A stretch of DNA of 64,000 nucleotides. It comes from Chloroflexus sp. Y-396-1. GTDB lineage: Bacteria > Chloroflexota > Chloroflexia > Chloroflexales > Chloroflexaceae. Where the stretch lies: positions 3,634,633-3,698,632 of the forward strand of contig NZ_KI911784.1 of NCBI RefSeq assembly GCF_000516515.1, written 5' to 3'. The position numbers were made by a program, and so were the translations under genes. Under the pieces are notes generated by a model. That model did not search any database, was not told the DNA's origin, and saw only the letters and a list, made by a program, of their open reading frames with translations. This document shows, one piece after another, positions 1 to 64,000 of this stretch; positions within the stretch are counted from its first letter, which is position 1, and every line of letters starts with the position of its first letter.

Positions 1-1
1 C

Positions 2-1042
2 TACGCCGATACGAAATGCCCGTTTGAACTGGACAATCTACCGCCTACGGTAACGCTACGCCTGTTACCGTATCGAGGGCCGCAATCGAGTGTGTATCTT
101 GACTACATTGGTATGCGACGGGCGATGGCCCGTGATCGACTCGATGTGGTGCATTACCCTGCAAACTATGGTTTCCGTGTGACCGGCGCTCGGGTCGTGG
201 TGACGCTCCATGATGCGTTGACAATAATGCCGCTTAGCGAGACGCTGTTCAGTTCCGGTTCGCGACGCACACTCCGTTCGATGGCGACAACGATCTATCT
301 GTATCTTGCTTCGCGTCGTATGTTGCACCATGCCGATCTCCTGCTGACCGTCTCGGAGCACGCCAAGCAAGATATTCTCCGCTATTGCCGATTCGATCCG
401 CAACGTATCATCCCCATTCCACATGCGCCGACGTCGGATATGCACCGAATCGGCGACGAAACCATTCTTGCTGCGGTTCGCCGGCGTTACGGGATCGACC
501 GACCATTTGTGCTCGCCGATGCTCTGAAAAATCCCGGCGTTTTGGTGCGAGCCTGGCGACGATTACCGGCATCGCTGCGACAAAGTCATCGAATTATCTT
601 TTTCTCGCGCCACCCTGAGCCACTGCCGATAGTTTTCGAGGCAGTTGAGCGCGACGATGCACTGCTTCTGATCAATCCGCCACGTCCTGATCTGATTGCG
701 CTCTACAGTATGGCGGAAGTTTTCGTTTTTCCATCCTGGTTTGAGGGCTTTGGTATTCCGGTATTGGAAGCGATGACTTGCGGTGCGCCGGTGATCGTTT
801 CCGACCGCGGACCGCTGCCGGAGGTCGCCGGGGGAGCGGCGTTGGTGATGGATGCCGAGGACGACACGACGCTCGCGGGTTACCTAGAGCGATTGCTGAC
901 CAATCCGGCAGAAATAACGTATTGGCGTGAACGCGGTTTCGCTCGTGCGGCGCGGTTTAGCTGGCGTAAAACCGCCCAGCGTATTTTAGAAAGTTATGAG
1001 CAGGCGTTGCACACGGCGATCTATGCGCCTGGTGTGCTGTAG
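2..1042 (+). CDS. Glycosyltransferase family 4, C-terminal part (gene enters from the left edge)
   Basis: The frame is open from base 2, so the true start lies outside the window and what is seen is the C-terminal part of a GT-B fold glycosyltransferase. The GT4 donor-binding signature is clear near the end: an E-x7-E motif in FEGFGIPVLEAM, followed by CGAPVIVSDRGPLPEVAGG. These enzymes transfer a sugar from a nucleotide sugar to a lipid, glycan or protein acceptor on the cytoplasmic face of the membrane. A GTG at 92 could be mistaken for a start, but homology-like sequence continues upstream of it. The acceptor cannot be told from sequence. It ends about 500 bases before the next gene. Confidence 0.85.
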   Translation, partial: YADTKCPFELDNLPPTVTLRLLPYRGPQSSVYLDYIGMRRAMARDRLDVVHYPANYGFRVTGARVVVTLHDALTIMPLSETLFSSGSRRTLRSMATTIYLYLASRRMLHHADLLLTVSEHAKQDILRYCRFDPQRIIPIPHAPTSDMHRIGDETILAAVRRRYGIDRPFVLADALKNPGVLVRAWRRLPASLRQSHRIIFFSRHPEPLPIVFEAVERDDALLLINPPRPDLIALYSMAEVFVFPSWFEGFGIPVLEAMTCGAPVIVSDRGPLPEVAGGAALVMDAEDDTTLAGYLERLLTNPAEITYWRERGFARAARFSWRKTAQRILESYEQALHTAIYAPGVL

Positions 1043-1270
1043 GGCGCAGCACTGATGTAATCCATCCGTCTTGAGTCTTCGGTCGTGTTTGTTGTCCTGA
1101 TGGACGCCGTGCACCAGATTATGACAATACCTGGTTCTATGCTTGGATGCACAGGTTTCTAGCCCGCATCCTAGTCCTGCATGGACGAACGGTGGTACGT
1201 TCCGGCAGCTCGCCTTGCTCTCTCTGCTCGCTGGAGGTGTGCGCGGGGCCGGAGATGATGGAGCACTGAT

Positions 1271-1402
1271 GCGCTCCCCGATGGGTTTCAGCCGCCCATT
1301 GCATCTGCGGGCCGGCGGCCCGCGCAGCCAGGTGGAGGTGCGCTCAGATGGGTTTCAGCCGCCCACCGTATCTGCGGGCCAGAGGCCCGCGCACCCAGGT
1401 GG
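1271..1402. repeat. Two tandem 67-bp repeat units, GGGCC/GGCCCGCGC type
   Basis: Two units spaced 67 bp apart (ATGGGTTTCAGCCGCCCA at 1281 and 1348) each end in a short palindromic block, CTGCGGGCC..GGCCCGCGCA. The same block recurs singly near 32165. The 1043-1450 gap otherwise holds nothing coding that I can support; the open frame over it has repeat-derived composition. Confidence 0.75.
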
Positions 1403-1458
1403 GTTATTTCTTCTTCTACCGCAGAATGTTTCGGATCGGCTCTGAGTGTGAGCAAAAG

Positions 1459-1500
1459 TAACCTGGCGCAGTTGTTTAAGTCAGCGACTGCGCCAGGTTA
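1459..1500 (-). terminator. Hairpin terminator after the antitoxin gene
   Basis: There is a perfect 14-bp inverted repeat (1459-1472 with 1487-1500) with a 14-nt loop. On the minus strand it is followed by a short T run (ACTTTTG), which fits an intrinsic terminator for the gene ending at 1536. Confidence 0.7.
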
Positions 1501-1535
1501 ACATCGTACCCCCAGACCGGACCGGGTGACCCTGA

Positions 1536-1787
1536 TTACTCAGAGTGCTTATGCTCACCCTGTCCGTTGCGCTCGCTCTCGTACCGCTCAGCCAGTTCGC
1601 GAAGTGCGGTGAAAAGCTCAACATCCAACAGCACGCCGGCCGGATACCCCTTTTGCGTAACAATAATGGGCTGGTGAGTCGCTTGTGAGCGTTTGATAAG
1701 CGCGGCCAGTGAGGATGCTGCCTTTGAGATCGGCACGACACCTTGACGAAGATCAACGTTGAGTAAATTTTTGGTGATGTCTGACAT
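1536..1787 (-). CDS. Phd/YefM-type antitoxin, apparently without a partner toxin
   Basis: An 83-residue protein that fits the Phd/YefM antitoxin family: an N-terminal stretch with VVPISKAASSLAALIKRSQ, then PIIVTQKGYPAGVLLDVELF, the usual beta-rich dimerisation and DNA-binding core. Such proteins bind their own promoter and neutralise a RelE- or Doc-type toxin through the C-terminal tail. ATG at 1787 is chosen because GTGGAG lies just upstream; a longer open frame to 1991 runs through a palindrome and is not credible. No toxin gene is found on either side within 500 bases. It may be a solitary antitoxin acting as a repressor or partnering in trans. Confidence 0.8.
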   Translation of the reverse strand: MSDITKNLLNVDLRQGVVPISKAASSLAALIKRSQATHQPIIVTQKGYPAGVLLDVELFTALRELAERYESERNGQGEHKHSE

Positions 1788-1831
1788 GGTTAAACTCCAC
1801 TTGTAAGTGTTTGCTTGTTTTAAAAACCCCT

Positions 1832-1941
1832 CGATTCGAGTTCTGTTATCGGCAGTGATAGCCATGAGTGTGAACGAGGTAGCAATAGCTCTACCTCTAC
1901 CTGCACTCATGGCAGTAATAAACCGATACAGACAGGAATCA
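1832..1941. repeat. About 110-nt imperfect palindrome upstream of the antitoxin
   Basis: The centre is GAGGTAG-N8-CTACCTC (1876-1897), flanked by a perfect 10-bp pair GCCATGAGTG (1861-1870) and CACTCATGGC (1904-1913). Pairing then resumes outward with TCTGTTATCGG against CCGATACAGA and GATTC against GAATC. It sits 45 bases upstream of the antitoxin start, so it could be an operator, a structured RNA or a relic mobile element. Confidence 0.7.
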
Positions 1942-2428
1942 ATTCCTATGTGCTTGTGCAATAGTATAACGCACTGTTTACGAAATTTCAACTCTCATTA
2001 ATCCGCAATAATTTGTTGGGATGAACAGGTGCTGATCCTTCATCATACTGATACGCCGCTTGTTACGATACATAACGTCATGGCGTTAAAGCAGGTTTTG
2101 GGGTATGATTTCCAATCGTTGATGTACTGCCTTCATTATCAGACGACGCAGAAATAGTGAGAGTTGCATTGACGTGTTAGCACATCCGGGTTTTTCAGGT
2201 TTCTGATATTCGGCTGTATTCACTATGCTAACGTTATGCAGCCCTTTCCAGCGCTGACCGCCCCCACCGTTGGCGGGAAAGTGGAGATCGCTAACCAGCA
2301 TTCTCGCGGTGCCCGGAAAACCGATCATGCTGACTACTATCGGAACAGGGAGAGGTGGGCTGCCTCACGCACGGCAAGCCCACTGCTCCCTACTCTATCT
2401 TCTTTATCACAGTTTACGCTTAGAAAAC
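1942..2428. other. Intergenic stretch with no gene that I can support
   Basis: Short open frames exist on both strands but none has a ribosome binding site or a recognisable motif. A small G/C-rich inverted segment occurs near 2255-2285. I see nothing else. Confidence 0.5.
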
Positions 2429-2453
2429 AAGGATGCAGCACTGCTGCATCCTT
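2429..2453 (-). terminator. Hairpin terminator after the phosphatase gene
   Basis: A perfect 12-bp palindrome around GGATGCAGCACTGCTGCATCC, followed on the minus strand by TTGTTTTC. It lies 27 bases past the stop codon of the phosphatase gene. It shares the core GCAGCACTGCTGC with the hairpin at 37467. Confidence 0.75.
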
Positions 2454-2479
2454 AAAACATCTCGATGCTGCCAGGACGG

Positions 2480-2956
2480 TCAGAGGCCTTCTTGTTCACG
2501 AATGTACGCGAGCAGATTACGACATGCTGTTTCGATCATGTGATAGACCTCTTCAAAACGACCGTTGTAATACGGATCAGGCACCTCATCGGTACCAAGG
2601 TTGGGGGCAAAGCTCAACAAGAGTCTGGCTCGCTCGCGAGCTTTGGGGTGAAATCGACTCAGATCGGCCAGATTTTCGCGATCCATGACCAAAATGTAAT
2701 CGAACTGGTCAATATCGGCGCTCCGTACCTGACGGGCATACATACCGGCCGTCGAGATATTTCGGCGCGCCAGCACGCGCTGCGTCCCTGGGTGTGGAGG
2801 CTCGCCGACGTGCCAGCTACCGGTACCGGCTGAATCGATCTCAAATCGTTCACTCAAGCCGGCCTCATTGACCAGGTGGCGAAAGATCGCCTCGGCCATT
2901 GGTGAACGACAGATATTCCCCATACAGACGAACAGAACTCGTACTTTGCGCTGCAT
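2480..2956 (-). CDS. Low-molecular-weight protein tyrosine phosphatase
   Basis: A 158-residue cytoplasmic protein of normal length for the LMW-PTP/arsenate-reductase-like family. The catalytic P-loop C-x5-R is seen as CMGNICRSP near residues 10-18, and the general-acid Asp lies in VPDPYYNG near the C terminus, both as expected for an active phosphatase. The DPYY form fits a tyrosine phosphatase better than an arsenate reductase. ATG at 2956 has GAGGAG three bases before it. It follows the metalloenzyme gene by 7 bases, so the two should be co-transcribed. In bacteria such enzymes often oppose tyrosine kinases that control polysaccharide export; no such kinase is visible here. Confidence 0.9.
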   Translation of the reverse strand: MQRKVRVLFVCMGNICRSPMAEAIFRHLVNEAGLSERFEIDSAGTGSWHVGEPPHPGTQRVLARRNISTAGMYARQVRSADIDQFDYILVMDRENLADLSRFHPKARERARLLLSFAPNLGTDEVPDPYYNGRFEEVYHMIETACRNLLAYIREQEGL

Positions 2957-2963
2957 AATCTCC

Positions 2964-3875
2964 TCATTGGCTAATAGCAGGTAGAGCTTGTAGAATGGCA
3001 TCAGCAACTTCATCGATCCGCCGTACATGGTGAAGATGCCTGGCGAGTGGCCCAATGACCAGCAGCGGCGCCGGTGCAGTGGTATGGGTTGTGGTTGATG
3101 CCTGTTCGATATTGCCATGATCTGACGTTATGAGCAAGTTGTCTTGTTGACGACGAGCATCGAGCCAACCGGCGATCAGGCCATCGATCCGGGTGAGTGC
3201 TTCGCGGACGCCATGCGTTCCCAGACGACCATGCCCGGCAAGATCGGGCAAAAAGCTCTCAAAAAAGACAAATTCGTACTCGATGGCAAGGCGGGCTAGC
3301 CGTTCTCCGGCGAGTTGTGGACTGATCGGTTCGATGGTTGCGGCCTCTGGATCGCGGGTTGCCAATCCTTCACCGGTAATATCCCAACTCAGTGCTCGAC
3401 CCTGCTTCAGATCGGCAAGTGTGCGTAAATCGATACCGGCTCCCTCGGCAGCAATCACACTCGCCGAGCGACGTAGACGGCGGCTTGCCACTGCCTGCCA
3501 ATAGCTGTTGGTAAAGACGTTGGCAAACGCGACGCGGAGTCCTCGTTCGCGGATTCGCCGGAAGAGAGAGCGTTCGGCGAGCAATGGCCGCAGAGCCACT
3601 GGCGGAAAGTGCGGCTGATGCCTGCCATGGAGTGCTGGAGCGTTGATGCCTGCTAGTAAGGCTACATGGTTGGTGCCACTTTGGGGCAAGCCATCTACCC
3701 CTAAACAGGTGTCGAGGGCAGTCAGCAGCAGGTGGTCACGATAACCAATCTGTTCACTGGTCAGCGGCCCACCTAGGAGCCGGTGAACGGCAGGCATCGG
3801 CACCTGAGCCAGTGGGTTGTCAGCGCTCGCCGGAGCCAGGCCTATGCCGTCGAGAAATACAAACGTTAGAGTCAT
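2964..3875 (-). CDS. Small alkaline-phosphatase-superfamily metalloenzyme (phosphoglycerate mutase-like)
   Basis: A 303-residue protein with metal-site motifs of the superfamily that includes cofactor-independent phosphoglycerate mutase and phosphopentomutase: FLDGIGLAP at the N terminus, GTNHVALLAG as the likely nucleophile region, and LLITSDHGNIE then TTHTTAPAPLLVIG near the C terminus. It is much shorter than phosphoglycerate mutase (about 510 residues) or phosphopentomutase (about 390), so the inserted cap domain is reduced and the substrate is unknown. ATG at 3875 is preceded by GGACG. It heads a two-gene unit with the tyrosine phosphatase. The longer frame upstream to 4145 overlaps the rpsA promoter and is rejected. 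Confidence 0.8.
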   Translation of the reverse strand: MTLTFVFLDGIGLAPASADNPLAQVPMPAVHRLLGGPLTSEQIGYRDHLLLTALDTCLGVDGLPQSGTNHVALLAGINAPALHGRHQPHFPPVALRPLLAERSLFRRIRERGLRVAFANVFTNSYWQAVASRRLRRSASVIAAEGAGIDLRTLADLKQGRALSWDITGEGLATRDPEAATIEPISPQLAGERLARLAIEYEFVFFESFLPDLAGHGRLGTHGVREALTRIDGLIAGWLDARRQQDNLLITSDHGNIEQASTTTHTTAPAPLLVIGPLARHLHHVRRIDEVADAILQALPAISQ

Positions 3876-3957
3876 GGTACGTGTCGTCCATCTATCAACC
3901 GGATAGAAGAGAGTGCGGTACCTGTACCAACATGCGTGCCGTGCGCTTGTGAAAATG

Positions 3958-3986
3958 TTGACAGGTTCAACATCATCACCTATAAT
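3958..3986 (+). promoter_or_regulatory. Consensus sigma-70 promoter for rpsA
   Basis: TTGACA at 3958-3963 and TATAAT at 3981-3986 are separated by exactly 17 bp, matching both consensus boxes without a mismatch. Transcription would start near 3993. Confidence 0.85.
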
Positions 3987-3992
3987 TACCGG

Positions 3993-4225
3993 CATTGTAA
4001 AACATGTCTCGACTTCCGCGACGGTCGAACTCCACAGACTGGAATGGTACGACGGCCTTGGAGCATTTGCCATCGAGCGGAGCCGACGGCTCGCGCCAGG
4101 TTGGCTGCCTGTGCAACGTATGCTGCTTAACCTGACGTGCGCCACCAGATAGATAGATTACGCTCGTCATTTACGTCTGAGCGGAAGCAGAGACAAATCA
4201 AATTTTCTTGAGGAGGCTTTGTAGC
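3993..4225 (+). promoter_or_regulatory. Long 5' leader of rpsA
   Basis: From the inferred start near 3993 to the ATG there are about 230 bases with no open frame that has a ribosome binding site. Leaders of this length on ribosomal protein genes often carry autoregulatory structure, but I see no named riboswitch or known motif. AGGAGG sits at 4211-4216. Confidence 0.45.
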
Positions 4226-5428
4226 ATGTCTGTCCAGCCCGACCCTGTAACCCAGCAGAATGAGGAAGATCTGGATTGGACGCAGTTGCTCGATGAGTAT
4301 GATTATGCCCGTCCTCAGCGCGGTGAACTGCGTGAGGGCTTGATCATGCACATCGAAGAGAATGGCGTTCTGGTCTCGATTGGCACTAAGCGCGAAGGGA
4401 TTATTCCGGCTCAAGATTTGCGCCAGATGGGAGAAGATTTCATCAATTCGCTGAAAGTTGGTGATACGGTTCAAGTGTATGTGCAAGAGCCGGAAAATCG
4501 CGACGGTGATCTGATCCTCTCGCTCACGATGGTGCAGGTGGCGAAGGACTGGGAGGTAGCCGAACAGCTCTTCCAGGATGGTGGGATTGTTCGTTGCAAA
4601 GTGATCGGTTTTAACAAGGGTGGTTTGCTCGTTCAATTCAACCGGATTCGCGGATTTGTACCGGCTTCGCAAGTAGCGCAGTTGCACGGGCGCACCGCTG
4701 CTGACGAGCGCCAGCAGGCCTTGCAGAAGATGGTGAATCAAGAGATTCCACTGAAGGTGATTGAGGTAGATCGTGAGCGCAACCGGTTGGTTCTCTCTGA
4801 GCGGGCTGCTACCCAAGAGTGGCGTAAGGCGCAGAAGCATCGGTTGCTCACCGAGCTGCAGCCGGGCGATGTTCTGGTTGGTCGCGTGAACCAGCTTACG
4901 AATTTTGGCGCATTTATCGATCTGGGTGGCGCCGATGGTTTGGCCCACATCTCCGAGCTGAGCTGGCAGCGGGTGAACCATCCGCGTGAGGTGCTGCAAC
5001 CCGGTCAGGAAGTTAAGGTAGTTGTAGTTGAGATTGATCGCGAACGCGAACGTATTGGCCTATCGATCCGCCAGTTACAGAATAATCCCTGGGAGACGAT
5101 TGACCAGCGCTATACCCTCGGGCAACTGGTGACCGGCCCGGTGACGAATGTGACGCCGTTTGGCGCCTTTGTTCAGATTGAAGAAGCGGTGGAAGGTTTG
5201 ATCCACGCCAGTGAACTGGACGCCGATCCGCAGGCTCAACCACGCGATATTCTGCAACCCGGCCAGATTGTGACCGCTCGTGTGATTAGCCTTGATCGTC
5301 AACGCCAGCGGATGGGGTTGTCGCTACGCCGAATTGGTGAGAACGACACTGAGACTGAGTCTGCATCTGAGCCAGTTCCCACGCCTGCGCCTGCCTCAGA
5401 TGAGGCTGATCCATCAGCACAAGCGTAA
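4226..5428 (+). CDS. rpsA: 30S ribosomal protein S1, four-repeat form
   Basis: A 400-residue protein with four S1 RNA-binding beta-barrels, roughly at residues 30-105, 115-190, 205-275 and 290-365. Typical barrel strings are GVLVSIGTKREGIIP, GGLLVQFNRIRGFVP, FGAFIDLGGADGLAHISE and FGAFVQIEEAVEGLIHASE. It helps 30S subunits bind mRNA. E. coli S1 has six repeats; four is common in Gram-positive-like and deep-branching lineages. The tail after residue 370 is acidic and Ala/Pro-rich. ATG at 4226 lies nine bases after AGGAGG; an in-frame TTG six codons earlier overlaps that site and is not the start. A consensus promoter and a strong terminator bracket it as a single-gene unit. Confidence 0.93.
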   Translation: MSVQPDPVTQQNEEDLDWTQLLDEYDYARPQRGELREGLIMHIEENGVLVSIGTKREGIIPAQDLRQMGEDFINSLKVGDTVQVYVQEPENRDGDLILSLTMVQVAKDWEVAEQLFQDGGIVRCKVIGFNKGGLLVQFNRIRGFVPASQVAQLHGRTAADERQQALQKMVNQEIPLKVIEVDRERNRLVLSERAATQEWRKAQKHRLLTELQPGDVLVGRVNQLTNFGAFIDLGGADGLAHISELSWQRVNHPREVLQPGQEVKVVVVEIDRERERIGLSIRQLQNNPWETIDQRYTLGQLVTGPVTNVTPFGAFVQIEEAVEGLIHASELDADPQAQPRDILQPGQIVTARVISLDRQRQRMGLSLRRIGENDTETESASEPVPTPAPASDEADPSAQA

Positions 5429-5463
5429 TTGTTGCCAGCAGGTAACACAATCTGTAAACATAG

Positions 5464-5495
5464 AACCGGCATGGATCGATATCCGTGCCGGTTTT
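5464..5495 (+). terminator. Intrinsic terminator after rpsA
   Basis: The arms AACCGGCA and TGCCGGTT form a stem with an additional GAT/ATC pairing inside the loop, followed by a T run (GTTTTGT). It lies 36 bases after the rpsA stop. Confidence 0.85.
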
Positions 5496-5545
5496 GTCGT
5501 ATGATAGAGACGTGAAATATCTGCTGGGATGACAAGGAGGCAGGC

Positions 5546-6532
5546 ATGCGATTTCTTTCGGCAGCCGATATTGCAAAGGCAGTGCCGATGGCAGCAGCAA
5601 TTGAAGCAGTGGCGCAAGCGTTTGGGAAGCTGGCGCGGAGTGAAGCCTATATCCCTCTCCGTACTGCAATCACTATCGCGGAGCACGAAGCAACAACCTT
5701 CTTTATGCCAGGGCTGCTTACTGGCGAGATGCCGGCTCTTGGACTTAAGACCGTTTCGGTCTTTCCACACAACATCTATCGCGCTGAACCCACAATCTAT
5801 GCTCTGGTAACATTATTTGATCCAACAAGTGGTCGTCCGCTGGCTGTGCTTGATGGTACCTATCTCACAGCGTTGCGTACCGGTGCGGCTTCGGGTGTAG
5901 CAACACGTCTGTTGGCGCGGCCAGATGTACGCACGCTGGTTGTGTTTGGGGCTGGTGCGCAGGCTTTGCCGCAGATACAAGCTGTGTTAGCAGTCCGCCC
6001 CACGATTAACAACGTCTGGATCGTGAACCGCACCCGTGATCGAGCGACGTTACTGGCGGCGCGTTTACGTGGTGAAGGTTTTCGGGGTGATGTTCGGATT
6101 GCAACTGATCCACAGGTACCACTGGCAGAAGCGGATGTGGTCTGTACGGCTACGAGTAGCGCCGTGCCTCTCTTCGCGGCAGATTTGGTACGGCCTGGTA
6201 CTCATATCAACGCTATCGGTGCGTATCGGCCCGATATGGCCGAGATTCCGCCTGAGCTGGTTGCCCGTAGTCGGATTTTTGTCGATCAGCGTCAGGCAGC
6301 CTGGGCCGAGGCAGGGGATTTGATTCAGGCCCGTGCTGCCGGTCTCATCGATGAGCACCATATTGTCGCCGAACTAGGGGAGCTTGTGAATGGTACAGGA
6401 AATGGACGAACTTCAGCCGACGAAATTACTCTGTTTAAGTCGGTTGGCAATGCGGTGCAAGACCTGGCCGTTGCCGCGCTGGCGTTACAACAAGCGAATA
6501 CGCTCGGTTTAGGGGTGGAAGTGACGCTCTGA
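5546..6532 (+). CDS. Ornithine cyclodeaminase / mu-crystallin family protein
   Basis: A 328-residue NAD(P)-dependent enzyme of the usual family length. The substrate-binding half contains RTGAASGVATRLLA (around residue 112), and the Rossmann dinucleotide site is seen as VVFGAGAQALPQ (around 132-143). A second conserved block is INAIGAYRPDMAEIP. Members include ornithine cyclodeaminase, alanine dehydrogenase of the archaeal type, and imine reductases such as delta-1-pyrroline-2-carboxylate reductase. The sequence alone does not separate these. ATG at 5546 follows AAGGAGG at good spacing. It stands alone between the rpsA terminator and the ugd gene, with no amino-acid biosynthesis partner nearby. 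Confidence 0.88.
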   Translation: MRFLSAADIAKAVPMAAAIEAVAQAFGKLARSEAYIPLRTAITIAEHEATTFFMPGLLTGEMPALGLKTVSVFPHNIYRAEPTIYALVTLFDPTSGRPLAVLDGTYLTALRTGAASGVATRLLARPDVRTLVVFGAGAQALPQIQAVLAVRPTINNVWIVNRTRDRATLLAARLRGEGFRGDVRIATDPQVPLAEADVVCTATSSAVPLFAADLVRPGTHINAIGAYRPDMAEIPPELVARSRIFVDQRQAAWAEAGDLIQARAAGLIDEHHIVAELGELVNGTGNGRTSADEITLFKSVGNAVQDLAVAALALQQANTLGLGVEVTL

Positions 6533-6662
6533 GCTTTTTCATCAGGTGGGCAGCTATTATTCATCGAAAAGTTATGCTCGTTCCGTACAACGATCATTGA
6601 ATAGACGATGGATAATACCTCGTTGGTAACATTTCAGTTCTGTAATAAAAGGAGATGCACTC

Positions 6663-8003
6663 GTGAAAAACATCTGCGTAGTAGGTACAGGATATGTCGG
6701 TCTTACGACTGGCGTATGTTTTGCCGATCTTGGCCATTCCGTGACCTGTATCGAGATCGATCTACACAAACTAGAATTGCTGCGCAGCGGAAAGTCACCG
6801 ATCTTCGAGCCTGGTCTCGAAGAGATGCAAGAACGAAACATGCGTGCCGGTCGGTTGCGTTTTACCGATGATTATGCGGTCGGGATTCCCGATGCTGAGT
6901 TTATCTTCATCACCGTCGGGACCCCTATGGCCGAAGACGGTTCTGCCGATCTTACGTATGTGAAAGCTGCTGCGCGTAGTATCGGTCGATATTTGCGTTC
7001 GGGTTCCATCATTATTGATAAGAGTACAGTACCGGTAGGGACCGGCGATCTGGTCGAAAACATCATTGCCGAGCATGCTGGTCCTGATGTGAAATTTGAT
7101 GTCGTCTCTAATCCGGAGTTTCTCCGTGAGGGGAGTGCGCTGAGTGATTTCTTTAAGCCTGACCGCATCGTCCTTGGCGCGAAGAATCGGGAGGCCGCAC
7201 AGCGGGTTGCCGCACTCCACGAAACGTTAGGCGCACCGATTATCATCACCGATCTACGAACTGCCGAGATGATCAAGTACGCCTCAAATGCGTTTCTGGC
7301 TACGCGCATCTCGTTCATCAACGAAATTGCTCAGATTTGCGAACGTCTGGGCGCCGATGTCCGTGAAGTAGCTAGAGGCATGGGAGCCGATAAACGTATT
7401 GGGCCACACTTCCTCGAAGCCGGCGTCGGGTACGGTGGTTCCTGCTTCCCCAAAGACGTACTAGCTCTCTACCATATGGCAGCTTCTGCAGGCTGCCACC
7501 CCCAGTTGCTTCAGGCGGTCATGGATATTAACAGTGACGCCCGTAAGCGTTTTGTCAAGAAGGTTGAAACGGTACTAGGATCGCTTGAGGGACGGCTTAT
7601 CGGTGTACTTGGATTATCGTTCAAGCCCAATACCGATGACATGCGTGAAGCTCCGAGTGTCGATATTATCAATGCCCTCTTGAAGAAGGGGGCGCGGGTG
7701 AAAGCTTATGACCCTGTCGCAATGCCACGAGCAGAAGAGATATTGCCGACAGTGACCTTTACCGCTACGGCGTATGATGTGGCGAAGGATGCCGACGCCT
7801 TACTGCTAGTTACCGAATGGAATGAGTTTAAGCAGTTGGACTGGCATCGCATCAAGCGCTACATGCGGCAACCGGTGGTGATTGATGGGCGGAACCTCTA
7901 CGATCCGCGCGAGATGCGTAATTTGGGGTTCATCTACTGGGGTGTCGGTCGTGGTGAGGCACCGGTACCGATTCTGGAAGAAGCCCAGAATGTTGGTGAT
8001 TAG
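6663..8003 (+). CDS. ugd: UDP-glucose 6-dehydrogenase
   Basis: A 446-residue enzyme of the UDP-glucose/GDP-mannose dehydrogenase family. It oxidises UDP-glucose twice to UDP-glucuronate, a precursor for exopolysaccharide and glycolipid sugars. The N-terminal Rossmann site is [12 protein letters not shown] (residues 5-16). The central region has the catalytic cysteine in [10 protein letters not shown], and the C-terminal domain carries [16 protein letters not shown], which binds UDP-sugar. These motifs are intact. The start is GTG at 6663, chosen because AAAGGAGATG lies just upstream. It could act on GDP-mannose instead, but the motif set looks more like the UDP-glucose enzymes. Confidence 0.92.
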
Positions 8004-8044
8004 CCGCAATTGGACATTCTGAAATCCCTTTTGGGCCTGGGTTT

Positions 8045-8073
8045 GGGCTGCTGAGGCAACGCTTCAGCAGCCC
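8045..8073 (+). terminator. Hairpin after ugd
   Basis: Perfect 10-bp arms GGGCTGCTGA and TCAGCAGCCC enclose a 9-nt loop, about 40 bases after the ugd stop. No T run follows, so termination is likely but not assured. Confidence 0.55.
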
Positions 8074-8171
8074 ATCATACTTGGCAGTGCGCCTCTGCTT
8101 GATGCAAGCGGCACATAGAAAAGCGTTACAATAAGCAATATACGTCGTTTGAATGTTTGAGGAGGTTGGTC

Positions 8172-9857
8172 ATGGGCGATAATCGCCGTAGTCGCATGAT
8201 TACCGAGGGGCCGCAGCGCTCGCCGAATCGGGCTATGTTGCGGGCAGTTGGCTTTGGCGATAACGATTTCACCAAGCCAATTGTTGGAGTGGCAAACGGC
8301 CACAGTACGCTCACGCCTTGTAATGCCGGGTTAGGTATGCTGGCAGCACGTGCTGAAGAGGCGATTCGTGCTGCCGGTGGGATGCCGCAGATGTTCGGTA
8401 CCATTACGGTCAGTGATGGTATTTCGATGGGTACCGAGGGTATGAAATACTCGCTGGTCAGTCGTGAGGTGATTGCCGATTCGATTGAAACGGTGGTTAA
8501 CGCCCAGCGCATGGATGGTATTCTCGCTGTAGGCGGTTGTGATAAAAACATGCCCGGGGCTTTGATCGCAATGGCGCGGCTCGACATCCCGGCCATTTTT
8601 GTGTACGGTGGAACGATTAAGCCCGGTCGTTACAAGGATCGTGATTTAACGATTGTCAGTGCCTTTGAGGCGGTCGGTGAGTATAGCGCTGGCCGGATCG
8701 ATGAGCATGAGTTGCTCGAAATTGAACGGCATGCCTGTCCGGGGGTGGGTTCGTGTGGAGGTATGTACACGGCCAACACGATGTCATCGGCAATCGAAGC
8801 ACTTGGTCTCAGTTTGCCCGGCTCTTCCACGATGGCTGCCGAAGATGAAGAGAAGGCTATCAGTGCTGCTCGTTCAGGTGAAGTGTTGGTCGAGGCGATT
8901 CGGGCTAACCGTACTGCTCGCCAGATTATCACTCGCAAGTCGCTTGAAAATGCGATTGCAGTTGTAATGGCGATTGGTGGCTCAACCAACGCGGTGTTGC
9001 ATCTACTGGCAATCGCGCATGCGGCTGAGGTTCCGCTGACGATTGATGATTTCGAGACGATCCGTCAGCGTGTGCCGGTGCTATGCGATCTGAAACCGTC
9101 GGGTCGGTATGTAACTACTGATTTCCACCGTGCAGGGGGTGTCCCGCAAGTGATGAAGATGCTGCTCAACACTGGTTTGCTGCACGGTGATTGTCTGACG
9201 ATTACCGGTCAGACGGTTGCCGAGACGTTGGCCGACGTTCCCGATGAACCACCGGCGAACCAAGATGTGATCCGGACATTCGAGCGACCAGTCTACCCGC
9301 AAGGGCATCTGGCTATTTTGCGGGGGAATCTAGCCGAAGAAGGTTGTGTGGCGAAGATTACTGGGATCAAGCAGCGTCGGATTACCGGTCCAGCGCGAGT
9401 CTTCGATGCCGAAGAGGAGTGTCTGGATGCAATTCTCAGCGGGAAGATTAAGCCCGGCGATGTCGTTGTGATCCGGTACGAAGGGCCAAAAGGTGGGCCA
9501 GGGATGCGTGAAATGCTGGCTCCAACATCGGCGATTATCGGCGCCGGTCTGGGTGATAGCGTTGGGCTAATTACCGATGGTCGTTTTTCGGGTGGAACGT
9601 ATGGGTTGGTGGTGGGTCACGTTGCGCCAGAGGCGGCAGTTGGTGGAACTATTGCCCTGGTCGAGGAGGGCGATAGTATTACCATCGATGCTGATTCCCG
9701 TCTCTTACAGTTGAATGTTTCTGATGAAGAGCTGGCACGTCGTCGAGCGGCCTGGCAGCCCCGGCCACCACGTTATACCCGCGGTGTCCTGGCAAAATAT
9801 GCCCGTCTAGTGTCGTCGGCCAGCCTAGGTGCCGTGACCGACCGGTTCGACTCTTGA
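8172..9857 (+). CDS. ilvD: Dihydroxy-acid dehydratase
   Basis: A 561-residue IlvD/Edd family dehydratase. It removes water from 2,3-dihydroxy-isovalerate and 2,3-dihydroxy-3-methylvalerate in valine and isoleucine synthesis. Iron-sulfur ligands are visible in [19 protein letters not shown] and [16 protein letters not shown]. The C-terminal substrate region has [15 protein letters not shown] and TDGRFSGGT. Length and motifs fit IlvD better than 6-phosphogluconate dehydratase (about 600 residues). ATG at 8172 follows GAGGAGG; an in-frame upstream codon at 8157 would overlap this site. It is monocistronic here, with a strong hairpin two bases after the stop. Confidence 0.95.
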
Positions 9858-9858
9858 T

Positions 9859-9890
9859 GCCTGATCGAAAACCTGAGTTTTCGATCAGGC
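9859..9890 (+). terminator. Hairpin directly after ilvD
   Basis: A perfect 14-bp stem, GCCTGATCGAAAAC against GTTTTCGATCAGGC, with a CTGA loop. It begins two bases after the ilvD stop. It lacks a distal T run. Confidence 0.65.
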
Positions 9891-9994
9891 GCGACGATGG
9901 CATTCACATAATGTTTCCTGGGTCTTTCTGACAGGGAACGTTTAAGCGCAACGCATGCGTCTCTCCGCCGCGATGGAATGGGGCACCGTGTTCC

Positions 9995-10243
9995 GTACCT
10001 GTGCTGCGGAGCACGCCCGGTTCCCCTCACCTTCCCACGTTTCCCCTTCATCTTCCAAACCGGGGTGAGGAGGGGGAAACGTGGGGTGACCAGCGAGCAA
10101 GAACGTTGGCAATCCCTCACGCAATGGTTGCGTGAGCCCGGTGCGTTCTCTAAGAAATCCGGGTTTTTGGCGCCGGTAAGGAATGGGGGTCTACGAGGCA
10201 GCAATTCCATCTGCTTCCTCTCCCGGAATGGGAGAGGAAGCAA
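9995..10243 (+). repeat. Copy A of a modular palindromic non-coding repeat element
   Basis: It opens with CTGTGCTGCGGAGCACGCCC, then a perfect 13-bp inverted pair (10034-10046 with 10073-10085). Next comes a right-end module GGCAATCCCTCACGCAATGG to AAGAAATCCGGGTTTTT (10108-10168), and finally a 12-bp hairpin (10213-10224 with 10230-10241). The same end modules occur at 12.0-12.7 kb and, inverted, at 37.6-38.1 kb. No coding potential is seen. Confidence 0.7.
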
Positions 10244-10285
10244 GTTGACGAAAAAGGCTGAGAGACGCACGTTTTCCAATCCGCT

Positions 10286-11227
10286 CTACCCGTGATCAGT
10301 ACCTGGTGACCAACCGATAACACCATGCGGTGCGTAGTTCAGAAGCGGATGCAGGTTCGGATCGGATAGATTGATCAATGCGGGCGAAGTACTGCACAGC
10401 ATCGGTAGTCCGAGTGCTCTGAGCCATTCATCGTCGTCGCTGGCTGTTGGTGGTCGTTGTCCGTGGCGGTCAGTGATGATCGCCAAATCGCATTGATCGA
10501 ATGGCAACCCCTCACGAAGCAAGCTGTCGGTATCGAAACCAACAATAAGCGTTCGGCAGGTGGGATCACGCAAGGCCTGAATAACAGTTGTACGATTGGC
10601 ACGGTCGAGAATCACTCCCTGGTGGCGCGTAGCCTGTTCAGCAATTGCCTGACTGCGGTACTGTTCACCGGTGATGGCGATAATCGGGATACGACCGAGA
10701 CGCTGCCACGGTGGTTGGAGATCAGGAGTAGCGCGTAGCTCGTCGTAAGTGATGATCCAGCTCCGTTCACCCTGACCCAGCAAGATACTTCTATCGGGGA
10801 AAATAGTAGCCGGTATGTTGCGGTGGCGGGCATTGGCGATCAGTTGTAGTGCCTGAACTGGCAACGCTTGCGCCTGCCGACGATCACGTAACGCCATAAG
10901 TGGTTCATCGGCGTCCCACGTTTCATCACGGCGCAATTGGGCATTAAGGCCGTCAACGACGTACCGACAGAGTTCGACGCCGATTTCTGGTTCGCCAGTC
11001 GTAAAGAAGGCACTGATCTGAACGTCGTTGTGATGCGCCTGGGCAACCACATAAAGATGAGCAATCACCAGCCCGATAGCCAGGGCGCCGCCTTTGATCG
11101 CGGCTCGCAGTTGATCACTGTAATCGGCAGGGGCACTCACCCGTAAGACGACACCGGGCTGGGGGCGGTAAATGTTTGGGCCGTAAAAGGCGGTTAAATG
11201 GCGAATGACAATCGGTTGGTTTATCAT
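10286..11227 (-). CDS. Reduced cyanophycin-synthetase-like protein lacking the ATP-binding machinery
   Basis: A 313-residue protein whose blocks line up with pieces of cyanophycin synthetase (normally about 870-900 residues). Residues 8-30 (LTAFYGPNIYRPQPGVVLRV) resemble the N-terminal domain, and 138-155 (IPATIFPDRSILLGQGER) resemble the segment just before the ATP-grasp domain. Residues 179-188 (RIPIIAITGE) match the start of the Mur-ligase P-loop, and 210-252 (VIQALRDP...LLREGLPFDQCDLAIIT) match the following Mur-ligase block. The ATP-grasp core is absent, and the P-loop GTNGKTTT is replaced by GEQYRSQA, so ligase activity is unlikely. The function is unknown. It is divergent from the methyltransferase with only 40 bases between the starts. 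Confidence 0.7.
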   Translation of the reverse strand: MINQPIVIRHLTAFYGPNIYRPQPGVVLRVSAPADYSDQLRAAIKGGALAIGLVIAHLYVVAQAHHNDVQISAFFTTGEPEIGVELCRYVVDGLNAQLRRDETWDADEPLMALRDRRQAQALPVQALQLIANARHRNIPATIFPDRSILLGQGERSWIITYDELRATPDLQPPWQRLGRIPIIAITGEQYRSQAIAEQATRHQGVILDRANRTTVIQALRDPTCRTLIVGFDTDSLLREGLPFDQCDLAIITDRHGQRPPTASDDDEWLRALGLPMLCSTSPALINLSDPNLHPLLNYAPHGVIGWSPGTDHG

Positions 11228-11267
11228 AGCAGTATCGCTTAAGTATTATTCAGCATATCTGTATGCA

Positions 11268-11942
11268 ATGATAACATTTCTTCACGAACCGTATCTTGAG
11301 CTGCTCCAGCAGGCGATGCTAGCGGTTACACCGGCTGGTGCGAAGGTGGCTCTCGATCTGGGGTGCGGCGATGGCACGAAAACCTGCTGGTTGTACGAAC
11401 GTTGCGCCGATAGTGCGCTCATCATCGGGATTGACCGGCAGGCGGCGGTGCTGCGTCAGCGACCAGGTCTGGCGCTGATTGCTGCTGATGCCACCGATTT
11501 GCCGCTGCGCGATGAGTGCGTTGATCTGATCTGGTGCATCGCAGCTCTGCCACTCTTTGCCGATCAGCAACGTGCCCTGCGTGAGATGCTGCGTGTGTTG
11601 CGTAGTGGGGGAAGGCTGGTTCTTGCGACCGTCGGCGAATATTGGGTTCGGCTGCGTGTTCACGCAGATGAGCTGGTCGCTATTTTGCCCTCTACCCCAT
11701 TACCGCTACCTCCTGCCGATAGTCTTGGTGAAGAGTGGTCGTTGTTATTGAGCGGGGTTGGGTGGCAACCACTCCAAATACAGGCGTATCTCTTGACGGG
11801 GTGTGAACCGGCGCAGGCGGCGCTTATCGATAGCAACATACTTACCACCTACCTCGGTTGTTCGCCGATGTCTTGTGTTGTGGATGAACCCCAATCTCGC
11901 CACATCTTGTTGGTGATAAGTGCCTGTAAGCCATATACTTGA
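11268..11942 (+). CDS. SAM-dependent methyltransferase, class I
   Basis: A 224-residue protein with the class I motif I, VALDLGCGDGTKT (residues 28-40), an acidic end of strand 2 (IIGIDRQ), and a motif IV-like DLIWCIAALPLF followed by REMLRVLRSGGRLVLAT. These show SAM binding; the substrate is not evident. ATG at 11268 is preferred since earlier in-frame codons run into the divergent gene. There is no clear ribosome binding site, and a TATTAT box lies about 20 bases upstream, so the message may be nearly leaderless. It shares its promoter region with the cyanophycin-synthetase-like gene on the other strand. Confidence 0.8.
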   Translation: MITFLHEPYLELLQQAMLAVTPAGAKVALDLGCGDGTKTCWLYERCADSALIIGIDRQAAVLRQRPGLALIAADATDLPLRDECVDLIWCIAALPLFADQQRALREMLRVLRSGGRLVLATVGEYWVRLRVHADELVAILPSTPLPLPPADSLGEEWSLLLSGVGWQPLQIQAYLLTGCEPAQAALIDSNILTTYLGCSPMSCVVDEPQSRHILLVISACKPYT

Positions 11943-12014
11943 AACAGTGTGGTCTTTTAGAGCATGACCAAAAAACCAAGGCTTTTGTTGAGGCTCGACC
12001 ATGGTACGCAATAT

Positions 12015-12670
12015 CGTGTTTCGGGGGACGCTGGCGGCCCTCACCTACCCCCCTAACCCCCCTTCCTCTCCCACGCTGCGGGAGCGGAAGGGGGGGATTG
12101 GTGGCCCTCACCTCCCCCCTACCCCCTTCCGCTCCCACGCTGTGGGAGAGGAGGGGGGATGAGCGGAGCAGGGGCGATCCTGCGTGCTGTCAACGCTACC
12201 GAGACCACACCCAGCTCACCCCTCTCCCGCAGCGCGGGAGAGGGGTTGGGGGTGAGGGCTACCCCCTCACCCTCCCCCCCTAGCCCCCCTTCCGCTCCCA
12301 CGCTGCGGGAGCGGAAGGGGGATGAGCGGAGCAGGGGCGATCCTGCGGCTGTCAACGCTACCGAGACCACACCCAGCTCACCCCTCTCCCGCAGCGCGGG
12401 AGAGGGGTTGGGGGTGAGGGCTACCCCCTCACCTACCCCCTAGCCCCCCTTCCGCTTCCACGCTGCGGGAGCGGAAGGGGGGATGAGCGGAGCAGGGGCG
12501 ATCCTGCGGCTGTCAACGCTACCGAGACCACACCCAGCTCACCCCTCTCCCGCAGCGCGGGAGAGGGGCTGGGGGTGAGGGCGGGAGCGAAAGCATATTG
12601 GCAACCTCGCACGTAATGGTCGCACAGGTACGGTATGTGTCCGATGAAACGTTTTTGATCGGGCTTTGAG
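12015..12670 (+). repeat. Copy B of the modular repeat element, with a 3-unit ~162-bp tandem array
   Basis: The left end has GCTGGCGGCCCTCACC. The interior repeats a unit three times (GATGAGCGGAGCAGGGGCGA at 12158, 12321 and 12482; periods 163 and 161). Each unit carries two palindromes, CCTTCCGCTCCC..GGGAGCGGAAGG and CCCCTCTCCCGC..GCGGGAGAGGGG. The right end (about 12597-12640) matches copies A and C: GGCAACCTCGCACGTAATGG then ACAGGTACGGTA. Translated frames here are repeat products and not genes. Confidence 0.85.
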
Positions 12671-12756
12671 AAAGGTAGGTGCTAAACTCGTTTGCCAGAG
12701 CAAGCTGATGCCACGTGCGGTGGTGTCTCAACCGCTCACTCGTAATGTGGGGATTG

Positions 12757-12781
12757 GAGAGGCGCATGGTCTGCGCCTCTC
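12757..12781 (-). terminator. Hairpin after the glycogen debranching gene
   Basis: Perfect 10-bp arms GAGAGGCGCA and TGCGCCTCTC with a 5-nt loop, 31 bases beyond the stop codon on the minus strand. There is no T run. Confidence 0.5.
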
Positions 12782-12811
12782 TACAGCTTAGAGACAGGAA
12801 TGGCGAGACCG

Positions 12812-14821
12812 TTATGCGTTATCTGCACGATGATGCCTGCTCAGATCGTACCATACTCGTAGCACTTCAGCTACACTCCAGGCCTGGGCAAAACAACCAC
12901 GCGGATGATGCGGTGGATCGCCGTCAAATATCTCGCTTATTGTACCGATACAACCATCAGCGAGATGATCGATGAGTGGGATCAGCAGGCGGCGCGTTGC
13001 CGCATTGTCGTTCGTCAAGCGGTAAAACGCACTGGCAAAGGGTCCAATCAACCAAGCCCAAACTGTTCCCTGATGATACGCTCCATCACGGTGCAAGAGC
13101 GAACCGATATAGCGTGGCGCATAATCGGGATGGGTGGGGGTGAGACTGCGTAAACCGACACTCGTGAGGAGAGACCGGGCACACGCCCGTACCACCGCGT
13201 GTTGCTGTTCGGGAGTGAGCGGGCTGTGCGGCAGACTGACCGCGAAGATTTGATTTGGTCGCAAGGTCGGGTCTACTCCACGTGGTCCGTCGATCACATC
13301 GTAGAGGTATTGCCCGTCTTCGTACCAGAAACGACGAAACCCGGCGCGCGCCGCTGCCGCCATTGCTTCGTAGCGCTCTGCTGGCTTTCCGAGCCGATGA
13401 GCAAACGATGCCATACTTTGTAAGGCATTGTACCAAAGGGCATTAATTTCAACCGGTTTGCCTGAACGTGGGGTTACCACCCAACCACGCACTCGCACAT
13501 CCATCCAGGTCAGTTGCGTGGTCGGCGTACCGGCGCGGAGCAGGCCATCCCCCCGGTCTAAGCCAATCCGGTCACGAGTACCGCGGACGTGCCAATCAAT
13601 GATGTCGGCAAGCAGAGGAAATAACTCGGCCAGCAATTCATCGTCAGCGTAAGCGGCATGATGAGCACGGATTGCCTCGAAAAACCAGAGCGTCGCATCG
13701 GCCGTATTGTATTCGGGAACCGTGCCTTCATCAGGAAACCGGTTGGGAATCATGCCTCGATCAACGAAGTGGGCAAAGGTACGTAACACTGCAGCGGCTA
13801 TTTCCGGCCGACGGGTGGGAATGGTCAACCCAGGTAGGCTAATCATCGTGTCACGTCCCCAATCGGTGAACCATGGGTAACCGGCGATAATCGTGCATCC
13901 CCGACTACCCTCGACCAACGGGCGATCAACGATGAATTGATCGGCAGCCAGAGCGAGCTGATGCACGATCGGATCGTCTGTCCAGTCGATACGACGTAAC
14001 AATGCGGCTTCGTAATCGGCGCGCTGCTGCCACGCCGTAGCGCTATTGAGAGTTGCCATGGACTCGGTTGTAGCTGCGATGAGCAGTGACTCACCCTCGG
14101 CGAGCGTCACTACGAGACGGCCAATCCGCTGAAGGTTATCAACGGCAGCCTGACCACGTTCGTCTTCAACTGCCAGGTAAAGATCGGTCAGCCAGCCTCC
14201 AAGTGGAGTGAACGTTGCCCGATCACTGAGCAGACGGAGATGATGACTACCAGCGATGGGGCCAACCCGAAGACCATTAGCAATCTGTTCAACCTGAAGC
14301 GGAATGTCTCCCACTTGACTCACCGTGTGATGGTCGCGGGCTGTTGCCAGCGCATCGATCCGTAGCGTCATTGGCGCCGAGGCGCGTTGCACCGTGTAGC
14401 GAATATACGTCGTGTTGGCGCCTGGAATCATCCAGATGCGCCGTTCAAGGAGAGCGTCGGCCAGCCGGTATTCCCAAACCGGTGTTGTGCCATCACGCCA
14501 CCAGCGTTCCAACCATCGACAAACAGGTGATGGTTCACCGACACGTCGGTGTGCGGTGAGATCAAAGTGTTGACTGAGATAGTTGACATAGGTATCAAGT
14601 GTTGCCAACGTGAGAACACGACCAAGAGGGGGATTCAAAGCGGCAACGAGTAACCCATGGTAGCTGCGTGTAAGAGTGCCGACTATGGTTCCAGCCGCAT
14701 AACCACCGATCCCGTTCGTGATCAGCCACTCGCGGCTACCGGCAATAGCTGGTTCAGTACAAAGGGCATGACCAAAGGTAAGCACGATCATCTCTCCTGG
14801 CTGCAACTGTTCCATCATCAT
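12812..14821 (-). CDS. Glycogen debranching enzyme (amylo-alpha-1,6-glucosidase type)
   Basis: A 669-residue protein of the archaeal/bacterial GDE type, with an N-terminal GDE_N domain and a C-terminal (alpha/alpha)6-barrel catalytic domain. Motifs seen include WLITNGIGGYAAGTIVG and TRSYHGLLVAAL at the N terminus. In the catalytic half there are PWFTDWGRDTMISLPGL, EYNTADATLWFFEA, GTVWAWLIGPF and TISEIFDGDPP, which hold the acidic catalytic residues. It removes alpha-1,6 branches from storage glycogen in the cytoplasm. Three consecutive ATG codons (14821, 14818, 14815) leave the exact start open; no strong ribosome binding site precedes them. It is divergent from a metallophosphoesterase gene. 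No other glycogen gene is visible. Confidence 0.92.
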   Translation of the reverse strand: MMMEQLQPGEMIVLTFGHALCTEPAIAGSREWLITNGIGGYAAGTIVGTLTRSYHGLLVAALNPPLGRVLTLATLDTYVNYLSQHFDLTAHRRVGEPSPVCRWLERWWRDGTTPVWEYRLADALLERRIWMIPGANTTYIRYTVQRASAPMTLRIDALATARDHHTVSQVGDIPLQVEQIANGLRVGPIAGSHHLRLLSDRATFTPLGGWLTDLYLAVEDERGQAAVDNLQRIGRLVVTLAEGESLLIAATTESMATLNSATAWQQRADYEAALLRRIDWTDDPIVHQLALAADQFIVDRPLVEGSRGCTIIAGYPWFTDWGRDTMISLPGLTIPTRRPEIAAAVLRTFAHFVDRGMIPNRFPDEGTVPEYNTADATLWFFEAIRAHHAAYADDELLAELFPLLADIIDWHVRGTRDRIGLDRGDGLLRAGTPTTQLTWMDVRVRGWVVTPRSGKPVEINALWYNALQSMASFAHRLGKPAERYEAMAAAARAGFRRFWYEDGQYLYDVIDGPRGVDPTLRPNQIFAVSLPHSPLTPEQQHAVVRACARSLLTSVGLRSLTPTHPDYAPRYIGSLLHRDGAYHQGTVWAWLIGPFASAFYRLTNDNAATRRLLIPLIDHLADGCIGTISEIFDGDPPHHPRGCFAQAWSVAEVLRVWYDLSRHHRADNA

Positions 14822-14880
14822 GGTACACTACCAGATGGTGTCAGTCGATTCGTCAATACACGAAAGGTTGTTCGGTAGCG

Positions 14881-15726
14881 ATGAAAGTAGCAGTTCTGGC
14901 CGATATTCACGCCAATCTGGCTGCCTTCACGGCTGTGATTGCCGACATAGAGCGATGGCAACCCGACGCCGTTATTATCGCTGGTGATATTATCAATCGG
15001 GGGCCGTTACCTCGTCCATGTCTCGAACTGGCATTACGAATGCGGGCTGAACGTGGTTGGTACGTGCTACGCGGGAATCATGAAGGGTACGTGTTACACT
15101 ACGACCATGATCTCCAGCTGGGCCGCCCGCCGCAGGGTGGCCGACGTGCGCTGCTAGGGCCAATTATCTGGACCCATCAAGAGGTTGTTGATCTCTTGCC
15201 TGAAGTTGCTGCATTGCCGACGAATCTGGCCTTGACGAGTCGTGACGGCGTGATCATGGTCTATCACGCTTCGATTCATCACGACCGTGATGGCCTGTTG
15301 CCAACGCATGGACAGCACGAATTGAAAACGAGAATCGATCCCCATGCGACTGTATTCTGTACCGCGCATACACATATGCCGTTTGTTCGTCAGGTTGATG
15401 AGACACTCGTTGTCAATGTTGGCTCAGTTGGTCTGCCATTCGATGGCGATTGGCGGGCAGCGTATGCCCGGCTTACCTGGGATCATGATCACGGCTGGCA
15501 GGCGCAAATCGTTCGCGTCGCTTATGATCGCGAAGCGACGTTACGTGCTGCGCGTGAGTTGATGATCCCGTCGGGTGGGCCGATAACCCACATTATGCTG
15601 CGCGAGCTAGAGACTGCTAGTTCACTCCTTTTTGATTTCGTGCCGGTGTACAATGAACCGGTCATTGCGGGAGTTATCAGTCTGGATGAAGCTGTGAATC
15701 GCTTTTTAGCCGAGCGTGCAGCGTAA
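14881..15726 (+). CDS. Calcineurin-like metallophosphoesterase (YfcE-type)
   Basis: A 281-residue cytoplasmic protein with the complete dimetal motif series: ADIHAN at residues 7-12, GDIINRG, RGNHE, a His in YHASIHH and AHTHMPF. Then come VVNVGSVGLPFDGD and a C-terminal segment longer than in simple YfcE phosphodiesterases. The family hydrolyses phosphodiesters or phosphomonoesters; the substrate cannot be named. ATG at 14881 directly follows GGTAG. A second, different member of the family is encoded at 50385-51119. The stop is 15 bases before the next small gene, which suggests co-transcription. Confidence 0.88.
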   Translation: MKVAVLADIHANLAAFTAVIADIERWQPDAVIIAGDIINRGPLPRPCLELALRMRAERGWYVLRGNHEGYVLHYDHDLQLGRPPQGGRRALLGPIIWTHQEVVDLLPEVAALPTNLALTSRDGVIMVYHASIHHDRDGLLPTHGQHELKTRIDPHATVFCTAHTHMPFVRQVDETLVVNVGSVGLPFDGDWRAAYARLTWDHDHGWQAQIVRVAYDREATLRAARELMIPSGGPITHIMLRELETASSLLFDFVPVYNEPVIAGVISLDEAVNRFLAERAA

Positions 15727-15741
15727 AGAAAGGAATTCGCC

Positions 15742-16071
15742 GTGCTCCAGGTAGTTCGCTACGACCGTCGCCCTGAACCGCGTGCAGCGGAAATTGCTAC
15801 TGATCCGGCAGGCTGGTTGGCGCGGGAAGGGTATGAAGTCTTCTCAACGTTGGTGGTTCAGGCCGCCGGTCAATCAATGACGATAGAGATTTATCGGCGT
15901 GATGGTGATGATCCGTTTGTGCTGTACCATCCGGCGTTTTCACCCGGAGGTTTACGAGCGGCGCTCTACTTGCTCCCCCACGCCGACGCAATGGATGAAT
16001 TGCTGCAACGTGCGCAGCAGATGGTGGCGACACTGATGACGGTAGCGGCGCAGCGGCGAGAAACATCTTAA
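15742..16071 (+). CDS. Hypothetical protein, 109 residues
   Basis: I do not recognise this family. The protein is compact, with a central YEVFSTLVVQAAGQSMTIEI segment predicted to be beta-rich and a C-terminal amphipathic helix (MDELLQRAQQMVATLMTVAA). There is no signal peptide or membrane segment. The start is GTG at 15742 with AAAGGA upstream. It sits 15 bases after the metallophosphoesterase and ends 27 bases before the convergent ketopantoate reductase, so it probably shares the phosphoesterase transcript. Confidence 0.65.
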   Translation: MLQVVRYDRRPEPRAAEIATDPAGWLAREGYEVFSTLVVQAAGQSMTIEIYRRDGDDPFVLYHPAFSPGGLRAALYLLPHADAMDELLQRAQQMVATLMTVAAQRRETS

Positions 16072-16098
16072 GCCGGATTTTACCGTCGTCGCTACCGG

Positions 16099-17019
16099 TC
16101 AACTCACCCGTAAAGGTGCAGTTGCTTCCAGAGCGGTAATCAGATCACAGAGGAATGAGTTAAACGGTGTTGGGACACCAAGGCGTTGTCCTTCGCGCAC
16201 AATTGCACCATTAATCGTCTCGATCTCGGTTGGTACACCACGTAAGATGTCCTGAAGCATTGATGACCGGTTGGCTGCGGTTGCCTGCGCCACTGCCAGT
16301 GTTTCGGCAACCGGATCGGCCAATCCAATGGTGATACCAGCGGCCTGGGCAACGGCAACGGCTTCTTCGACTGCACGGCGTACCAGCTTGCTAGCTTCGG
16401 GAATAGTTGCCAGTGCACCATTAGGCACTCTCAGGATTGCGGTCAGGGCATTAATGCCGACATTGACAATCAACTTGCTCCAGACTAAGCCGACCAAATC
16501 GGTGGAAACACTGGCCGGCAACGAACATGCCCGAAACGCATCGGCGATAGCATAAGCTGTACTCAGTGATGGTGTCGCGGAAAATGTGGTTGTCCCGCGA
16601 CCGGCGAGGCGAACACGTCCTGGTGCTACCATGGTTGCGCCAAGAGTAGTCACTCCTTGCCCAACTCGCTGGGCGCCGAGCCGGTAGGCAAGCAGCTCAG
16701 CGTTCCCCAAGCCGTTTTGCAACGTGTAGGCAACCCCGTCTGCTTGCAATATCTGAGCTGCTGCTGTAGCTGCCCAGGAAGTTTGTGCAGCCTTGACCGT
16801 AATCAAGGCCACTGTAACCGGCTCAACCTGCGCAGGATCCGTTGTCGCCGTGAGAAACCGAATTTGCTCGCTATCCTCGAAGACACAGCATAGGCCACGA
16901 GTATTGATGGCGTTGATATGCTCTTGCCAGGGATCGATTAATACTACCTCATTGCTGGCTGCTAAGTGGAAGCCAATGACGCTACCTAGTGCACCAGCAC
17001 CGATAATTGCAAGTTTCAT
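16099..17019 (-). CDS. panE: 2-dehydropantoate 2-reductase (ketopantoate reductase)
   Basis: A 306-residue NADPH-dependent reductase that makes pantoate for coenzyme A synthesis. The N-terminal Rossmann motif is AIIGAGALGSVIGFHL (residues 4-19), followed by VALITVKAAQT and the conserved LQNGLGN (around 100). In the C-terminal helical domain the catalytic Lys lies in LVGLVWSKLIVNVGINAL, and MLQDILRGVPTEIETINGAI is the usual substrate-side block. The length is normal. ATG at 17019 is clear. Other members of the family act on different 2-ketoacids, so the symbol rests on family resemblance. It converges with the small hypothetical gene on its 3' side. Confidence 0.87.
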   Translation of the reverse strand: MKLAIIGAGALGSVIGFHLAASNEVVLIDPWQEHINAINTRGLCCVFEDSEQIRFLTATTDPAQVEPVTVALITVKAAQTSWAATAAAQILQADGVAYTLQNGLGNAELLAYRLGAQRVGQGVTTLGATMVAPGRVRLAGRGTTTFSATPSLSTAYAIADAFRACSLPASVSTDLVGLVWSKLIVNVGINALTAILRVPNGALATIPEASKLVRRAVEEAVAVAQAAGITIGLADPVAETLAVAQATAANRSSMLQDILRGVPTEIETINGAIVREGQRLGVPTPFNSFLCDLITALEATAPLRVS

Positions 17020-17241
17020 AGCGATAAACCTCTAGTGCCTTCAGAGAGACTCTCTGTGCAGCATACCACACCGCTAGGATTGGGGAAGCAGTTTGCAACG
17101 TCCTTCTCAAGATGAGGTAAGAGGGCTTGCACCTGGCCAAAAAACATTGAGAAGTCTGAATTACTCTCATTTCTCATAGATGACAACTTGCTTTATACTA
17201 CTGTCACATCCATGGTATCTCACCGGCGAAGAAGGGGGCTT

Positions 17242-17964
17242 ATGAAACGCTTCTGGAACTGGCTGATAATGAGTTTTCTCGTATGGCTTGCGGCATGTGG
17301 CGGAATTGCGGCGCCACCTACACCTACTCCCACACCCGATCCACGTGCCCTAGCCGCCGCGATTGGGCAGGCAACTCAAGGGAGTAAGAGTGCCCATTTT
17401 CGCATGACGCTCAGTGGTAAGCCGGTTGCGCTCGATGCCAGTGGCGTCACAATTCTTAACAGCATTGAAGGAGATTTACGTCGTCCTGATGCAGTACTCT
17501 CAGTCCTCAATATTACGCTGGGTAGCGCAATTGGTGAAATTCGGACGGTCTCGCTGGCCGGAAAGCAGTTCGCAACCAATCCGATTACACGCCAGTGGAT
17601 GTGTTTGCAAGCCGGTTCAACATTCGATCCGGCAGTCTTATTTGCGCCGGATATCGGTATCGAGGCATTACTTGCCAACAATTTTGCTGACGTGACTCTG
17701 GTTGGTATCGAAGACCTTAATGGTCGTCCGCACTACCATCTCCGTGGTACACTACCTGCAGAGCCGTTACGCGCTATCAGTCTCAATCTGCTCGGTGCTG
17801 GGCCGGTGGCAACTGATCTGTGGGCCGATCAAGAGACCCTCCGCGCCAGTCGGGTAATCCTGGTCGATACGGCAACTGATACAACGAATCCCAGCACCTG
17901 GACGCTTGAGTTCAGCGAGTATGACAAAGCAGTTGATGTACGCGAACCGGTGCAATGTCCATGA
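17242..17964 (+). CDS. LppX/LprG-type lipoprotein
   Basis: A 240-residue exported lipoprotein. The signal peptide runs from MKRFWNWLIM to the lipobox LAAC, with the acylated Cys at residue 19. A short Thr-Pro linker (PTPTPTPDPR) follows, then a beta-rich domain resembling the LppX_LprAFG family, whose known members in mycobacteria bind triacylated lipids in a deep pocket. Conserved-looking strings are SAHFRMTLSG, QFATNPITRQWMC and LNGRPHYHLRG. ATG at 17242 follows AAGGGGG. Its stop overlaps the start of an MFS exporter, the same order as the mycobacterial lprG-P55 pair, which suggests it hands a lipid to or from that transporter. Confidence 0.8.
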   Translation: MKRFWNWLIMSFLVWLAACGGIAAPPTPTPTPDPRALAAAIGQATQGSKSAHFRMTLSGKPVALDASGVTILNSIEGDLRRPDAVLSVLNITLGSAIGEIRTVSLAGKQFATNPITRQWMCLQAGSTFDPAVLFAPDIGIEALLANNFADVTLVGIEDLNGRPHYHLRGTLPAEPLRAISLNLLGAGPVATDLWADQETLRASRVILVDTATDTTNPSTWTLEFSEYDKAVDVREPVQCP

Positions 17965-19490
17965 AGAACCCTGCGCTTACCAGTGTGAAGGAACGGCCCT
18001 TTGATCCGCGTGTGACCTTGGGGCTCGTTTGTCTCGCCATTTTCATCGGCGCTGTTGATCTGACCGTGATAAGCGCGGCGTTGCCGAAGGTTATGATCGA
18101 CCTGCGTCTGTCGCTCGATACCGAGTTAAACCGTGCTTCATGGGCGGTGAGTGGCTATTTACTGGCCTACACGGTCAGTATCACTTTCATGGGGCGCTTG
18201 TCCGACCTGTTTGGCCGACGGATGGTATATCTGCTTTGTCTGATCATCTTTCTGATCGGTTCGGCATGGGTAGCGGCGGCGCCGAATCTGACAATGCTGA
18301 TTATCGGGCGGGTTATTCAGGCGTTTGGCGCCGGAGCCATGGTGCCGGTTTCTATGGCGCTGGTGGGCGATCTCTTTTCACCAGGGCAGCGGGCAGCGGC
18401 TCTCGGTTTCATCGGCGCCGTTGATACCGCAGGTTGGATGGTGGGGCATCTGTACGGTGGCGTGCTGATGCGAATCTTCGATGACTGGCGTCTCCTTTTC
18501 TGGCTTAATCTGCCGATCGGGCTAGTGGCATTGGTGCTCACGTGGTATGCGCTGCGACAAGTGCCAACGCCGCCGCGACCCGGTCACTTTGACTGGCCAG
18601 GGACATTCTTGCTGAGTGGGAGTCTGATTGCATTGAATGTTGGGCTGGCCGCCGGGAGTGAGCTGGGAGCGACTGATTTTTACGGTGAACGGCTAGGCCC
18701 GCCACCTTACGCCGGGCCGTTGGTGGTGGTGGCTCTGATATTGCTGGCATTGTTTGTTTGGGTTGAGCGGCGTAGTGCCGATCCGCTCATTGGTATCGAA
18801 TTGTTTACTCAGCGGAATACGGCCATAGCCTGCGTGATTAACGTGGTTGTTGGGTTTGGGCTGGCGATTGCAATCACAAATGTGCCACTCTACATCAACA
18901 CCCGGCTGTTACTCTATCACCCAACCGATAGCGATATTTTGCGTATTGCAGCCTGGGATGCGGGCTGGATGCTGTCGGCGCTGACCCTGACGATGGCAGC
19001 CGCAGCACTCCCCGGCGGTTTCCTGACCGCACGTTTTGGAGCCCGGCTACCAACCGTATTGGGGCTGAGTCTGGCACTGCTTGGTTATATGCTGATGGTG
19101 TTTTGGGGGCCGGATGTTACCTATGTGCGGATGGGTCTAGAATTGGCCTTGACCGGTATTGGTTTAGGCCTGGTGATTGCGCCGGTAGCCGACACAGTGG
19201 TCGCATACGCTGGTGAAGATCGGCGAGGGGCCGCATCGGCGCTGGTCATTGCCCTGCGACTGGTAGGGATGACGGTCGGTGTCGCAATCCTCACGATGTG
19301 GGGTGTTCATCGCCAGGATGAATTGCGACGCGCTGGCGTCGACAATCCGCTCGCCGTTGCCGATCCTGCTAGATTTCTAATGGAAATTGCAGCCCAGGTC
19401 ATTGGGGAAACCTTTCTCTTTGGCGCTGCTGTGTGTCTGATCGGGTTGCTGGCCGGGATGGCGATGACCGCTGCCCTTCGTCAGCGTTAA
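17955..19490 (+). CDS. MFS exporter, DHA2/P55-like, partner of the lipoprotein
   Basis: A 511-residue integral membrane protein with about 14 predicted segments. Drug:H+ antiporter motifs include the loop 2-3 signature GRLSDLFGRRMVYL and an acidic residue in TM1 (GAVDLTVISAALP). A long polar insert around residues 230-245 (GATDFYGERLGPPPY) breaks the central pair of helices. The gene starts within the lipoprotein gene; ATG at 17955 or at 17961 (giving an ATGA overlap) are both possible. In mycobacteria the equivalent transporter works with LprG to move triacylglycerides. Substrate here is inferred from that arrangement only; a multidrug role is the alternative. Confidence 0.85.
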   Translation: MSMKNPALTSVKERPFDPRVTLGLVCLAIFIGAVDLTVISAALPKVMIDLRLSLDTELNRASWAVSGYLLAYTVSITFMGRLSDLFGRRMVYLLCLIIFLIGSAWVAAAPNLTMLIIGRVIQAFGAGAMVPVSMALVGDLFSPGQRAAALGFIGAVDTAGWMVGHLYGGVLMRIFDDWRLLFWLNLPIGLVALVLTWYALRQVPTPPRPGHFDWPGTFLLSGSLIALNVGLAAGSELGATDFYGERLGPPPYAGPLVVVALILLALFVWVERRSADPLIGIELFTQRNTAIACVINVVVGFGLAIAITNVPLYINTRLLLYHPTDSDILRIAAWDAGWMLSALTLTMAAAALPGGFLTARFGARLPTVLGLSLALLGYMLMVFWGPDVTYVRMGLELALTGIGLGLVIAPVADTVVAYAGEDRRGAASALVIALRLVGMTVGVAILTMWGVHRQDELRRAGVDNPLAVADPARFLMEIAAQVIGETFLFGAAVCLIGLLAGMAMTAALRQR

Positions 19491-19558
19491 CTGTCATCGT
19501 CTGTGGTATGATGAGGAAGTAAGTCACAGGAGCTGATAGCTCCATAAGGATACACTCA

Positions 19559-20071
19559 ATGCATGACGAAGAGATTCAACGGCTGATCACCCAGTATTTA
19601 CCGTCTGAAGTGCGCGCCGGGCCACCAGAGATTAGACGTTACAGTGATGAGATACTCATCATTCTCCAGATCGGTCATTCGGTTGAAGAGATTCCACGAT
19701 TGCGCGAACAGACGCGCCGGAACCGAATGCGGATCGCTCGTGAAATTGAGCGGCATAGCGGCGTGCCGGTTGCATGGGGGATGCGCGCGGCTGAGCATGA
19801 AGTGCTCTTCACCACTCGCACGGTACCGGTTATGACAAGGCTCGGTCGCGCTGAACGTGAATTGCTCGATCTGCTGGTAGCAGTCGGGATTGCTGACACC
19901 CGTAGTAGTGCATTAGCCTACATCGCTCGTGCGTTTGCGTTTGAGCACCGCGAATGGTTAGCCGAAGCACGTTTAGCCGTTGGTGAGATGGCGCGAGTAC
20001 GTGCTCGCCTACAACTTCAACCGCGTTCAGGGCCGCCCGTGTTGCCTCCGGAGCTGAACGATGGCGCTTGA
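19559..20071 (+). CDS. Hypothetical protein, 170 residues
   Basis: I do not recognise a named family. The N-terminal two thirds look alpha/beta and charged (EIPRLREQTRRNRMRIAREI). The C-terminal part, around residues 100-150, is a helical segment with the phrase GIADTRSSALAYIARAFAFE, which resembles the dimerising part of ribbon-helix-helix regulators, though no basic first strand is obvious. There is no signal peptide. ATG at 19559 follows AAGGATA. It is separated from the MFS gene by 68 bases with a TATGAT-like box, so it may have its own promoter, and it is followed by tRNA-Pro. Confidence 0.6.
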   Translation: MHDEEIQRLITQYLPSEVRAGPPEIRRYSDEILIILQIGHSVEEIPRLREQTRRNRMRIAREIERHSGVPVAWGMRAAEHEVLFTTRTVPVMTRLGRAERELLDLLVAVGIADTRSSALAYIARAFAFEHREWLAEARLAVGEMARVRARLQLQPRSGPPVLPPELNDGA

Positions 20072-20106
20072 CAAAATAGCCCAACTGCTGGTAACCTAAT
20101 GGGCGA

Positions 20107-20183
20107 CGGGGCGTGGCTCAGCCTGGTAGAGCACCGCGTTTGGGACGCGGGGGTCGTGGGTTCAAATCCCTCCGCCCCGACCA
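20107..20183 (+). tRNA. tRNA-Pro (anticodon UGG)
   Basis: The acceptor stem CGGGGCG pairs with CGCCCCG, the discriminator is A and CCA is encoded. The anticodon stem CCGCG/CGCGG holds the loop TTTGGGA, giving anticodon TGG. The T arm has GGTTCAAATCC. All cloverleaf parts are intact. Confidence 0.95.
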
Positions 20184-20201
20184 CATTTGCCAAGTGGCAA
20201 T

Positions 20202-20226
20202 GACCGCCGGCCGCAATCCGGCGGTC
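20202..20226 (+). terminator. Terminator after tRNA-Pro
   Basis: The perfect 9-bp stem GACCGCCGG/CCGGCGGTC with a 7-nt loop is followed by TTTG. It separates the tRNA from the response-regulator gene, 18 bases upstream of that gene's ATG. Confidence 0.75.
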
Positions 20227-20244
20227 TTTGTATGTGGAGTGGCT

Positions 20245-20943
20245 ATGGCGACAGTTCTGATCATTGAAGATGAGACAACACTGGCCGAGACGTTGCGCTA
20301 CAACCTTGAACGTGAAGGGTATAGCGTCATTGTTGCCGCTGATGGGGTGCAGGGTCTCGACCGTGCGCGTCGTGATCAGCCTGATCTCGTCGTGCTCGAT
20401 ATTATGCTGCCGCGCCTCGATGGCTTTTCGGTCTGCCGTATCCTGCGTCAAGAGAGTGATGTTCCCATCATTATGCTCACTGCTCGTCAGGATGAGGTGG
20501 ATCGGATTGCCGGTCTTGAACTGGGCGCCGATGATTATATGAGCAAGCCATTCAGTCTTGGCGAGTTTCTGGCTCGTGTACGGGCTATTCTGCGACGAAG
20601 TGAACGGCAGCCGCATTCGATTGTGCGTGAAATCTTCGAGGCAGGAGCCATTCGAGTGGATACTAGTAGTCGGCGGGCATGGCGCAATGGTCAGGAACTC
20701 AATCTGCCACAGAAAGAGTTCGATCTGCTTACCTGCCTGATGCGTAATCGGGGAATTGCCCTCACTCGTGATCTCTTGCTCGAACGGGTCTGGGGACAGG
20801 ATTTCATCGGCGATAGTCGAACTGTTGACGTACATATCCGCTGGTTACGCGAGAAGATTGAGCCAGACCCCAGCAAGCCGACCTACATCCAGACAGTACG
20901 TGGAGTTGGCTACCGGTTTGAACCTCCAACCGACGAAGTGTAA
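20245..20943 (+). CDS. OmpR/PhoB-family response regulator
   Basis: A 232-residue transcription factor. The receiver domain (1-120) has the acidic pair in IEDETT, the phospho-acceptor Asp in DLVVLDIMLPRLDG and the Lys in MSKPFS. A winged-helix DNA-binding domain follows (130-228), with the recognition region TVDVHIRWLREKIEPDP and the wing TVRGVGYRF. It is paired with the kinase that starts eight bases after its stop. The layout resembles PhoB/PhoR, but no phosphate transport genes are nearby. ATG at 20245 has TGGAG upstream. An open frame continuing upstream through the tRNA gene is an artefact. Confidence 0.92.
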   Translation: MATVLIIEDETTLAETLRYNLEREGYSVIVAADGVQGLDRARRDQPDLVVLDIMLPRLDGFSVCRILRQESDVPIIMLTARQDEVDRIAGLELGADDYMSKPFSLGEFLARVRAILRRSERQPHSIVREIFEAGAIRVDTSSRRAWRNGQELNLPQKEFDLLTCLMRNRGIALTRDLLLERVWGQDFIGDSRTVDVHIRWLREKIEPDPSKPTYIQTVRGVGYRFEPPTDEV

Positions 20944-20951
20944 TTGCACCA

Positions 20952-22238
20952 ATGACGCTGCTTGAAGTCATTCTTTCAGTGGCCACGATTATTCTGACGG
21001 TAGTGCTCGCCGTGGTTGTCCACCGACAGCGTCAGAAAGTTCGCTCGTTATCGGTTGTTACACCGCCGCCCGCTCACCTGCCCTCTAAACAATCTGGTAA
21101 TATGATTACCACTTCGACACCTGAGTCGAGTCTCACTACTGAAAAACCTGCCTTCCTCGATACAAACCGTCAATTACTTTTCCTGGCGCTAGCTCAGGCC
21201 ATTGATAGTGGAGTGATCGTCGTTGATACTGAACGCTCTATTATTTTCCACAATGACGCAGCGGTGCATTTATTAGCTGCTCAAACACCCGTCATTGGTC
21301 ATGGCCTAATCATGCTTTTGCGTGACCACCAGGCAGATTATCTGGCCCAAGAAGTCCTGATCGATGGTGAAGGCAGGGAGCTGACAATTCGTCCGCTTAC
21401 GACCGGGCGAACCCTTCATTTGCATTATGTGCCATTGATAGAAGATGGCAAAAAACCGGTAGGCACGCTGATTACGATTCGCGATCTAACACAGATTAGT
21501 ATGCTCGAGCGGGCGCGCCGTGATCTGGTAGCCAATGTCTCACACGAGCTGCGTACTCCACTGGCATCATTGAAACTGCTGGTTGAGACACTACAATCTG
21601 CACCACCACCCGACATTGCCAGTCGAATGCTGGCCCAAATGACACAAGAGATTGATGCTGTTACCCAACTGGTTGAAGAATTGCACGAACTTTCCCGTCT
21701 TGAGTCAGGCCGTGTATCACTCAAACTAGAACCGCTGCCGGTTTGGCCGGTTATTGAGCGTGCAGTTGAACGTATCCGTCCTCAGGCTGACCGTAAACAA
21801 CAGACAATTTGTGCTGTCAATGCTGGTGATCTCCCGCTAGCACTGATGGATGGGGATCGCATCGGGCAGGTCTTGCTGAATCTGCTGCATAATGCCGTCA
21901 AATTTACCCCTGAGTCCGGTACAATCACTGTAACGGCGCAAGTGTTAAATCTCGATCACGATGATCCACCCTCTCGTTCAGATCGGCCACCCCATCCGGC
22001 AGGAAAGTGGCTCTTGGTCAGTGTCAGCGACACCGGTATCGGTATTCCCAAACACGAAATTCCACGTATTTTTGAACGCTTTTACAAAGTTGATCGTGCG
22101 CGTACCCGTCACGCTGGCGGCACCGGGCTGGGTCTGGCCATTGCCAGGCACCTCGTAGAGGGACACGGGGGGCGCATTTGGGCCAGCAGTCAAGAAGGAC
22201 ACGGTTCGACGTTCTGGTTTACGCTGCCAGCCGTATAG
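20952..22238 (+). CDS. PhoR-like sensor histidine kinase
   Basis: A 428-residue membrane kinase. One N-terminal transmembrane segment (residues 3-23, VILSVATIILTVVLAVVV) is followed by a Ser/Pro linker. A PAS domain spans about 75-175, the HisKA dimerisation domain has the phospho-acceptor His in NVSHELRTPLAS (about 198), and the HATPase domain carries LHNAVKFTPESG, VSDTGIGIP and GTGLGLAIARHL. All catalytic boxes are intact. There is no sizeable extracytoplasmic sensor, so the signal is probably read by the cytoplasmic PAS domain or by a membrane partner, as in PhoR. It is co-transcribed with the regulator in front of it. Confidence 0.92.
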   Translation: MTLLEVILSVATIILTVVLAVVVHRQRQKVRSLSVVTPPPAHLPSKQSGNMITTSTPESSLTTEKPAFLDTNRQLLFLALAQAIDSGVIVVDTERSIIFHNDAAVHLLAAQTPVIGHGLIMLLRDHQADYLAQEVLIDGEGRELTIRPLTTGRTLHLHYVPLIEDGKKPVGTLITIRDLTQISMLERARRDLVANVSHELRTPLASLKLLVETLQSAPPPDIASRMLAQMTQEIDAVTQLVEELHELSRLESGRVSLKLEPLPVWPVIERAVERIRPQADRKQQTICAVNAGDLPLALMDGDRIGQVLLNLLHNAVKFTPESGTITVTAQVLNLDHDDPPSRSDRPPHPAGKWLLVSVSDTGIGIPKHEIPRIFERFYKVDRARTRHAGGTGLGLAIARHLVEGHGGRIWASSQEGHGSTFWFTLPAV

Positions 22239-22595
22239 TGCTGCCGGTGTTGTTGCTAGGTGTTTGCGGTAGTTTCAATGTCCGTGCTGTTAAGTGTGTC
22301 TCGTTCTCCTCATCTTCCCCCAACCAGGAAGGCGGAGGTGAAAGTGGTGGAGAAACCGCCTAAGATAGCTTATTAATGCGACAAACGACGGGTTTCCGTC
22401 GATTCCCTACAGGATGCGGGTGCGGGTCAGCGGCTGGCGCTTTCAGGCGATTACGTAGAACGGTGATCGCCGTCAGGGGGTGTGCGCTGTTTGACGGTTT
22501 CAATCCGTTGGTGAGCAGTTTGATCATCACATGCACCCCGAAGCTGAAAACGTTGAAAAGCCCCGGGTCGGTCGCCGGGCATGATGCCGTTACGG
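22239..22595. other. Convergent intergenic region without a supported gene
   Basis: The region lies between two converging kinase genes. It holds small palindromic bits (GCCCCGGG..CCGGGC near 22560-22580) but no open frame with a ribosome binding site. The minus-strand frame across 22360-22635 overlaps the end of the next kinase and looks like chance. Confidence 0.45.
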
Positions 22596-24116
22596 TCAGA
22601 CGTTTTGCTCGTCTGATGCCGGCAATGTAAACCACACGAGCGTTCCTTGATTAAGTGTACTCTCCACCCCAATCGTACCACCGTGGGCTTCGACCAATCC
22701 CTTCGCAATAGACAGGCCAAGCCCGGCATTACCACCGGTTCGTTCGCGCGCTGGATCAGCTCGATAGAAACGCTCGAAGAGATGCGGGAGATGCTCAGGG
22801 GAAACGCCACAACCGGTATCACGCACGCTCAAACGGACATTCCTACCGACTAGTTCTGCACTGATCGTAATTACACCACCAGCGGGAGTATAACGAAGGG
22901 CATTATCGATCAGGATCAGCAATACTTGACGTAATCGATCAGGGTCGGCGTTGACAATCCCGGCTGCGTGATTGAGATTCACCGTAATGCTGCGCTCTTC
23001 ACCCAACCGACTCACGTGGCGGTGCAGTTCGCTCAGGAAATCTCTGAGGTCAATCCTTTGTCGTTGGAGGGTTAATGCCCCACTATCAAGCCGCGAGAGG
23101 GTTAGTAGATCATCGACCAGTCGGCGCATATGATCACTCTCACTCAGGATGTCGCTCAGCAATTCACGGTGATCGTCATCGGTTGCACTACGCAGAGCAA
23201 CTTCGGCACTGGCGCGAATCAATGTTAGTGGTGCACGCAGTTCATGGCTGGCACTAGCAATAAAGCGTAACTGGCGTGCCCAGGCGTCTTCTGCGGGCCG
23301 CAGGGCGCGTCCGGCTAACCACCAGCCCGCGATACCGATCACGATAGCGCCGACAAAACCAAAGCTGACAAGACCGATCATCAGTTGATTGAGTACCTGC
23401 TCTTGATCGGTGAGTAAACGTCCTAATTGTAGAGCCGCCGGACCATCAGAACGGGTCAGGCGGTAGGTGAGTAGTCTGATCCGTTGTCCGCTATTAACGG
23501 TAATGGTGCGTAAATCCGAGCCGTTCTGTAATGCGGCTGCCAATGCTTCTTTATCGGCAGTTATTGGTAGGGCTGCCGGATTGGGGTTGAAGAGAATCCG
23601 ACCCTGAGCGTCTAGTGGTAACACGAAGATGGAAGCTATCTCAGCATCGTAGGCTGCCGGTGGTGATGAGATACCGGTGATATGATCACGCTGGAGGTCC
23701 TTAATCTCGATACCGACAATCCGACCGCTGTATGCGTCAATGGTAATCTCGCTATCGTCACGAAGTTTCACCTCATAGAATCGGTCGTCTTCTTCTAGTT
23801 TAATACTCTTGATTTGACCACCACGTACCGATAAAGCGATCCGTCCTGCTTCTTCTGTAGTCAACATACGCGAACGAGTGATCCTACCTTCGTTGCGCAA
23901 GATCGACCAGTCGATGTCGGCTTCAGCGAGTTCGGGTGGGAGTGGTGCGTTCAGCGAATGAAACTCGTGCGCCATTTTATGGTAAAGAGCCAGATCGGTG
24001 GTGCGCTCAAAATAGCGGGCTACGATCACGTAAGTACCGCTAGCGACCAACGCAATAATCGCTACCGCAGCCAGAGCGTAAAACAGGGTAAACTGCCAGC
24101 GCAGAAGTTTAAACAC
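22596..24116 (-). CDS. Sensor histidine kinase with an extracytoplasmic PepSY domain
   Basis: A 506-residue kinase. TM1 spans about residues 10-33 and TM2 about 246-268. Between them lies a roughly 210-residue outside domain that contains a PepSY unit at about 86-136 (GGQIKSIKLEEDDRFYEVKL, then ITIDAYSGRIVGIE). The cytoplasmic part has HisKA (His near 291, SASHELRAPLTL) and HATPase boxes (IDNALRYTPAGG, VRDTGCGVS, NAGLGLSIAKGL). It starts with GTG at 24116 and overlaps the regulator gene by 8 bases. PepSY domains are also found twice in the divergent operon protein at 25488, so kinase and target share the same fold, which hints at direct sensing or feedback. Confidence 0.9.
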   Translation of the reverse strand: MFKLLRWQFTLFYALAAVAIIALVASGTYVIVARYFERTTDLALYHKMAHEFHSLNAPLPPELAEADIDWSILRNEGRITRSRMLTTEEAGRIALSVRGGQIKSIKLEEDDRFYEVKLRDDSEITIDAYSGRIVGIEIKDLQRDHITGISSPPAAYDAEIASIFVLPLDAQGRILFNPNPAALPITADKEALAAALQNGSDLRTITVNSGQRIRLLTYRLTRSDGPAALQLGRLLTDQEQVLNQLMIGLVSFGFVGAIVIGIAGWWLAGRALRPAEDAWARQLRFIASASHELRAPLTLIRASAEVALRSATDDDHRELLSDILSESDHMRRLVDDLLTLSRLDSGALTLQRQRIDLRDFLSELHRHVSRLGEERSITVNLNHAAGIVNADPDRLRQVLLILIDNALRYTPAGGVITISAELVGRNVRLSVRDTGCGVSPEHLPHLFERFYRADPARERTGGNAGLGLSIAKGLVEAHGGTIGVESTLNQGTLVWFTLPASDEQNV

Positions 24117-24789
24117 GGTCTACCTCCAGTCGATACCCAATACCACGTACTGTAACAATCGGATCAGGCTCGCCCGGAGCGTTGAGTTTCCGTCGCAGAT
24201 ACGAAATATAGACATCAACCATTTGGGGTTGTACGTCGTGCTCGAACGACCAGACATAATCGAGAATTTGTTGGCGCGTGAGCGTTTGGCCGGCGTTCCG
24301 CAGCAGATACTCAAGCAACCGCCACTCGGTCGGTGTTAGATCAAGCCGTCGCTCACCCCGTCGTGCTGTATAGGTGCGCAGATCGAGGACCAGCGCACCG
24401 GCGCGTAGTTCGTCGTTGCCCAGATTGGGGCTAAAACGCCGACCAAGGGCACGGATACGGGCCAGTAATTCTTCAAAGGCAAATGGTTTTACCAGGTAAT
24501 CGTCGGCGCCGCTTTCAAATCCCAGCACCTTATCTTCAATCTGTCCACGGGCCGTCAGTAAAAGCAATGCTGTTGGTAAACGGGCTGCCCGTACAGCACG
24601 ACAAATTGATGGACCATCACGGCCCGGTAGCATCCAATCGATAATGGCTACATCGTAAGTGCCCTGCAATAGCAGATCAAGCCCACTCTCACCGTCATAC
24701 GCGACATCAACGGTATGTCGTTCGTCGCGCAAGACACGCTCAATCAGACGGGCCAATCGTTTGTCATCTTCTACCACTAAAATCCGCAC
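24109..24789 (-). CDS. OmpR-family response regulator partner of the PepSY kinase
   Basis: A 226-residue regulator. The receiver has VVEDDKRLARL at the start, the phospho-acceptor Asp in VAIIDWMLPGRDG and Lys in LVKPFAFEE. The C-terminal winged helix has LTPTEWRLLEYLLRN and the wing TVRGIGYRLEVDRV. It is the first gene of a two-gene unit with the kinase and is divergent from the heme/PepSY/ApbE operon with a 187-bp shared regulatory region. Two pairs of 11-bp-spaced direct repeats in that region fit binding by this family. Its closest functional analogues are QseB/PmrA-type regulators, judged from layout only. Confidence 0.92.
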   Translation of the reverse strand: MRILVVEDDKRLARLIERVLRDERHTVDVAYDGESGLDLLLQGTYDVAIIDWMLPGRDGPSICRAVRAARLPTALLLLTARGQIEDKVLGFESGADDYLVKPFAFEELLARIRALGRRFSPNLGNDELRAGALVLDLRTYTARRGERRLDLTPTEWRLLEYLLRNAGQTLTRQQILDYVWSFEHDVQPQMVDVYISYLRRKLNAPGEPDPIVTVRGIGYRLEVDRV

Positions 24790-24873
24790 GGGCTACTCCC
24801 CAAGACGATCTTTTGGCAAACAACGCCAGCACGCTGAGTCATTGTATCTCTATTTGGTCATACCGCACGAATC

Positions 24874-24921
24874 TTGGAAAAAGATTGGAAATCATCGCTG
24901 TCATTTTAAGACACTTTTGAG
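24874..24921 (+). promoter_or_regulatory. Candidate response-regulator binding site: two 11-bp-period direct repeats
   Basis: TTGGAAA occurs at 24874-24880 and 24885-24891, and TTTTAAG/TTTTGAG at 24904-24910 and 24915-24921. Each pair is spaced by 11 bp, one helical turn, as expected for tandem binding of OmpR/PhoB-type dimers. They lie between the divergent regulator and the operon start at 24977. Confidence 0.5.
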
Positions 24922-24976
24922 AGAACGTCGCTACTCTGAGGGGCGTAGACGGCAATCAATGATGAAAGGAACGACA

Positions 24977-25441
24977 ATGCTCAAACAACTCTTCCGACCG
25001 CGTAATGTATTCATCGGGCTAGGGACAATCTTCATCATCATGCAAGTGGTGCCGGTCTGGGCCTGGCAGACGAATCCACCGGTGCTGAATGATGTTGCCT
25101 GGACAACACCAGAAGCGGCAAGTATTGCCCGCCGCGCTTGCTACGATTGTCACAGTAACGAAACGGTCTGGCCGTGGTACAGCAAGATTGCCCCTGCTTC
25201 TTGGCTGATTACCTACGACGTGATCAAAGGGCGAAATGAGTTGAATTTCTCGCTCCCCTTGCGTGAGCCGGCTGAACTAGCTAAGGAGATCGCTGAAGTG
25301 GTGCGAGAGGGCGAAATGCCGCCACGTCAGTATCTGATCCTGCACCCTGAAGCTCGGCTCTCGCCGACCGACATTCAGGCATTGATCAGCGGTATACCTG
25401 GCGGCGCCGGTCTTGAATTTGGTGAACGCGACGATGATTAG
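24977..25441 (+). CDS. Membrane-anchored heme-binding (CxxCH) protein
   Basis: A 154-residue protein. One N-terminal hydrophobic segment (FIGLGTIFIIMQVVPVW, about residues 11-28) anchors or exports it. A c-type heme motif CYDCH follows near residue 56, in RRACYDCHSNETVWPWYSKI, which matches the Haem_bd family of small exported cytochromes. A WPWY cluster and the later EGEMPPRQYLILHPEARL are also typical. ATG at 24977 is chosen because AAAGGA lies six bases upstream; two earlier ATG codons at 24959 and 24962 overlap that site. It is the first gene of the operon and is likely controlled by the divergent two-component system. Confidence 0.85.
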   Translation: MLKQLFRPRNVFIGLGTIFIIMQVVPVWAWQTNPPVLNDVAWTTPEAASIARRACYDCHSNETVWPWYSKIAPASWLITYDVIKGRNELNFSLPLREPAELAKEIAEVVREGEMPPRQYLILHPEARLSPTDIQALISGIPGGAGLEFGERDDD

Positions 25442-25487
25442 TTAGTTTTGCTCCTTAAGTAGATCAAAATTCTGTGGAGGTTTCGCT

Positions 25488-26372
25488 ATGAATCGCACAA
25501 TGTTCCTTATCGCGGCAACCCTGACGGCGTTTGTGCTGGTCGTTATTGGTGGTGTGGTCAGTCGGATTAGTACGACATCAGCCCCTGAGCCGGTACCTAC
25601 CGAGATTGTGGTTGAAACGACGCCGGTGGTTGTTCCAGCCCTCGATCCTACAGCAGAAGCCCTTCTGCGCGAGCGCGAAGCAGCGTATCAGGCTGCATTG
25701 GCTGAAGCTAATCGGCGGTTGGCTGAAGCTAACCAACAGTTGAATATCGCACAACGTGAACTAAACGAAATGGCGGCCCAGGAATCTGCCCCGGCGCCAG
25801 CAGTGCCAGCGCCTGCCGCTCCGGCACCAGCAGCGCCAGCGCCTGCCGCTCCGGCACCAGTAGTGCCAGCGCCTGTTGCCCCGGCGCCAGCAGTGCCAGC
25901 GCCTGCCGCCCCGCCAGCGCCTGTCTACGCCGTCTCACCTAAACAGGCTCAGGCTATCGCGCAAGCTAATGCTCAGGGTGCTACCCTGATCCGTCCTCCA
26001 GAGCTGGTTAGTCTACAGGGTGTGCCTGCCTATGAAGTGATATTTGACCGCGGTGCAATATACGTTGATGCTCAGACCGGGGCGGTTCTGGCAAACACGA
26101 TCAGTACCGGTACTCAGGCTGCCAATGCGATTAACGCAGATCAGGCAATCGCAGCCGCTGTTGCTTACATGGGCGGTGGAACGGTTGCGGAGGTGAAGCG
26201 TGAATACGAGCACGGTGTAGATGTTTATGAAGTCAAGTTTACTGATGGCAGTGAGGTGTATGTTGATGCGTATAGCGGCCAGGTTGTGTACGCTAAGGTG
26301 AAAAATAATGATGATGGCAAGAAAAAGGACGAGAAAGATGACGATCACGACAAGGACAAGAAGGATGATTAG
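25488..26372 (+). CDS. Membrane protein with coiled coil, Pro/Ala stalk and two PepSY domains
   Basis: A 294-residue protein. A TM anchor spans residues 5-25, an Ala/Glu-rich coiled coil 55-98, and a Pro-Ala repeat stalk 101-146 made of PAPAAPAPV-like units. Two PepSY-like units follow at about 151-206 (ending IYVDAQTGAVLANTI) and 210-272 (ending VYVDAYSGQVVYAKV), then a Lys/Asp tail. By topology the PepSY part lies outside the membrane. PepSY domains are linked to peptidase inhibition and, in other redox clusters, to electron-transfer membrane proteins. TGAV lacks the Thr/Ser that ApbE modifies in FMN-binding domains, so it is not an obvious flavinylation target. A clear ribosome binding site (GTGGAGG) precedes ATG 25488. 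Confidence 0.82.
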   Translation: MNRTMFLIAATLTAFVLVVIGGVVSRISTTSAPEPVPTEIVVETTPVVVPALDPTAEALLREREAAYQAALAEANRRLAEANQQLNIAQRELNEMAAQESAPAPAVPAPAAPAPAAPAPAAPAPVVPAPVAPAPAVPAPAAPPAPVYAVSPKQAQAIAQANAQGATLIRPPELVSLQGVPAYEVIFDRGAIYVDAQTGAVLANTISTGTQAANAINADQAIAAAVAYMGGGTVAEVKREYEHGVDVYEVKFTDGSEVYVDAYSGQVVYAKVKNNDDGKKKDEKDDDHDKDKKDD

Positions 26373-26408
26373 AACGAGGTAGCAATTGCTTGCCGAAGGA
26401 GCACGACG

Positions 26409-26870
26409 ATGAATCAGACCCGAAAACCCATGCGTGCCGATGTCTCAGGATTAAAGTGGGCGATCAGCACCGCAGCCCTCGCAGCGACGATTGGTGGTTG
26501 GGGATGGCTCACAGCACAGAATCCACCGGAAGTCGCTATCGCCGCGCCACAAATCGTTGTCCAGCCGCCGGCGATTGAGCGACAACCGTTGCCGCCATGG
26601 CTAACTGACAATCCAACACTGCCGGTGCTACCAACTGTTGTGCCGCTAAACATTCCGGCCCGCGATCAGGTAGCGGCTCCAGCGCCCGCGCTAGCGGCTC
26701 CAGCGATTCCGCCACCCGCACCAGCAGCTCCGGCGGCTCCGCCACCCGCACCAGCAGTTCCGGCGGCTCCGGCGGCTCCGCCACCCGCGCCAGCAGCTCC
26801 GGCATTGCGTGAAGTCACTATTCCGGCACCGGCACCAGCTCCGGCTGCTCGGACCCGATCATCACGTTGA
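26409..26870 (+). CDS. Pro/Ala-rich single-pass membrane protein
   Basis: A 153-residue protein not assignable to a named family. A hydrophobic segment at about residues 15-33 (LKWAISTAALAATIGGWGWL) is followed by a short linker and a long PAAPPPAP-type low-complexity region to the C terminus, which ends in basic residues (ARTRSSR). The stalk composition matches that of the PepSY protein before it, which suggests the two share a location and perhaps contact each other. AAGGAG precedes ATG 26409. It lies 36 bases after the PepSY gene and 13 before apbE, inside the operon. Confidence 0.75.
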   Translation: MNQTRKPMRADVSGLKWAISTAALAATIGGWGWLTAQNPPEVAIAAPQIVVQPPAIERQPLPPWLTDNPTLPVLPTVVPLNIPARDQVAAPAPALAAPAIPPPAPAAPAAPPPAPAVPAAPAAPPPAPAAPALREVTIPAPAPAPAARTRSSR

Positions 26871-26883
26871 GGAGACACCGGCG

Positions 26884-27825
26884 ATGCAACAGCTCAGCTT
26901 TTGGGCGATGGGTTCAACGATAACGATTGTGATCGATAGCGATGAAGCGAACGCTCGTAGTGTATTTGCAGGCGCTTACCGGATATTTCGTACCTACGAG
27001 CGCATATTAAGCCGCTTCCAGCCGCACAGTGACCTGAATGCGCTCAATCGTTGCGCTGGACGTGGGCCACGGCGGGTTGGACAGACACTCTGGCGAGCGT
27101 TGCAACACGCGCTGTGGATGGCATATCGTAGTGATGGTCTGGTGACGCCGGCTGTGGGTGAGGCGCTGCATACTGCCGGTTATGATCGCGATTTTCGTCA
27201 GATGGCCGGTACATTAACAGCCGATATAAAAGCGCCCTCGCTGGTGCCTGACTGGCGTCTGATACAGTGCGATCCACGTCGCCGTACCGTCTCTCTCCCT
27301 GCCGGTATGCGCCTTGACCTGGGGGGGAGTGCGAAAGGATGGACGGCGACGCTGATTGCCCGTCGCCTAGGACGTCGTTATCCGACATTGGTGGATGCCG
27401 GTGGCGACATTGCCCTCAGTGGCCCACGTCGTGACGGTTCACCCTGGCCGATTGAAGTGGCCGATCCGCTTCATCCTGATCGGGGTCTCGCATTGCTCAT
27501 GCTGAGACGAGGTGGGGTGGCTACGTCGGGGGTCGATTATCGACGCTGGATTCACCATGGGAAGTGGCAGCACCATCTCATCGATCCGCGCACCGGTGAT
27601 CCGGCGAGCACCGATCTCCTCACCGCGACGGTGATTGCACCGACGCTGTCGCTGGCAGAAATGGCCGCCAAGGTGGTATTGATCCTCGGCGCCGAGGCAG
27701 GCTGGCATTGGTTAGCCGATCAACCCAATATGGCCGGGTTACTGGTTCATCGCGATGGTCAGATCATCCGCACCCCAAATGTTGACCGTTATTGCTGGCA
27801 ATCATCAATGTCAGTGAGTCGGTAA
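26884..27825 (+). CDS. apbE: FAD:protein FMN transferase
   Basis: A 313-residue ApbE-family enzyme, which attaches FMN from FAD to a Thr or Ser of target proteins of extracytoplasmic redox chains. Motifs are complete: LSRFQPHSDLNALNR, LDLGGSAKGWTATLI, LVDAGGDIALSG, VATSGVDYRRW and HHLIDPRTGDPASTDLLTATV. No signal peptide is seen with ATG 26884 (after GAGGAGA), unlike most ApbE proteins, which are exported or lipid-anchored. No protein with the usual target motif (SGAT/TGAT type) is visible in this operon, so the target is elsewhere or unusual. Confidence 0.92.
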   Translation: MQQLSFWAMGSTITIVIDSDEANARSVFAGAYRIFRTYERILSRFQPHSDLNALNRCAGRGPRRVGQTLWRALQHALWMAYRSDGLVTPAVGEALHTAGYDRDFRQMAGTLTADIKAPSLVPDWRLIQCDPRRRTVSLPAGMRLDLGGSAKGWTATLIARRLGRRYPTLVDAGGDIALSGPRRDGSPWPIEVADPLHPDRGLALLMLRRGGVATSGVDYRRWIHHGKWQHHLIDPRTGDPASTDLLTATVIAPTLSLAEMAAKVVLILGAEAGWHWLADQPNMAGLLVHRDGQIIRTPNVDRYCWQSSMSVSR

Positions 27826-27861
27826 TCGCTCTGACATCAATTCAAATGGAGGACCAAGCGT

Positions 27862-28665
27862 ATGAGTGTGCATCCAGCAACAAATGATCAGCCGCTACAG
27901 ACTGGACAGGATAATCAAGTCAAGGCATCGCCACGGCCAGCCCGCCCGCAACGCACGATGACGGCCAATCCAGAACTGGTCGATCTTCCACCAGCAATGT
28001 CGCTTTCAACCCTCTTCATTCTGCTGGTCGGTGCGGTACTGGGTGCATTTGGCGCCGTGATGGTATTACCTGCGTGGGCACCCAACCTCAGTGCCTCCCT
28101 GTTAGGCGAGGAACCCAAGGCTTACTGGTATCTCTCCCGCAGTAGTGCGGTCGCTGCTTATGGACTGCTTTGGTTATCGATGGTGTTTGGTCTCTTGATG
28201 ACTAACCGGATGGCAAAGTTGTGGCCGGGTGGACCGGGGGCGTTCGATCTGCACCAGCACACCAGTTTGTTGGGGTTGGCCTTTGCTATCTTCCACGCCT
28301 TGATCTTGCTCGGCGATCGTTACATTAGCGCAACTCTCGAGCAGGTGCTTACCCCATTTGGATACAGCGGCTACGAACCATTCTGGGTGGGGTTGGGGCA
28401 ATTGGCCCTCTACGGCATGGCAATCATCAGCTTCAGTTTCTACGTCAAGCAATGGATCGGACGTACTCTCTGGCGGATTATCCACTTCCTTAGCTTTGTG
28501 ATCTGGTTGCTGAGCCTATTACACGCCTTGTTCAGCGGCAGCGATACCGACCTTCTTATTGGATGGTACTGGTTTAGCGGTGGGAGTGTGCTTTTCCTGA
28601 CCATATATCGGGTGTTAGTATCGTTTCAGCCCGCAAAACCACGGCCATCGCGCAACGAAGGATGA
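27862..28665 (+). CDS. Ferric-reductase-like transmembrane cytochrome b
   Basis: A 267-residue membrane protein of the ferric reductase/MsrQ-like type. About six hydrophobic helices follow a 45-residue polar N terminus. Likely heme-b ligands are His residues in DLHQHTSLLGLAFAIFHAL and in RIIHFLSFVIWLLSLLHAL, two per helix pair on opposite sides of the membrane. There is no FAD or NAD(P)H domain at the C terminus, so electrons must come from or go to a partner, plausibly the CxxCH protein or a flavinylated protein of this operon. AGGA lies ahead of ATG 27862. It is the last gene of the operon. Confidence 0.85.
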   Translation: MSVHPATNDQPLQTGQDNQVKASPRPARPQRTMTANPELVDLPPAMSLSTLFILLVGAVLGAFGAVMVLPAWAPNLSASLLGEEPKAYWYLSRSSAVAAYGLLWLSMVFGLLMTNRMAKLWPGGPGAFDLHQHTSLLGLAFAIFHALILLGDRYISATLEQVLTPFGYSGYEPFWVGLGQLALYGMAIISFSFYVKQWIGRTLWRIIHFLSFVIWLLSLLHALFSGSDTDLLIGWYWFSGGSVLFLTIYRVLVSFQPAKPRPSRNEG

Positions 28666-28788
28666 AACGTTTCGAGAAGAGAGATCACAACTCAGGTCAC
28701 CCGAATTACACTTGTTCCAGCAGACTGCTCTCGCTACACTGACAACATGGTTGCGCAAGGAAGCCCAATCGCTACGAAGGAGTGCGCA

Positions 28789-29988
28789 ATGACGACACTC
28801 AATCATCCTCATATAGAAGTCGGTGTACTGTCTCCAGCAGAGTTGTATGCCGAATTGTCAAGCGAACAACCACTGTTCATCCTCGATGTGCGCAATGAAC
28901 AGGAATTTGCCCGCAATCGGGTACGTGGACGGCAACCTATTCCAACGCTCAATATTCCTTATTTCGAGTTTATTGAAGACGAAGAGGCGGCTATTGCACG
29001 AGTACCGACTGATCTGCCGCTGACCGTCATTTGCGCCAAAGAGGGTTCAGCGCAGTATGTGGCTGAATTGTGCGCTGCTCGTGGCATAACCGTCCGTTAC
29101 CTACTCGGTGGATTCAGCGCCTGGCGCGATTTTTATGCCGTACACGAGGTAGTTAATGCCAGTTGGGGACGAATCATTCAGCTTGTCCGACCGGCTCGTG
29201 GCGACCTCAGCTACGTGATCATCAGTGCCGGAGAGGCGGCAGTGATCGATCCAGGTCACCACATTCATCTGTATCAAGAGATCGTCGCTAACGCTCAGGC
29301 TGACCTCACGCGGGTCTTGTTAACCCACCTCACCGCCGGACGGGTATCAGGTGGGGCGAGTTTGACCAATACCCGTCATACGCTGCTCTATATGCACCCT
29401 TACGATGCAATCCACCCACGGACATTGCTGCCAGCTCAGTTTCGGTATCAGCCACTGCTCGGCGGTGAACGACTACCACTCGGTCATGTGCTGATTGAAG
29501 CGCATTGGTTCCCCGGTCATACGCCTGGTCATCTGATGTATCGTATTATTTCGCCGCTTGGTGAGCGCTTCCTGTTAACCGGTGATGCACTCTTGATCGG
29601 GGGATGCGGTCGTACCGATCTGGGTGGTCATGCTCTGGAGTGGACTGCGCTGCTCTACCATAGTTTGCAAACGGTTCTGCCTGTGCTAGTGGACGATCAA
29701 ACGCTTATCTTGCCATCGTCTACGATTGGGCTAACCGAGGCGCGGATCGATGGTGTGATAGCCGCTCATTTTGCCTATCTCCGTTCAATGCACCCAGCAT
29801 TGCAAGTTGACAGTTCGGCGGCGCTTCTCCCGCTTGTGGCCGCCACTGCGTCGGCAATACCGGCGAGTATTGATACATTCTGGCGCGTGAATTTGGGTTT
29901 ACAGGAGCTTTCGCTTGATGACGCGAATGAGCTGGAGACAGAACCTTCATCGTGCGTGTTTCTTCATCCCTTGACCAGCAGTTGTTGA
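28789..29988 (+). CDS. Rhodanese fused to a metallo-beta-lactamase-like domain with a damaged metal site
   Basis: A 399-residue fusion. The N-terminal rhodanese domain (12-118) has FILDVRNEQEF and a loop with Cys82 in ICAKEGSAQ. The C-terminal domain (125-345) resembles persulfide dioxygenase or glyoxalase II: HWFPGHTPGH and LLTGDALLIGGCGRTDLGG are intact. The first metal motif, however, should read HxHxDH and is HLTAGR (180-185), so metal binding is likely lost or altered. The domain order is the reverse of the common MBL-rhodanese fusions. ATG 28789 follows GAAGGAG. It may be a sulfur-transfer protein rather than an oxygenase. Confidence 0.85.
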   Translation: MTTLNHPHIEVGVLSPAELYAELSSEQPLFILDVRNEQEFARNRVRGRQPIPTLNIPYFEFIEDEEAAIARVPTDLPLTVICAKEGSAQYVAELCAARGITVRYLLGGFSAWRDFYAVHEVVNASWGRIIQLVRPARGDLSYVIISAGEAAVIDPGHHIHLYQEIVANAQADLTRVLLTHLTAGRVSGGASLTNTRHTLLYMHPYDAIHPRTLLPAQFRYQPLLGGERLPLGHVLIEAHWFPGHTPGHLMYRIISPLGERFLLTGDALLIGGCGRTDLGGHALEWTALLYHSLQTVLPVLVDDQTLILPSSTIGLTEARIDGVIAAHFAYLRSMHPALQVDSSAALLPLVAATASAIPASIDTFWRVNLGLQELSLDDANELETEPSSCVFLHPLTSSC

Positions 29989-29989
29989 A

Positions 29990-30011
29990 CAACGACCGTT
30001 TTCGGTCGTTG
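29990..30011 (+). terminator. Hairpin just after the rhodanese fusion gene
   Basis: The 9-bp stem CAACGACCG/CGGTCGTTG with a TTTT loop begins two bases after the stop codon. There is no T run behind it. Confidence 0.5.
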
Positions 30012-30241
30012 CCCGTGGTATCCTTTAGGATGAGGGGGCTTCTGCCGGCGGGTTCAAGGGCGAACAGTAACTCTTGCAGCATCGACACCTCACGGGGGCG
30101 GGTTCTCAGCCTGCCCCTACTTGTTGCTTCTCCATCACCATTGCCAAGTAACGAACAATCAGACGCACGTTGGATAGCACATCGCGCAAGTTGTGGTATC
30201 CTAGGCTCGCGGAACATTTGCCATGTCACCATGGAGCACGT

Positions 30242-31480
30242 ATGACGTCCATCGCCGCCAACTTGCGCCTATCTCTGGCCCAAATTCCGTTTGCAGTGTG
30301 GCGCATTCTGGCACACAGTTTTCTGTTCGGCTTTGCCTTGAGTATTGCCGACATCCTGTTTAATTTTTATCTCATCAGCCAGGGCTATACCGTCAATGAT
30401 GTCGGATTGTTATCAATGGTTGGCCGGGCAGCCGGTATGGTGATGGGATTACCCATGGGATGGCTGATCGACCGTTTAGGGCCACAACGGGCAATGATTG
30501 TCGGCGTTGTAGTGTATGCTTTGGGATGGATCGGCTTACTACGGGCGCCAGCCCTGCCCTGGTTGATAACGGCACAGTTTGTCGTCGGCGCAAGTTATTT
30601 ACTGTCCGCGACTGCTGTCACACCGTTGTTAGCACTGGTAACCCGTGAGGAGCAGCGGCCATTGGTGTTTGGGATGAATGCTTCGGCAACACTGATCGTT
30701 GGTCTGATCGGGAGTGTTGTTGGTGGTATCTTGCCACTGCTTGCCGCCGGGATAATCGCCGTTGATCCGCAGTCAACCCCAGCGTATCGCCTGGCCCTAA
30801 CCTCGGTCATTGTACTGAGTATTGTTGCGCTGCTGCCGGTCCTCTCCCATCTCCCGGCAGTTGTTGAAACAATCGCCGATGATACTCCGGGTGCAGTGGT
30901 AACCACACGACATTCGTGGCTTACCCTGCTCTGGTTTTCCCTGCCATCGTTTCTGCTTGGGGTCGGTGGTGGAGCAATTTTGCCGTTCCAGAACCTGTTT
31001 TTTCGTGATCAGTTCGGTCTTGATGATGCCAGTGTTGGGTTAGCCCTGGCGGTAGCTTCATTAGGTGCCGGGATTGGTGCACTGTTTGGGGCGCCGGTGG
31101 TACGACGGATCGGTTTGCAGCGTGGCGCAGCGCTGCTCCGCCTGGGTGCTGCGCCGGCTATGCTCTTGATGTTGACACCCTGGTTGCCACTGGCAATTAT
31201 CGGTTTCTTCGCCCGTGGGTTCTTCATCGCAGCCAGCTATCCGATGAACGATGCTTTGGTAATGGGAGCAACGCCGACGACGCAGCGTGGTCTGGCGATG
31301 AGTTTGATGAGCCTGCTTTGGGCAGGAGGATGGGCAATTTCAGCAGTTATCTGGGGTTGGGTTATACCGGTTTTTGGCTACGGACCGCAGATCATCGCGG
31401 CTGCGGTTGCGTATGCGCTTTCGGCGTTTGTAATCTGGAGTTTGCGTCTGCAACGAACAGCAGCGCAACCTACTGCATAG
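30242..31480 (+). CDS. MFS transporter, 12 segments
   Basis: A 412-residue integral membrane protein of the major facilitator superfamily. The first loop 2-3 signature is GLPMGWLIDRLGPQRAM (around residue 70), and the second half repeats it weakly in GAPVVRRIGLQRG. About twelve hydrophobic helices are seen with a polar central loop near residues 210-225. No substrate-specific motif is recognised. ATG at 30242 follows GGAGCA. Its stop lies 14 bases before shikimate kinase, so the two may share a message, though no functional link is evident. An upstream extension to 30170 has no support. Confidence 0.85.
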   Translation: MTSIAANLRLSLAQIPFAVWRILAHSFLFGFALSIADILFNFYLISQGYTVNDVGLLSMVGRAAGMVMGLPMGWLIDRLGPQRAMIVGVVVYALGWIGLLRAPALPWLITAQFVVGASYLLSATAVTPLLALVTREEQRPLVFGMNASATLIVGLIGSVVGGILPLLAAGIIAVDPQSTPAYRLALTSVIVLSIVALLPVLSHLPAVVETIADDTPGAVVTTRHSWLTLLWFSLPSFLLGVGGGAILPFQNLFFRDQFGLDDASVGLALAVASLGAGIGALFGAPVVRRIGLQRGAALLRLGAAPAMLLMLTPWLPLAIIGFFARGFFIAASYPMNDALVMGATPTTQRGLAMSLMSLLWAGGWAISAVIWGWVIPVFGYGPQIIAAAVAYALSAFVIWSLRLQRTAAQPTA

Positions 31481-31493
31481 GAGCAGCTCCGTT

Positions 31494-32030
31494 ATGGTTT
31501 GGGATTCAAACTGGCTGGATCGACCGGTCGCATTGGTGGGACTTAGCGGATGTGGTAAATCGACACTGGCTCGTTTGCTAGCGCGTGCGCTGAGTTGTCC
31601 CTGGTATGACACCGATGCAGCTATTGCTGCTGCTGCCGGTATGAGTGTCGCTGATCTGTTTCAAACGTATGGTGAAGCAGAATTTCGTCTCCGCGAGACG
31701 GCTGTGCTGGCCGAAGCATTACGTGAAACACAGGTGATCGCAACTGGTGGCGGTATTGTCTTACAGTCTGAAAATCGGCGGATGTTACGTGAACAGGCAA
31801 CGGTTATCTGGCTCGATGCGAGCGATGAAACGATTTTACAGCGGCTTGCTGCCGATGCTGAACAGCGTCCGTTGTTGTTCGATGATGCCGCAGCACGCCT
31901 GGCCGAACTACGTGTGCGGCGGATGCCTTTATATGCAGAGGTAGCTGATATGACGATCACTACCGATGGAAAAACACCGCTGGAGGTGGTTCAGCAGATC
32001 GTTCTGGCGCTTAGGCAGGGGCGACTGTAG
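31494..32030 (+). CDS. aroK: Shikimate kinase
   Basis: A 178-residue enzyme that phosphorylates shikimate at O3 in aromatic amino-acid synthesis. The Walker A loop is GLSGCGKSTLARLL (residues 16-29). The shikimate-binding Asp and Arg are in WYDTDAAI and EAEFRLRE, GGG in ATGGGIVL binds substrate, and the lid region has RPLL and RMPLYAEVAD. Length is normal for the family. ATG 31494 has AGGAG upstream, which overlaps the end of the MFS gene. No other shikimate-pathway gene is in the window. Confidence 0.93.
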   Translation: MVWDSNWLDRPVALVGLSGCGKSTLARLLARALSCPWYDTDAAIAAAAGMSVADLFQTYGEAEFRLRETAVLAEALRETQVIATGGGIVLQSENRRMLREQATVIWLDASDETILQRLAADAEQRPLLFDDAAARLAELRVRRMPLYAEVADMTITTDGKTPLEVVQQIVLALRQGRL

Positions 32031-32159
32031 AGCTTTTCAAGGTTTTAACCCTGCTTGTCAAAGGTGTGCCGATTCCTGTTTCAACTGTGGTCTACGGCAA
32101 CTCCCGGTTGGCTTACCGATCATACTCGTCAGGGCAGTTTGAAACGATGGGGGCCGCGA

Positions 32160-32192
32160 TCTGATGCGGGCCGGAGGCCCGCGCACTCGGGG
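32160..32192. repeat. Single copy of the GGGCC/GGCCCGCGCA repeat block
   Basis: TGATGCGGGCCGGAGGCCCG and the following CGCACTCGGG match the palindromic ends of the 67-bp units near 1302-1402. It lies in the gap between the converging aroK and clpB genes. Confidence 0.65.
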
Positions 32193-32216
32193 CAGGCAGC
32201 GTTGTAGAACATTAAA

Positions 32217-32245
32217 AAGGGGCGAAACGTATTCTTTCGCCCCTT
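32217..32245 (-). terminator. Intrinsic terminator after clpB
   Basis: A perfect 11-bp stem AAGGGGCGAAA/TTTCGCCCCTT with a 7-nt loop. On the minus strand it is followed by TTTTTAATG. It lies 31 bases past the clpB stop. Confidence 0.88.
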
Positions 32246-32276
32246 CCTTTCTATCGAACGTACTGCGGCCGGGTCA

Positions 32277-34862
32277 TTATCCTCGGCGGAACACAAAGTT
32301 GCCACGTTCCACATCGACCACAATCGTGCTTCCTTCGGGGAAGGCCCCCTGGAGTAATTGCAGCGCCAATGGGTTCTGGATGCGCTGCTGAATAACCCGC
32401 TTCAGTGGTCGTGCACCGTACACCGGATCGTACCCTTCGGCAGCTAACTGCGCTCGTGCCGCATCGGTCAACGTCAGATTGAGCTTGCGGTCAGCAAGTA
32501 GTTTGCGCAGTCGGTTGAGTTGAATTTCGACGATCTGGTCAATATGCTCGCGGCTGAGCGGCGAGAAGACGATCACTTCATCGATCCGGTTCAAGAACTC
32601 CGGTCGCAGCACGCTGCGCAACTCTTCCATCACTGCCGCCCGGATTTCGCTCTGTCCGGCGCCCGCACGGGTCAGCTCTTGGATCGTCGCGCTGGCAATG
32701 TTGCTGGTCATGATGATAACCGTGTTCTTGAAGTTTACCACTCGTCCCTGACCATCGGTCAACCGACCGTCGTCAAGCACTTGTAGCAAGACGTTGAAGA
32801 CATCAGGATGCGCCTTTTCGATCTCATCGAACAGCACAACACTGTACGGCTTACGGCGCACGGCTTCAGTCAACTGACCGCCCTCATCGTAGCCGACGTA
32901 GCCAGGCGGCGCACCGATCAGTCGGGCCACAGAGTGTTTCTCCATATACTCCGACATATCGATGCGGATCATTGCCTGCTCGTCGTCGAAGAGGAATTCA
33001 GCCAGAGCACGGGCCAGCTCGGTCTTACCGACTCCGGTTGGGCCGAGGAAGAGGAAGCTCCCCAACGGACGGTTCGGGTCTTGGAGACCGGCACGAGCGC
33101 GTCGGATGGCATTCGATACGGCAGTAACCGCCTCATCTTGCCCGACAACGCGCTGGTGGAGACGCTCTTCCATGTGCACCAGCTTCTCCAATTCGCCTTC
33201 GAGCAGTTTGGTAACCGGGATGCCGGTCCACTTCGAGACAATCTCGGCGATGTCGGTTTCGGTGACCTCCTGTCGCAACAATCGATTCTGGGTACCCAGT
33301 TGCGCTTCGGCAGCCTGCAATTCACGTTCAAGACCAACCAGCGTACCGTATTGTAATTCGGCCGCTTTGTTGTAATCGTACTGGCGTTGGGCCTGCTCGA
33401 TAGCAGCACGGGTTTGTTCAATCTTCTCCTTAATTTGCTGGATACGCTCTAGTTCTTGCCGTTCACGTTGAATCTGGGCTTCAAGCGCAGAACGCTGCTC
33501 ACGCAAATTAGCCAGTTCCTGTTCGAGCTTCTCAAGTCGCTCTTTACTGGCCTGATCTTTCTCTTTACGTAGCGCCTCACGCTCGATCTCCAGTTGCATG
33601 ATCCGCCGCTTGAGATCGTCTAGTTCTTGCGGATCAGAAGTAATCTCCATGCGGAGACGGGCCGCCGCTTCGTCGATCAGGTCAATCGCCTTATCCGGTA
33701 AGAAGCGGTCGGAAATATATCGATCCGAGAGCATTGCCGCTGCGATGAGTGCCCCGTCGGTAATCCGCACACCGTGATGGGTTTCGTAGCGCTCTTTGAG
33801 ACCACGCAAAATCGATATGGTATCTTCGACCGACGGTGGATCAACCATGACCGGCTGGAAGCGCCGTTCGAGCGCCGCATCCTTCTCGATATGTTTGCGA
33901 TACTCATCGAGCGTGGTTGCACCAACCATGTGCAGTTCGCCGCGGGCCAGCATAGGCTTAAGCATATTGCCGGCGTCCATTGCCCCCTCAGCGGCGCCAG
34001 CGCCAACCACCGTATGCAGCTCATCGACGAACAGAATAATGTCGTCGCGCTCCTGAATCTCTTTCAAGACGGCTTTCAACCGCTCTTCAAACTCGCCACG
34101 ATATTTCGCACCGGCAATCAGGGCGCCCAGATCGAGGGCGATCACCCGTTTGTTCTTCAACGCCTCCGGCACATCACCACGCACGATCCGTTGCGCTAGC
34201 CCTTCGACAATCGCCGTCTTCCCAACGCCCGGTTCGCCGATCAGCACCGGATTGTTTTTGGTGCGTCGCGACAGAATCTGGATCACGCGCCGAATCTCTT
34301 CATCGCGCCCGATCACCGGGTCGAGCTTGTTACGGGCAGCCAGTTCAGTTAGATCACGACCGTACTGTTCGAGTGCAGCATAGGTGCTTTCAGGGTTAGG
34401 ACTGGTTACTCGTTGGGCGCCACGTACTTCACGCAGTGCCATCAGTAACTTGTCACGGGTTAAACCGGCCTGCTTCAGCACTCGTTCGGCACCGCCACCG
34501 GCATGATCGAGAATTGCCAGCAACAAGTGTTCGGTGCTGACATATTCGTCACCGAACTGCGCCAGTTCATCGTGCGCTTTCACCAGAACTGTCCGCAATC
34601 GCGAACCGAGTTGTACCTGCACACCACCACCGCTGATGCGGGGGAAGCGGCTGATTTCGTTGTTTACCTGTTGTTTGAGTGCGCCAACCGGCAGATTCAG
34701 CTTGCTCAACACCTGTGGCACCACACCGTCACTCTGGTCGAGCAAGGCGTAGAGCAAGTGTTCCGGTTGTACCTCTGCATTCCCGAGTCGTTCAGCCGCT
34801 GCCTGAGCGGCGGCAATTGCTTCGTATGATTTTTGTGTAAATCGATTTGTATTGAAGGACAT
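32277..34862 (-). CDS. clpB: Chaperone ClpB (Hsp100 disaggregase)
   Basis: An 861-residue hexameric AAA+ disaggregase working with DnaK in the cytoplasm. The N domain (1-145) has two Clp repeats. The first AAA module (about 160-400) has [15 protein letters not shown] and a Walker B (ILFVDELHT). The long coiled-coil middle domain (about 410-525) marks ClpB rather than ClpA or ClpC. The second module has [16 protein letters not shown] and [11 protein letters not shown]. There is no IGF/L ClpP-docking loop, as expected. ATG 34862 follows AGGAGGT. Heat-shock regulation is expected for the family, but I do not see a clear CIRCE element upstream. Confidence 0.97.
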
Positions 34863-35040
34863 ACGTCCACCTCCTGAATTTGTGCTGATGATACTGTAGC
34901 ATTTCGGTATCTGTAGCGTAATAGTGCAGTATTAACGTTCTATTGGAAATTGGCGTTACTTTTGCATTGTCTCTACGGTTTCATGGATGACGAACCTTGC
35001 AGCATGGACGGAGACAACAATGATGGAAGGAGACACTTAC

Positions 35041-35640
35041 GTGGATCGACGCGATCCCGACGTACCGTGGTATCGGCAGCCAAAACGGTTACTAGCGCTT
35101 ATTTGTGCCATAGCCGGAGGTTTATTGATTGCCTTTGGGCCAGAACTGCGGGCAGTTGTTTCATCAGCAGAAGCGCCACTGCTCGAAGAGAGTGCCATGA
35201 GTTTCCCGACACCAACCGTCGCGCTGACGGTGGTTTACGTATCGGGGGCGGTTGCCGCACCAGATGTCTATCGCTTACCGTTTAATGCACGAGTGATCGA
35301 TGCCTTACAGGCCGCAGGTGGCCTGATTGCAGAGGCCGACATCAGTGGCCTTAACCTGGCGGCGCCGGTGCGCGACGGCGAACACATCCGCGTTCCATTT
35401 GTGGGTGAAACGGTCTTGGCAACGCCAGCCGATGATCAATCCGGCTTACTCAATCTCAATCGGGCGAGTGCAGCCGATCTGGAAGACTTGCCTGGTATTG
35501 GTGCGGCATTGGCGGCACGAATCATCGAACGGCGTGAAACCAAAGGGCCATATCAGAGTATCGACGAGCTACGGGAGGTGAGTGGGATTGGTGAGAAATT
35601 ATTTACTCAGATTGCGCCCTTGGTTACAGTGGAGCCATAA
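35041..35640 (+). CDS. comEA: ComEA-like DNA-binding competence protein (SLBB + helix-hairpin-helix)
   Basis: A protein of about 199 residues with one N-terminal TM segment (RLLALICAIAGGLLIAFGP), an SLBB-like region (VYVSGAVAAPDVYRLP ... VRDGEHIRVP) and a C-terminal pair of helix-hairpin-helix motifs (LNLNRASAADLEDLPGIGA and YQSIDELREVSGIGEKLF). This is the architecture of ComEA, which binds incoming DNA at the cell surface during natural transformation. The start is taken as GTG 35041, seven bases after AAGGAG; ATG codons at 34987, 35021 and 35024 are alternatives. comEC is not adjacent. It is divergent from clpB. Confidence 0.87.
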   Translation: MDRRDPDVPWYRQPKRLLALICAIAGGLLIAFGPELRAVVSSAEAPLLEESAMSFPTPTVALTVVYVSGAVAAPDVYRLPFNARVIDALQAAGGLIAEADISGLNLAAPVRDGEHIRVPFVGETVLATPADDQSGLLNLNRASAADLEDLPGIGAALAARIIERRETKGPYQSIDELREVSGIGEKLFTQIAPLVTVEP

Positions 35641-35936
35641 GCAACTGTTGCGTTGACAACCTTGCACGAATCGGCAGACTGGCATATACTCGCAGTGATA
35701 CACAAGTGATGGGCGGCTGCCCGTCAGGTGATGTTTCTCGTCAATGATGACCGTTAGCGAAACAGTGTGCGCAGGTTGCAGCCGATGAGGCACGGCATTC
35801 TCACTCTCTCACCTGCATCCCACTTCCCCGATGAGGTGAGGAATCAGCGTGATGGCACACGAGCTGTCAGTCGCACAGATAGGTCTCATTGACTCAGCGC
35901 AATGCTGGTAGGGCAGCCTAGTGAAACGTGGAGTAT

Positions 35937-37361
35937 ATGCGTCGCACGAAAATTGTTGCTACTCTGGGGCCGGCGACTAGCACCCCTGAGCGGATCGCCG
36001 GCTTGATTCGGGCCGGTATGAACGTTGCTCGTCTCAACTTTTCGCACGGGACGCATGCCGAACATGCGGCGCGGATTGCGATGGTGCGCCGGGCCGCAGC
36101 GGAGGCTGGTCGGCATGTAGCAATTTTGCAAGATTTACAGGGGCCAAAAATTCGTACCGGCCCGCTTGAAAATGGACAACCGGTTGAATTGGTTGCTGGG
36201 CAGCGCTTTGTCATTACAACCGAGCCAATTGTTGGGAATGCCAATCGGGTCAGCACTACTTACCGCGCTTTGCCTCTTGATGTACGGCCTCATGATCGGA
36301 TTCTGCTCTCTGACGGCCTCATTGAGTTGGTCGTTATCAGTCATACTGACACCGAAGTTGAAACGGAAGTTGTTCACGGTGGCCGTTTGCGTGAACATCA
36401 GGGGATCAATCTGCCGGGCGTGCGGGTGAGTGCTCCGGCGGCGACAGAGAAAGATTTCGTCGATCTTGCCTTTGGTCTCGAACAGGGTGTTGACTATGTT
36501 GCACTCTCCTTTGTCAGGCGGGCCAGCGATGTTCGGGAAGTGAAGGAATTTATTCGGCGGGCAGGCAAGCAAACACCCGTTATCGCCAAGATCGAGCGTC
36601 CTGAAGCGCTCGATGTGCTACCGGAGATTCTGGCTGAAGCTGATGGCATCATGGTGGCGCGCGGTGATTTGGGCGTTGAGATGCCACCAGAGCGCGTACC
36701 CATCGTGCAAAAGCAGATTATTGCGGCTGCCAATCGAGCTATGCTGCCGGTCATTACAGCTACCCAGATGCTCGAGTCGATGATTCACAACCCACGTCCG
36801 ACGCGGGCAGAGGCCAGTGATGTTGCCAATGCTATCCTCGATGGTACCGATGCAGTCATGTTGAGTGGCGAGACGGCTGCTGGTGCCTACCCGATTGAAG
36901 CAGTCCAAATGATGGCATTGATTGCCGATGCCGTTGAGGATTCGTTGACCGGTAGTTCGCACTCAACATCGCCACGCTGGGAGATCACCACCGCTCAATC
37001 AACCCCACGGGCAATCGCTGCTGCTGCCTGCACTATTGCCAATGCGTTACCGGTGCGTTTTATCGTCGTTCTTACCCAGAGTGGGTCTAGTGCGAGATTA
37101 GTATCTCACTATCGCCCGCAGGTACCGATCCTTGCCTTCTGCCCTTCCGAAGAGACGGCGCGCCGCACCAGTCTCTACTGGGGCGTGACGCCTATCGTGA
37201 TTGAAGCTCGTGATCGGCTTGATGAACTTGAGCAGCAGATTGTTCGCTATATGCGCGATATGGGGATCGTCCGGCGTGGCGATCTGATTGTGTTGAGCGG
37301 CGGTCATCCGGTGTATCGTTACGGGCCGACCAATTTCTTGAAAGTCATTACTGTCGAGTAG
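35937..37361 (+). CDS. pyk: Pyruvate kinase
   Basis: A 474-residue glycolytic enzyme turning phosphoenolpyruvate and ADP into pyruvate and ATP. It begins with the typical MRRTKIVATLGPATSTPE. Active-site motifs are NFSHGTHAEH, DLQGPKIRTG, VIAKIERPEALD, the metal and substrate region GIMVARGDLGVEMP, and ITATQMLESM followed by NAILDGTDAVMLSGETA. The C-terminal allosteric domain (about 350-474) is complete. ATG 35937 is chosen over GTG 35928, since the GTG lies in the ribosome binding site GTGGAG. It stands alone with a hairpin about 100 bases downstream. Confidence 0.95.
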   Translation: MRRTKIVATLGPATSTPERIAGLIRAGMNVARLNFSHGTHAEHAARIAMVRRAAAEAGRHVAILQDLQGPKIRTGPLENGQPVELVAGQRFVITTEPIVGNANRVSTTYRALPLDVRPHDRILLSDGLIELVVISHTDTEVETEVVHGGRLREHQGINLPGVRVSAPAATEKDFVDLAFGLEQGVDYVALSFVRRASDVREVKEFIRRAGKQTPVIAKIERPEALDVLPEILAEADGIMVARGDLGVEMPPERVPIVQKQIIAAANRAMLPVITATQMLESMIHNPRPTRAEASDVANAILDGTDAVMLSGETAAGAYPIEAVQMMALIADAVEDSLTGSSHSTSPRWEITTAQSTPRAIAAAACTIANALPVRFIVVLTQSGSSARLVSHYRPQVPILAFCPSEETARRTSLYWGVTPIVIEARDRLDELEQQIVRYMRDMGIVRRGDLIVLSGGHPVYRYGPTNFLKVITVE

Positions 37362-37466
37362 CGATCGTGTACATGAATCGCATATCGCGACGACGCCTCC
37401 GTGCGCGTGCATCACGACCATGCCGCTCACCGTCCGTTATCGTACCGATCACCACGCCAGCCGGGT

Positions 37467-37491
37467 ACGGGCGCAGCACTGCTGCGCCCGT
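37467..37491 (+). terminator. Palindromic hairpin after pyk
   Basis: A 12-bp palindrome around GGGCGCAGCACTGCTGCGCCC with a single central base. It has the same GCAGCACTGCTGC core as the hairpin at 2429. It may end the pyk transcript. Confidence 0.55.
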
Positions 37492-37561
37492 GTATTGCAG
37501 CACCTCCGCACTTGTGTATTGCCATGAGGATCACTATCGCCCTTACCTGTCTTAGAGCCTG

Positions 37562-38125
37562 ATCAAAAACCCGGATTTCTTATGGGGAACGTACCGTGTC
37601 TGTGTAACCATTGCGTGCGGGGTTGCCAATGTGCTTTATCTCCGGCCACCCCATGTTCCCCCTTCCTCTCGCCGTGGAGGAGTGGAAGGGAGCTAGGGGG
37701 GAAGGTGAGGGGGTAGCCCTCACCCCCAGCCCCTCTCCCGCGTTGCGGGCCGCCCTCACCCTCGGCCCCTCTCCCGCGCTGCGGGCCGCCCTCACCCTCG
37801 GCCCCTCTCCCGCGCTGCGGGCCGCCCTCACCCCCAGCCCCTCTCCCGCGCTGCGGGAGAGGGGTGAGCTGGATTGTGAACTCGGTAGCGTTAACAGCCG
37901 CAGGCTCGTCCCTGCTCTGCTCATCCCATCCTTCCGCTCCCGCAGCGTGGGAGCGGAAGGGAGCTGAGGGGGAGGGTGAGGGAGCACCCTCCCCCTTCCT
38001 CTCCCGCAGCGCGGGAGAGGAAGGGGGCTGGGGGGAAGGTGAGGGCCGCCAGGTGTGCTCCGTAGCACAGGGGCTGAAACCATTGCAACAAAAATGGTCA
38101 TTGGTGAACACGACCAAAACCTGAA
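37562..38125 (-). repeat. Copy C of the modular repeat element, inverted, with a 36-bp triplicate
   Basis: The end modules are inverted relative to copies A and B: AAAAACCCGGATTTCTT at 37564 pairs with copy A 10152-10168, and GTGCTCCGTAGCACAGGGGC near 38053 pairs with copy A 10000-10020. The interior holds GGGCCGCCCTCACCCTCGGC at 37747, 37783 and (variant) 37819, a 36-bp period. A segment at 37868-37950 is the reverse complement of the copy B array unit. Frames here are not genes. Confidence 0.8.
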
Positions 38126-38222
38126 ACTCCGAACATCTCTACACCTTTCTTCACATTCTTGACAGCGGCATTTTCGGGTGCTACCCTGTAGCAAGAGACA
38201 TTTCCACAGCGAGCAAAGCATT

Positions 38223-39143
38223 ATGCGGATCGCCTCATTACTTCCAGGAACAACTGAAATCGTTTGTGCATTAGGCCTCGGTGACCATCTGGTTGCCGTG
38301 ACCCACGAATGCGATTATCCACCGGAAGTTCGCACATTACCCGTCGTAACCCGTAGCCTGCTCGATTTGCCAGCAACCGCCTCTTCATCTGACATCGATG
38401 CAGCCATTCGCGAGCGAACGCGGAGCGATTTGTCAATTTACCAGCTCGATATGGAGTTGTTATCGGCATTGCAGCCTGATATTATTCTGACCCAGGCCCT
38501 CTGTGATGTCTGTGCAGTGCCACTGCGCCAGGTGGAAGCTGCCGTGGCCGATGCGGCGACGCAGGTTCTGTCTTTTGAGCCAACTGATCTGGCCGGTATC
38601 TTTGGCGCCATTAAAGCCATTGGTCGAGCTTTGGGCGTGAGCGAGCGGGCAGAACATTTAGTACACGAACTAACCTTACGGGTTGAACAGGTGCGGAGGG
38701 TTGCCGCCCAGATCACGCATCGACCGCGGGTATTAGCTATTGAATGGCTCGATCCGGTATTCAGCGCCGGACATTGGGTGCCGGAGCTCATCACCATCGC
38801 TGGTGGGCAGCCAGTACTGGCAACGGCCGGTGAACGCTCGCAACGGCTGTCGTGGCCTGACGTAATCGCCGCTGCACCTGAGGTCGTGATCTTAATGCCC
38901 TGCGGTTTTACCCTCGAACGAACCCTGGCTGAAGCGGCTACTCTGTTACCCCGGCGTGCTGGCTGGTCTGCACTCCCTGCGGTACGGACAGGGAATGTCT
39001 TTGCCGTAGATGCCAATGCCTATTTCAGCCGCCCTGGCCCACGGATTGTTGATAGTCTCGAGTTGTTGGCCACGCTCATCCATCCCGAACTATTTGCCGG
39101 TTGGGGTCCATCAGGAGCCAGTACCCCGATTGTGTTACAATAG
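38223..39143 (+). CDS. Cobalamin-binding protein of the BtuF/helical-backbone fold, without signal peptide
   Basis: A 306-residue protein of the periplasmic-binding-protein family for metal chelates and B12. It starts MRIASLLPGTTEIVCALGLG with SLLPGTTE directly at the N terminus. HECDYPPEV, PDIILTQALCDVCAV and EWLDPVFSAGHWVPELI also match B12-binding members. No signal peptide or lipobox is visible, and the alternative upstream starts do not add one, so the protein seems cytoplasmic unlike BtuF proper. Many bacteria encode such a form; its role is not settled. No ABC transporter subunits are adjacent. It follows the repeat copy C. Confidence 0.85.
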   Translation: MRIASLLPGTTEIVCALGLGDHLVAVTHECDYPPEVRTLPVVTRSLLDLPATASSSDIDAAIRERTRSDLSIYQLDMELLSALQPDIILTQALCDVCAVPLRQVEAAVADAATQVLSFEPTDLAGIFGAIKAIGRALGVSERAEHLVHELTLRVEQVRRVAAQITHRPRVLAIEWLDPVFSAGHWVPELITIAGGQPVLATAGERSQRLSWPDVIAAAPEVVILMPCGFTLERTLAEAATLLPRRAGWSALPAVRTGNVFAVDANAYFSRPGPRIVDSLELLATLIHPELFAGWGPSGASTPIVLQ

Positions 39144-39211
39144 GAATATATTGGTAGTGCCATCCACAAGATCATCTCCCAGCCTATTGCGTGGAAAGGA
39201 TAGAAATCACT

Positions 39212-41023
39212 ATGAGCGAAAAAGAAATAACTATTGCTAAAGCATTGATGGTATTAGCTACTGAAGTTGAGCAGCCGGTAAGTCTATCACAACTGTGTGA
39301 TCTCATTAATGAGCGATGGTCTACCAATTATGCAAAAAATTCGCTCCGTAACCATTTAAGGTGGAATGCTCCGCACGTAGGTTGGGTGCGCATACATCGG
39401 AACCAATACCTGTCTTTGCCGGCAGCCCTTGAAGGTGTACGTTTTCGATGCTGGCCAAAATCGGCAGAGATTGCTTCTGGTTTGTTATCGGTAAAGCATT
39501 TGGTACCGTTTTTTTACGCTGATCACACACCGTTGATTTACGATGAACAGGGTGAAATGATCCAGATCGTCAGGAACTCCAAGCTCTTTCCCTGGACTGC
39601 ATCCTTACATTTGCAACTTCAGCAGTGGTTCAAACGGCATCGTTTTACCGAAGGTGATAGCATTCTGGTCGAAATTCGCTATCGAAAGTCTCGGAACCAG
39701 ATCGAGCAGCGTTTATACCTCTCGTATGAATCGGCTGCCGCATTTCAGGCTCAGGCCGTTGCGGCACAGGATCAAGAATTTATTCAAGCCATCGTTGAAC
39801 AGTTCGACAGTCTTGGCGGAACGGCTACTTCGGTTGAGGCTGTTGTGTTGCCGGTGATTGCTCGTGCCCCATGGCGAACTTCATACCCTGGCCGTCCGTG
39901 GCAATACTTGTTGGAAGAAGATGGCCGTTTGTCCCTCGACGAAACCGGCACACTCATCAATGAAAAGGTGTTGCAATCTTTGATAACAGGTAGAGATGTA
40001 TCTCGTCCTGCTGCTCAGGCAACAGCCTCTTCTGCGGTATCAACACCGCAAGATGCTGCGCTTTTGAAGGACATAGCTGAACTACAACAGGAGATTCAAC
40101 GTTCACGTGAGCAAGATCGACGGGCTGGTGTGTGGGATGGTACGTTAAGCCGGAATTCATATATGCCAGATGAAGATGACGAAGAATATGTTCTGGACGC
40201 CGATCTCTTCGATTTGATGAACGAAGATAGAAAGCTGCACGATCTCTTTGCTCACATCAGTTCACGTCTGCGCGAGGTTTTACCACCAGAGGTGCAGCAA
40301 CGTCTGAGTAATGCCACCCCTGCCGAAGCTGAGACGATCTTAAGCTCGCAACTGAATTATCTCCTGGTAAAGGCGCCCGATCTGTTCCCGAAACTTGATC
40401 TAACATCGCATCCTTTTTCGATTGATGTTTCGACGCTCAACAATAGGGACGTTGAATTCGATCTCGCTCTCGATGCAGACGATGATGAGGACGACTGGGA
40501 TAACGACTGGGACGACGATTGGGATGATGAAGATGACGAAGATTGGGATGACGAGGTTCAGGAGGTCGAGCGGGATTTTGCTCTCAAAGAGCAAGCATTA
40601 AACCGCAGCCAAGAGCTGATGAATCTCTACTTTGGTTATCTCCAGGAAACCGGGCGGAAGCGAAGTACAGCTCTCTCGTATGCCCGTCCTCTTCAGCCGT
40701 ATGCGAATTTTCTCGCAACGTTCTACCATCGTTCGCTCGACGCCGGTGATTACGCAACGCTTGATGAGTTTCTGTTCTACTATTATCCCTACCACAACGA
40801 TCATGTCGCGAAGGAGCGAGTGCGCGAAATGTGTCATTCGCTAAGAAACTTTTACGCTTTCCTGAAACTGCGCGGCCTGATTGAGGATGACCAATTTGCG
40901 CAGGCGATCTGGCAGCGACGTTTTCAGGCCGAACGATTGATGGGTTATCGGAAAATGATCCGTAGCAAGTTTTCCGATCAGTTGCATCTGCTGCAAAAGC
41001 TCTTTGCACCGTATCTGTCGTAA
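39212..41023 (+). CDS. Unrecognised 603-residue protein: winged helix, acidic segment, recombinase-like core-binding domain
   Basis: I do not recognise the full protein. Residues 8-70 look like a winged helix (TIAKALMVLATEVEQPVS ... GWVRIHRNQYLSLP). Residues 85-175 form a beta-rich block ending GDSILVEIRYRKS. A Gln/Arg-rich coil follows near 283-305, then an extremely acidic Asp/Trp stretch at 421-451. The C terminus (462-565) resembles the core-binding domain of tyrosine recombinases (LMNLYFGYLQETGRKRST, then SLRNFYAFLKLRGLI) but no catalytic domain follows. This suggests a DNA-binding architectural or regulatory protein. ATG 39212 is chosen over GTG 39191, which precedes the ribosome binding site. 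Confidence 0.8.
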   Translation: MSEKEITIAKALMVLATEVEQPVSLSQLCDLINERWSTNYAKNSLRNHLRWNAPHVGWVRIHRNQYLSLPAALEGVRFRCWPKSAEIASGLLSVKHLVPFFYADHTPLIYDEQGEMIQIVRNSKLFPWTASLHLQLQQWFKRHRFTEGDSILVEIRYRKSRNQIEQRLYLSYESAAAFQAQAVAAQDQEFIQAIVEQFDSLGGTATSVEAVVLPVIARAPWRTSYPGRPWQYLLEEDGRLSLDETGTLINEKVLQSLITGRDVSRPAAQATASSAVSTPQDAALLKDIAELQQEIQRSREQDRRAGVWDGTLSRNSYMPDEDDEEYVLDADLFDLMNEDRKLHDLFAHISSRLREVLPPEVQQRLSNATPAEAETILSSQLNYLLVKAPDLFPKLDLTSHPFSIDVSTLNNRDVEFDLALDADDDEDDWDNDWDDDWDDEDDEDWDDEVQEVERDFALKEQALNRSQELMNLYFGYLQETGRKRSTALSYARPLQPYANFLATFYHRSLDAGDYATLDEFLFYYYPYHNDHVAKERVREMCHSLRNFYAFLKLRGLIEDDQFAQAIWQRRFQAERLMGYRKMIRSKFSDQLHLLQKLFAPYLS

Positions 41024-41053
41024 GGCGCTTGGTGTTCCACACCTTTCCCCTCG

Positions 41054-41087
41054 CCCCTTCCTCTCCCGCAAGGGGAGAAGGAAGGGG
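41054..41087. terminator. GC-rich imperfect hairpin between convergent genes
   Basis: CCCCTTCCTCTCCC faces GGGGAGAAGGAAGGGG with a CGCAA turn, some 30 bases after the stop of the 603-residue gene. The rest of the gap to 41310 has more C/T-rich repeat debris and no gene. Confidence 0.45.
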
Positions 41088-41310
41088 GAGAACGAACGCA
41101 GCGATACGCGATGATCATTGTCCAAGCGTTCAAAACGGCCACCAACCCACGCGGTTATCTGGGAGTGCGCCTAGCACTCCTTACCTTCCCCCAATCTTCT
41201 TCCTCTCCCACGAGGACAAAAGAAGGGAGACATTGAGGGTTGTCGCGAACCCATCCTCAATCCGGTGACGGGCATAATCGGTGAGTTGAAACGCTCTCTC
41301 GCCAGCTTGT

Positions 41311-42114
41311 TCAACGACGGCGAATAATCTCGACCAACTCTTCGAGCGAAAGCCGTGAAGCATGGCGGGGCGGTGATTTTGGGGTGCCGCACAGTAACAG
41401 GCGATGGCTGGGGTGTAGGTACCAGTCGGCCTGACTATCGCACTGGCGGAGGGTTTCGTACACTGGCGCCAGATCGACGTTCGAGCGACGCTGGGCAGTG
41501 ACCCCCATATAGCCGCGGCGATCACGGTAGGCGAAAAGCACAGCCCCGTAATTGAATGCGAGTCGCGAAGAGCCACCATCGGTAGTATGCACAGCGATCC
41601 CCAATCCCCACGGCGTTTCAAACTCAAGCCGGTTCTGGAATGCTTGCTCGAAGCGTAATTGCCGAACTTCGTGTTCATACCAGGCATCGAGATTCGCCAA
41701 CATCGCTTGGGCAACGTGATGCGGTCGGTTGGGATACAAAGCGTTGTAACCGGCAATAAGGTCGGTAATGTTAAAGAAGACCTGCCCCGGTCGATACTCG
41801 GCGTGGTCAATCCGCGTAACCTGATCGACCAGGCGACGAAGTGCCTCGTCGTCAGGGGCAACAACCCGCCGCACCAGCTCGGCAGCGCTGAGCGTTGGAT
41901 CAGATGTATGATGGTGATCGAAACGACCACCACCCGTATCGACATGAATCACTCGCGGATCGGAATCTACCGGCTGATCCTGCCATGTCCGCCCGGCAGG
42001 CACAAATTGTAAATCAGCATCTTTGGCCGGGCCAAACCGCATTAACAGCCAGATGGCGGTCAGGCAGTCGAGATCAGGCGATAGATGGCCTACAATCGTC
42101 AACGGCGTTTCCAC
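41311..42114 (-). CDS. DHH-like phosphoesterase/hydrolase family protein
   Basis: About 267 residues. The N-terminal motif GHLSPDLDCLTAIWLL and the later VIHVDTGGGRFDHHHTSD place acidic and His residues as in DHH-type metal phosphoesterases and related hydrolases, but the C-terminal DHHA1 glycine motif is not evident, so the family call is loose. Other strings are FFNITDLIAGYNALYPN and GIAVHTTDGGSSRLAFNYG. The start is uncertain: GTG 42114 sits directly before the fold; a TTG at 42207 adds a low-complexity 31-residue tail with a moderate ribosome binding site. The protein is probably cytoplasmic. Confidence 0.7.
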   Translation of the reverse strand: METPLTIVGHLSPDLDCLTAIWLLMRFGPAKDADLQFVPAGRTWQDQPVDSDPRVIHVDTGGGRFDHHHTSDPTLSAAELVRRVVAPDDEALRRLVDQVTRIDHAEYRPGQVFFNITDLIAGYNALYPNRPHHVAQAMLANLDAWYEHEVRQLRFEQAFQNRLEFETPWGLGIAVHTTDGGSSRLAFNYGAVLFAYRDRRGYMGVTAQRRSNVDLAPVYETLRQCDSQADWYLHPSHRLLLCGTPKSPPRHASRLSLEELVEIIRRR

Positions 42115-42396
42115 TTTGCAAGCGTTTCTAGAGCGTTGCTCACATCTACTTGACGATAATACAGGTGATGGTTGATGGTTTTGCTGTGACACTCGTTGCT
42201 TGTTCAAATACCTTCACCCTTAACCTGATGGAGCAACACTACTATTTCTCTAAATGTCAAATCTTGTGCACAATATAGCACGATCAGCGTAGCCGCTCAA
42301 GTGGTTTACGGCTCATTATCGCCTTTATAATACACCATTTGTTGCTTTCTTGAATTGTGATGAGAAGTACAGACTAGGAGAGCGGGGAGGGAAGGG

Positions 42397-42433
42397 ACCC
42401 CCCTAGCCCCCCGCTTGCGGGGGGTTGGGGGGG
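42397..42433 (-). terminator. GC-rich hairpin after surE
   Basis: CCCCCCTAGCCCCCCGC pairs with GCGGGGGGTTGGGGGG through a TT turn, about 40 bases past the surE stop on the minus strand. There is no T run. Confidence 0.5.
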
Positions 42434-42471
42434 TGGAGGGTAGGGCGTGGCTTACGGCCGCTCAACAAACC

Positions 42472-43257
42472 TTACCGATGTAAATCAGGCAAAGTGAGCG
42501 TCAGTGGACTGTGATCGATCAACGGCCGGAGTGGAGTAACCGAGACATAACCGGCTCGCACGGCGCCGTCGTCGGTGTCGATAGCGAAATCGGGGATTCG
42601 TTCGCGGACAAACCGGAACGTGATCTGTGCCCGTTCAGCAGGACCGGTGGGGTTGAGTTCAAGATCAAGATAGTGACCGAAGAAAAACTCCGAGAGCCGG
42701 GTTTGGCGAAAGCCGCGTAACTCGCTCGGGGAAGCGACATGGGGAACATTCACGTTAAGAACCAGTGGCCCCTGCCCACGAATCTGTTCGAGCAACGGAA
42801 AGAGCCGTTCTGCTGCATAAGCTGCGGTTGCCCATGGCATCGGCGCCGGCCCCAGGTATTGTAACGAGACAGCCATCGCCGGTAAGCCCCACAAGGCGCC
42901 GATCATCGCTGCCCCAACGGTACCGCTTAGCATCACGTTACTGCCCCCGTTCAGTCCTCGATTGATACCGGAAACCACCGCATCAATTGGCGGTAATAGA
43001 CCGCTCAACATTGCAATCGTCACGCACCCGACCGGTGATCCGTTATGGGCAAAGGCTAGAATGCCTTCAAGTTCGGCAGGTGGAATGATAGCCCGCAATT
43101 CACGGTTGATCTGTGGTGGGAGTGCCATACTCATTGCGCTCTGTTCTTCCGCCGGAGCAACGACGCTCACCTGAGCGCCGGCCGCACGCATGGCTTTTGC
43201 GAGCGCCCATAATCCCGGACTATCAATTCCATCATCATTGGTAACTAACACATGCAT
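42472..43257 (-). CDS. surE: 5'/3'-nucleotidase SurE
   Basis: A 261-residue metal-dependent nucleotidase of standard length. The N-terminal acidic pair is in LVTNDDGIDSPGL, followed by VVAPAEEQSAMS, NGSPVGCV and the typical VVSGINRGLNGGSNVMLSGTVGAA. These place the divalent metal site (Asp-Asp, Ser, Asn). It hydrolyses nucleoside monophosphates and is linked to stationary-phase survival in other bacteria. ATG 43257 gives the normal SurE N terminus; the longer open frame upstream to 43416 is repeat sequence. It lies 500 bases downstream of bchZ in the same direction; co-transcription is possible but not shown. Confidence 0.93.
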   Translation of the reverse strand: MHVLVTNDDGIDSPGLWALAKAMRAAGAQVSVVAPAEEQSAMSMALPPQINRELRAIIPPAELEGILAFAHNGSPVGCVTIAMLSGLLPPIDAVVSGINRGLNGGSNVMLSGTVGAAMIGALWGLPAMAVSLQYLGPAPMPWATAAYAAERLFPLLEQIRGQGPLVLNVNVPHVASPSELRGFRQTRLSEFFFGHYLDLELNPTGPAERAQITFRFVRERIPDFAIDTDDGAVRAGYVSVTPLRPLIDHSPLTLTLPDLHR

Positions 43258-43347
43258 AACGTTTGACTCCAAATAATTGTGTTTCGTTGCTGTACGCACT
43301 GTGTTGCGCAGAGCAGTTGATTGCTGCACGGCAAACTGCCGGTGCAG

Positions 43348-43416
43348 GTGGAAACTTGTACTGCCTGGCGTATAGAGGCAGCACTGGCAGAGCGGGTCGT
43401 GAACCCCCGTTTCCAC
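43348..43416. repeat. Inverted repeat between surE and the bchZ relic
   Basis: The outer arms GTGGAAAC (43348-43355) and GTTTCCAC (43409-43416) match exactly, with an inner TGCCT/AGGCA pairing. The surrounding 43258-43757 gap also has a GGGGCAAGG..CCTTGCCCC palindrome near 43548-43570 and no intact gene. Confidence 0.55.
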
Positions 43417-43477
43417 AGTTCAGCATATCATGCCGCGCTATGCTGAGCAATTGCTGCTATGACCACGTTTCTGGCTG
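43416..43477 (-). pseudogene. Relic of a duplicated bchZ 3' end
   Basis: Read on the minus strand this stretch gives ARNVVIAAIAQHSAA and a stop, nearly the same as the true BchZ C terminus TREIVEAAIAQHSAT and stop. At nucleotide level AGCAGCAATTGC and CATAGCGC are shared in order. It lies 330 bases beyond the bchZ stop in the same orientation. It looks like a fragment left by a tandem duplication or an insertion at the end of bchZ. Confidence 0.55.
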
Positions 43478-43757
43478 ATTTTAGTACGCCGAGGAATGTT
43501 CAGAGATGTTCGTGTCGTCGATTCTGATGTTGGCGGCATGACATAAAGGGGCAAGGCGCCACCTTGCCCCTACGATTTACGATTGCTGAATGACATGGAT
43601 GATACGCAATTGTTGCCCAAACACGATCTCGCACGAGGGGAAGCGTCTCATTCGTAAAATTTGTCGGGGAGGCAGAACGCTTGATCGTTGCCTCCCCCTC
43701 CCCTTGCCGAATTTTTTTCAGACACGTCTCTGCTACCCACCCCGACAATGCAGTATC

Positions 43758-45236
43758 TCAGGTTGCGCTATGTTGGGCAATTGCTGCTTCGACAATTTCG
43801 CGGGTAACTTCGTTGAGGCCACGGGCCTTTGCAGCCTGTTCGGCAGCAGCACGCAGGGTACGGCTAGCGCTAATGCGGGCAAGGTAGGGTATTGCCTCCA
43901 GCGCCGTGTTCAAGCGATCAGTAGCCTCTTTCGTCCAGGGCATGGTTTCAGCAGTGGTTGGTTTCGGCTGAGCGCCGCCAGCGTTAACCGGCTCCACCGG
44001 CAGAAAGTTAATGACCGTCTCGTAAAAGCGATTTACCAGCTCTTGCATAATGTTAGCGGCACCAGCATAACCCATAAATGGCGTACCGGTAGTACGACGA
44101 ACGACCGGGCCGGGGAACGTTGCCGGAATAAAGTGAGTTCCGCGCGCATTTGCCTCTGCCAGATAAATCTTCTCGTTGATACTGCCGAATACGAAGGCCG
44201 GTGCTCTGGCGTGTAGCCGTTTTCTAATCTCGATATTATCAGGCTCATCTTCGAGGCGTGGTCGGCCTGACACCCAGGCAATCTTCATCCCCAGTTCATC
44301 ACCGAGGAAGCTCCGCAGACCATCTGCATAACTGCGGGCTGCGACAATGGCACAGTCAACCGTTGCGAACCAGTCGCTCTGTGGGCCTCGCCACAGATCC
44401 CAGACTGGCTGTAGGGTAGTGCGCTTCTCGCGTTCGATAAAAGACTCAACCTGATTCGGGTTGATGGCAAGGAGTTGGCCCAATTCACGCAAGAAAGCAG
44501 TTGTGCCAAACACACCGAACGGCGCGAAGAGGTATGGACGGCCCAGGTCTTCGGCCAGACCACGTCCAAATTCGCGATACATCACGACATTGACTGCTGC
44601 TTCGGCGAGTTTGGGTGTGGTTGCAATACTGGCTTCATAAGGATAAACGAGATTAATCTCGGCGCCAATCCCGGTAATCAACCGTTTGAGTTCGTAGAGG
44701 TCACTGGGGGCGTTAAAGCAACCAAGCGTTGGCCCGATAATGTTCACGGTGCGCGGTCGTGGTTGGGTGTGCGGAGCGACATACGGCTTGCCGTACTGCT
44801 CCCAGGCAAAGCGTAATGCCCGCTCGCGGCCAGTCCACTCGTCCTGTTCGAGAGACTGGCTCCAGAAAAAGCGGGCATTGGGATCGATCTGAGCAATGAG
44901 TTGGGCGTGATCGGCGCTGATCATCTCGCTTTCAGCAGTTGAGATGACCAGTAAATGCTTGCCTTCTACCATGCCCATCGTGCGCAAATCGTCGATAGTA
45001 CGGATCAGCGCCTTTGCCGTACCGTTGATCACATCCTCTTCACGGATGGAGGTTGGTGTCAGGTTGGCCATGTGCGGTAGCGCATCGGTGTAATCGGTCA
45101 CCGCCATTCCCAGCAGATTGTAGCAGCCGATTGGTGCATCACACACGATATGGACGTCGGGGAAGCAGCCAAAGACCCACGAAGCACCCCAGTAGCTGCT
45201 GGTGTCAGAAATATCACGGATCAGCGTAATGCTCAT
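43758..45236 (-). CDS. bchZ: Chlorophyllide a reductase subunit Z
   Basis: A 492-residue subunit of the nitrogenase-like chlorophyllide a oxidoreductase, which with BchX and BchY reduces ring B of chlorophyllide a on the route to bacteriochlorophyll a. The N terminus has YWGASWVFGCFPDVHIVCDA and PIGCYN, where Cys38 is placed to give the fourth ligand of the [4Fe-4S] cluster shared with BchY. VTDYTDALPH and IREEDVINGTAKAL follow, with GPTLGCFNAPSDLYE in the middle and a C-terminal light-independent-reductase-like helix (TREIVEAAI). The gene overlaps bchY by four bases (ATGA), so translation is coupled. Confidence 0.95.
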   Translation of the reverse strand: MSITLIRDISDTSSYWGASWVFGCFPDVHIVCDAPIGCYNLLGMAVTDYTDALPHMANLTPTSIREEDVINGTAKALIRTIDDLRTMGMVEGKHLLVISTAESEMISADHAQLIAQIDPNARFFWSQSLEQDEWTGRERALRFAWEQYGKPYVAPHTQPRPRTVNIIGPTLGCFNAPSDLYELKRLITGIGAEINLVYPYEASIATTPKLAEAAVNVVMYREFGRGLAEDLGRPYLFAPFGVFGTTAFLRELGQLLAINPNQVESFIEREKRTTLQPVWDLWRGPQSDWFATVDCAIVAARSYADGLRSFLGDELGMKIAWVSGRPRLEDEPDNIEIRKRLHARAPAFVFGSINEKIYLAEANARGTHFIPATFPGPVVRRTTGTPFMGYAGAANIMQELVNRFYETVINFLPVEPVNAGGAQPKPTTAETMPWTKEATDRLNTALEAIPYLARISASRTLRAAAEQAAKARGLNEVTREIVEAAIAQHSAT

Positions 45237-46549
45237 TGATGGCCCTCCTGACGATTCTCACCTGCAAAGAACGCCAGCATACGGTCGTAGATGGGCTTAC
45301 GGTTGAGAAGATCGCGCACAAAGTTGAGCGAAGCGATCATACCACCGGCTAGAAAGAGGGGCCGTACACTGAGAATGTTGGTATAGTACACGGCTGGTAT
45401 GCCCTTCTCTTTAGCGTAGGCAGCCAGCGTGGTGGTACCGATCACGAGATCGAACGTCCAATGCTCCATGGCTGCTTTATCGTCTTCCAGGGTTTTACGG
45501 TAGATCACAGCCTGCGTGCCATGGGCTTTCAACCAGGCTTCATCAGCAGCGGTTAGCGCACTCGGCCCGATACTCGTACTCACGTAAGGAACGTGAGCAC
45601 CACCTTCGATCAAGAGACGGGCGTAAAGCATTTCGTTGCCTTCATAACCCGACACCAGGATGGTTGCGCCCTGTAACGGTTTGCCGGCGAGGAAGCCACG
45701 GGCTGTCGCCTCTTCTTCAGCAGCAACCCGCTCTACCACATCCTCATCGAGGTCGAGCGCTGCGCCGATGGCGCGCAGCCAGGCCGCACTCCCCTCAGCA
45801 CCAATCGGCGCACCACTGATCACAGCGACACCGCGTTCGCGGAGCACGCCGATGGTCTCGCGGTAGAACGGATGTAAAGCCGCGACCGCAGCAGCTCTAC
45901 CGGCCTGGCGAATTTCGTCAACGTGCCGTCCGGGCAACGTTGTTACGACACGGCCACCCATCTTGCGCACGACGCCGTCGATCAACAACGGATCGGCGGG
46001 GAATACTTCCCCGATTAACGCCAGCGTGCCCGGTTCGTGTTCGCCACCGGTATCAATAAATCGCCGCATCACCGCGGCCAGTGCAACATCTTTCGCTTCG
46101 GGATGCGAATGGATGGCATACGCCGGCACACGTACCAAAATAACCGGTTTGCCATCGATCTCCTTTGGCAGTAGCTCTTCGGCCAGACCGGCAGTTTCGG
46201 CCACACATAGCGAAATAACCGGTATAAAGGTTGTATTTGCTGCCGTGGCCGCCTCGGCAATCGCGGCATTTGCCGCTTCCTGGACTTTCCCACTCGATAA
46301 TTCTGCCGTACCCAGCGCGGGCGCAACGATACTCTTCCGCGCCGCGTAAAAATGGGTCACGAAGGTAAGACCGTACAAACAGCCGGTATCGGTGACCATT
46401 GCCGGTTGTGCGCCCTCGATCCGCGTTAACACACGCAGTGCGCCAAAGGCCGGACACATTGTTTGCGGATGAAGTTTGCAGGCGCCACCGCGAAATGGTT
46501 CGCTAGCAGAATCGGTGCCGGCCGGTGTCAGGGGAATGATCTCGGCCAT
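45233..46549 (-). CDS. bchY: Chlorophyllide a reductase subunit Y
   Basis: A 438-residue subunit that forms the catalytic core with BchZ. Cluster-ligand cysteines are visible at residue 32 (HPQTMCPAFGAL), 57 (TDTGCLYGLTF) and 115 (VISLCVAET); their 25- and 58-residue spacings fit the family. KLHPQTMCPAFGALR and YGLTFVTHFYAARKSIVAPA are strong identifiers. The protein is shorter at the N terminus than proteobacterial BchY (about 500 residues). ATG 46549 follows AGGAG. bchX, encoding the electron-donating ATPase, is not in the window. A TATAAT box lies about 75 bases upstream. Confidence 0.95.
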   Translation of the reverse strand: MAEIIPLTPAGTDSASEPFRGGACKLHPQTMCPAFGALRVLTRIEGAQPAMVTDTGCLYGLTFVTHFYAARKSIVAPALGTAELSSGKVQEAANAAIAEAATAANTTFIPVISLCVAETAGLAEELLPKEIDGKPVILVRVPAYAIHSHPEAKDVALAAVMRRFIDTGGEHEPGTLALIGEVFPADPLLIDGVVRKMGGRVVTTLPGRHVDEIRQAGRAAAVAALHPFYRETIGVLRERGVAVISGAPIGAEGSAAWLRAIGAALDLDEDVVERVAAEEEATARGFLAGKPLQGATILVSGYEGNEMLYARLLIEGGAHVPYVSTSIGPSALTAADEAWLKAHGTQAVIYRKTLEDDKAAMEHWTFDLVIGTTTLAAYAKEKGIPAVYYTNILSVRPLFLAGGMIASLNFVRDLLNRKPIYDRMLAFFAGENRQEGHQ

Positions 46550-46621
46550 AAAAACTCCTCTGCCTGGACACAGCCGCTCTGCTGTACTCCAGGATGATTA
46601 AAGATGACACGGACATCTGGT

Positions 46622-46627
46622 ATTATA
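46622..46627 (-). promoter_or_regulatory. Candidate -10 box for bchYZ
   Basis: The minus strand reads TTGTATAATACC, a perfect TATAAT about 75 bases ahead of the bchY start. No good -35 box is found at 16-18 bp, so an activator may be needed. Confidence 0.4.
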
Positions 46628-46689
46628 CAACAATTTTCTTTCGTAACAGGTAATAGCGTGCGGTACTGAGGGCACAGCAGCGTTGTGTA

Positions 46690-47841
46690 CTACCCATCCG
46701 GCCACGGATCGGCGCTGAACTGGTCGTGAACTTCTTGCAGTTGCACATCGGCGTAGCTGGCGTAGAAACTGCGCGTCACTTCCACACTGCGATGACGCAA
46801 GATTTGCGAGACTTCGGCCAGAGAAACGCCCTCGTTCAACAGGTGGTAGCCGACAAAGTGGCGAAAGGTGTGTGGTGTAACTTGACGTAATAATTCGGCT
46901 TCATCGGTTTTGCCCTCCCAGATCAGGCGATCGGCGAGCGCATGAGCGGCGCTGGTAACGATTCGCCAACCGCTGATCCGTGAGAGGCGACTGCCAGCAG
47001 TCCGTGGATCGAAGGCGATGAAGAGCGGTTCGGTTGCAGATGGCCAGTGGCGGGCTGCGAGGTAACGATAGAGGGCCTGTTCGGCATGACGACGGATGAA
47101 GAGCGTTCCTTCACGCCGTCCCTTCCCGCGCACAATCACACGTGGCAGGATGCGCCGGTCACGGACAACGTCACCAACATCGAGACTCAAGGCTTCTGAA
47201 ATTCGTGCTCCGGTCGAGAAGAGCACATGCAGAAGCGCAGCGTTGCGCAGCCGGGTCAGCATCTGACGTTCGTGCTCTTCGCCGTGTGGTTTGTCGTAGA
47301 AACGCACTAGTCGGCGCAGGTCAGGCGGGGTTGGGGCGACCGGGTCGGGTAGGCGGGGCAAAACCCGACTAACTTCGGGTCGGGCTGCGGCAACCCGAAA
47401 CGAGATCGCACCTTGTGAGTCGGCCAGGGCCAGAAATCCGAACAACGGACGGACATACGCATGGATGGTGCGTTCAGAGAGGCGTTCACGTTGGTCTGGG
47501 TTTTGGGTAGCTGCCCGCTGCGAGAGGTCGTAGCTGCGTTTACGCAGGGTACGGGCATAGGTCACCAGATCGGCAATCTGGAGATCACCCAAGCGGGTGC
47601 GTCCGTTTCGTTCGGCCCAGCGCACAAAAATGCGGAGCGCCGTTTCATAGCTAGCAATGGTTGGGCGGGCGTGGTGTCGTTGTCGCTCACGGGTGCGTTC
47701 ATCAAGATCGTCGTCATCGTCGTCGCTATCAATCCCGGCGCTCGCCAGGCGTGCCAGCCAGATCGCGCCGGCTTCGGCAATTGGTGTCTCTGGAGTTAAT
47801 GGCTGTTCGCCCAACTGAACACGTGTCTCTTCTGGTTTCAT
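46690..47841 (-). CDS. Tyrosine recombinase (XerC/XerD-like)
   Basis: A 383-residue site-specific recombinase. An N-terminal extension with an acidic patch (DSDDDDDDLDE, about 39-48) leads into a core-binding domain (60-145). The catalytic domain has the whole active-site set: Arg213 (STGARISEAL), Lys240 (RGKGRREG), His324 and Arg327 (TPHTFRHF), His350 (ILRHRSV) and Tyr360 (RSFYASY). It may resolve chromosome dimers or serve a mobile element; no phage genes or attachment site are seen. The start ATG 47841 lacks a strong ribosome binding site. The acidic patch and core-binding domain echo the 603-residue protein at 39212. Confidence 0.9.
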   Translation of the reverse strand: MKPEETRVQLGEQPLTPETPIAEAGAIWLARLASAGIDSDDDDDDLDERTRERQRHHARPTIASYETALRIFVRWAERNGRTRLGDLQIADLVTYARTLRKRSYDLSQRAATQNPDQRERLSERTIHAYVRPLFGFLALADSQGAISFRVAAARPEVSRVLPRLPDPVAPTPPDLRRLVRFYDKPHGEEHERQMLTRLRNAALLHVLFSTGARISEALSLDVGDVVRDRRILPRVIVRGKGRREGTLFIRRHAEQALYRYLAARHWPSATEPLFIAFDPRTAGSRLSRISGWRIVTSAAHALADRLIWEGKTDEAELLRQVTPHTFRHFVGYHLLNEGVSLAEVSQILRHRSVEVTRSFYASYADVQLQEVHDQFSADPWPDG

Positions 47842-47865
47842 CTGCCCGACCGTGTATTCAGTGTG

Positions 47866-48795
47866 TCATAGCATACCCACTGCGACGGCACCGATGATCA
47901 GGATACCGGCGATGATCCGATAGTAGCCAAATAGCGTAAAGTTATTCGTCGCGACATAGCGTAAGAGCCAGCCAATACAGCCGTACCCTACAATCATAGC
48001 CACCGTCGCGCCGAGCAGGAGGCGGCCCCAGTCGTTACTCTGAATCTGGTCGAGACTGCCGATCAGATCGACCAGTGTCGCTGCGCCAAGGGTTGGGATA
48101 GCGAGATAAAATGAAAAGGCTGTGGCCGTTGGTCGGTCGAAGCCGGCCAGTAATCCTCCCACAATTGAAGCGCCTGAGCGTGAGACTCCTGGCACGAGCG
48201 CAAATGTTTGGGCGATGCCGACGATAAGGGCGCGGCGATTCGAGACGGTGGCAAAATCGGCGGCAATTTGGCCGGCTGGTCGATGAGTGTCACGCCGTTC
48301 GATCCAGAGGAAGATGATCCCACCAATGATCAGGGTCGTTGCCATAGTCAATGGCGACTCGAACAGAACCCCTTTGATGAAATCGCGGGCCAGCAGGCCG
48401 ATGGCTGCTGCTGGGATGAAGGCCAGTATGACACCTAACCAGAGTTTCCGTGCCGTTGCTACCATGATGGGTTCGCCGCGCCCGATCAGCGCGCCTGCCT
48501 GGGCCAAGAGATCGCGCCCATAGAAGATCAAGACTGAGCAGACCGTACCGAACTGGATGGCGATTTCAAAGGTACCGCCGATACTCCCTTGGTAGTTGAT
48601 GAGTTCACTGACCAATAAGAGGTGTGCGGTCGATGAGATCGGCAGCCATTCGGTAATCCCCTGCACAATACCTAGCAGAACGATTTGCCACCAGTCAGGG
48701 TTATCGGGGACGGTCATCAACAGGGTGAACGCCAACAGAACACTGAACCCGATCAATAGCCCTGAACGAGGAAAAGTTAGCGATTGTGCTTGCAT
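47866..48795 (-). CDS. uppP: Undecaprenyl-diphosphatase
   Basis: A 309-residue integral membrane enzyme (BacA/UppP family) that recycles undecaprenyl diphosphate to the monophosphate for peptidoglycan and other envelope polymers. The two signature regions are present: GIVQGITEWLPISSTAHL with the catalytic Glu and Ser (around 44-61) and ALVPGVSRSGASIVGGLL. It has an extra N-terminal hydrophobic segment (LLIGFSVLLAFTLLMTV) compared with many homologues. ATG 48795 is clear. It sits 24 bases upstream of the recombinase gene and may share its transcript by position only. Confidence 0.93.
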   Translation of the reverse strand: MQAQSLTFPRSGLLIGFSVLLAFTLLMTVPDNPDWWQIVLLGIVQGITEWLPISSTAHLLLVSELINYQGSIGGTFEIAIQFGTVCSVLIFYGRDLLAQAGALIGRGEPIMVATARKLWLGVILAFIPAAAIGLLARDFIKGVLFESPLTMATTLIIGGIIFLWIERRDTHRPAGQIAADFATVSNRRALIVGIAQTFALVPGVSRSGASIVGGLLAGFDRPTATAFSFYLAIPTLGAATLVDLIGSLDQIQSNDWGRLLLGATVAMIVGYGCIGWLLRYVATNNFTLFGYYRIIAGILIIGAVAVGML

Positions 48796-48846
48796 TGTAA
48801 GTGGTTTCTCCCTAGTTTATAAAGACAATTTTGACTATTACAGTGC

Positions 48847-49016
<170 letters not shown>

Positions 49017-49053
49017 GATCACCTTTTTGCAGTGAAGTCAGTGTTGCGATCAG

Positions 49054-50382
49054 CTATATTTCGCGCATCACCAGCTCGATTGCTGCGGCCATGGCGGCAA
49101 TTGTGGCGTGGATGTCCTCTTCGCTATGCACAGCCGAGACAAAGCCGCTCCGGCCACGCATCAAATCGACACCGTTTAGGTGAAGAGCCATACGCAGCAG
49201 GCGCAGTAATCGTGGATCGCCACCCCGTTTGAGTGTGGCGAGTGGTAAATTGCGTGGAATCTCACCCGGTACCAGATCGGTTGTCGGATCAACGAAAAGG
49301 TGAAAGATGGAACCATCACCGAAGGCAGTCCAACCTTGCAGACAATACGATCTGAAGAGTTCATTTAACATCTGAACCAGCATTGTCCCCCGCCGGGCAG
49401 CAACTGCGCCTGGTTCACCGGTCGCGACTGCGCGGAGCATGGCAATACCCGCTGCTGCCGAGAGTGGGTTGGCATTGAACGTACCCTGCTGACGGATTCG
49501 GCCACGTGGTCCGCACTCATCATGAGCAAGAAGGTCGAGCAGTTCTGCCCGACCGGCGAGCGCACCGCCGGGCAAGCCGCCGGCTACGATCTTTGCCAGA
49601 CAGACTAGATCGGGAAGCACGCCGGCCCGAGCACAGGCGCCGCCTGGTGTTACCCGAAAGCCAGTGACCACCTCATCGGCAATCATGATCACACCGTAAC
49701 GGTGCGTAAGTTCACGCAAACCGACCAGAAAATCAGCCGGTAGCGGAATGGAGCCGTATGAGGCGCCGGTGGGTTCGAGGATCACAGCCGCGATGTCGTT
49801 ACGAGTAGCCAGTGTGGCGGCAACCTGATCGAGATCCGTTGGCAAAATGATCAGACTATCCAGCGTTGATGGTAATACACCACGATTGGGGTCATCGGGA
49901 TCAGCACCTGGGGCGAGCGCATCGTGCCAGCCATGGAAATGACCGGCAAACCGAATGAGTGTGTTCTTACCGGTGGCTGCTCGGGCAATGCGGAGCGCGA
50001 GCGTGGTGGCTTCGCTGCCAGAGGCGGTAAAGCGGACACGTTCGGCAGCCGGGATCAGCTCGACGATCAAATCAGCCCATTCCAACTCAAGCCGATGGCT
50101 AGCACCGAGATGGGTCGCTACCGGAGCCTGTTGGGTAATGGCGGCCACGATAGCCGGATGACCGTGTCCGAGTAAGAGTGCCCCGTGGCCGCACCAGTAA
50201 TCGATCATCCGATTGTCATCAACATCCCACTTGTACGGCCCATTAGCACGTTCCATGAAGAGAGGGAACGGATCGGCGTAACGGCCATCGTGGGTTGCGC
50301 CACCTGGAAAACGCTGATAAGCGCGCTCGGCCAGTACCGCCGAACCGGCGAAGCGCTGACGGTATTGCTGTTCAAGTGACAT
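49054..50382 (-). CDS. Class III aminotransferase, glutamate-1-semialdehyde aminomutase-like
   Basis: A 442-residue PLP enzyme. Motifs: FPGGATHDGRYADPFPLFME at the N terminus, FTASGSEATTLALRIARA, GHFHGWHDAL, IMIADEVVTGFR, and the PLP lysine in LVCLAKIVAGGLPGGALAG. It resembles HemL, which makes 5-aminolevulinate for tetrapyrroles, but FHGWHD replaces the usual YHGHAD and the gating loop differs, so it may be a paralogue with another substrate. It follows the metallophosphoesterase with two bases between stop and start, a likely operon. Nearness to bchYZ hints at, but does not prove, a link to pigment synthesis. Confidence 0.82.
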   Translation of the reverse strand: MSLEQQYRQRFAGSAVLAERAYQRFPGGATHDGRYADPFPLFMERANGPYKWDVDDNRMIDYWCGHGALLLGHGHPAIVAAITQQAPVATHLGASHRLELEWADLIVELIPAAERVRFTASGSEATTLALRIARAATGKNTLIRFAGHFHGWHDALAPGADPDDPNRGVLPSTLDSLIILPTDLDQVAATLATRNDIAAVILEPTGASYGSIPLPADFLVGLRELTHRYGVIMIADEVVTGFRVTPGGACARAGVLPDLVCLAKIVAGGLPGGALAGRAELLDLLAHDECGPRGRIRQQGTFNANPLSAAAGIAMLRAVATGEPGAVAARRGTMLVQMLNELFRSYCLQGWTAFGDGSIFHLFVDPTTDLVPGEIPRNLPLATLKRGGDPRLLRLLRMALHLNGVDLMRGRSGFVSAVHSEEDIHATIAAMAAAIELVMREI

Positions 50383-50384
50383 CG

Positions 50385-51119
50385 TTACATCCCTATACTC
50401 AGACGGTAAATCAGAGCCGATGGCAAGCCGTAATCGCGCATTTGTTCTTGTGTCTGTTTGATATCGTAGGCTACCCGCTTGAAGGTCAACGTTTGCCGTT
50501 CGGTATCAAAAATTGCGTATGCCGCTCGGGGATCGTGATCCCGTGGTTGCCCGACGCTACCGGGATTGACAAAGTAGCGTGCGTCGTCGGTAAAGTTCAA
50601 CTGGCTGTCTGCTTCTGGTACAATCCGTTCACATCGCCGGTCATCGCGTGAACAGCGAAAAGCGAATTGAACATGGGAATGACCGATAAAGCAGATCGAT
50701 TCAGTAAACCATTCGAGGTTGGCCAAGGCTTGCGAAGGCATGAGTAAATATTCCCAGACCGGCTCACGGGGGCTGCCATGGGCCAGGTAGCATTGATGGT
50801 CGGCGCTACAGGCAGGAGGTAGTGGCAGCAGCCATTCGCGATTGGACGGCTTGAGTTGTAAACCGTTCCAGAGATTAGCTCGCCGTGCGTCCGGGTTGAA
50901 GTCGTCGAGACTAATCTTACCGAGACAGGCCAGATCGTGATTACCGGTGAGCGTAATCGTTGCATGTTTCCGGATCAGTTCGACGCATTCGTTTGGCGCG
51001 GGGCCATACCCTATGGTGTCGCCTAAACACCATAGGGCATCAAATGATCCGGCATCGGCTAACACCGTTTCAAGAGCAACGATATTTGAGTGGATATCGG
51101 AAAGAACGACAATTCGCAT
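50385..51119 (-). CDS. Metallophosphoesterase, YfcE/MJ0936-like
   Basis: A 244-residue phosphodiesterase-fold protein. It carries the complete metal motifs SDIHSN (7-12), GDTIGYG, TGNHD, AHGSP and GHSHVQF, then VNPGSVGQPRDHDPRAAY, which is typical of the family. It is probably a cytoplasmic phosphodiesterase or phosphatase of unknown substrate. It differs in length and sequence from the family member at 14881. ATG 51119 is preferred to in-frame codons upstream that would run into the divergent gene. It is divergent from the Cys4/TM protein gene, with 73 bases between the starts. Confidence 0.88.
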   Translation of the reverse strand: MRIVVLSDIHSNIVALETVLADAGSFDALWCLGDTIGYGPAPNECVELIRKHATITLTGNHDLACLGKISLDDFNPDARRANLWNGLQLKPSNREWLLPLPPACSADHQCYLAHGSPREPVWEYLLMPSQALANLEWFTESICFIGHSHVQFAFRCSRDDRRCERIVPEADSQLNFTDDARYFVNPGSVGQPRDHDPRAAYAIFDTERQTLTFKRVAYDIKQTQEQMRDYGLPSALIYRLSIGM

Positions 51120-51192
51120 AGATATATTTTGACGATGCTCGCGGCCAGATCGTATAATTGGCAGCGACCCGGTTGTGAGGAGCGTCACCGTT

Positions 51193-52068
51193 ATGGTTGA
51201 ACCGTCAGGACACTGCCCATATCTAGGTTTAAAACAAAATCAAGCGATTCGCTTTGCCTCGCCAACGCCGGAACATCGTTGTTATGCAGCCGGACAGGCG
51301 CAAGAGATTCCGCTGTTTGAACCAGATTATCAGGTTCGCTATTGTCTATCAACCAATCATGTTCGTTGCCCATTATACACGGGGATGCCATTACCTACAA
51401 CATCACCAACAGCTCTTCAACCGGCAGGGATGTCGCCAGCGGTAGTAAGTTCTCCTCTTCCTTCATCTTCACCGAGTGGTTTACGACTCTGGTTAGCCGG
51501 GTTGACACCACGTGATCGGCTGATCTATACCATGCTGCTATCGGTAGCAGTGCTGGCTCTGATCGGGTATGCGTTGGGAGGTGTCGCGTATGTCAGCACA
51601 ATGCTCAACTCAGCCGGCGCACCGACCGCCGCGATACCGGTTGATGTGACCATTTCATCGTTATCACCGACCAGGGCTGAACCTGAGTCGTTTGCCACAG
51701 CATCACCAACGATGATTGCCTCACCAACGCCAACCATTACCCCATCTCCGACGGCGACCCCATACGAGTTAATTCCGGTCACCAATACGCCAACCGTGCC
51801 GATCTTTATTCCACCGCCACCGCCGCCACCAACTCCAACCACGGAACCTGTTCTGCCAACGGACATACCAACGGCTACGGTCTTCGTCGAACTGCCGACC
51901 GAGGCGCCAACAGAGCTGCCGACAGAGCTACCAACAGAGCTGCCGACAGAGCTACCAACAGAGCTGCCGACGGAGGTACCGACAGAACTACCGACGGTGC
52001 TGCCGACAGAAGAGGTTGTGCTTGAGGCTTCGCCAACTCCAGAGCCGCAGCGTACCGTTGTGCCGTAA
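51193..52068 (+). CDS. Single-pass membrane protein with a Cys4 motif and Pro/Thr stalk
   Basis: A 291-residue protein. The cytoplasmic N terminus has four cysteines at 8, 30, 51 and 59 in a CPYLGL-x-HRC-x-YCL-x-CPLY pattern, likely a zinc site. I recall similar Cys patterns from Chloroflexota and actinobacterial membrane or LysM proteins. One TM helix follows (about 110-133). The outer part is a Pro/Thr/Ser-rich stalk with repeated TELP units (about 245-275) and a poly-Pro run. There is no enzymatic domain. It could be a surface spacer or an envelope sensor. ATG 51193 follows GAGGAG at 11 bases. The stalk DNA is an internal tandem repeat of 12-24 bp. Confidence 0.75.
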   Translation: MVEPSGHCPYLGLKQNQAIRFASPTPEHRCYAAGQAQEIPLFEPDYQVRYCLSTNHVRCPLYTGMPLPTTSPTALQPAGMSPAVVSSPLPSSSPSGLRLWLAGLTPRDRLIYTMLLSVAVLALIGYALGGVAYVSTMLNSAGAPTAAIPVDVTISSLSPTRAEPESFATASPTMIASPTPTITPSPTATPYELIPVTNTPTVPIFIPPPPPPPTPTTEPVLPTDIPTATVFVELPTEAPTELPTELPTELPTELPTELPTEVPTELPTVLPTEEVVLEASPTPEPQRTVVP

Positions 52069-52107
52069 GGCGAGAGTAGGTGAAGTTTTTCCTGCCGGGC
52101 AGTGGTA

Positions 52108-52233
52108 GTGGAGGGAATAGAACAGATTCTATAACGAACCACAGAGAGCACAGAGAGCACAGAGTGCGAGGTGGAGGGAATAGAACAGATTCCAGAATGC
52201 ACCACAGAGCGCACAGAGAACACTGAGCGAGAG
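52108..52233. repeat. Two 63-bp tandem repeats, ACCACAGAG type
   Basis: GTGGAGGGAATAGAACAGAT starts at 52108 and again at 52171, each followed by ACCACAGAG/CACAGAG runs. It lies in the gap after the stalk-protein gene. The pattern is related to the inverted pair near 48870-49010. Confidence 0.7.
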
Positions 52234-52328
52234 GTGGAATGATCGTTTCCGACGGCTGATAGCTGCCGCTTTCCTAGCTATCACTAGGAGTGTGAAACGT
52301 ACACTAGACGCAATGTTTCGATACACCC

Positions 52329-53501
52329 TTACCCTGTCGGTGGTGTTGGCTGCGTCACCTGTGCTGTTTCAAGCTGCTTGATCAGTTGATCGGTAATATA
52401 CAAAATCTGTTGGACGAACGGATGTTTTGGTTGTTCAAGGATCAGCGGTGTACCACGATTAACCGCAGTTACCACTGGTTGCCCACCGCTCATTACGTGA
52501 AAGTTAACCTTGCGCCGTAATACCCGCTCAATCTCGCTTATCCCTATACCTACTCCTGAATTAGCCCGGTTTAGGACGATGCTAATTGCACGCTGGTTAA
52601 TTCCCAGTTGACCGGCTAAACTTAGAAACATATTAGTGTTTTTCAGTGGACCTATTTCCGGGGTAATCACCAACAGGACATGATCGGCACGGTCAAAGAC
52701 TGATAGGGTGCGATCATCGTAGCTTGTCTGACAATCCACTACCACATAATCAGCGCTCACCGCCAATAAATCGAGAATACGGGTCATGTGATCGGCGTTG
52801 ACCAGTTCGGACTCTTCAGGGCGTGGCGGTGCCAGCAGCGCCTGTAATCCTGATGGATGGGCGAGCAATACCTGATTAATCATCTCGCGCTCGATTTCGT
52901 CGCTGGTGCGTACAACATCGACGATGCTGCGCGTCGGCGCAATATTGAGATGGACGGCCACATCGCCGAAGGTGAGATCGGCATCGACAATAATAACCCG
53001 ACGACGGGTACGCAGACGTAGTGCCAGTGCCAGCGACACAGCAATGGTCGTCTTACCGACACCACCTTTGGCGCCGAAAACGGTAATAATCTTACCGCGT
53101 GGTAATGGCGTAGCCGGGGCATCATTGGTGATCCGTGTCAGCAGGTTTTTCACCCGGTAAACTAACTCTTGTGGTTCAAAGGGTTTGGCCAGGTAATCGT
53201 TAGCACCCGCCTCAAATCCGGCAATCTTAGCGCTAATATCACCCTGAGCGGTCAGCATCAAAATAGGTAATGTTTTGGTGAGCGGGTGCTGTCTTACCCG
53301 CTTACACAGCGTATAGCCATCGATACCAGGGAGGAGCACATCACAAATCAGCGCGTCGGGAGGAGTCTTGTAAATCTGCTGTAGTGCCTCTTCCCCACTT
53401 GTTGCACGCCGTACTTCGTAGCCAGCGCTACGCAGCATTAATTCTAGCATCTCGGCAAGGGTATCGTCATCATCAACGATCAGGAGAGTTGGTGGTTTCA
53501 T
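52329..53501 (-). CDS. Receiver domain fused to a MinD/ParA-type ATPase (CpaE-like)
   Basis: A 390-residue fusion. The receiver (1-125) has LLIVDDDDTLAEM, phospho-acceptor Asp54 in ALICDVLLPGIDG and Lys106 in LAKPFEP. The ATPase (135-375) has the deviant Walker A GAKGGVGKTTIAVSLALAL and VVVDCQTSYDD as switch II/Walker B, with VLLVITPEIGPLKN. CpaE-type proteins place pilus or secretion machinery at poles, and ParA-type proteins position cargo on the nucleoid or membrane. Here phosphorylation by the upstream kinase cascade may steer such positioning. It is the last gene of the operon, starting directly after the Hpt-GGDEF gene's stop. Confidence 0.9.
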   Translation of the reverse strand: MKPPTLLIVDDDDTLAEMLELMLRSAGYEVRRATSGEEALQQIYKTPPDALICDVLLPGIDGYTLCKRVRQHPLTKTLPILMLTAQGDISAKIAGFEAGANDYLAKPFEPQELVYRVKNLLTRITNDAPATPLPRGKIITVFGAKGGVGKTTIAVSLALALRLRTRRRVIIVDADLTFGDVAVHLNIAPTRSIVDVVRTSDEIEREMINQVLLAHPSGLQALLAPPRPEESELVNADHMTRILDLLAVSADYVVVDCQTSYDDRTLSVFDRADHVLLVITPEIGPLKNTNMFLSLAGQLGINQRAISIVLNRANSGVGIGISEIERVLRRKVNFHVMSGGQPVVTAVNRGTPLILEQPKHPFVQQILYITDQLIKQLETAQVTQPTPPTG

Positions 53502-55673
53502 CTAATTGCTCCTCTCAGATGCAGCCAGTCTATCGAGCAAGGCCTGTAATGCGCCGGCAGCTAATGGAACGAGTAGGTAATCATCGGCGCCAAATGCCAC
53601 AGTTGTAGCAGCTCGTGGTTCTGCGGTAGCCGGTGCAATGGTTACAATGTGCGCATTGGTAAAATATTCGCGCAACTGTACTAGCTTCGCCGTGTGTGTC
53701 CCTTCGATCTGGGTCATATCGACCAGAATGAGGTTGGGGGGAATCGGTGACTCGTATTTCAACGCATGTTCAACATCGTTGATCATATCGTACATGAAGC
53801 CCTGTTCGCTGAGTGCCTGGCGTAACAGACGGCGTTGAATCCCGTTTGTACTGATAATCAGTGCTCGCCGGATCGTTTCGGTTTTGGTGGTTGCGGTATC
53901 TTTGGTGGTTGAAAGAACGAATGTTGGTAGATCGTCGCGATGCGCATCAACGGTCACACGATTACGTCCGTTGCGCTTGGCCTGATAGAGGGCAGCATCA
54001 GCGGCCTGCATCACCCCGATTTGACTCCGATGTTGGGGATATCCTGCGATCCCGGCACTGAAGGTTACACGAAACATCCCGTTTGGCCCGTAGTGTTGTA
54101 ACGCGGCAAAGCTGCTGCGCAGACTGTCGATTAGGGTTCGGGCCTCGATCAGCGACGTATTGGGTAGAGCGACCAGAAATTCTTCACCACCGTGGCGCCC
54201 GATCAAATCGCTCTGGCGCAAACGTTGTTGCAGAAGACGAGCGAAGCTGCGTAAGACTTGATCGCCAATCAGATGCCCATACGAGTCGTTGACCCGCTTG
54301 AAATGATCGATGTCGATGATAGCAATTGACAGTGGCTGTTGCAGACGTTCGGCGCGGGCAAACTCGCGAGCCAGCTCTTCCTCAACTGCCTGATGGTTAA
54401 GCAAACCGGTCAAACTATCGCGTAGCAGGAAGCGTTGGAGATAGCGGGCACGCACCGCACGCGCTGAAATAGCTGCAACCAGGTCTGGTGGAGAGATCGG
54501 CTTAGCGAGAAAATCGTCAGCACCGAGCGATAATGCTGCTTGTTGTTGGGTTCGATTCGTTTCGGCTGAAAGAAAGACAATGGGCATTCCGACGTAGCGG
54601 TCTTGTTGACGAATGATGCTGGCTAATTCTTTACCGCTACAGATCGGCATATACATATCAAGAATGAGAAGATCAGGCCGAAATATCTGTAAATAATCGA
54701 GGGTTTCACGGGGGTCGGTAATAGCCCGCGCATGGATGCCAGCTATTTCGAGATCGTGGACACAGCGGTTCCCGAAATCGGGATCATCATCAACGATGAG
54801 CACACGCAGGGGTATCGTTTCTTCGCTGCCGGTTAATCGATCTAAAGCGTTAATAAGCTGCCCGGCATCCACCGGTTTGGCAAAATAGGCGTGACCACCG
54901 CTGCGCACTGCGGCCAGCCGGGCAGCGAAATCGTCACGTTGTGAAATATAAATGACGGGAACAGGCGCTGTGCGTTCGCGCTGAAGCGTAGCAATTGCTT
55001 CGACACCGGCCAGATCACCTGATGGAAACACGATATCCATGATAATCGCTGCCGGGTTAATTGCCCGCACCAGTGTTGGCAGACCCTCAAGATCGGTTAT
55101 CAGATGGGTGTCGTAGTTGAAAAGCCGTAATTGTTCGGTGAGTGTGTTAGCGTACTCACGATCATCTTCAACCAGAATGATCGTGCGTGGGAGCTTATTG
55201 GTCTCACGCGGAATGGACTGCTCCAGCTCTGGTGTAACGGAGGCGACGGTCGGTGCATGTTTTGCCGCTGGTGCTGTCGGTGCTGAGGATGCGGTCACCG
55301 ATAGCTGGGAAGGGTCAGCAGGTGGTGTCTCAGTGGTGAGCGGTTGATCTTTATGCACCATCCTCTGCAACAGCGTGACATGGTGTGCCAGATGTTGACG
55401 GGTAACAATGTCTGGCAGGTGATCGTGCTCCAGCCAGGTTTGCAAGCCAAGATCAATCTCATGGGCAACCGCACCGAGATCGGCAAAGCCAAACATGGCA
55501 GCCGATCCGGCCAGCTTATGAACTAGTTGCCGGACTTCCAGCCCAACCGACTTGTCCCACTGGCTTTGTTCGAGGTGTTGCCAAGCACTAAGAATTGCCG
55601 CCACGCGCTCGGCAAGCTGTGCTGCGTAGCGTTGACGCAGCGCGGCAAACTGTTCTTTAGGATCGGGTTTCAT
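53502..55673 (-). CDS. Hpt - receiver - receiver - GGDEF - receiver-like signalling protein
   Basis: A 723-residue protein. An Hpt domain (1-110) has phospho-acceptor His52 in LVHKLAGSAAMFG. The first receiver (163-283) has Asp213, and the second (288-408) Asp339 in LLILDMYMP. The diguanylate cyclase domain (412-575) has GGEEF at 495-499 and an RxxD inhibitory site at 486-489, so it should make cyclic di-GMP with product feedback. A fourth, degenerate receiver-like domain ends the protein. ATG 55673 is chosen; a TTG at 55697 gives eight more residues. It overlaps the single-receiver gene ahead of it, so it likely takes phosphate from the hybrid kinase. Confidence 0.9.
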   Translation of the reverse strand: MKPDPKEQFAALRQRYAAQLAERVAAILSAWQHLEQSQWDKSVGLEVRQLVHKLAGSAAMFGFADLGAVAHEIDLGLQTWLEHDHLPDIVTRQHLAHHVTLLQRMVHKDQPLTTETPPADPSQLSVTASSAPTAPAAKHAPTVASVTPELEQSIPRETNKLPRTIILVEDDREYANTLTEQLRLFNYDTHLITDLEGLPTLVRAINPAAIIMDIVFPSGDLAGVEAIATLQRERTAPVPVIYISQRDDFAARLAAVRSGGHAYFAKPVDAGQLINALDRLTGSEETIPLRVLIVDDDPDFGNRCVHDLEIAGIHARAITDPRETLDYLQIFRPDLLILDMYMPICSGKELASIIRQQDRYVGMPIVFLSAETNRTQQQAALSLGADDFLAKPISPPDLVAAISARAVRARYLQRFLLRDSLTGLLNHQAVEEELAREFARAERLQQPLSIAIIDIDHFKRVNDSYGHLIGDQVLRSFARLLQQRLRQSDLIGRHGGEEFLVALPNTSLIEARTLIDSLRSSFAALQHYGPNGMFRVTFSAGIAGYPQHRSQIGVMQAADAALYQAKRNGRNRVTVDAHRDDLPTFVLSTTKDTATTKTETIRRALIISTNGIQRRLLRQALSEQGFMYDMINDVEHALKYESPIPPNLILVDMTQIEGTHTAKLVQLREYFTNAHIVTIAPATAEPRAATTVAFGADDYLLVPLAAGALQALLDRLAASERSN

Positions 55674-56052
55674 TGGCTTTAACCCAAATGTCTGCAACCT
55701 GTGCCGATAGAGTCATGGGATCAAAAGGTTTTGAGATAACGTCAGCCGCCCCCATTGCCAGGTACTGTTCAATCTCGTGACGCTGCACACGAGCGGTCAT
55801 GAAGACAACCGGCGTGTGGGTCAGAGATGGCTTCTTGCGTAATTCCATCAACGTGGTTGGCCCATCCATGCCCGGCATCATGACATCGAGCAGGATCAGG
55901 TCAGGCGCAAATTGTTCGGCGACGGCCAATGCTTCTTTGCCCGAGCTGCACATCTGAACGGTGTAGCCGCCTACCGCCTCCAGAGCCAGTTGGGCAACCA
56001 TCTGAATATCGGGATCATCCTCAACGAAGAGTATCTTCTGTAGAGACGTCAC
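55657..56052 (-). CDS. Stand-alone receiver protein (CheY-like)
   Basis: A 131-residue single receiver domain: ILFVEDDPDIQMVAQ, phospho-acceptor Asp in LILLDVMMPGMDGPTTL, FMTARV and the Lys in VISKPFDPM. It has no output domain, so it acts as a shuttle between the kinase and Hpt domain or binds a motor/pilus target. The start is GTG 56052, sharing GTGA with the kinase stop, and its 3' end overlaps the next gene by 17 bases. The tight packing points to translation coupling across the whole operon. Confidence 0.9.
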   Translation of the reverse strand: MTSLQKILFVEDDPDIQMVAQLALEAVGGYTVQMCSSGKEALAVAEQFAPDLILLDVMMPGMDGPTTLMELRKKPSLTHTPVVFMTARVQRHEIEQYLAMGAADVISKPFDPMTLSAQVADIWVKANETRS

Positions 56053-59000
56053 AATGATTCCTCCTTCATCGTTTTTGGTGTCTGATCGAGCAAGCGAGTT
56101 ACAGCCGTGAGCAGTTCAGTATTGGTGGTTCGTGATTTGACCAGAGTTACGGCAACGCGGCTGGCGATCGCTGGTTCTAGATCGCGGACTGAGAAGAGAA
56201 TGATGGGCAGCGGTGGTTGCTGTTGCTCAATCAGGGGTATGAGTTCAATCCCGTTGCCATCCGGTAAATACTGATCGAGAATCACTAGATCAAACGACTG
56301 TTCTTTCAACAATGTTTGTGCTTCGCTGATCGTCGAGGCCGTCGTTACATCAGCGATCTCATCGAGCAAGAGACCAATGATTACCGCTACATCGCCATCA
56401 TCTTCCACATGCAGAATATGTGGTCGGGTAGCTTTAGTGCGTTGTGCTGCCCGCTGTAAGGCGGTCAGTAGGCGTTGTTGATCGATTGGTTTTGGTAGCC
56501 AGTCTACCACATCTACATGAGCGCCGTTTAGCATTTGTTCTTCACCGGCACGTGCCGATACCACAACAATTGGTAGATGACGAGTGTGTGGTTGTTGGCG
56601 AATCTCGTGGATGAATGCTCTGCTGTCTTCGTTGGGCCAGATCAGGTCGAGCGTTAGTGCGCGGTACTCGTGCTGGTTGAGGAGATTGCGTGCTTCGGCA
56701 AGCGAATAGGCGACATCGGTTGCATAGCCAGCCTGCTGCAAGATCAGCGAGAGCAGAGCGGCAATGTCGGGATCATCCTCGCAGATCAGGATGCGTGGCG
56801 CATTAGATTGGGCTGGTGGGAGTGATATGGGAGCGGTGTTGGGACGATATTCGGCCAGATCGACATAAAACGTTGTCCCCACACCGGTTGCGGTTACGAA
56901 GCCAATCTGACCACCATGACGCTCAACAATCGCCCGACTGATGCTTAACCCTAGACCGGTACCACCCTGCTGGCGAGTGTTTGACGAGTCGGCCTGAGCA
57001 AACTTCTGGAAGATACGACTACGGAATTCGACCGGGATGCCCGGCCCGTGGTCGGTAACGGTAACGCGCAGTCGGCCATGTGGTTCACGACCAAGGGCAA
57101 TTTCTACCTTGCCACCGGGCGGCGAGAATTTAATAGCGTTGGAGATAAGGTTAGTGAAGACCTGGGTGATACGGTCGGGATCGGCATAGACCTGAACACC
57201 GGGTAGGGTCGCAGTTAACTCAAGGGTTACATCATATTGCTGAGCAAAACCGCGGTTGGCTTCAATAGTTTGCCTGACCAACTCGTCAAGTACAATGGGT
57301 TGGAACTTGAAGACCATTTTGCCCGACTCAATCTTCTCGATATCGAGAATATCGTTGATCAGGCGTATTAGCCGCTCACTATTTTTTAGGGCAATATCGA
57401 TCATCGACGCTGCCCGTGGTGGTAATTCGCCGACAACGCCACCGGCCAGCAAGCCGAGGGATCCTCGGATCGAAGTGAGCGGCGTGCGCAGTTCATGTGA
57501 AACCACAGCGACAAACTCATTCTTCATTCGTTCGATAGCCCGCCGTTCGGTGACATCGCGGAAGAACCAGACGCGGCCGTAATAGTCGCCTTCGGCGCTG
57601 ATGACCGGTGCACTGTAGCGTTCAAAGGTGCGACCGTCTTTCAATTCAATTTCAGCTTTGCTCGTCAGTTGGGGATTCGCGTAGAGTTCTTCGATCTCGT
57701 TCCGCACTCGTTCTGGCTCACAAACTTGGGCCAACATTTTCTCCATACTCACTGCGCACGTTGTTGCATGCACCGGCAGCTCAGTAAGATGCCACATTTC
57801 CAGAAAACGCCGATTGGCGTATAGCCAGCGTCGGTCAGGTGAAACCACCAGAACGCCGTCGGGTGAGGCTTCAGTCTGACATTCGAGCAGGGTCTTCTGG
57901 AAACGGAGCTCACGCTCGGCATTGCGACGGGCGGTAATGTCGTGGAAGCTGGCTACTGCGGCGTATACCTGACCATGCTCATCACAGAGTGGCTGTGAAT
58001 TGATCGATATCCAGGTCAGTTCCCCTGTTGGCTTGTAAATGCCCATAATGACATCTTGCTGTGGCCGTCCGGTGGTGAGTGAAACCATAATTGGGTGTTC
58101 TTCACCGGGGAAGGGGCTGCCATCTTCACGGATTGCCTGCCACCTCGGATCGAAGCTGGTACGACCGATCAACTGATCATAGCTCAGACCAAGAATGCGT
58201 TCAGCACTGGCATTGCAGGTCTCGATAACACCTGATTTATTCATCACCACGATACCCTCGCTCATCGCAGTGATGACTGAACGATAGCGCGTTTCACTGG
58301 CGCGTAACTGTTCTTCGCTCTTCTTGCGGGCAGTGATGTCGAAACGCACGGCCAGATAGCGCTCAGGTTGACCGTCCTCGCCGATGAACGGGACGATCGT
58401 TGTATCGACCCAAAAGAGATGACCATCTTTAGCCCGGTTGCAGATTTCATTTCGCCAAATCCGACCGGCTTTGATCGTTTGCCAGAGATCGGCAAAAAAC
58501 TCTGGCGGGTGAACCCCCGATTTGAAAATGCGATGATCCTTGCCGATCAACTCATCGGCCCTGTAACCGGTGATCGTACAAAAGCGTTCATTTACTTCCA
58601 GAATACGTCCTTCAGGATCAGCGATGGAGAGAATTGTCGATTGATCAAGCGCATTCATGACATCACGGCTCTCCTTGAGAGCGGCGCGCAGCATTCGCTC
58701 CATCTCTTTCTGATAAGTAATGTCGGATTCGATAGCAATAAAACGAATGAGGTTATGCTGGTCGTCGTAGACGGGCGAAATAGTAATATCTAGCCAGTAT
58801 GGTCGCCCGTCTTTGGTATAGTTGACAATTTCAGTCTTAATCGACTCGCCATGGCGAATAGCCTCGCTCATCATCGCTACCGTCTCTGGATCGGTCTCGG
58901 CGCCTTGTAAAAAGTCACCAGGCTTGCGACCAACGACTTCATCTAGGGTATAGCCGGAGATACGGGTAAAGCCTTCATTGACCCACTCGATGTACCCTTC

Positions 59001-59675
59001 GCGATCGGTGATAATGACTGCGTTATCAGTAAAACGGGCGACCAGCGAAAGCATCTGCAACTGTTCGGCTTCACGGCGGGCACGGTGGGTAAAAGGTCGT
59101 AAGACGAACACGCCGCTGCCTATTACCAACAGCATAATGACTGTCAGGATACCGGACTGAATCAATGCAATTTGATCGCGCAGGCGCCGGCTTTCGGTTA
59201 GCAGCAGGTTACCGATAGCATTCAGATCACTCTGCAAGGCGGTAAGATTCGTTTGCATCGCACGCAGATCGAGATTATCGCGGTTGAGCTGCTGGGGCGG
59301 TGTTTCGATGAATTGGGTGACATACTGCAAAAATCGCTCGAGGGTAGGGGTGATCTGCTTAATAGCGGGGGATGACGCAGTTGCAAGCATCTGCTGGTGG
59401 GATCGTTGGATGTTGCTATGCAGCGTTTGCAACTCGGCGCGTAACGCGGCAGCCCGTTGTGTATCGGCAAAGAGCACCAATTCATTTGCGATCAGCACCA
59501 CTTGCTGGACCCGAATTTGTTGTTGGTGAGTCACTTCGAGGAGTGCGTCATTTTGGGTCAGGCGGGCTGAATACGTTACCAGTAAACCGTACCCACCGAT
59601 CACTAAGACTGAAATCAGCACAAAACTAACAATGTAGGTGAGCGTCAAGCGCTGAACTGGTGAAGTCATCTGCAT
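56049..59675 (-). CDS. Hybrid sensor histidine kinase with four PAS domains and two receivers
   Basis: A 1208-residue membrane kinase. TM1 (12-33) and TM2 (173-192) flank a helical extracytoplasmic sensor of about 140 residues. Four PAS domains follow (about 205-330, 335-460, 465-590 and 595-715), then HisKA with NEFVAVVSHELRTPLTS, HATPase (ISNAIKFSPPGG, VTDHGPGIP, GTGLGLSISRAI) and two C-terminal receivers (about 975-1085 and 1090-1200). The second receiver keeps Asp in LVILDQYLPDG but has KSRTT at the Lys. Residual PAS diversity suggests redox, light or small-molecule input. ATG 59675 has AAAAGG upstream. It heads the large operon that runs to 52329. Confidence 0.93.
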   Translation of the reverse strand: MQMTSPVQRLTLTYIVSFVLISVLVIGGYGLLVTYSARLTQNDALLEVTHQQQIRVQQVVLIANELVLFADTQRAAALRAELQTLHSNIQRSHQQMLATASSPAIKQITPTLERFLQYVTQFIETPPQQLNRDNLDLRAMQTNLTALQSDLNAIGNLLLTESRRLRDQIALIQSGILTVIMLLVIGSGVFVLRPFTHRARREAEQLQMLSLVARFTDNAVIITDREGYIEWVNEGFTRISGYTLDEVVGRKPGDFLQGAETDPETVAMMSEAIRHGESIKTEIVNYTKDGRPYWLDITISPVYDDQHNLIRFIAIESDITYQKEMERMLRAALKESRDVMNALDQSTILSIADPEGRILEVNERFCTITGYRADELIGKDHRIFKSGVHPPEFFADLWQTIKAGRIWRNEICNRAKDGHLFWVDTTIVPFIGEDGQPERYLAVRFDITARKKSEEQLRASETRYRSVITAMSEGIVVMNKSGVIETCNASAERILGLSYDQLIGRTSFDPRWQAIREDGSPFPGEEHPIMVSLTTGRPQQDVIMGIYKPTGELTWISINSQPLCDEHGQVYAAVASFHDITARRNAERELRFQKTLLECQTEASPDGVLVVSPDRRWLYANRRFLEMWHLTELPVHATTCAVSMEKMLAQVCEPERVRNEIEELYANPQLTSKAEIELKDGRTFERYSAPVISAEGDYYGRVWFFRDVTERRAIERMKNEFVAVVSHELRTPLTSIRGSLGLLAGGVVGELPPRAASMIDIALKNSERLIRLINDILDIEKIESGKMVFKFQPIVLDELVRQTIEANRGFAQQYDVTLELTATLPGVQVYADPDRITQVFTNLISNAIKFSPPGGKVEIALGREPHGRLRVTVTDHGPGIPVEFRSRIFQKFAQADSSNTRQQGGTGLGLSISRAIVERHGGQIGFVTATGVGTTFYVDLAEYRPNTAPISLPPAQSNAPRILICEDDPDIAALLSLILQQAGYATDVAYSLAEARNLLNQHEYRALTLDLIWPNEDSRAFIHEIRQQPHTRHLPIVVVSARAGEEQMLNGAHVDVVDWLPKPIDQQRLLTALQRAAQRTKATRPHILHVEDDGDVAVIIGLLLDEIADVTTASTISEAQTLLKEQSFDLVILDQYLPDGNGIELIPLIEQQQPPLPIILFSVRDLEPAIASRVAVTLVKSRTTNTELLTAVTRLLDQTPKTMKEESL

Positions 59676-59739
59676 AATGGTGCCTTTTCATTTGAGGAGT
59701 AACGGGCATGGCAAATCAGAATGTTGGCTGGCCGAGGCT

Positions 59740-59850
59740 TCATGGGCTATGAAGCAATGGTCTCTCTTTGAATCTCTGGTGCGCAAGGATTTTGGCAATC
59801 GTAATGGGTAGGTTGATCTCATCGGGCGGTAGATGTAGGTTGGTTGTCAT
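59740..59850 (-). CDS. Small open frame, 36 residues, with a strong ribosome binding site
   Basis: The frame reads MTTNLHLPPDEINLPITIAK and continues to a stop after 36 codons; AAGGAGACGGGCT precedes the ATG at ideal spacing. It lies 64 bases ahead of the hybrid kinase in the same direction. The function is unknown. It could be a small protein, a leader peptide or the remnant of a larger gene. Confidence 0.4.
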   Translation of the reverse strand: MTTNLHLPPDEINLPITIAKILAHQRFKERPLLHSP

Positions 59851-60536
59851 AGCCCGTCTCCTTAATTTGATGGTGATGTTCATTATACGCCATTGGTATT
59901 TCCATAGCATTTCGGTTGCCGAATAAAGCCGATTTGACAGCAACCTAGAGTTGCCTTCAAGTGTATGAACGGTTATAACCGCTGTTGCTTGAGCATGGGT
60001 TTGAAGGATGCCTCTGGCAGGTAGGGATGGGAGGGTTCTATACCAGCCCTCACCATTCCCTGGCTCTCTTCTGTTTCCATTCGGGAAGAGGAAGAGGGAT
60101 GGCTCTCTGGCGCATCTCATTCCTCTGCCAGGGAGAACCTGATCCTAATAAAAATGCTAACCAGCATAAGCGGCGAGAGCACGGACGGCCTGATCGCAGG
60201 CCACCATTGGCACAGGAAGCTGACACTGCTGCGTTCGTTTCTCTTGTCTCTTCCCTTTTTCTTTACTGCTGCTAGGTGTGATGAAAACGTTACAAAGACA
60301 CCTGCCCTACCCTTCTGGAGTGTCTTTTGTGGCTTGCAATGTCTGGTATGATAAGGGTGGATTTCTCTTATATCGTGTATCACCTGAGAACAGTTTCGCA
60401 CGTCTGGCAGCAGAGTTTTTTCTGCTCTTGTCAACTGCAAATATATCTGAATCCTACGACAAATCACAGCAAATGCCGAATGAGATGATTTCAGACAGAA
60501 CTCGCTGTGAATCTGTATACTTCAAGGAACAAATCC
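59851..60536. other. Divergent intergenic region without a supported gene
   Basis: It contains C/T-rich repeat debris, with a GGCAGGTAGGG..CCTCTGCCAGG long-range inverted pair (about 60018-60132), and upstream DNA for both the kinase operon and the polyphosphate kinase gene. None of the open frames has a ribosome binding site or known motif. Confidence 0.45.
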
Positions 60537-62162
60537 ATGCTTGACCGTTGCATTACCGATGTGAAGTTGAGAAAAGCCGATTACGACCAATTAGCTCCGG
60601 AGTTGCAGGCACGCCTCTTCGACCTCGAACAGATGCTTCTGGAAGCGCGTATCCCGACGATCTTCGTGTTTGAAGGGTGGGCCGGAACCGCAAAAGCTCG
60701 CACGATTGCGACCCTTACCCGTCGGCTTGATCCACGGGGGTTTCGTGTACATTCAATTACGCCGCCACGAACGTATGAGCAACAATATCCATGGTTGTAC
60801 CGTTTCTGGTTGAAGATTCCCAGTTACGGGCAGATGAGTTTCTTTGACCGTTCGTGGTATCGTGAGTTACTGGCTGCCTACACCGGTGGTGGTGATCGCG
60901 ATCAGTGGCGTACCCGTTGTGAGGATGCGGTCATCTTTGAGCGTCAACTGGCCGATGATGGCGCATTTATTCTCAAGTTTTGGTTGCATATCACGAAAAA
61001 ACAACAGGCACGCCGTTTCGCAAAGTTGCTTGCCGATCCACTCAATGCCTGGCGGGTAACTGAGGAAGATCGGTGGCAGCATCGCCACTATAAACAGGTC
61101 TATTTGGCCGTCGAAGAGATGCTCTCGCGCACTGATACCGCCTTTGCGCCATGGCATGTTGTTCCGGCTGCTGATAAACGGTACGCTCGCCTTACCGTAT
61201 TGCAGATCATTGTTGGGGCGCTGGAGAGCCGGTTGGGGATCACGGCTATTGATCGCGGGGCCAGCCTTGATGACAGTGGATCGGCCTTGCGGCGCTCTTA
61301 CGTTGATCTTCGGATGCCGGTACAGCCGACTGTAGCGGAGATGCGAGTTGAGCGCACCACATTCCTTCCCCAGCGCGGTGAATCAAAGCCAGTACCAATT
61401 GTAACGCCGTCGGTTGCCCCTCTATTACGTGCAGCAAGCCCATTACAGCGGGTTGATCTGAGTTTACGGCTGGATGAGGGAACCTATCATCGCGAATTGA
61501 AGCGGTTGCAGGCCAAACTTTATCTACTCGGTTTGCAGGTGTACCATCAAAAGCGACCGGTTGTATTTGTGTTTGAAGGATGGGATGCTGCCGGGAAAGG
61601 TGGCGCTATTCAGCGCCTGACAGCCGAACTCGATCCACGAGCGTATACCGTGCATGCCATCGCTGCTCCTTCTGGCGATGATAAGGCTCGCCACTACCTC
61701 TACCGCTTTTGGCGTCGCCTGCCACCCCGTGGTCAGTTTGCCATTTTTGACCGTTCGTGGTATGGGCGGGTCCTGGTTGAGCGGGTTGAGGGTTTTGCCC
61801 GGCCTGACGAGTGGCGGCGGGCGTATGCCGAAATTAACCAGTTTGAGCGCCAGTTGGTTGATTTCGGTTCGATTATTGCCAAGTTTTGGTTGCACATCAG
61901 TCCTGAAGAGCAGTTACGGCGTTTTGAGGCGCGGCAACACGTACCCTACAAAGCCTGGAAATTGACCGACGAGGACTGGCGTAACCGTGAGAGGTGGCCG
62001 GCTTATCTCGAAGCAGCCGATGAGATGCTGTTGCGTACCAGTACACCATATGCGCCGTGGACCATTGTTGAGGCGGAAGATAAGAAATATGCACGGATTA
62101 AGGTGTTGCGTACTGCGGTCGAGGTGCTTGAAGCTGAATTGGGTCTGGTGAAGTTAGCGTAG
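60537..62162 (+). CDS. pap: Two-domain PPK2 family polyphosphate kinase (polyphosphate:AMP phosphotransferase type)
   Basis: A 541-residue protein with two PPK2 domains in tandem (about 1-250 and 290-535), the class II layout whose studied members make ADP from AMP and polyphosphate. The C-terminal P-loop FEGWDAAGKGGAIQRL is canonical, with a lid at LYRFWRRLPPRGQFAIFDRSWYGRVLVERVEG. The N-terminal domain has FEGWAGTAKARTIATL, which lacks the Asp and the GKG of the active form, so only the second domain is likely catalytic. ATG 60537 follows AAGGAA. It is four bases upstream of the next gene. It may help store and use phosphate energy in phototrophic growth. Confidence 0.9.
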   Translation: MLDRCITDVKLRKADYDQLAPELQARLFDLEQMLLEARIPTIFVFEGWAGTAKARTIATLTRRLDPRGFRVHSITPPRTYEQQYPWLYRFWLKIPSYGQMSFFDRSWYRELLAAYTGGGDRDQWRTRCEDAVIFERQLADDGAFILKFWLHITKKQQARRFAKLLADPLNAWRVTEEDRWQHRHYKQVYLAVEEMLSRTDTAFAPWHVVPAADKRYARLTVLQIIVGALESRLGITAIDRGASLDDSGSALRRSYVDLRMPVQPTVAEMRVERTTFLPQRGESKPVPIVTPSVAPLLRAASPLQRVDLSLRLDEGTYHRELKRLQAKLYLLGLQVYHQKRPVVFVFEGWDAAGKGGAIQRLTAELDPRAYTVHAIAAPSGDDKARHYLYRFWRRLPPRGQFAIFDRSWYGRVLVERVEGFARPDEWRRAYAEINQFERQLVDFGSIIAKFWLHISPEEQLRRFEARQHVPYKAWKLTDEDWRNRERWPAYLEAADEMLLRTSTPYAPWTIVEAEDKKYARIKVLRTAVEVLEAELGLVKLA

Positions 62163-62165
62163 GGG

Positions 62166-62594
62166 ATGGGTATGAAGGGGCGATGGTTGTTTTGGCTTGG
62201 GTTTGCGGTTGTTACATTGCTGGTTGCCCTCACGCTAGAGATAGGGCTTGGTAGTGGTGGCGCAGCGATGGGTATTGCTCTGAGTATCGTTATCGGAGGG
62301 TTGATTCGACACTGGAAGGAGCGGATCGCCTTTTCGTGCCGGCTTAATGGGCCAGGACTGCATCCGTTGCAGGTGAGTGCGTTCGGCGTGATGGCGCTTG
62401 GTGTGCAATGGTATTATGGGTTGGGAAGGGGCGCCGTTGCAACGTTGAGCGCATACTGGCCAGTGTTGGGTAGCTCGTGGTTTCCTTTACTGTTGGTCGT
62501 TGCCGGTGTAAGCTGGCTAGGTATCCTTAGCGTGAAGAGCAGTTGTCGTGATGAACAATTGCTGGCGATGATGGGTGAACACCATCGGCAGTAA
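62166..62594 (+). CDS. Small integral membrane protein of unknown function
   Basis: A 142-residue protein with two N-terminal hydrophobic segments (LFWLGFAVVTLLVALTLEIG and GGAAMGIALSIVIGGLI) and a further pair near the C terminus (QVSAFGVMALGVQWYYGLG and WFPLLLVVAGVSWLGIL). I recognise no family. It starts four bases after the polyphosphate kinase stop, so it should be on that transcript. ATG 62166 (then ATG 62172) is preceded by TAGGGG. Confidence 0.7.
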   Translation: MGMKGRWLFWLGFAVVTLLVALTLEIGLGSGGAAMGIALSIVIGGLIRHWKERIAFSCRLNGPGLHPLQVSAFGVMALGVQWYYGLGRGAVATLSAYWPVLGSSWFPLLLVVAGVSWLGILSVKSSCRDEQLLAMMGEHHRQ

Positions 62595-62664
62595 TACGAA
62601 ATGAACCTGGGAAGGCCGGTACGTGTCGGCTGGGTAAACGGTTGTACAACGTTTGAGGCTTATC

Positions 62665-64000
62665 ATGATGAACACAATCTGGCATGCGCTTGAAGAGCAG
62701 GCAGAACGGCGACCTGATCGGATTTTGCTCAGGTTTGCCGACCAGCAGTGGCGTTATGCAGAAGCGGCGAGGTTAGCACGTCAGGCAGCCGGTGTGTTGC
62801 GTGATCTTGGTGTACGACCAGGTGATCGAGTGGGGCTGATGCTCGGCAACACGCCAGACTATCTCTGGGCGTGGTTTGGGTGTGCCTGTCTTGGCGCAGT
62901 AGTGGTGCCGATCAACATCCACTTGAAGGGTGATGTGCTCCACTACATTCTTGACCATGCTGGTGCAACGGTGCTCATTATTGAGCCGCATTTGTATGAA
63001 CGGATTACTACGTTGCGCAACCAGTTGCCGACATTGCAACACGTGCTCGTGCGGGGTGATGGTGAACCGCTGCCCGACGCAATCGTCTGGAATCAGGCAC
63101 TTACTTCTGCGCAACCCGCCGATCCTTCACCTGGTAATGCTACCGATTTGCACAGTATTCTCTATACTTCTGGGACTACCGGTCCACCCAAAGGTGTGAT
63201 GCTCAATCATCATGCGTATCTCCATTCGGCAGCGCTATTTGCCGATGTCATGATTGGTGCGACCGCCGATGATGTGTTTGGTACAAGTTTGCCGCTGTTT
63301 CACATTAATGCGCAGGCGCATACGGTGTTACCCGCCATCCATCGCGGCACGACCATCGCCCTGATCGAGCAGTTCAGCGCCTCGCGTTACTGGCGACAAC
63401 TGGCCGATCTGGGAGCGACCGTGTGCAATCTGTTGGCGGCAATGATTCCGATCTTAATGAAGCAACCACCTTCGCCCGATGATCGGTCGCACCGGGTGCG
63501 GATCGCCGCCTGTGCGGCTACCCCACCTGATCTGTGGCGAGCATTTGAAGAGCGGTTTGGCCTGACGATTATTGAAGGGTATGGGTTAACTGAGACTACC
63601 GGTTTTTGTGTGGCTAATCCACGGTATGCAGTACGAGTCGGTACGTTTGGCAAGCCGATGCCAGGCTTTGAGTTGGCCATTTTCGGCGCCGACGATACCC
63701 CGCTACCGGCAGGTGTTCCCGGCGAGATCGTTATTCGTCCGCAACGAGAACATCTCATAATGATGGGCTATTATCGTCAGCCTGAGCAAACGGCAACCGC
63801 ACTCCGGGGGGGATGGTTTCATACCGGTGATCTGGGTCAGCTTGACGAGGCTGGGTACGCGGTCTTCATTGATCGGCTCAAGCAGTCGATTCGTCGTCGC
63901 GGCGAGAACATCTCCTCGTGGGAGGTCGAGCGGGCAGTGAATGCACATCCAGCCGTGCTCGAAAGTGCTGCAATAGGCGTGCCCAGTGAATTAGGCGAGG
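62665..64000 (+). CDS. AMP-forming acyl-CoA ligase (runs off the right edge)
   Basis: The first 445 codons of an adenylate-forming enzyme. ATP-binding motif SILYTSGTTGPPKGVML (about 167), substrate-region FGTSLPLFHINAQAHT, then EGYGLTETTGFCV and HTGDLGQLDEAGYAVFIDR near the C-terminal hinge with RRRGENISSWEVE. These show an acyl-CoA synthetase of the fatty-acid, crotonobetaine or aryl type; the CaiC-like gap after the P-loop slightly favours small or carnitine-like acids. ATG 62665 or 62668 (tandem) are possible, with TGAGG upstream. The stop lies outside the window. Confidence 0.88.
   Translation, partial: MMNTIWHALEEQAERRPDRILLRFADQQWRYAEAARLARQAAGVLRDLGVRPGDRVGLMLGNTPDYLWAWFGCACLGAVVVPINIHLKGDVLHYILDHAGATVLIIEPHLYERITTLRNQLPTLQHVLVRGDGEPLPDAIVWNQALTSAQPADPSPGNATDLHSILYTSGTTGPPKGVMLNHHAYLHSAALFADVMIGATADDVFGTSLPLFHINAQAHTVLPAIHRGTTIALIEQFSASRYWRQLADLGATVCNLLAAMIPILMKQPPSPDDRSHRVRIAACAATPPDLWRAFEERFGLTIIEGYGLTETTGFCVANPRYAVRVGTFGKPMPGFELAIFGADDTPLPAGVPGEIVIRPQREHLIMMGYYRQPEQTATALRGGWFHTGDLGQLDEAGYAVFIDRLKQSIRRRGENISSWEVERAVNAHPAVLESAAIGVPSELGE

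Follow-up and report, generated by a model that had tools for sequence, protein, structure and literature searches.

A conserved ApbE and cytochrome b module in Chloroflexus with a candidate flavin acceptor at the C-terminus of a disordered membrane tether

Results

Genes and features of the locus

The locus lies within the window, the whole 64,000-nucleotide stretch of DNA that was analysed, in a genome assembled as one contig of 4.89 Mb and 99.98% complete; its features are collected in Table 1. The genes for a sensor histidine kinase and a response regulator, which overlap by 8 bp, are divergent from five plus-strand genes separated by 46, 36, 13 and 36 bp. Every gene named in a first-pass annotation of this DNA was found, and PepSY domains are indeed present in both the kinase and the stalk protein. 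The range given there for the system, 24109-28665, contains the regulator and the five-gene operon but leaves out the kinase, its first position, 24109, being where the regulator gene ends.

Table 1. Features of the locus, in coordinates of the window
Feature	Position	Strand	Evidence
Sensor histidine kinase	22596-24116	-	Pfam PepSY 6.8e-7 (residues 85-137, predicted extracytoplasmic), HisKA 1.5e-17, HATPase_c 1e-31
OmpR/PhoB-type response regulator	24109-24789	-	Pfam Response_reg 1.4e-24, Trans_reg_C 5e-27
Candidate regulator site, direct repeat TTGGAA-N5-TTGGAA	24874-24890	+	Core recurs in intergenic regions; exact 17-mer once in this genome
Haem_bd, exported CxxCH heme protein	24962-25441	+	Pfam PF14376 2.4e-34; optional module member
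Two-PepSY stalk protein, membrane-anchored, acidic C-terminal tail	25488-26372	+	Pfam PF03413 1.9e-18, two stretches
Single-TM tail protein with a Pro/Ala linker and TRSSR at the C-terminus; putative ApbE substrate	26409-26870	+	Conserved helix and tail
Codons for C-terminal TRSSR, proposed FMN acceptor peptide	26853-26867	+	Alignment and codon analysis
ApbE (FAD:protein FMN transferase)	26884-27825	+	Pfam PF02424 4.2e-51
CytB: six-TM diheme cytochrome b of ferric reductase/NOX/STEAP/MsrQ type, without FAD/NAD domain	27862-28665	+	Four invariant His; weak fold matches

The last gene of the operon encodes a protein of 267 amino acids in which His131, 145, 208 and 221 are invariant, with spacings of 14 and 13, which is the arrangement of ferric reductase and NOX cytochromes. 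A Foldseek search with the AlphaFold model returned STEAP2, STEAP1 and the bacterial NOX SpNOX (E 0.03-0.08, probability 1.0), matches that lend weak support because the model is only moderate (pLDDT 65). The protein matches no Pfam family, PF01794 at E 0.01 included, and its counterpart in Deinococcus scores 27.1 bits against that family, just below the cut-off of 28. The histidine spacing, together with the STEAP and NOX matches, sustains the earlier description of the protein as a ferric-reductase-like cytochrome b. No flavin or NAD reductase domain is fused or adjacent to CytB in Chloroflexus.

The only PepSY family matched at the locus is PF03413, and there is no three-TM PepSY protein of the PF03929/PF16357 families. 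Asp, Glu and His make up a median of 48% of the last 25 residues in homologues of the stalk, as against 12% in other module proteins, and this acidic and His-rich composition suggests cation binding.

The core of the direct repeat between regulator and operon is present in 17 of 36 distinct intergenic regions of this kind, where 0.009 would be expected per 400 bp, and its 11-bp period is typical of sites for OmpR/PhoB-type regulators. The exact 17-mer has a single occurrence in the genome, with two other sites that each carry two mismatches. Because the promoter repeat is unique in this sense, the two-component system is probably dedicated to the five-gene operon, on which it would act through this candidate site.

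Conservation of the module

The search for the gene order in other Chloroflexota, which the first-pass annotation had proposed as a check, found the order kept outside the strain, well beyond chance. An ApbE orthologue was found in 31 of the family's 41 genomes, and inspection of the surrounding genes, extended to the wider Chloroflexota, gave a recurring order in which the kinase and regulator diverge from an optional Haem_bd gene, which is missing from many relatives, followed by the genes for the PepSY protein, the tail protein, ApbE and CytB. The kinase orthologue is divergent from the operon in most loci. Roseiflexus, Oscillochloris, Thermoflexus and many Anaerolineae share this order, as a scan for the cytochrome in 84,980 species genomes showed.

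The genes also occur together. ApbE, CytB and the tail protein are all present in 25 of the 28 good genomes of the family and all absent from the other 3, and a tally of 158 genomes of the class, uncorrected for relatedness, gives 74 with both ApbE and the cytochrome, 12 with the cytochrome only, 3 with ApbE only and 69 with neither. Because the order and the divergence are kept through the family and the wider Chloroflexota, the module is real. The earlier claim of a single system with its own two-component switch is supported both by this recurrence and by the genome-unique repeat in the divergent promoter, and the system is of a type linked to extracytoplasmic electron transfer.

A single ApbE and the absence of known targets

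The genome carries one ApbE, whose match to PF02424 spans nearly the full length (positions 1-263 of 266) and whose homologues in the PDB include TM1553. The motifs HHLIDP and TSG are retained, and at the metal site Glu and Lys (AEMAAK) replace the usual Asp/Thr pair, a change that the window protein shares with its module orthologues. Neither it nor the ApbE proteins of the module loci and of the plasmid loci described below show a signal peptide.

ApbE transfers FMN onto the last Ser or Thr of [ST]GA[ST] (PMC8238504; PMC12052999), and a survey of flavinylation found that about 4% of genomes (670) have an ApbE without a known substrate (PMC8238504). The absence of FMN_bind noted in the first-pass annotation extends to the whole genome, where NqrB/RnfD, DUF2271 and DUF3570, the other known target families searched, were likewise not found. 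In the genomes that do possess FMN_bind, this gene adjoins a second ApbE that has the usual Asp/Thr site, and there is no tail protein there.

The canonical [ST]GA[ST] was found in none of the stalk, Haem_bd, tail and cytochrome proteins of the genus, and the PepSY stalk was rejected as a flavin carrier for want of this acceptor site. The few chance matches to [ST]GA[ST] elsewhere in the loci of the family fall within transmembrane or linker segments.

The tail protein and its C-terminal motif

The Pro/Ala-rich protein encoded between the stalk and ApbE matches no Pfam family, and its structural model contains one main helix, at residues 13-36, with no other fold. Intact proteins encoded between PepSY and ApbE, or adjoining CytB, follow one plan, in which an N-terminal helix leads into a low-complexity linker that ends in a motif at the C-terminus. 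The helix contains an invariant GW in the aligned proteins of the Chloroflexaceae. The linker is rich in Pro and Ala, or in Gly in the Anaerolineae, and cannot be aligned between species, while the C-terminus beyond it is conserved. The segment ahead of the helix has a net charge of +3.2 and the one that follows it -0.8, and the N-terminal side is the more positive in 53 of 56 proteins; because of this charge difference, the C-terminal tail is predicted to lie outside.

Tails in the Chloroflexia mostly end in TRSSR, with the variants TQSSR, TKSSR, THSSR and SRSSR, and those of the Anaerolineae in TGSSK, TGSS, TGGS, TSSS, TTSS, TQSS and, at one locus, TGAS, which matches the core acceptor motif [ST]GA[ST]. 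When the TRSSR of the window is set against the fuller motif D-x-x-[ST]-G-A-[ST], the two agree at the first Ser/Thr and at the last Ser only, and both the Asp and the Gly-Ala are absent; the tails of relatives approach the canonical motif more closely (TGSS, TGAS), yet still without the Asp. Since ApbE is known to modify the last Ser or Thr of [ST]GA[ST], the tails of both classes look like relaxed forms of its acceptor motif.

The same arrangement in other phyla

Comparable loci occur in plasmid records of Actinomycetota, Bacillota, Pseudomonadota and Deinococcota, and in these the tail gene lies directly upstream of apbE. A Psychrobacter plasmid encodes a kinase, a PepSY protein with an acidic tail, a tail protein ending in ARTRSSQ, ApbE, the cytochrome and a VIT iron transporter. 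Tails end in TATRAS, TTTRAS and TSTRAS in Arthrobacter, in VHTAAS in Gordonia (in an ORF that is unannotated as a gene), in RSAGS in Rhodococcus, in TTKGS in Cnuibacter, in RSGGS in Streptomyces, in SKASGG in Mycolicibacterium, in STRTS in Paenibacillus and in RTRGS in Deinococcus, and SSASSP in Alicyclobacillus is a less clear case. VIT genes adjoin the module in Psychrobacter and Deinococcus and lie near one Rhodococcus locus, and several actinobacterial loci also hold genes for NuoF-like proteins and ferredoxins. A Nonomuraea locus whose upstream protein ends in FTRGS was excluded, as that protein is a DUF2271 protein, and no tail was found at the DUF3570-type locus of Hymenobacter. A tail of one kind thus stands beside ApbE in five phyla.

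Association of the tail motif with ApbE

The pattern [ST]x[AGST][ST]x0-2-COOH fits 57 of 60 distinct ORFs upstream of ApbE, which were chosen by HMM or by position and in many cases through a profile that itself includes the tail, and 11 of 325 other module proteins. Because of this property of the profile, more weight is given to the sets chosen by position only and to further loci. With position as the only criterion, all 8 proteins from Chloroflexota fit (0.5 expected from composition-matched shuffling), as do all 12 from the plasmid loci of other phyla (2.1 expected), among which some Ser/Gly-rich proteins each have a probability of 0.3-0.45 of fitting by chance; the loci share descent, so that none of these motif counts represents independent events. 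Twenty more loci were taken from families of the class that are more distant; 17 of them encode a tail-type protein and 15 of these fit, the remaining two ending in TRQS and SRHS. The pattern is broken by two distinct tail proteins, one ending in TRPSGR (L045) and one with RRTR beyond the TRSSR (L208).

The tail is also retained at a distance from apbE, whether the gap is 100-280 bp or the two genes lie in different parts of the genome. Genomes of the genus g16 have one stand-alone ApbE of the module type and 1-4 CytB genes, most with an adjacent tail protein; the stand-alone ApbE was considered as a sign that the system had been lost, and this was rejected, as the tail and cytochrome genes are located elsewhere in the genome. 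One contaminated and fragmented assembly has CytB and the tail protein with no ApbE detected. In a mycobacterial plasmid with an FRD cytochrome and no ApbE, no tail protein is annotated beside the FRD gene. The first-pass annotation had concluded that the usual flavinylation scheme fails to explain the module; this is not supported, as the Pro/Ala-rich protein bears a strongly conserved acceptor-like motif at its C-terminus that tracks ApbE.

Discussion

Proposed mechanism

We consider it likely that the locus encodes a regulated membrane electron-transfer module in which the flavin carrier is the Pro/Ala-rich tail protein, loaded by ApbE at TRSSR. ApbE would transfer FMN from FAD to a Ser of this C-terminal peptide, probably the last Ser of T-x-x-S, which would place the flavin on a flexible, unstructured, membrane-anchored tether. 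The tethered flavin could then exchange electrons with CytB and reach extracytoplasmic partners, among them the acidic-tailed PepSY stalk, the CxxCH heme protein and possibly ferric iron, while the PepSY-bearing kinase and the OmpR-type regulator would switch the operon through the candidate direct-repeat site. We infer that the tail is flavinylated and at which residue, and likewise which way electrons flow, what donates them, what finally accepts them and which signal is sensed. Because of the VIT neighbours and the acidic stalk, iron reduction is a reasonable guess for the acceptor step.

The side of the membrane on which the flavin would act needs separate consideration. Because ApbE has no signal peptide while the charges place the tail outside, either the still unfolded tail would receive its FMN ahead of export or it would be cytosolic; alternatively, one of the two predictions is wrong. 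A cytosolic tail keeps the acceptor proposal and reverses its side, with the FMN replacing the cytosolic flavin domain of NOX/FRE proteins, so that a soluble reductase would supply the inner heme with electrons through it. This reading, which we regard as possible though unlikely, would suit an ApbE that lacks a signal peptide in module and plasmid loci alike, a cytochrome that lacks a flavin/NAD domain and the cytosolic NuoF-like and ferredoxin genes that accompany the actinobacterial loci, and it is opposed by the helix charges, which predict an external C-terminus.

A different role for the tail, as a docking peptide for cytochrome b or another partner, with ApbE modifying an undiscovered protein encoded elsewhere in the genome, is improbable. 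The tail proteins of g16 adjoin CytB and not ApbE, the FRD cytochrome, like ApbE, is a constant partner of the tail, and the conserved basic residues (an Arg at the second and at the last position) are foreign to the canonical motif, all of which would be natural for a docking peptide. However, all four target families searched are missing from the genome, the tail varies toward the motif of the literature (TGSS, TGAS, TRAS), the plasmid FRD gene without apbE has no annotated tail protein alongside, and in the plasmid loci the tail gene is immediately 5' of apbE. An artefact at the DNA level, such as an apbE ribosome-binding site that extends into the 3' end of the preceding gene, would account for the many tail genes of Anaerolineae that end at the apbE start codon and for a Gly-rich linker of the sort that GGAGG-like DNA encodes, but it is highly improbable and was rejected, since the 56 TRSSR-type tails are encoded by 46 different 15-mers with synonymous codon variation, so that the constraint acts on the protein, and since tails persist with apbE 100-280 bp off or nowhere near.

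The balance tips toward a broader proposal: that membrane-anchored, disordered “flavin-tail” proteins form a widespread and unrecognised class of ApbE substrates, represented in no fewer than five phyla, which lack a folded flavin domain and carry their FMN acceptor at the very C-terminus. Because the ApbE that accompanies flavin tails has no signal peptide, the FMN would either be in place by the time the tail crosses the membrane or act as a swinging arm at the cytosolic face for a NOX-type cytochrome. The tail proteins offer a concrete and easily tested class of candidate substrates for target-less ApbE in several phyla. If the proposal is true, bacteria carry FMN at the tip of a floppy tether as a mobile redox arm, which would be a new mode of cofactor attachment, ApbE accepts a broader motif than has been assumed, and the annotation of many loci of the “ferric reductase-like + ApbE” kind changes.

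Comparison with known systems

The MsrQ-like flavinylation clusters, which combine ApbE, FMN_bind and a PF01794 cytochrome and occur mainly in Actinobacteria (eLife 2021 e66878), resemble the module in that ApbE adjoins a six-TM diheme ferric-reductase-like cytochrome and in the VIT or NuoF-like genes found among the module's relatives. They differ in that the Chloroflexus module has the disordered tail protein in place of FMN_bind, an ApbE without a signal peptide and, in the window, a cytochrome without a PF01794 match at E 0.01. The PepSY-like flavinylation systems (PF03929/PF16357 with DUF2271 and ApbE, of FoxB/VciB type) likewise cluster PepSY with ApbE and have iron reduction as a proposed function, whereas the PepSY protein of the module belongs to PF03413 and is a single-helix stalk without heme-binding TM helices, in a genome without DUF2271.

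Within the literature searched, which excluded preprints and most subscription papers, no natural ApbE substrate with a C-terminal or disordered acceptor was found. An artificial flavin-tag consists of a 7-residue ApbE motif fused to a protein terminus; such tags work best at termini, and changes to the Asp of the motif have only minor effects (PMC12052999). The tag is thus akin to the proposed acceptor in that a short terminal peptide would suffice for ApbE, while the peptide of the module would be a natural acceptor, forms the very end of a membrane tether, lacks the Asp and mostly lacks the Gly-Ala. The cytochromes of the ferric reductase domain superfamily (NOX, STEAP and MsrQ) differ from the Chloroflexus CytB in that the latter has no fused or adjacent flavin/NAD reductase domain, and they are like it in the six TM helices, in the four His spaced by 14 and 13 and, through weak matches, in the fold.

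Genes flanking the module

The overlap of a tRNA-Pro (TGG) gene with the apparent start of a response-regulator ORF at 20 kb in the window (see table) means that the true start of the response-regulator gene must lie later, because the tRNA covers the apparent one. Immediately 3' of the cytochrome gene is a gene for a rhodanese and metallo-beta-lactamase protein, a homologue of which is likewise placed after the cytochrome in several Chloroflexus genomes; none was seen there in the remaining loci examined.

Coordinates of the features discussed (L-numbers are module loci in other genomes, numbered within each locus)
Feature	Sequence	Position
tRNA-Pro (TGG)	window	20107-20183
Response-regulator ORF	window	20113-20943
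ApbE	window	26884-27825
Rhodanese + metallo-beta-lactamase protein	window	28747-29988
Tail-protein entry, g16	L139	5330-7024
Tail-protein entry, g16	L143	4867-5151
Tail-protein entry, g16	L145	5574-5876
Tail-protein entry, g16	L148	5765-6058
Helix-ApbE frame	L212	1209-2252
Split ApbE frame	L188	2947-3996
Split ApbE frame	L231	3039-3970

Variation in tail proteins and ApbE

In genus g16, where the module-type ApbE stands alone, several of the tail proteins at L139, L143, L145 and L148 carry a conserved EWWQ(F/L)(D/T)F-like segment ahead of the RSSR end, and one cytochrome in L139 has a tail protein on either side. Two tail proteins also surround the one cytochrome and one ApbE of L234; their linkers differ, and their C-termini are TTTRSSR and TRSRSSR.

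A tail-protein-like helix is joined in frame to ApbE in L212. If natural, this fusion would give ApbE a membrane anchor; otherwise it is an artefact of assembly. The ApbE frame is split into pieces in two metagenome-assembled genomes (L188 and L231), through either sequencing error or decay. In the window ApbE and its orthologues the usual Asp/Thr metal-site pair is replaced by Glu/Lys, and in the ApbE of several actinobacterial relatives Asn substitutes for the metal-site Asp.
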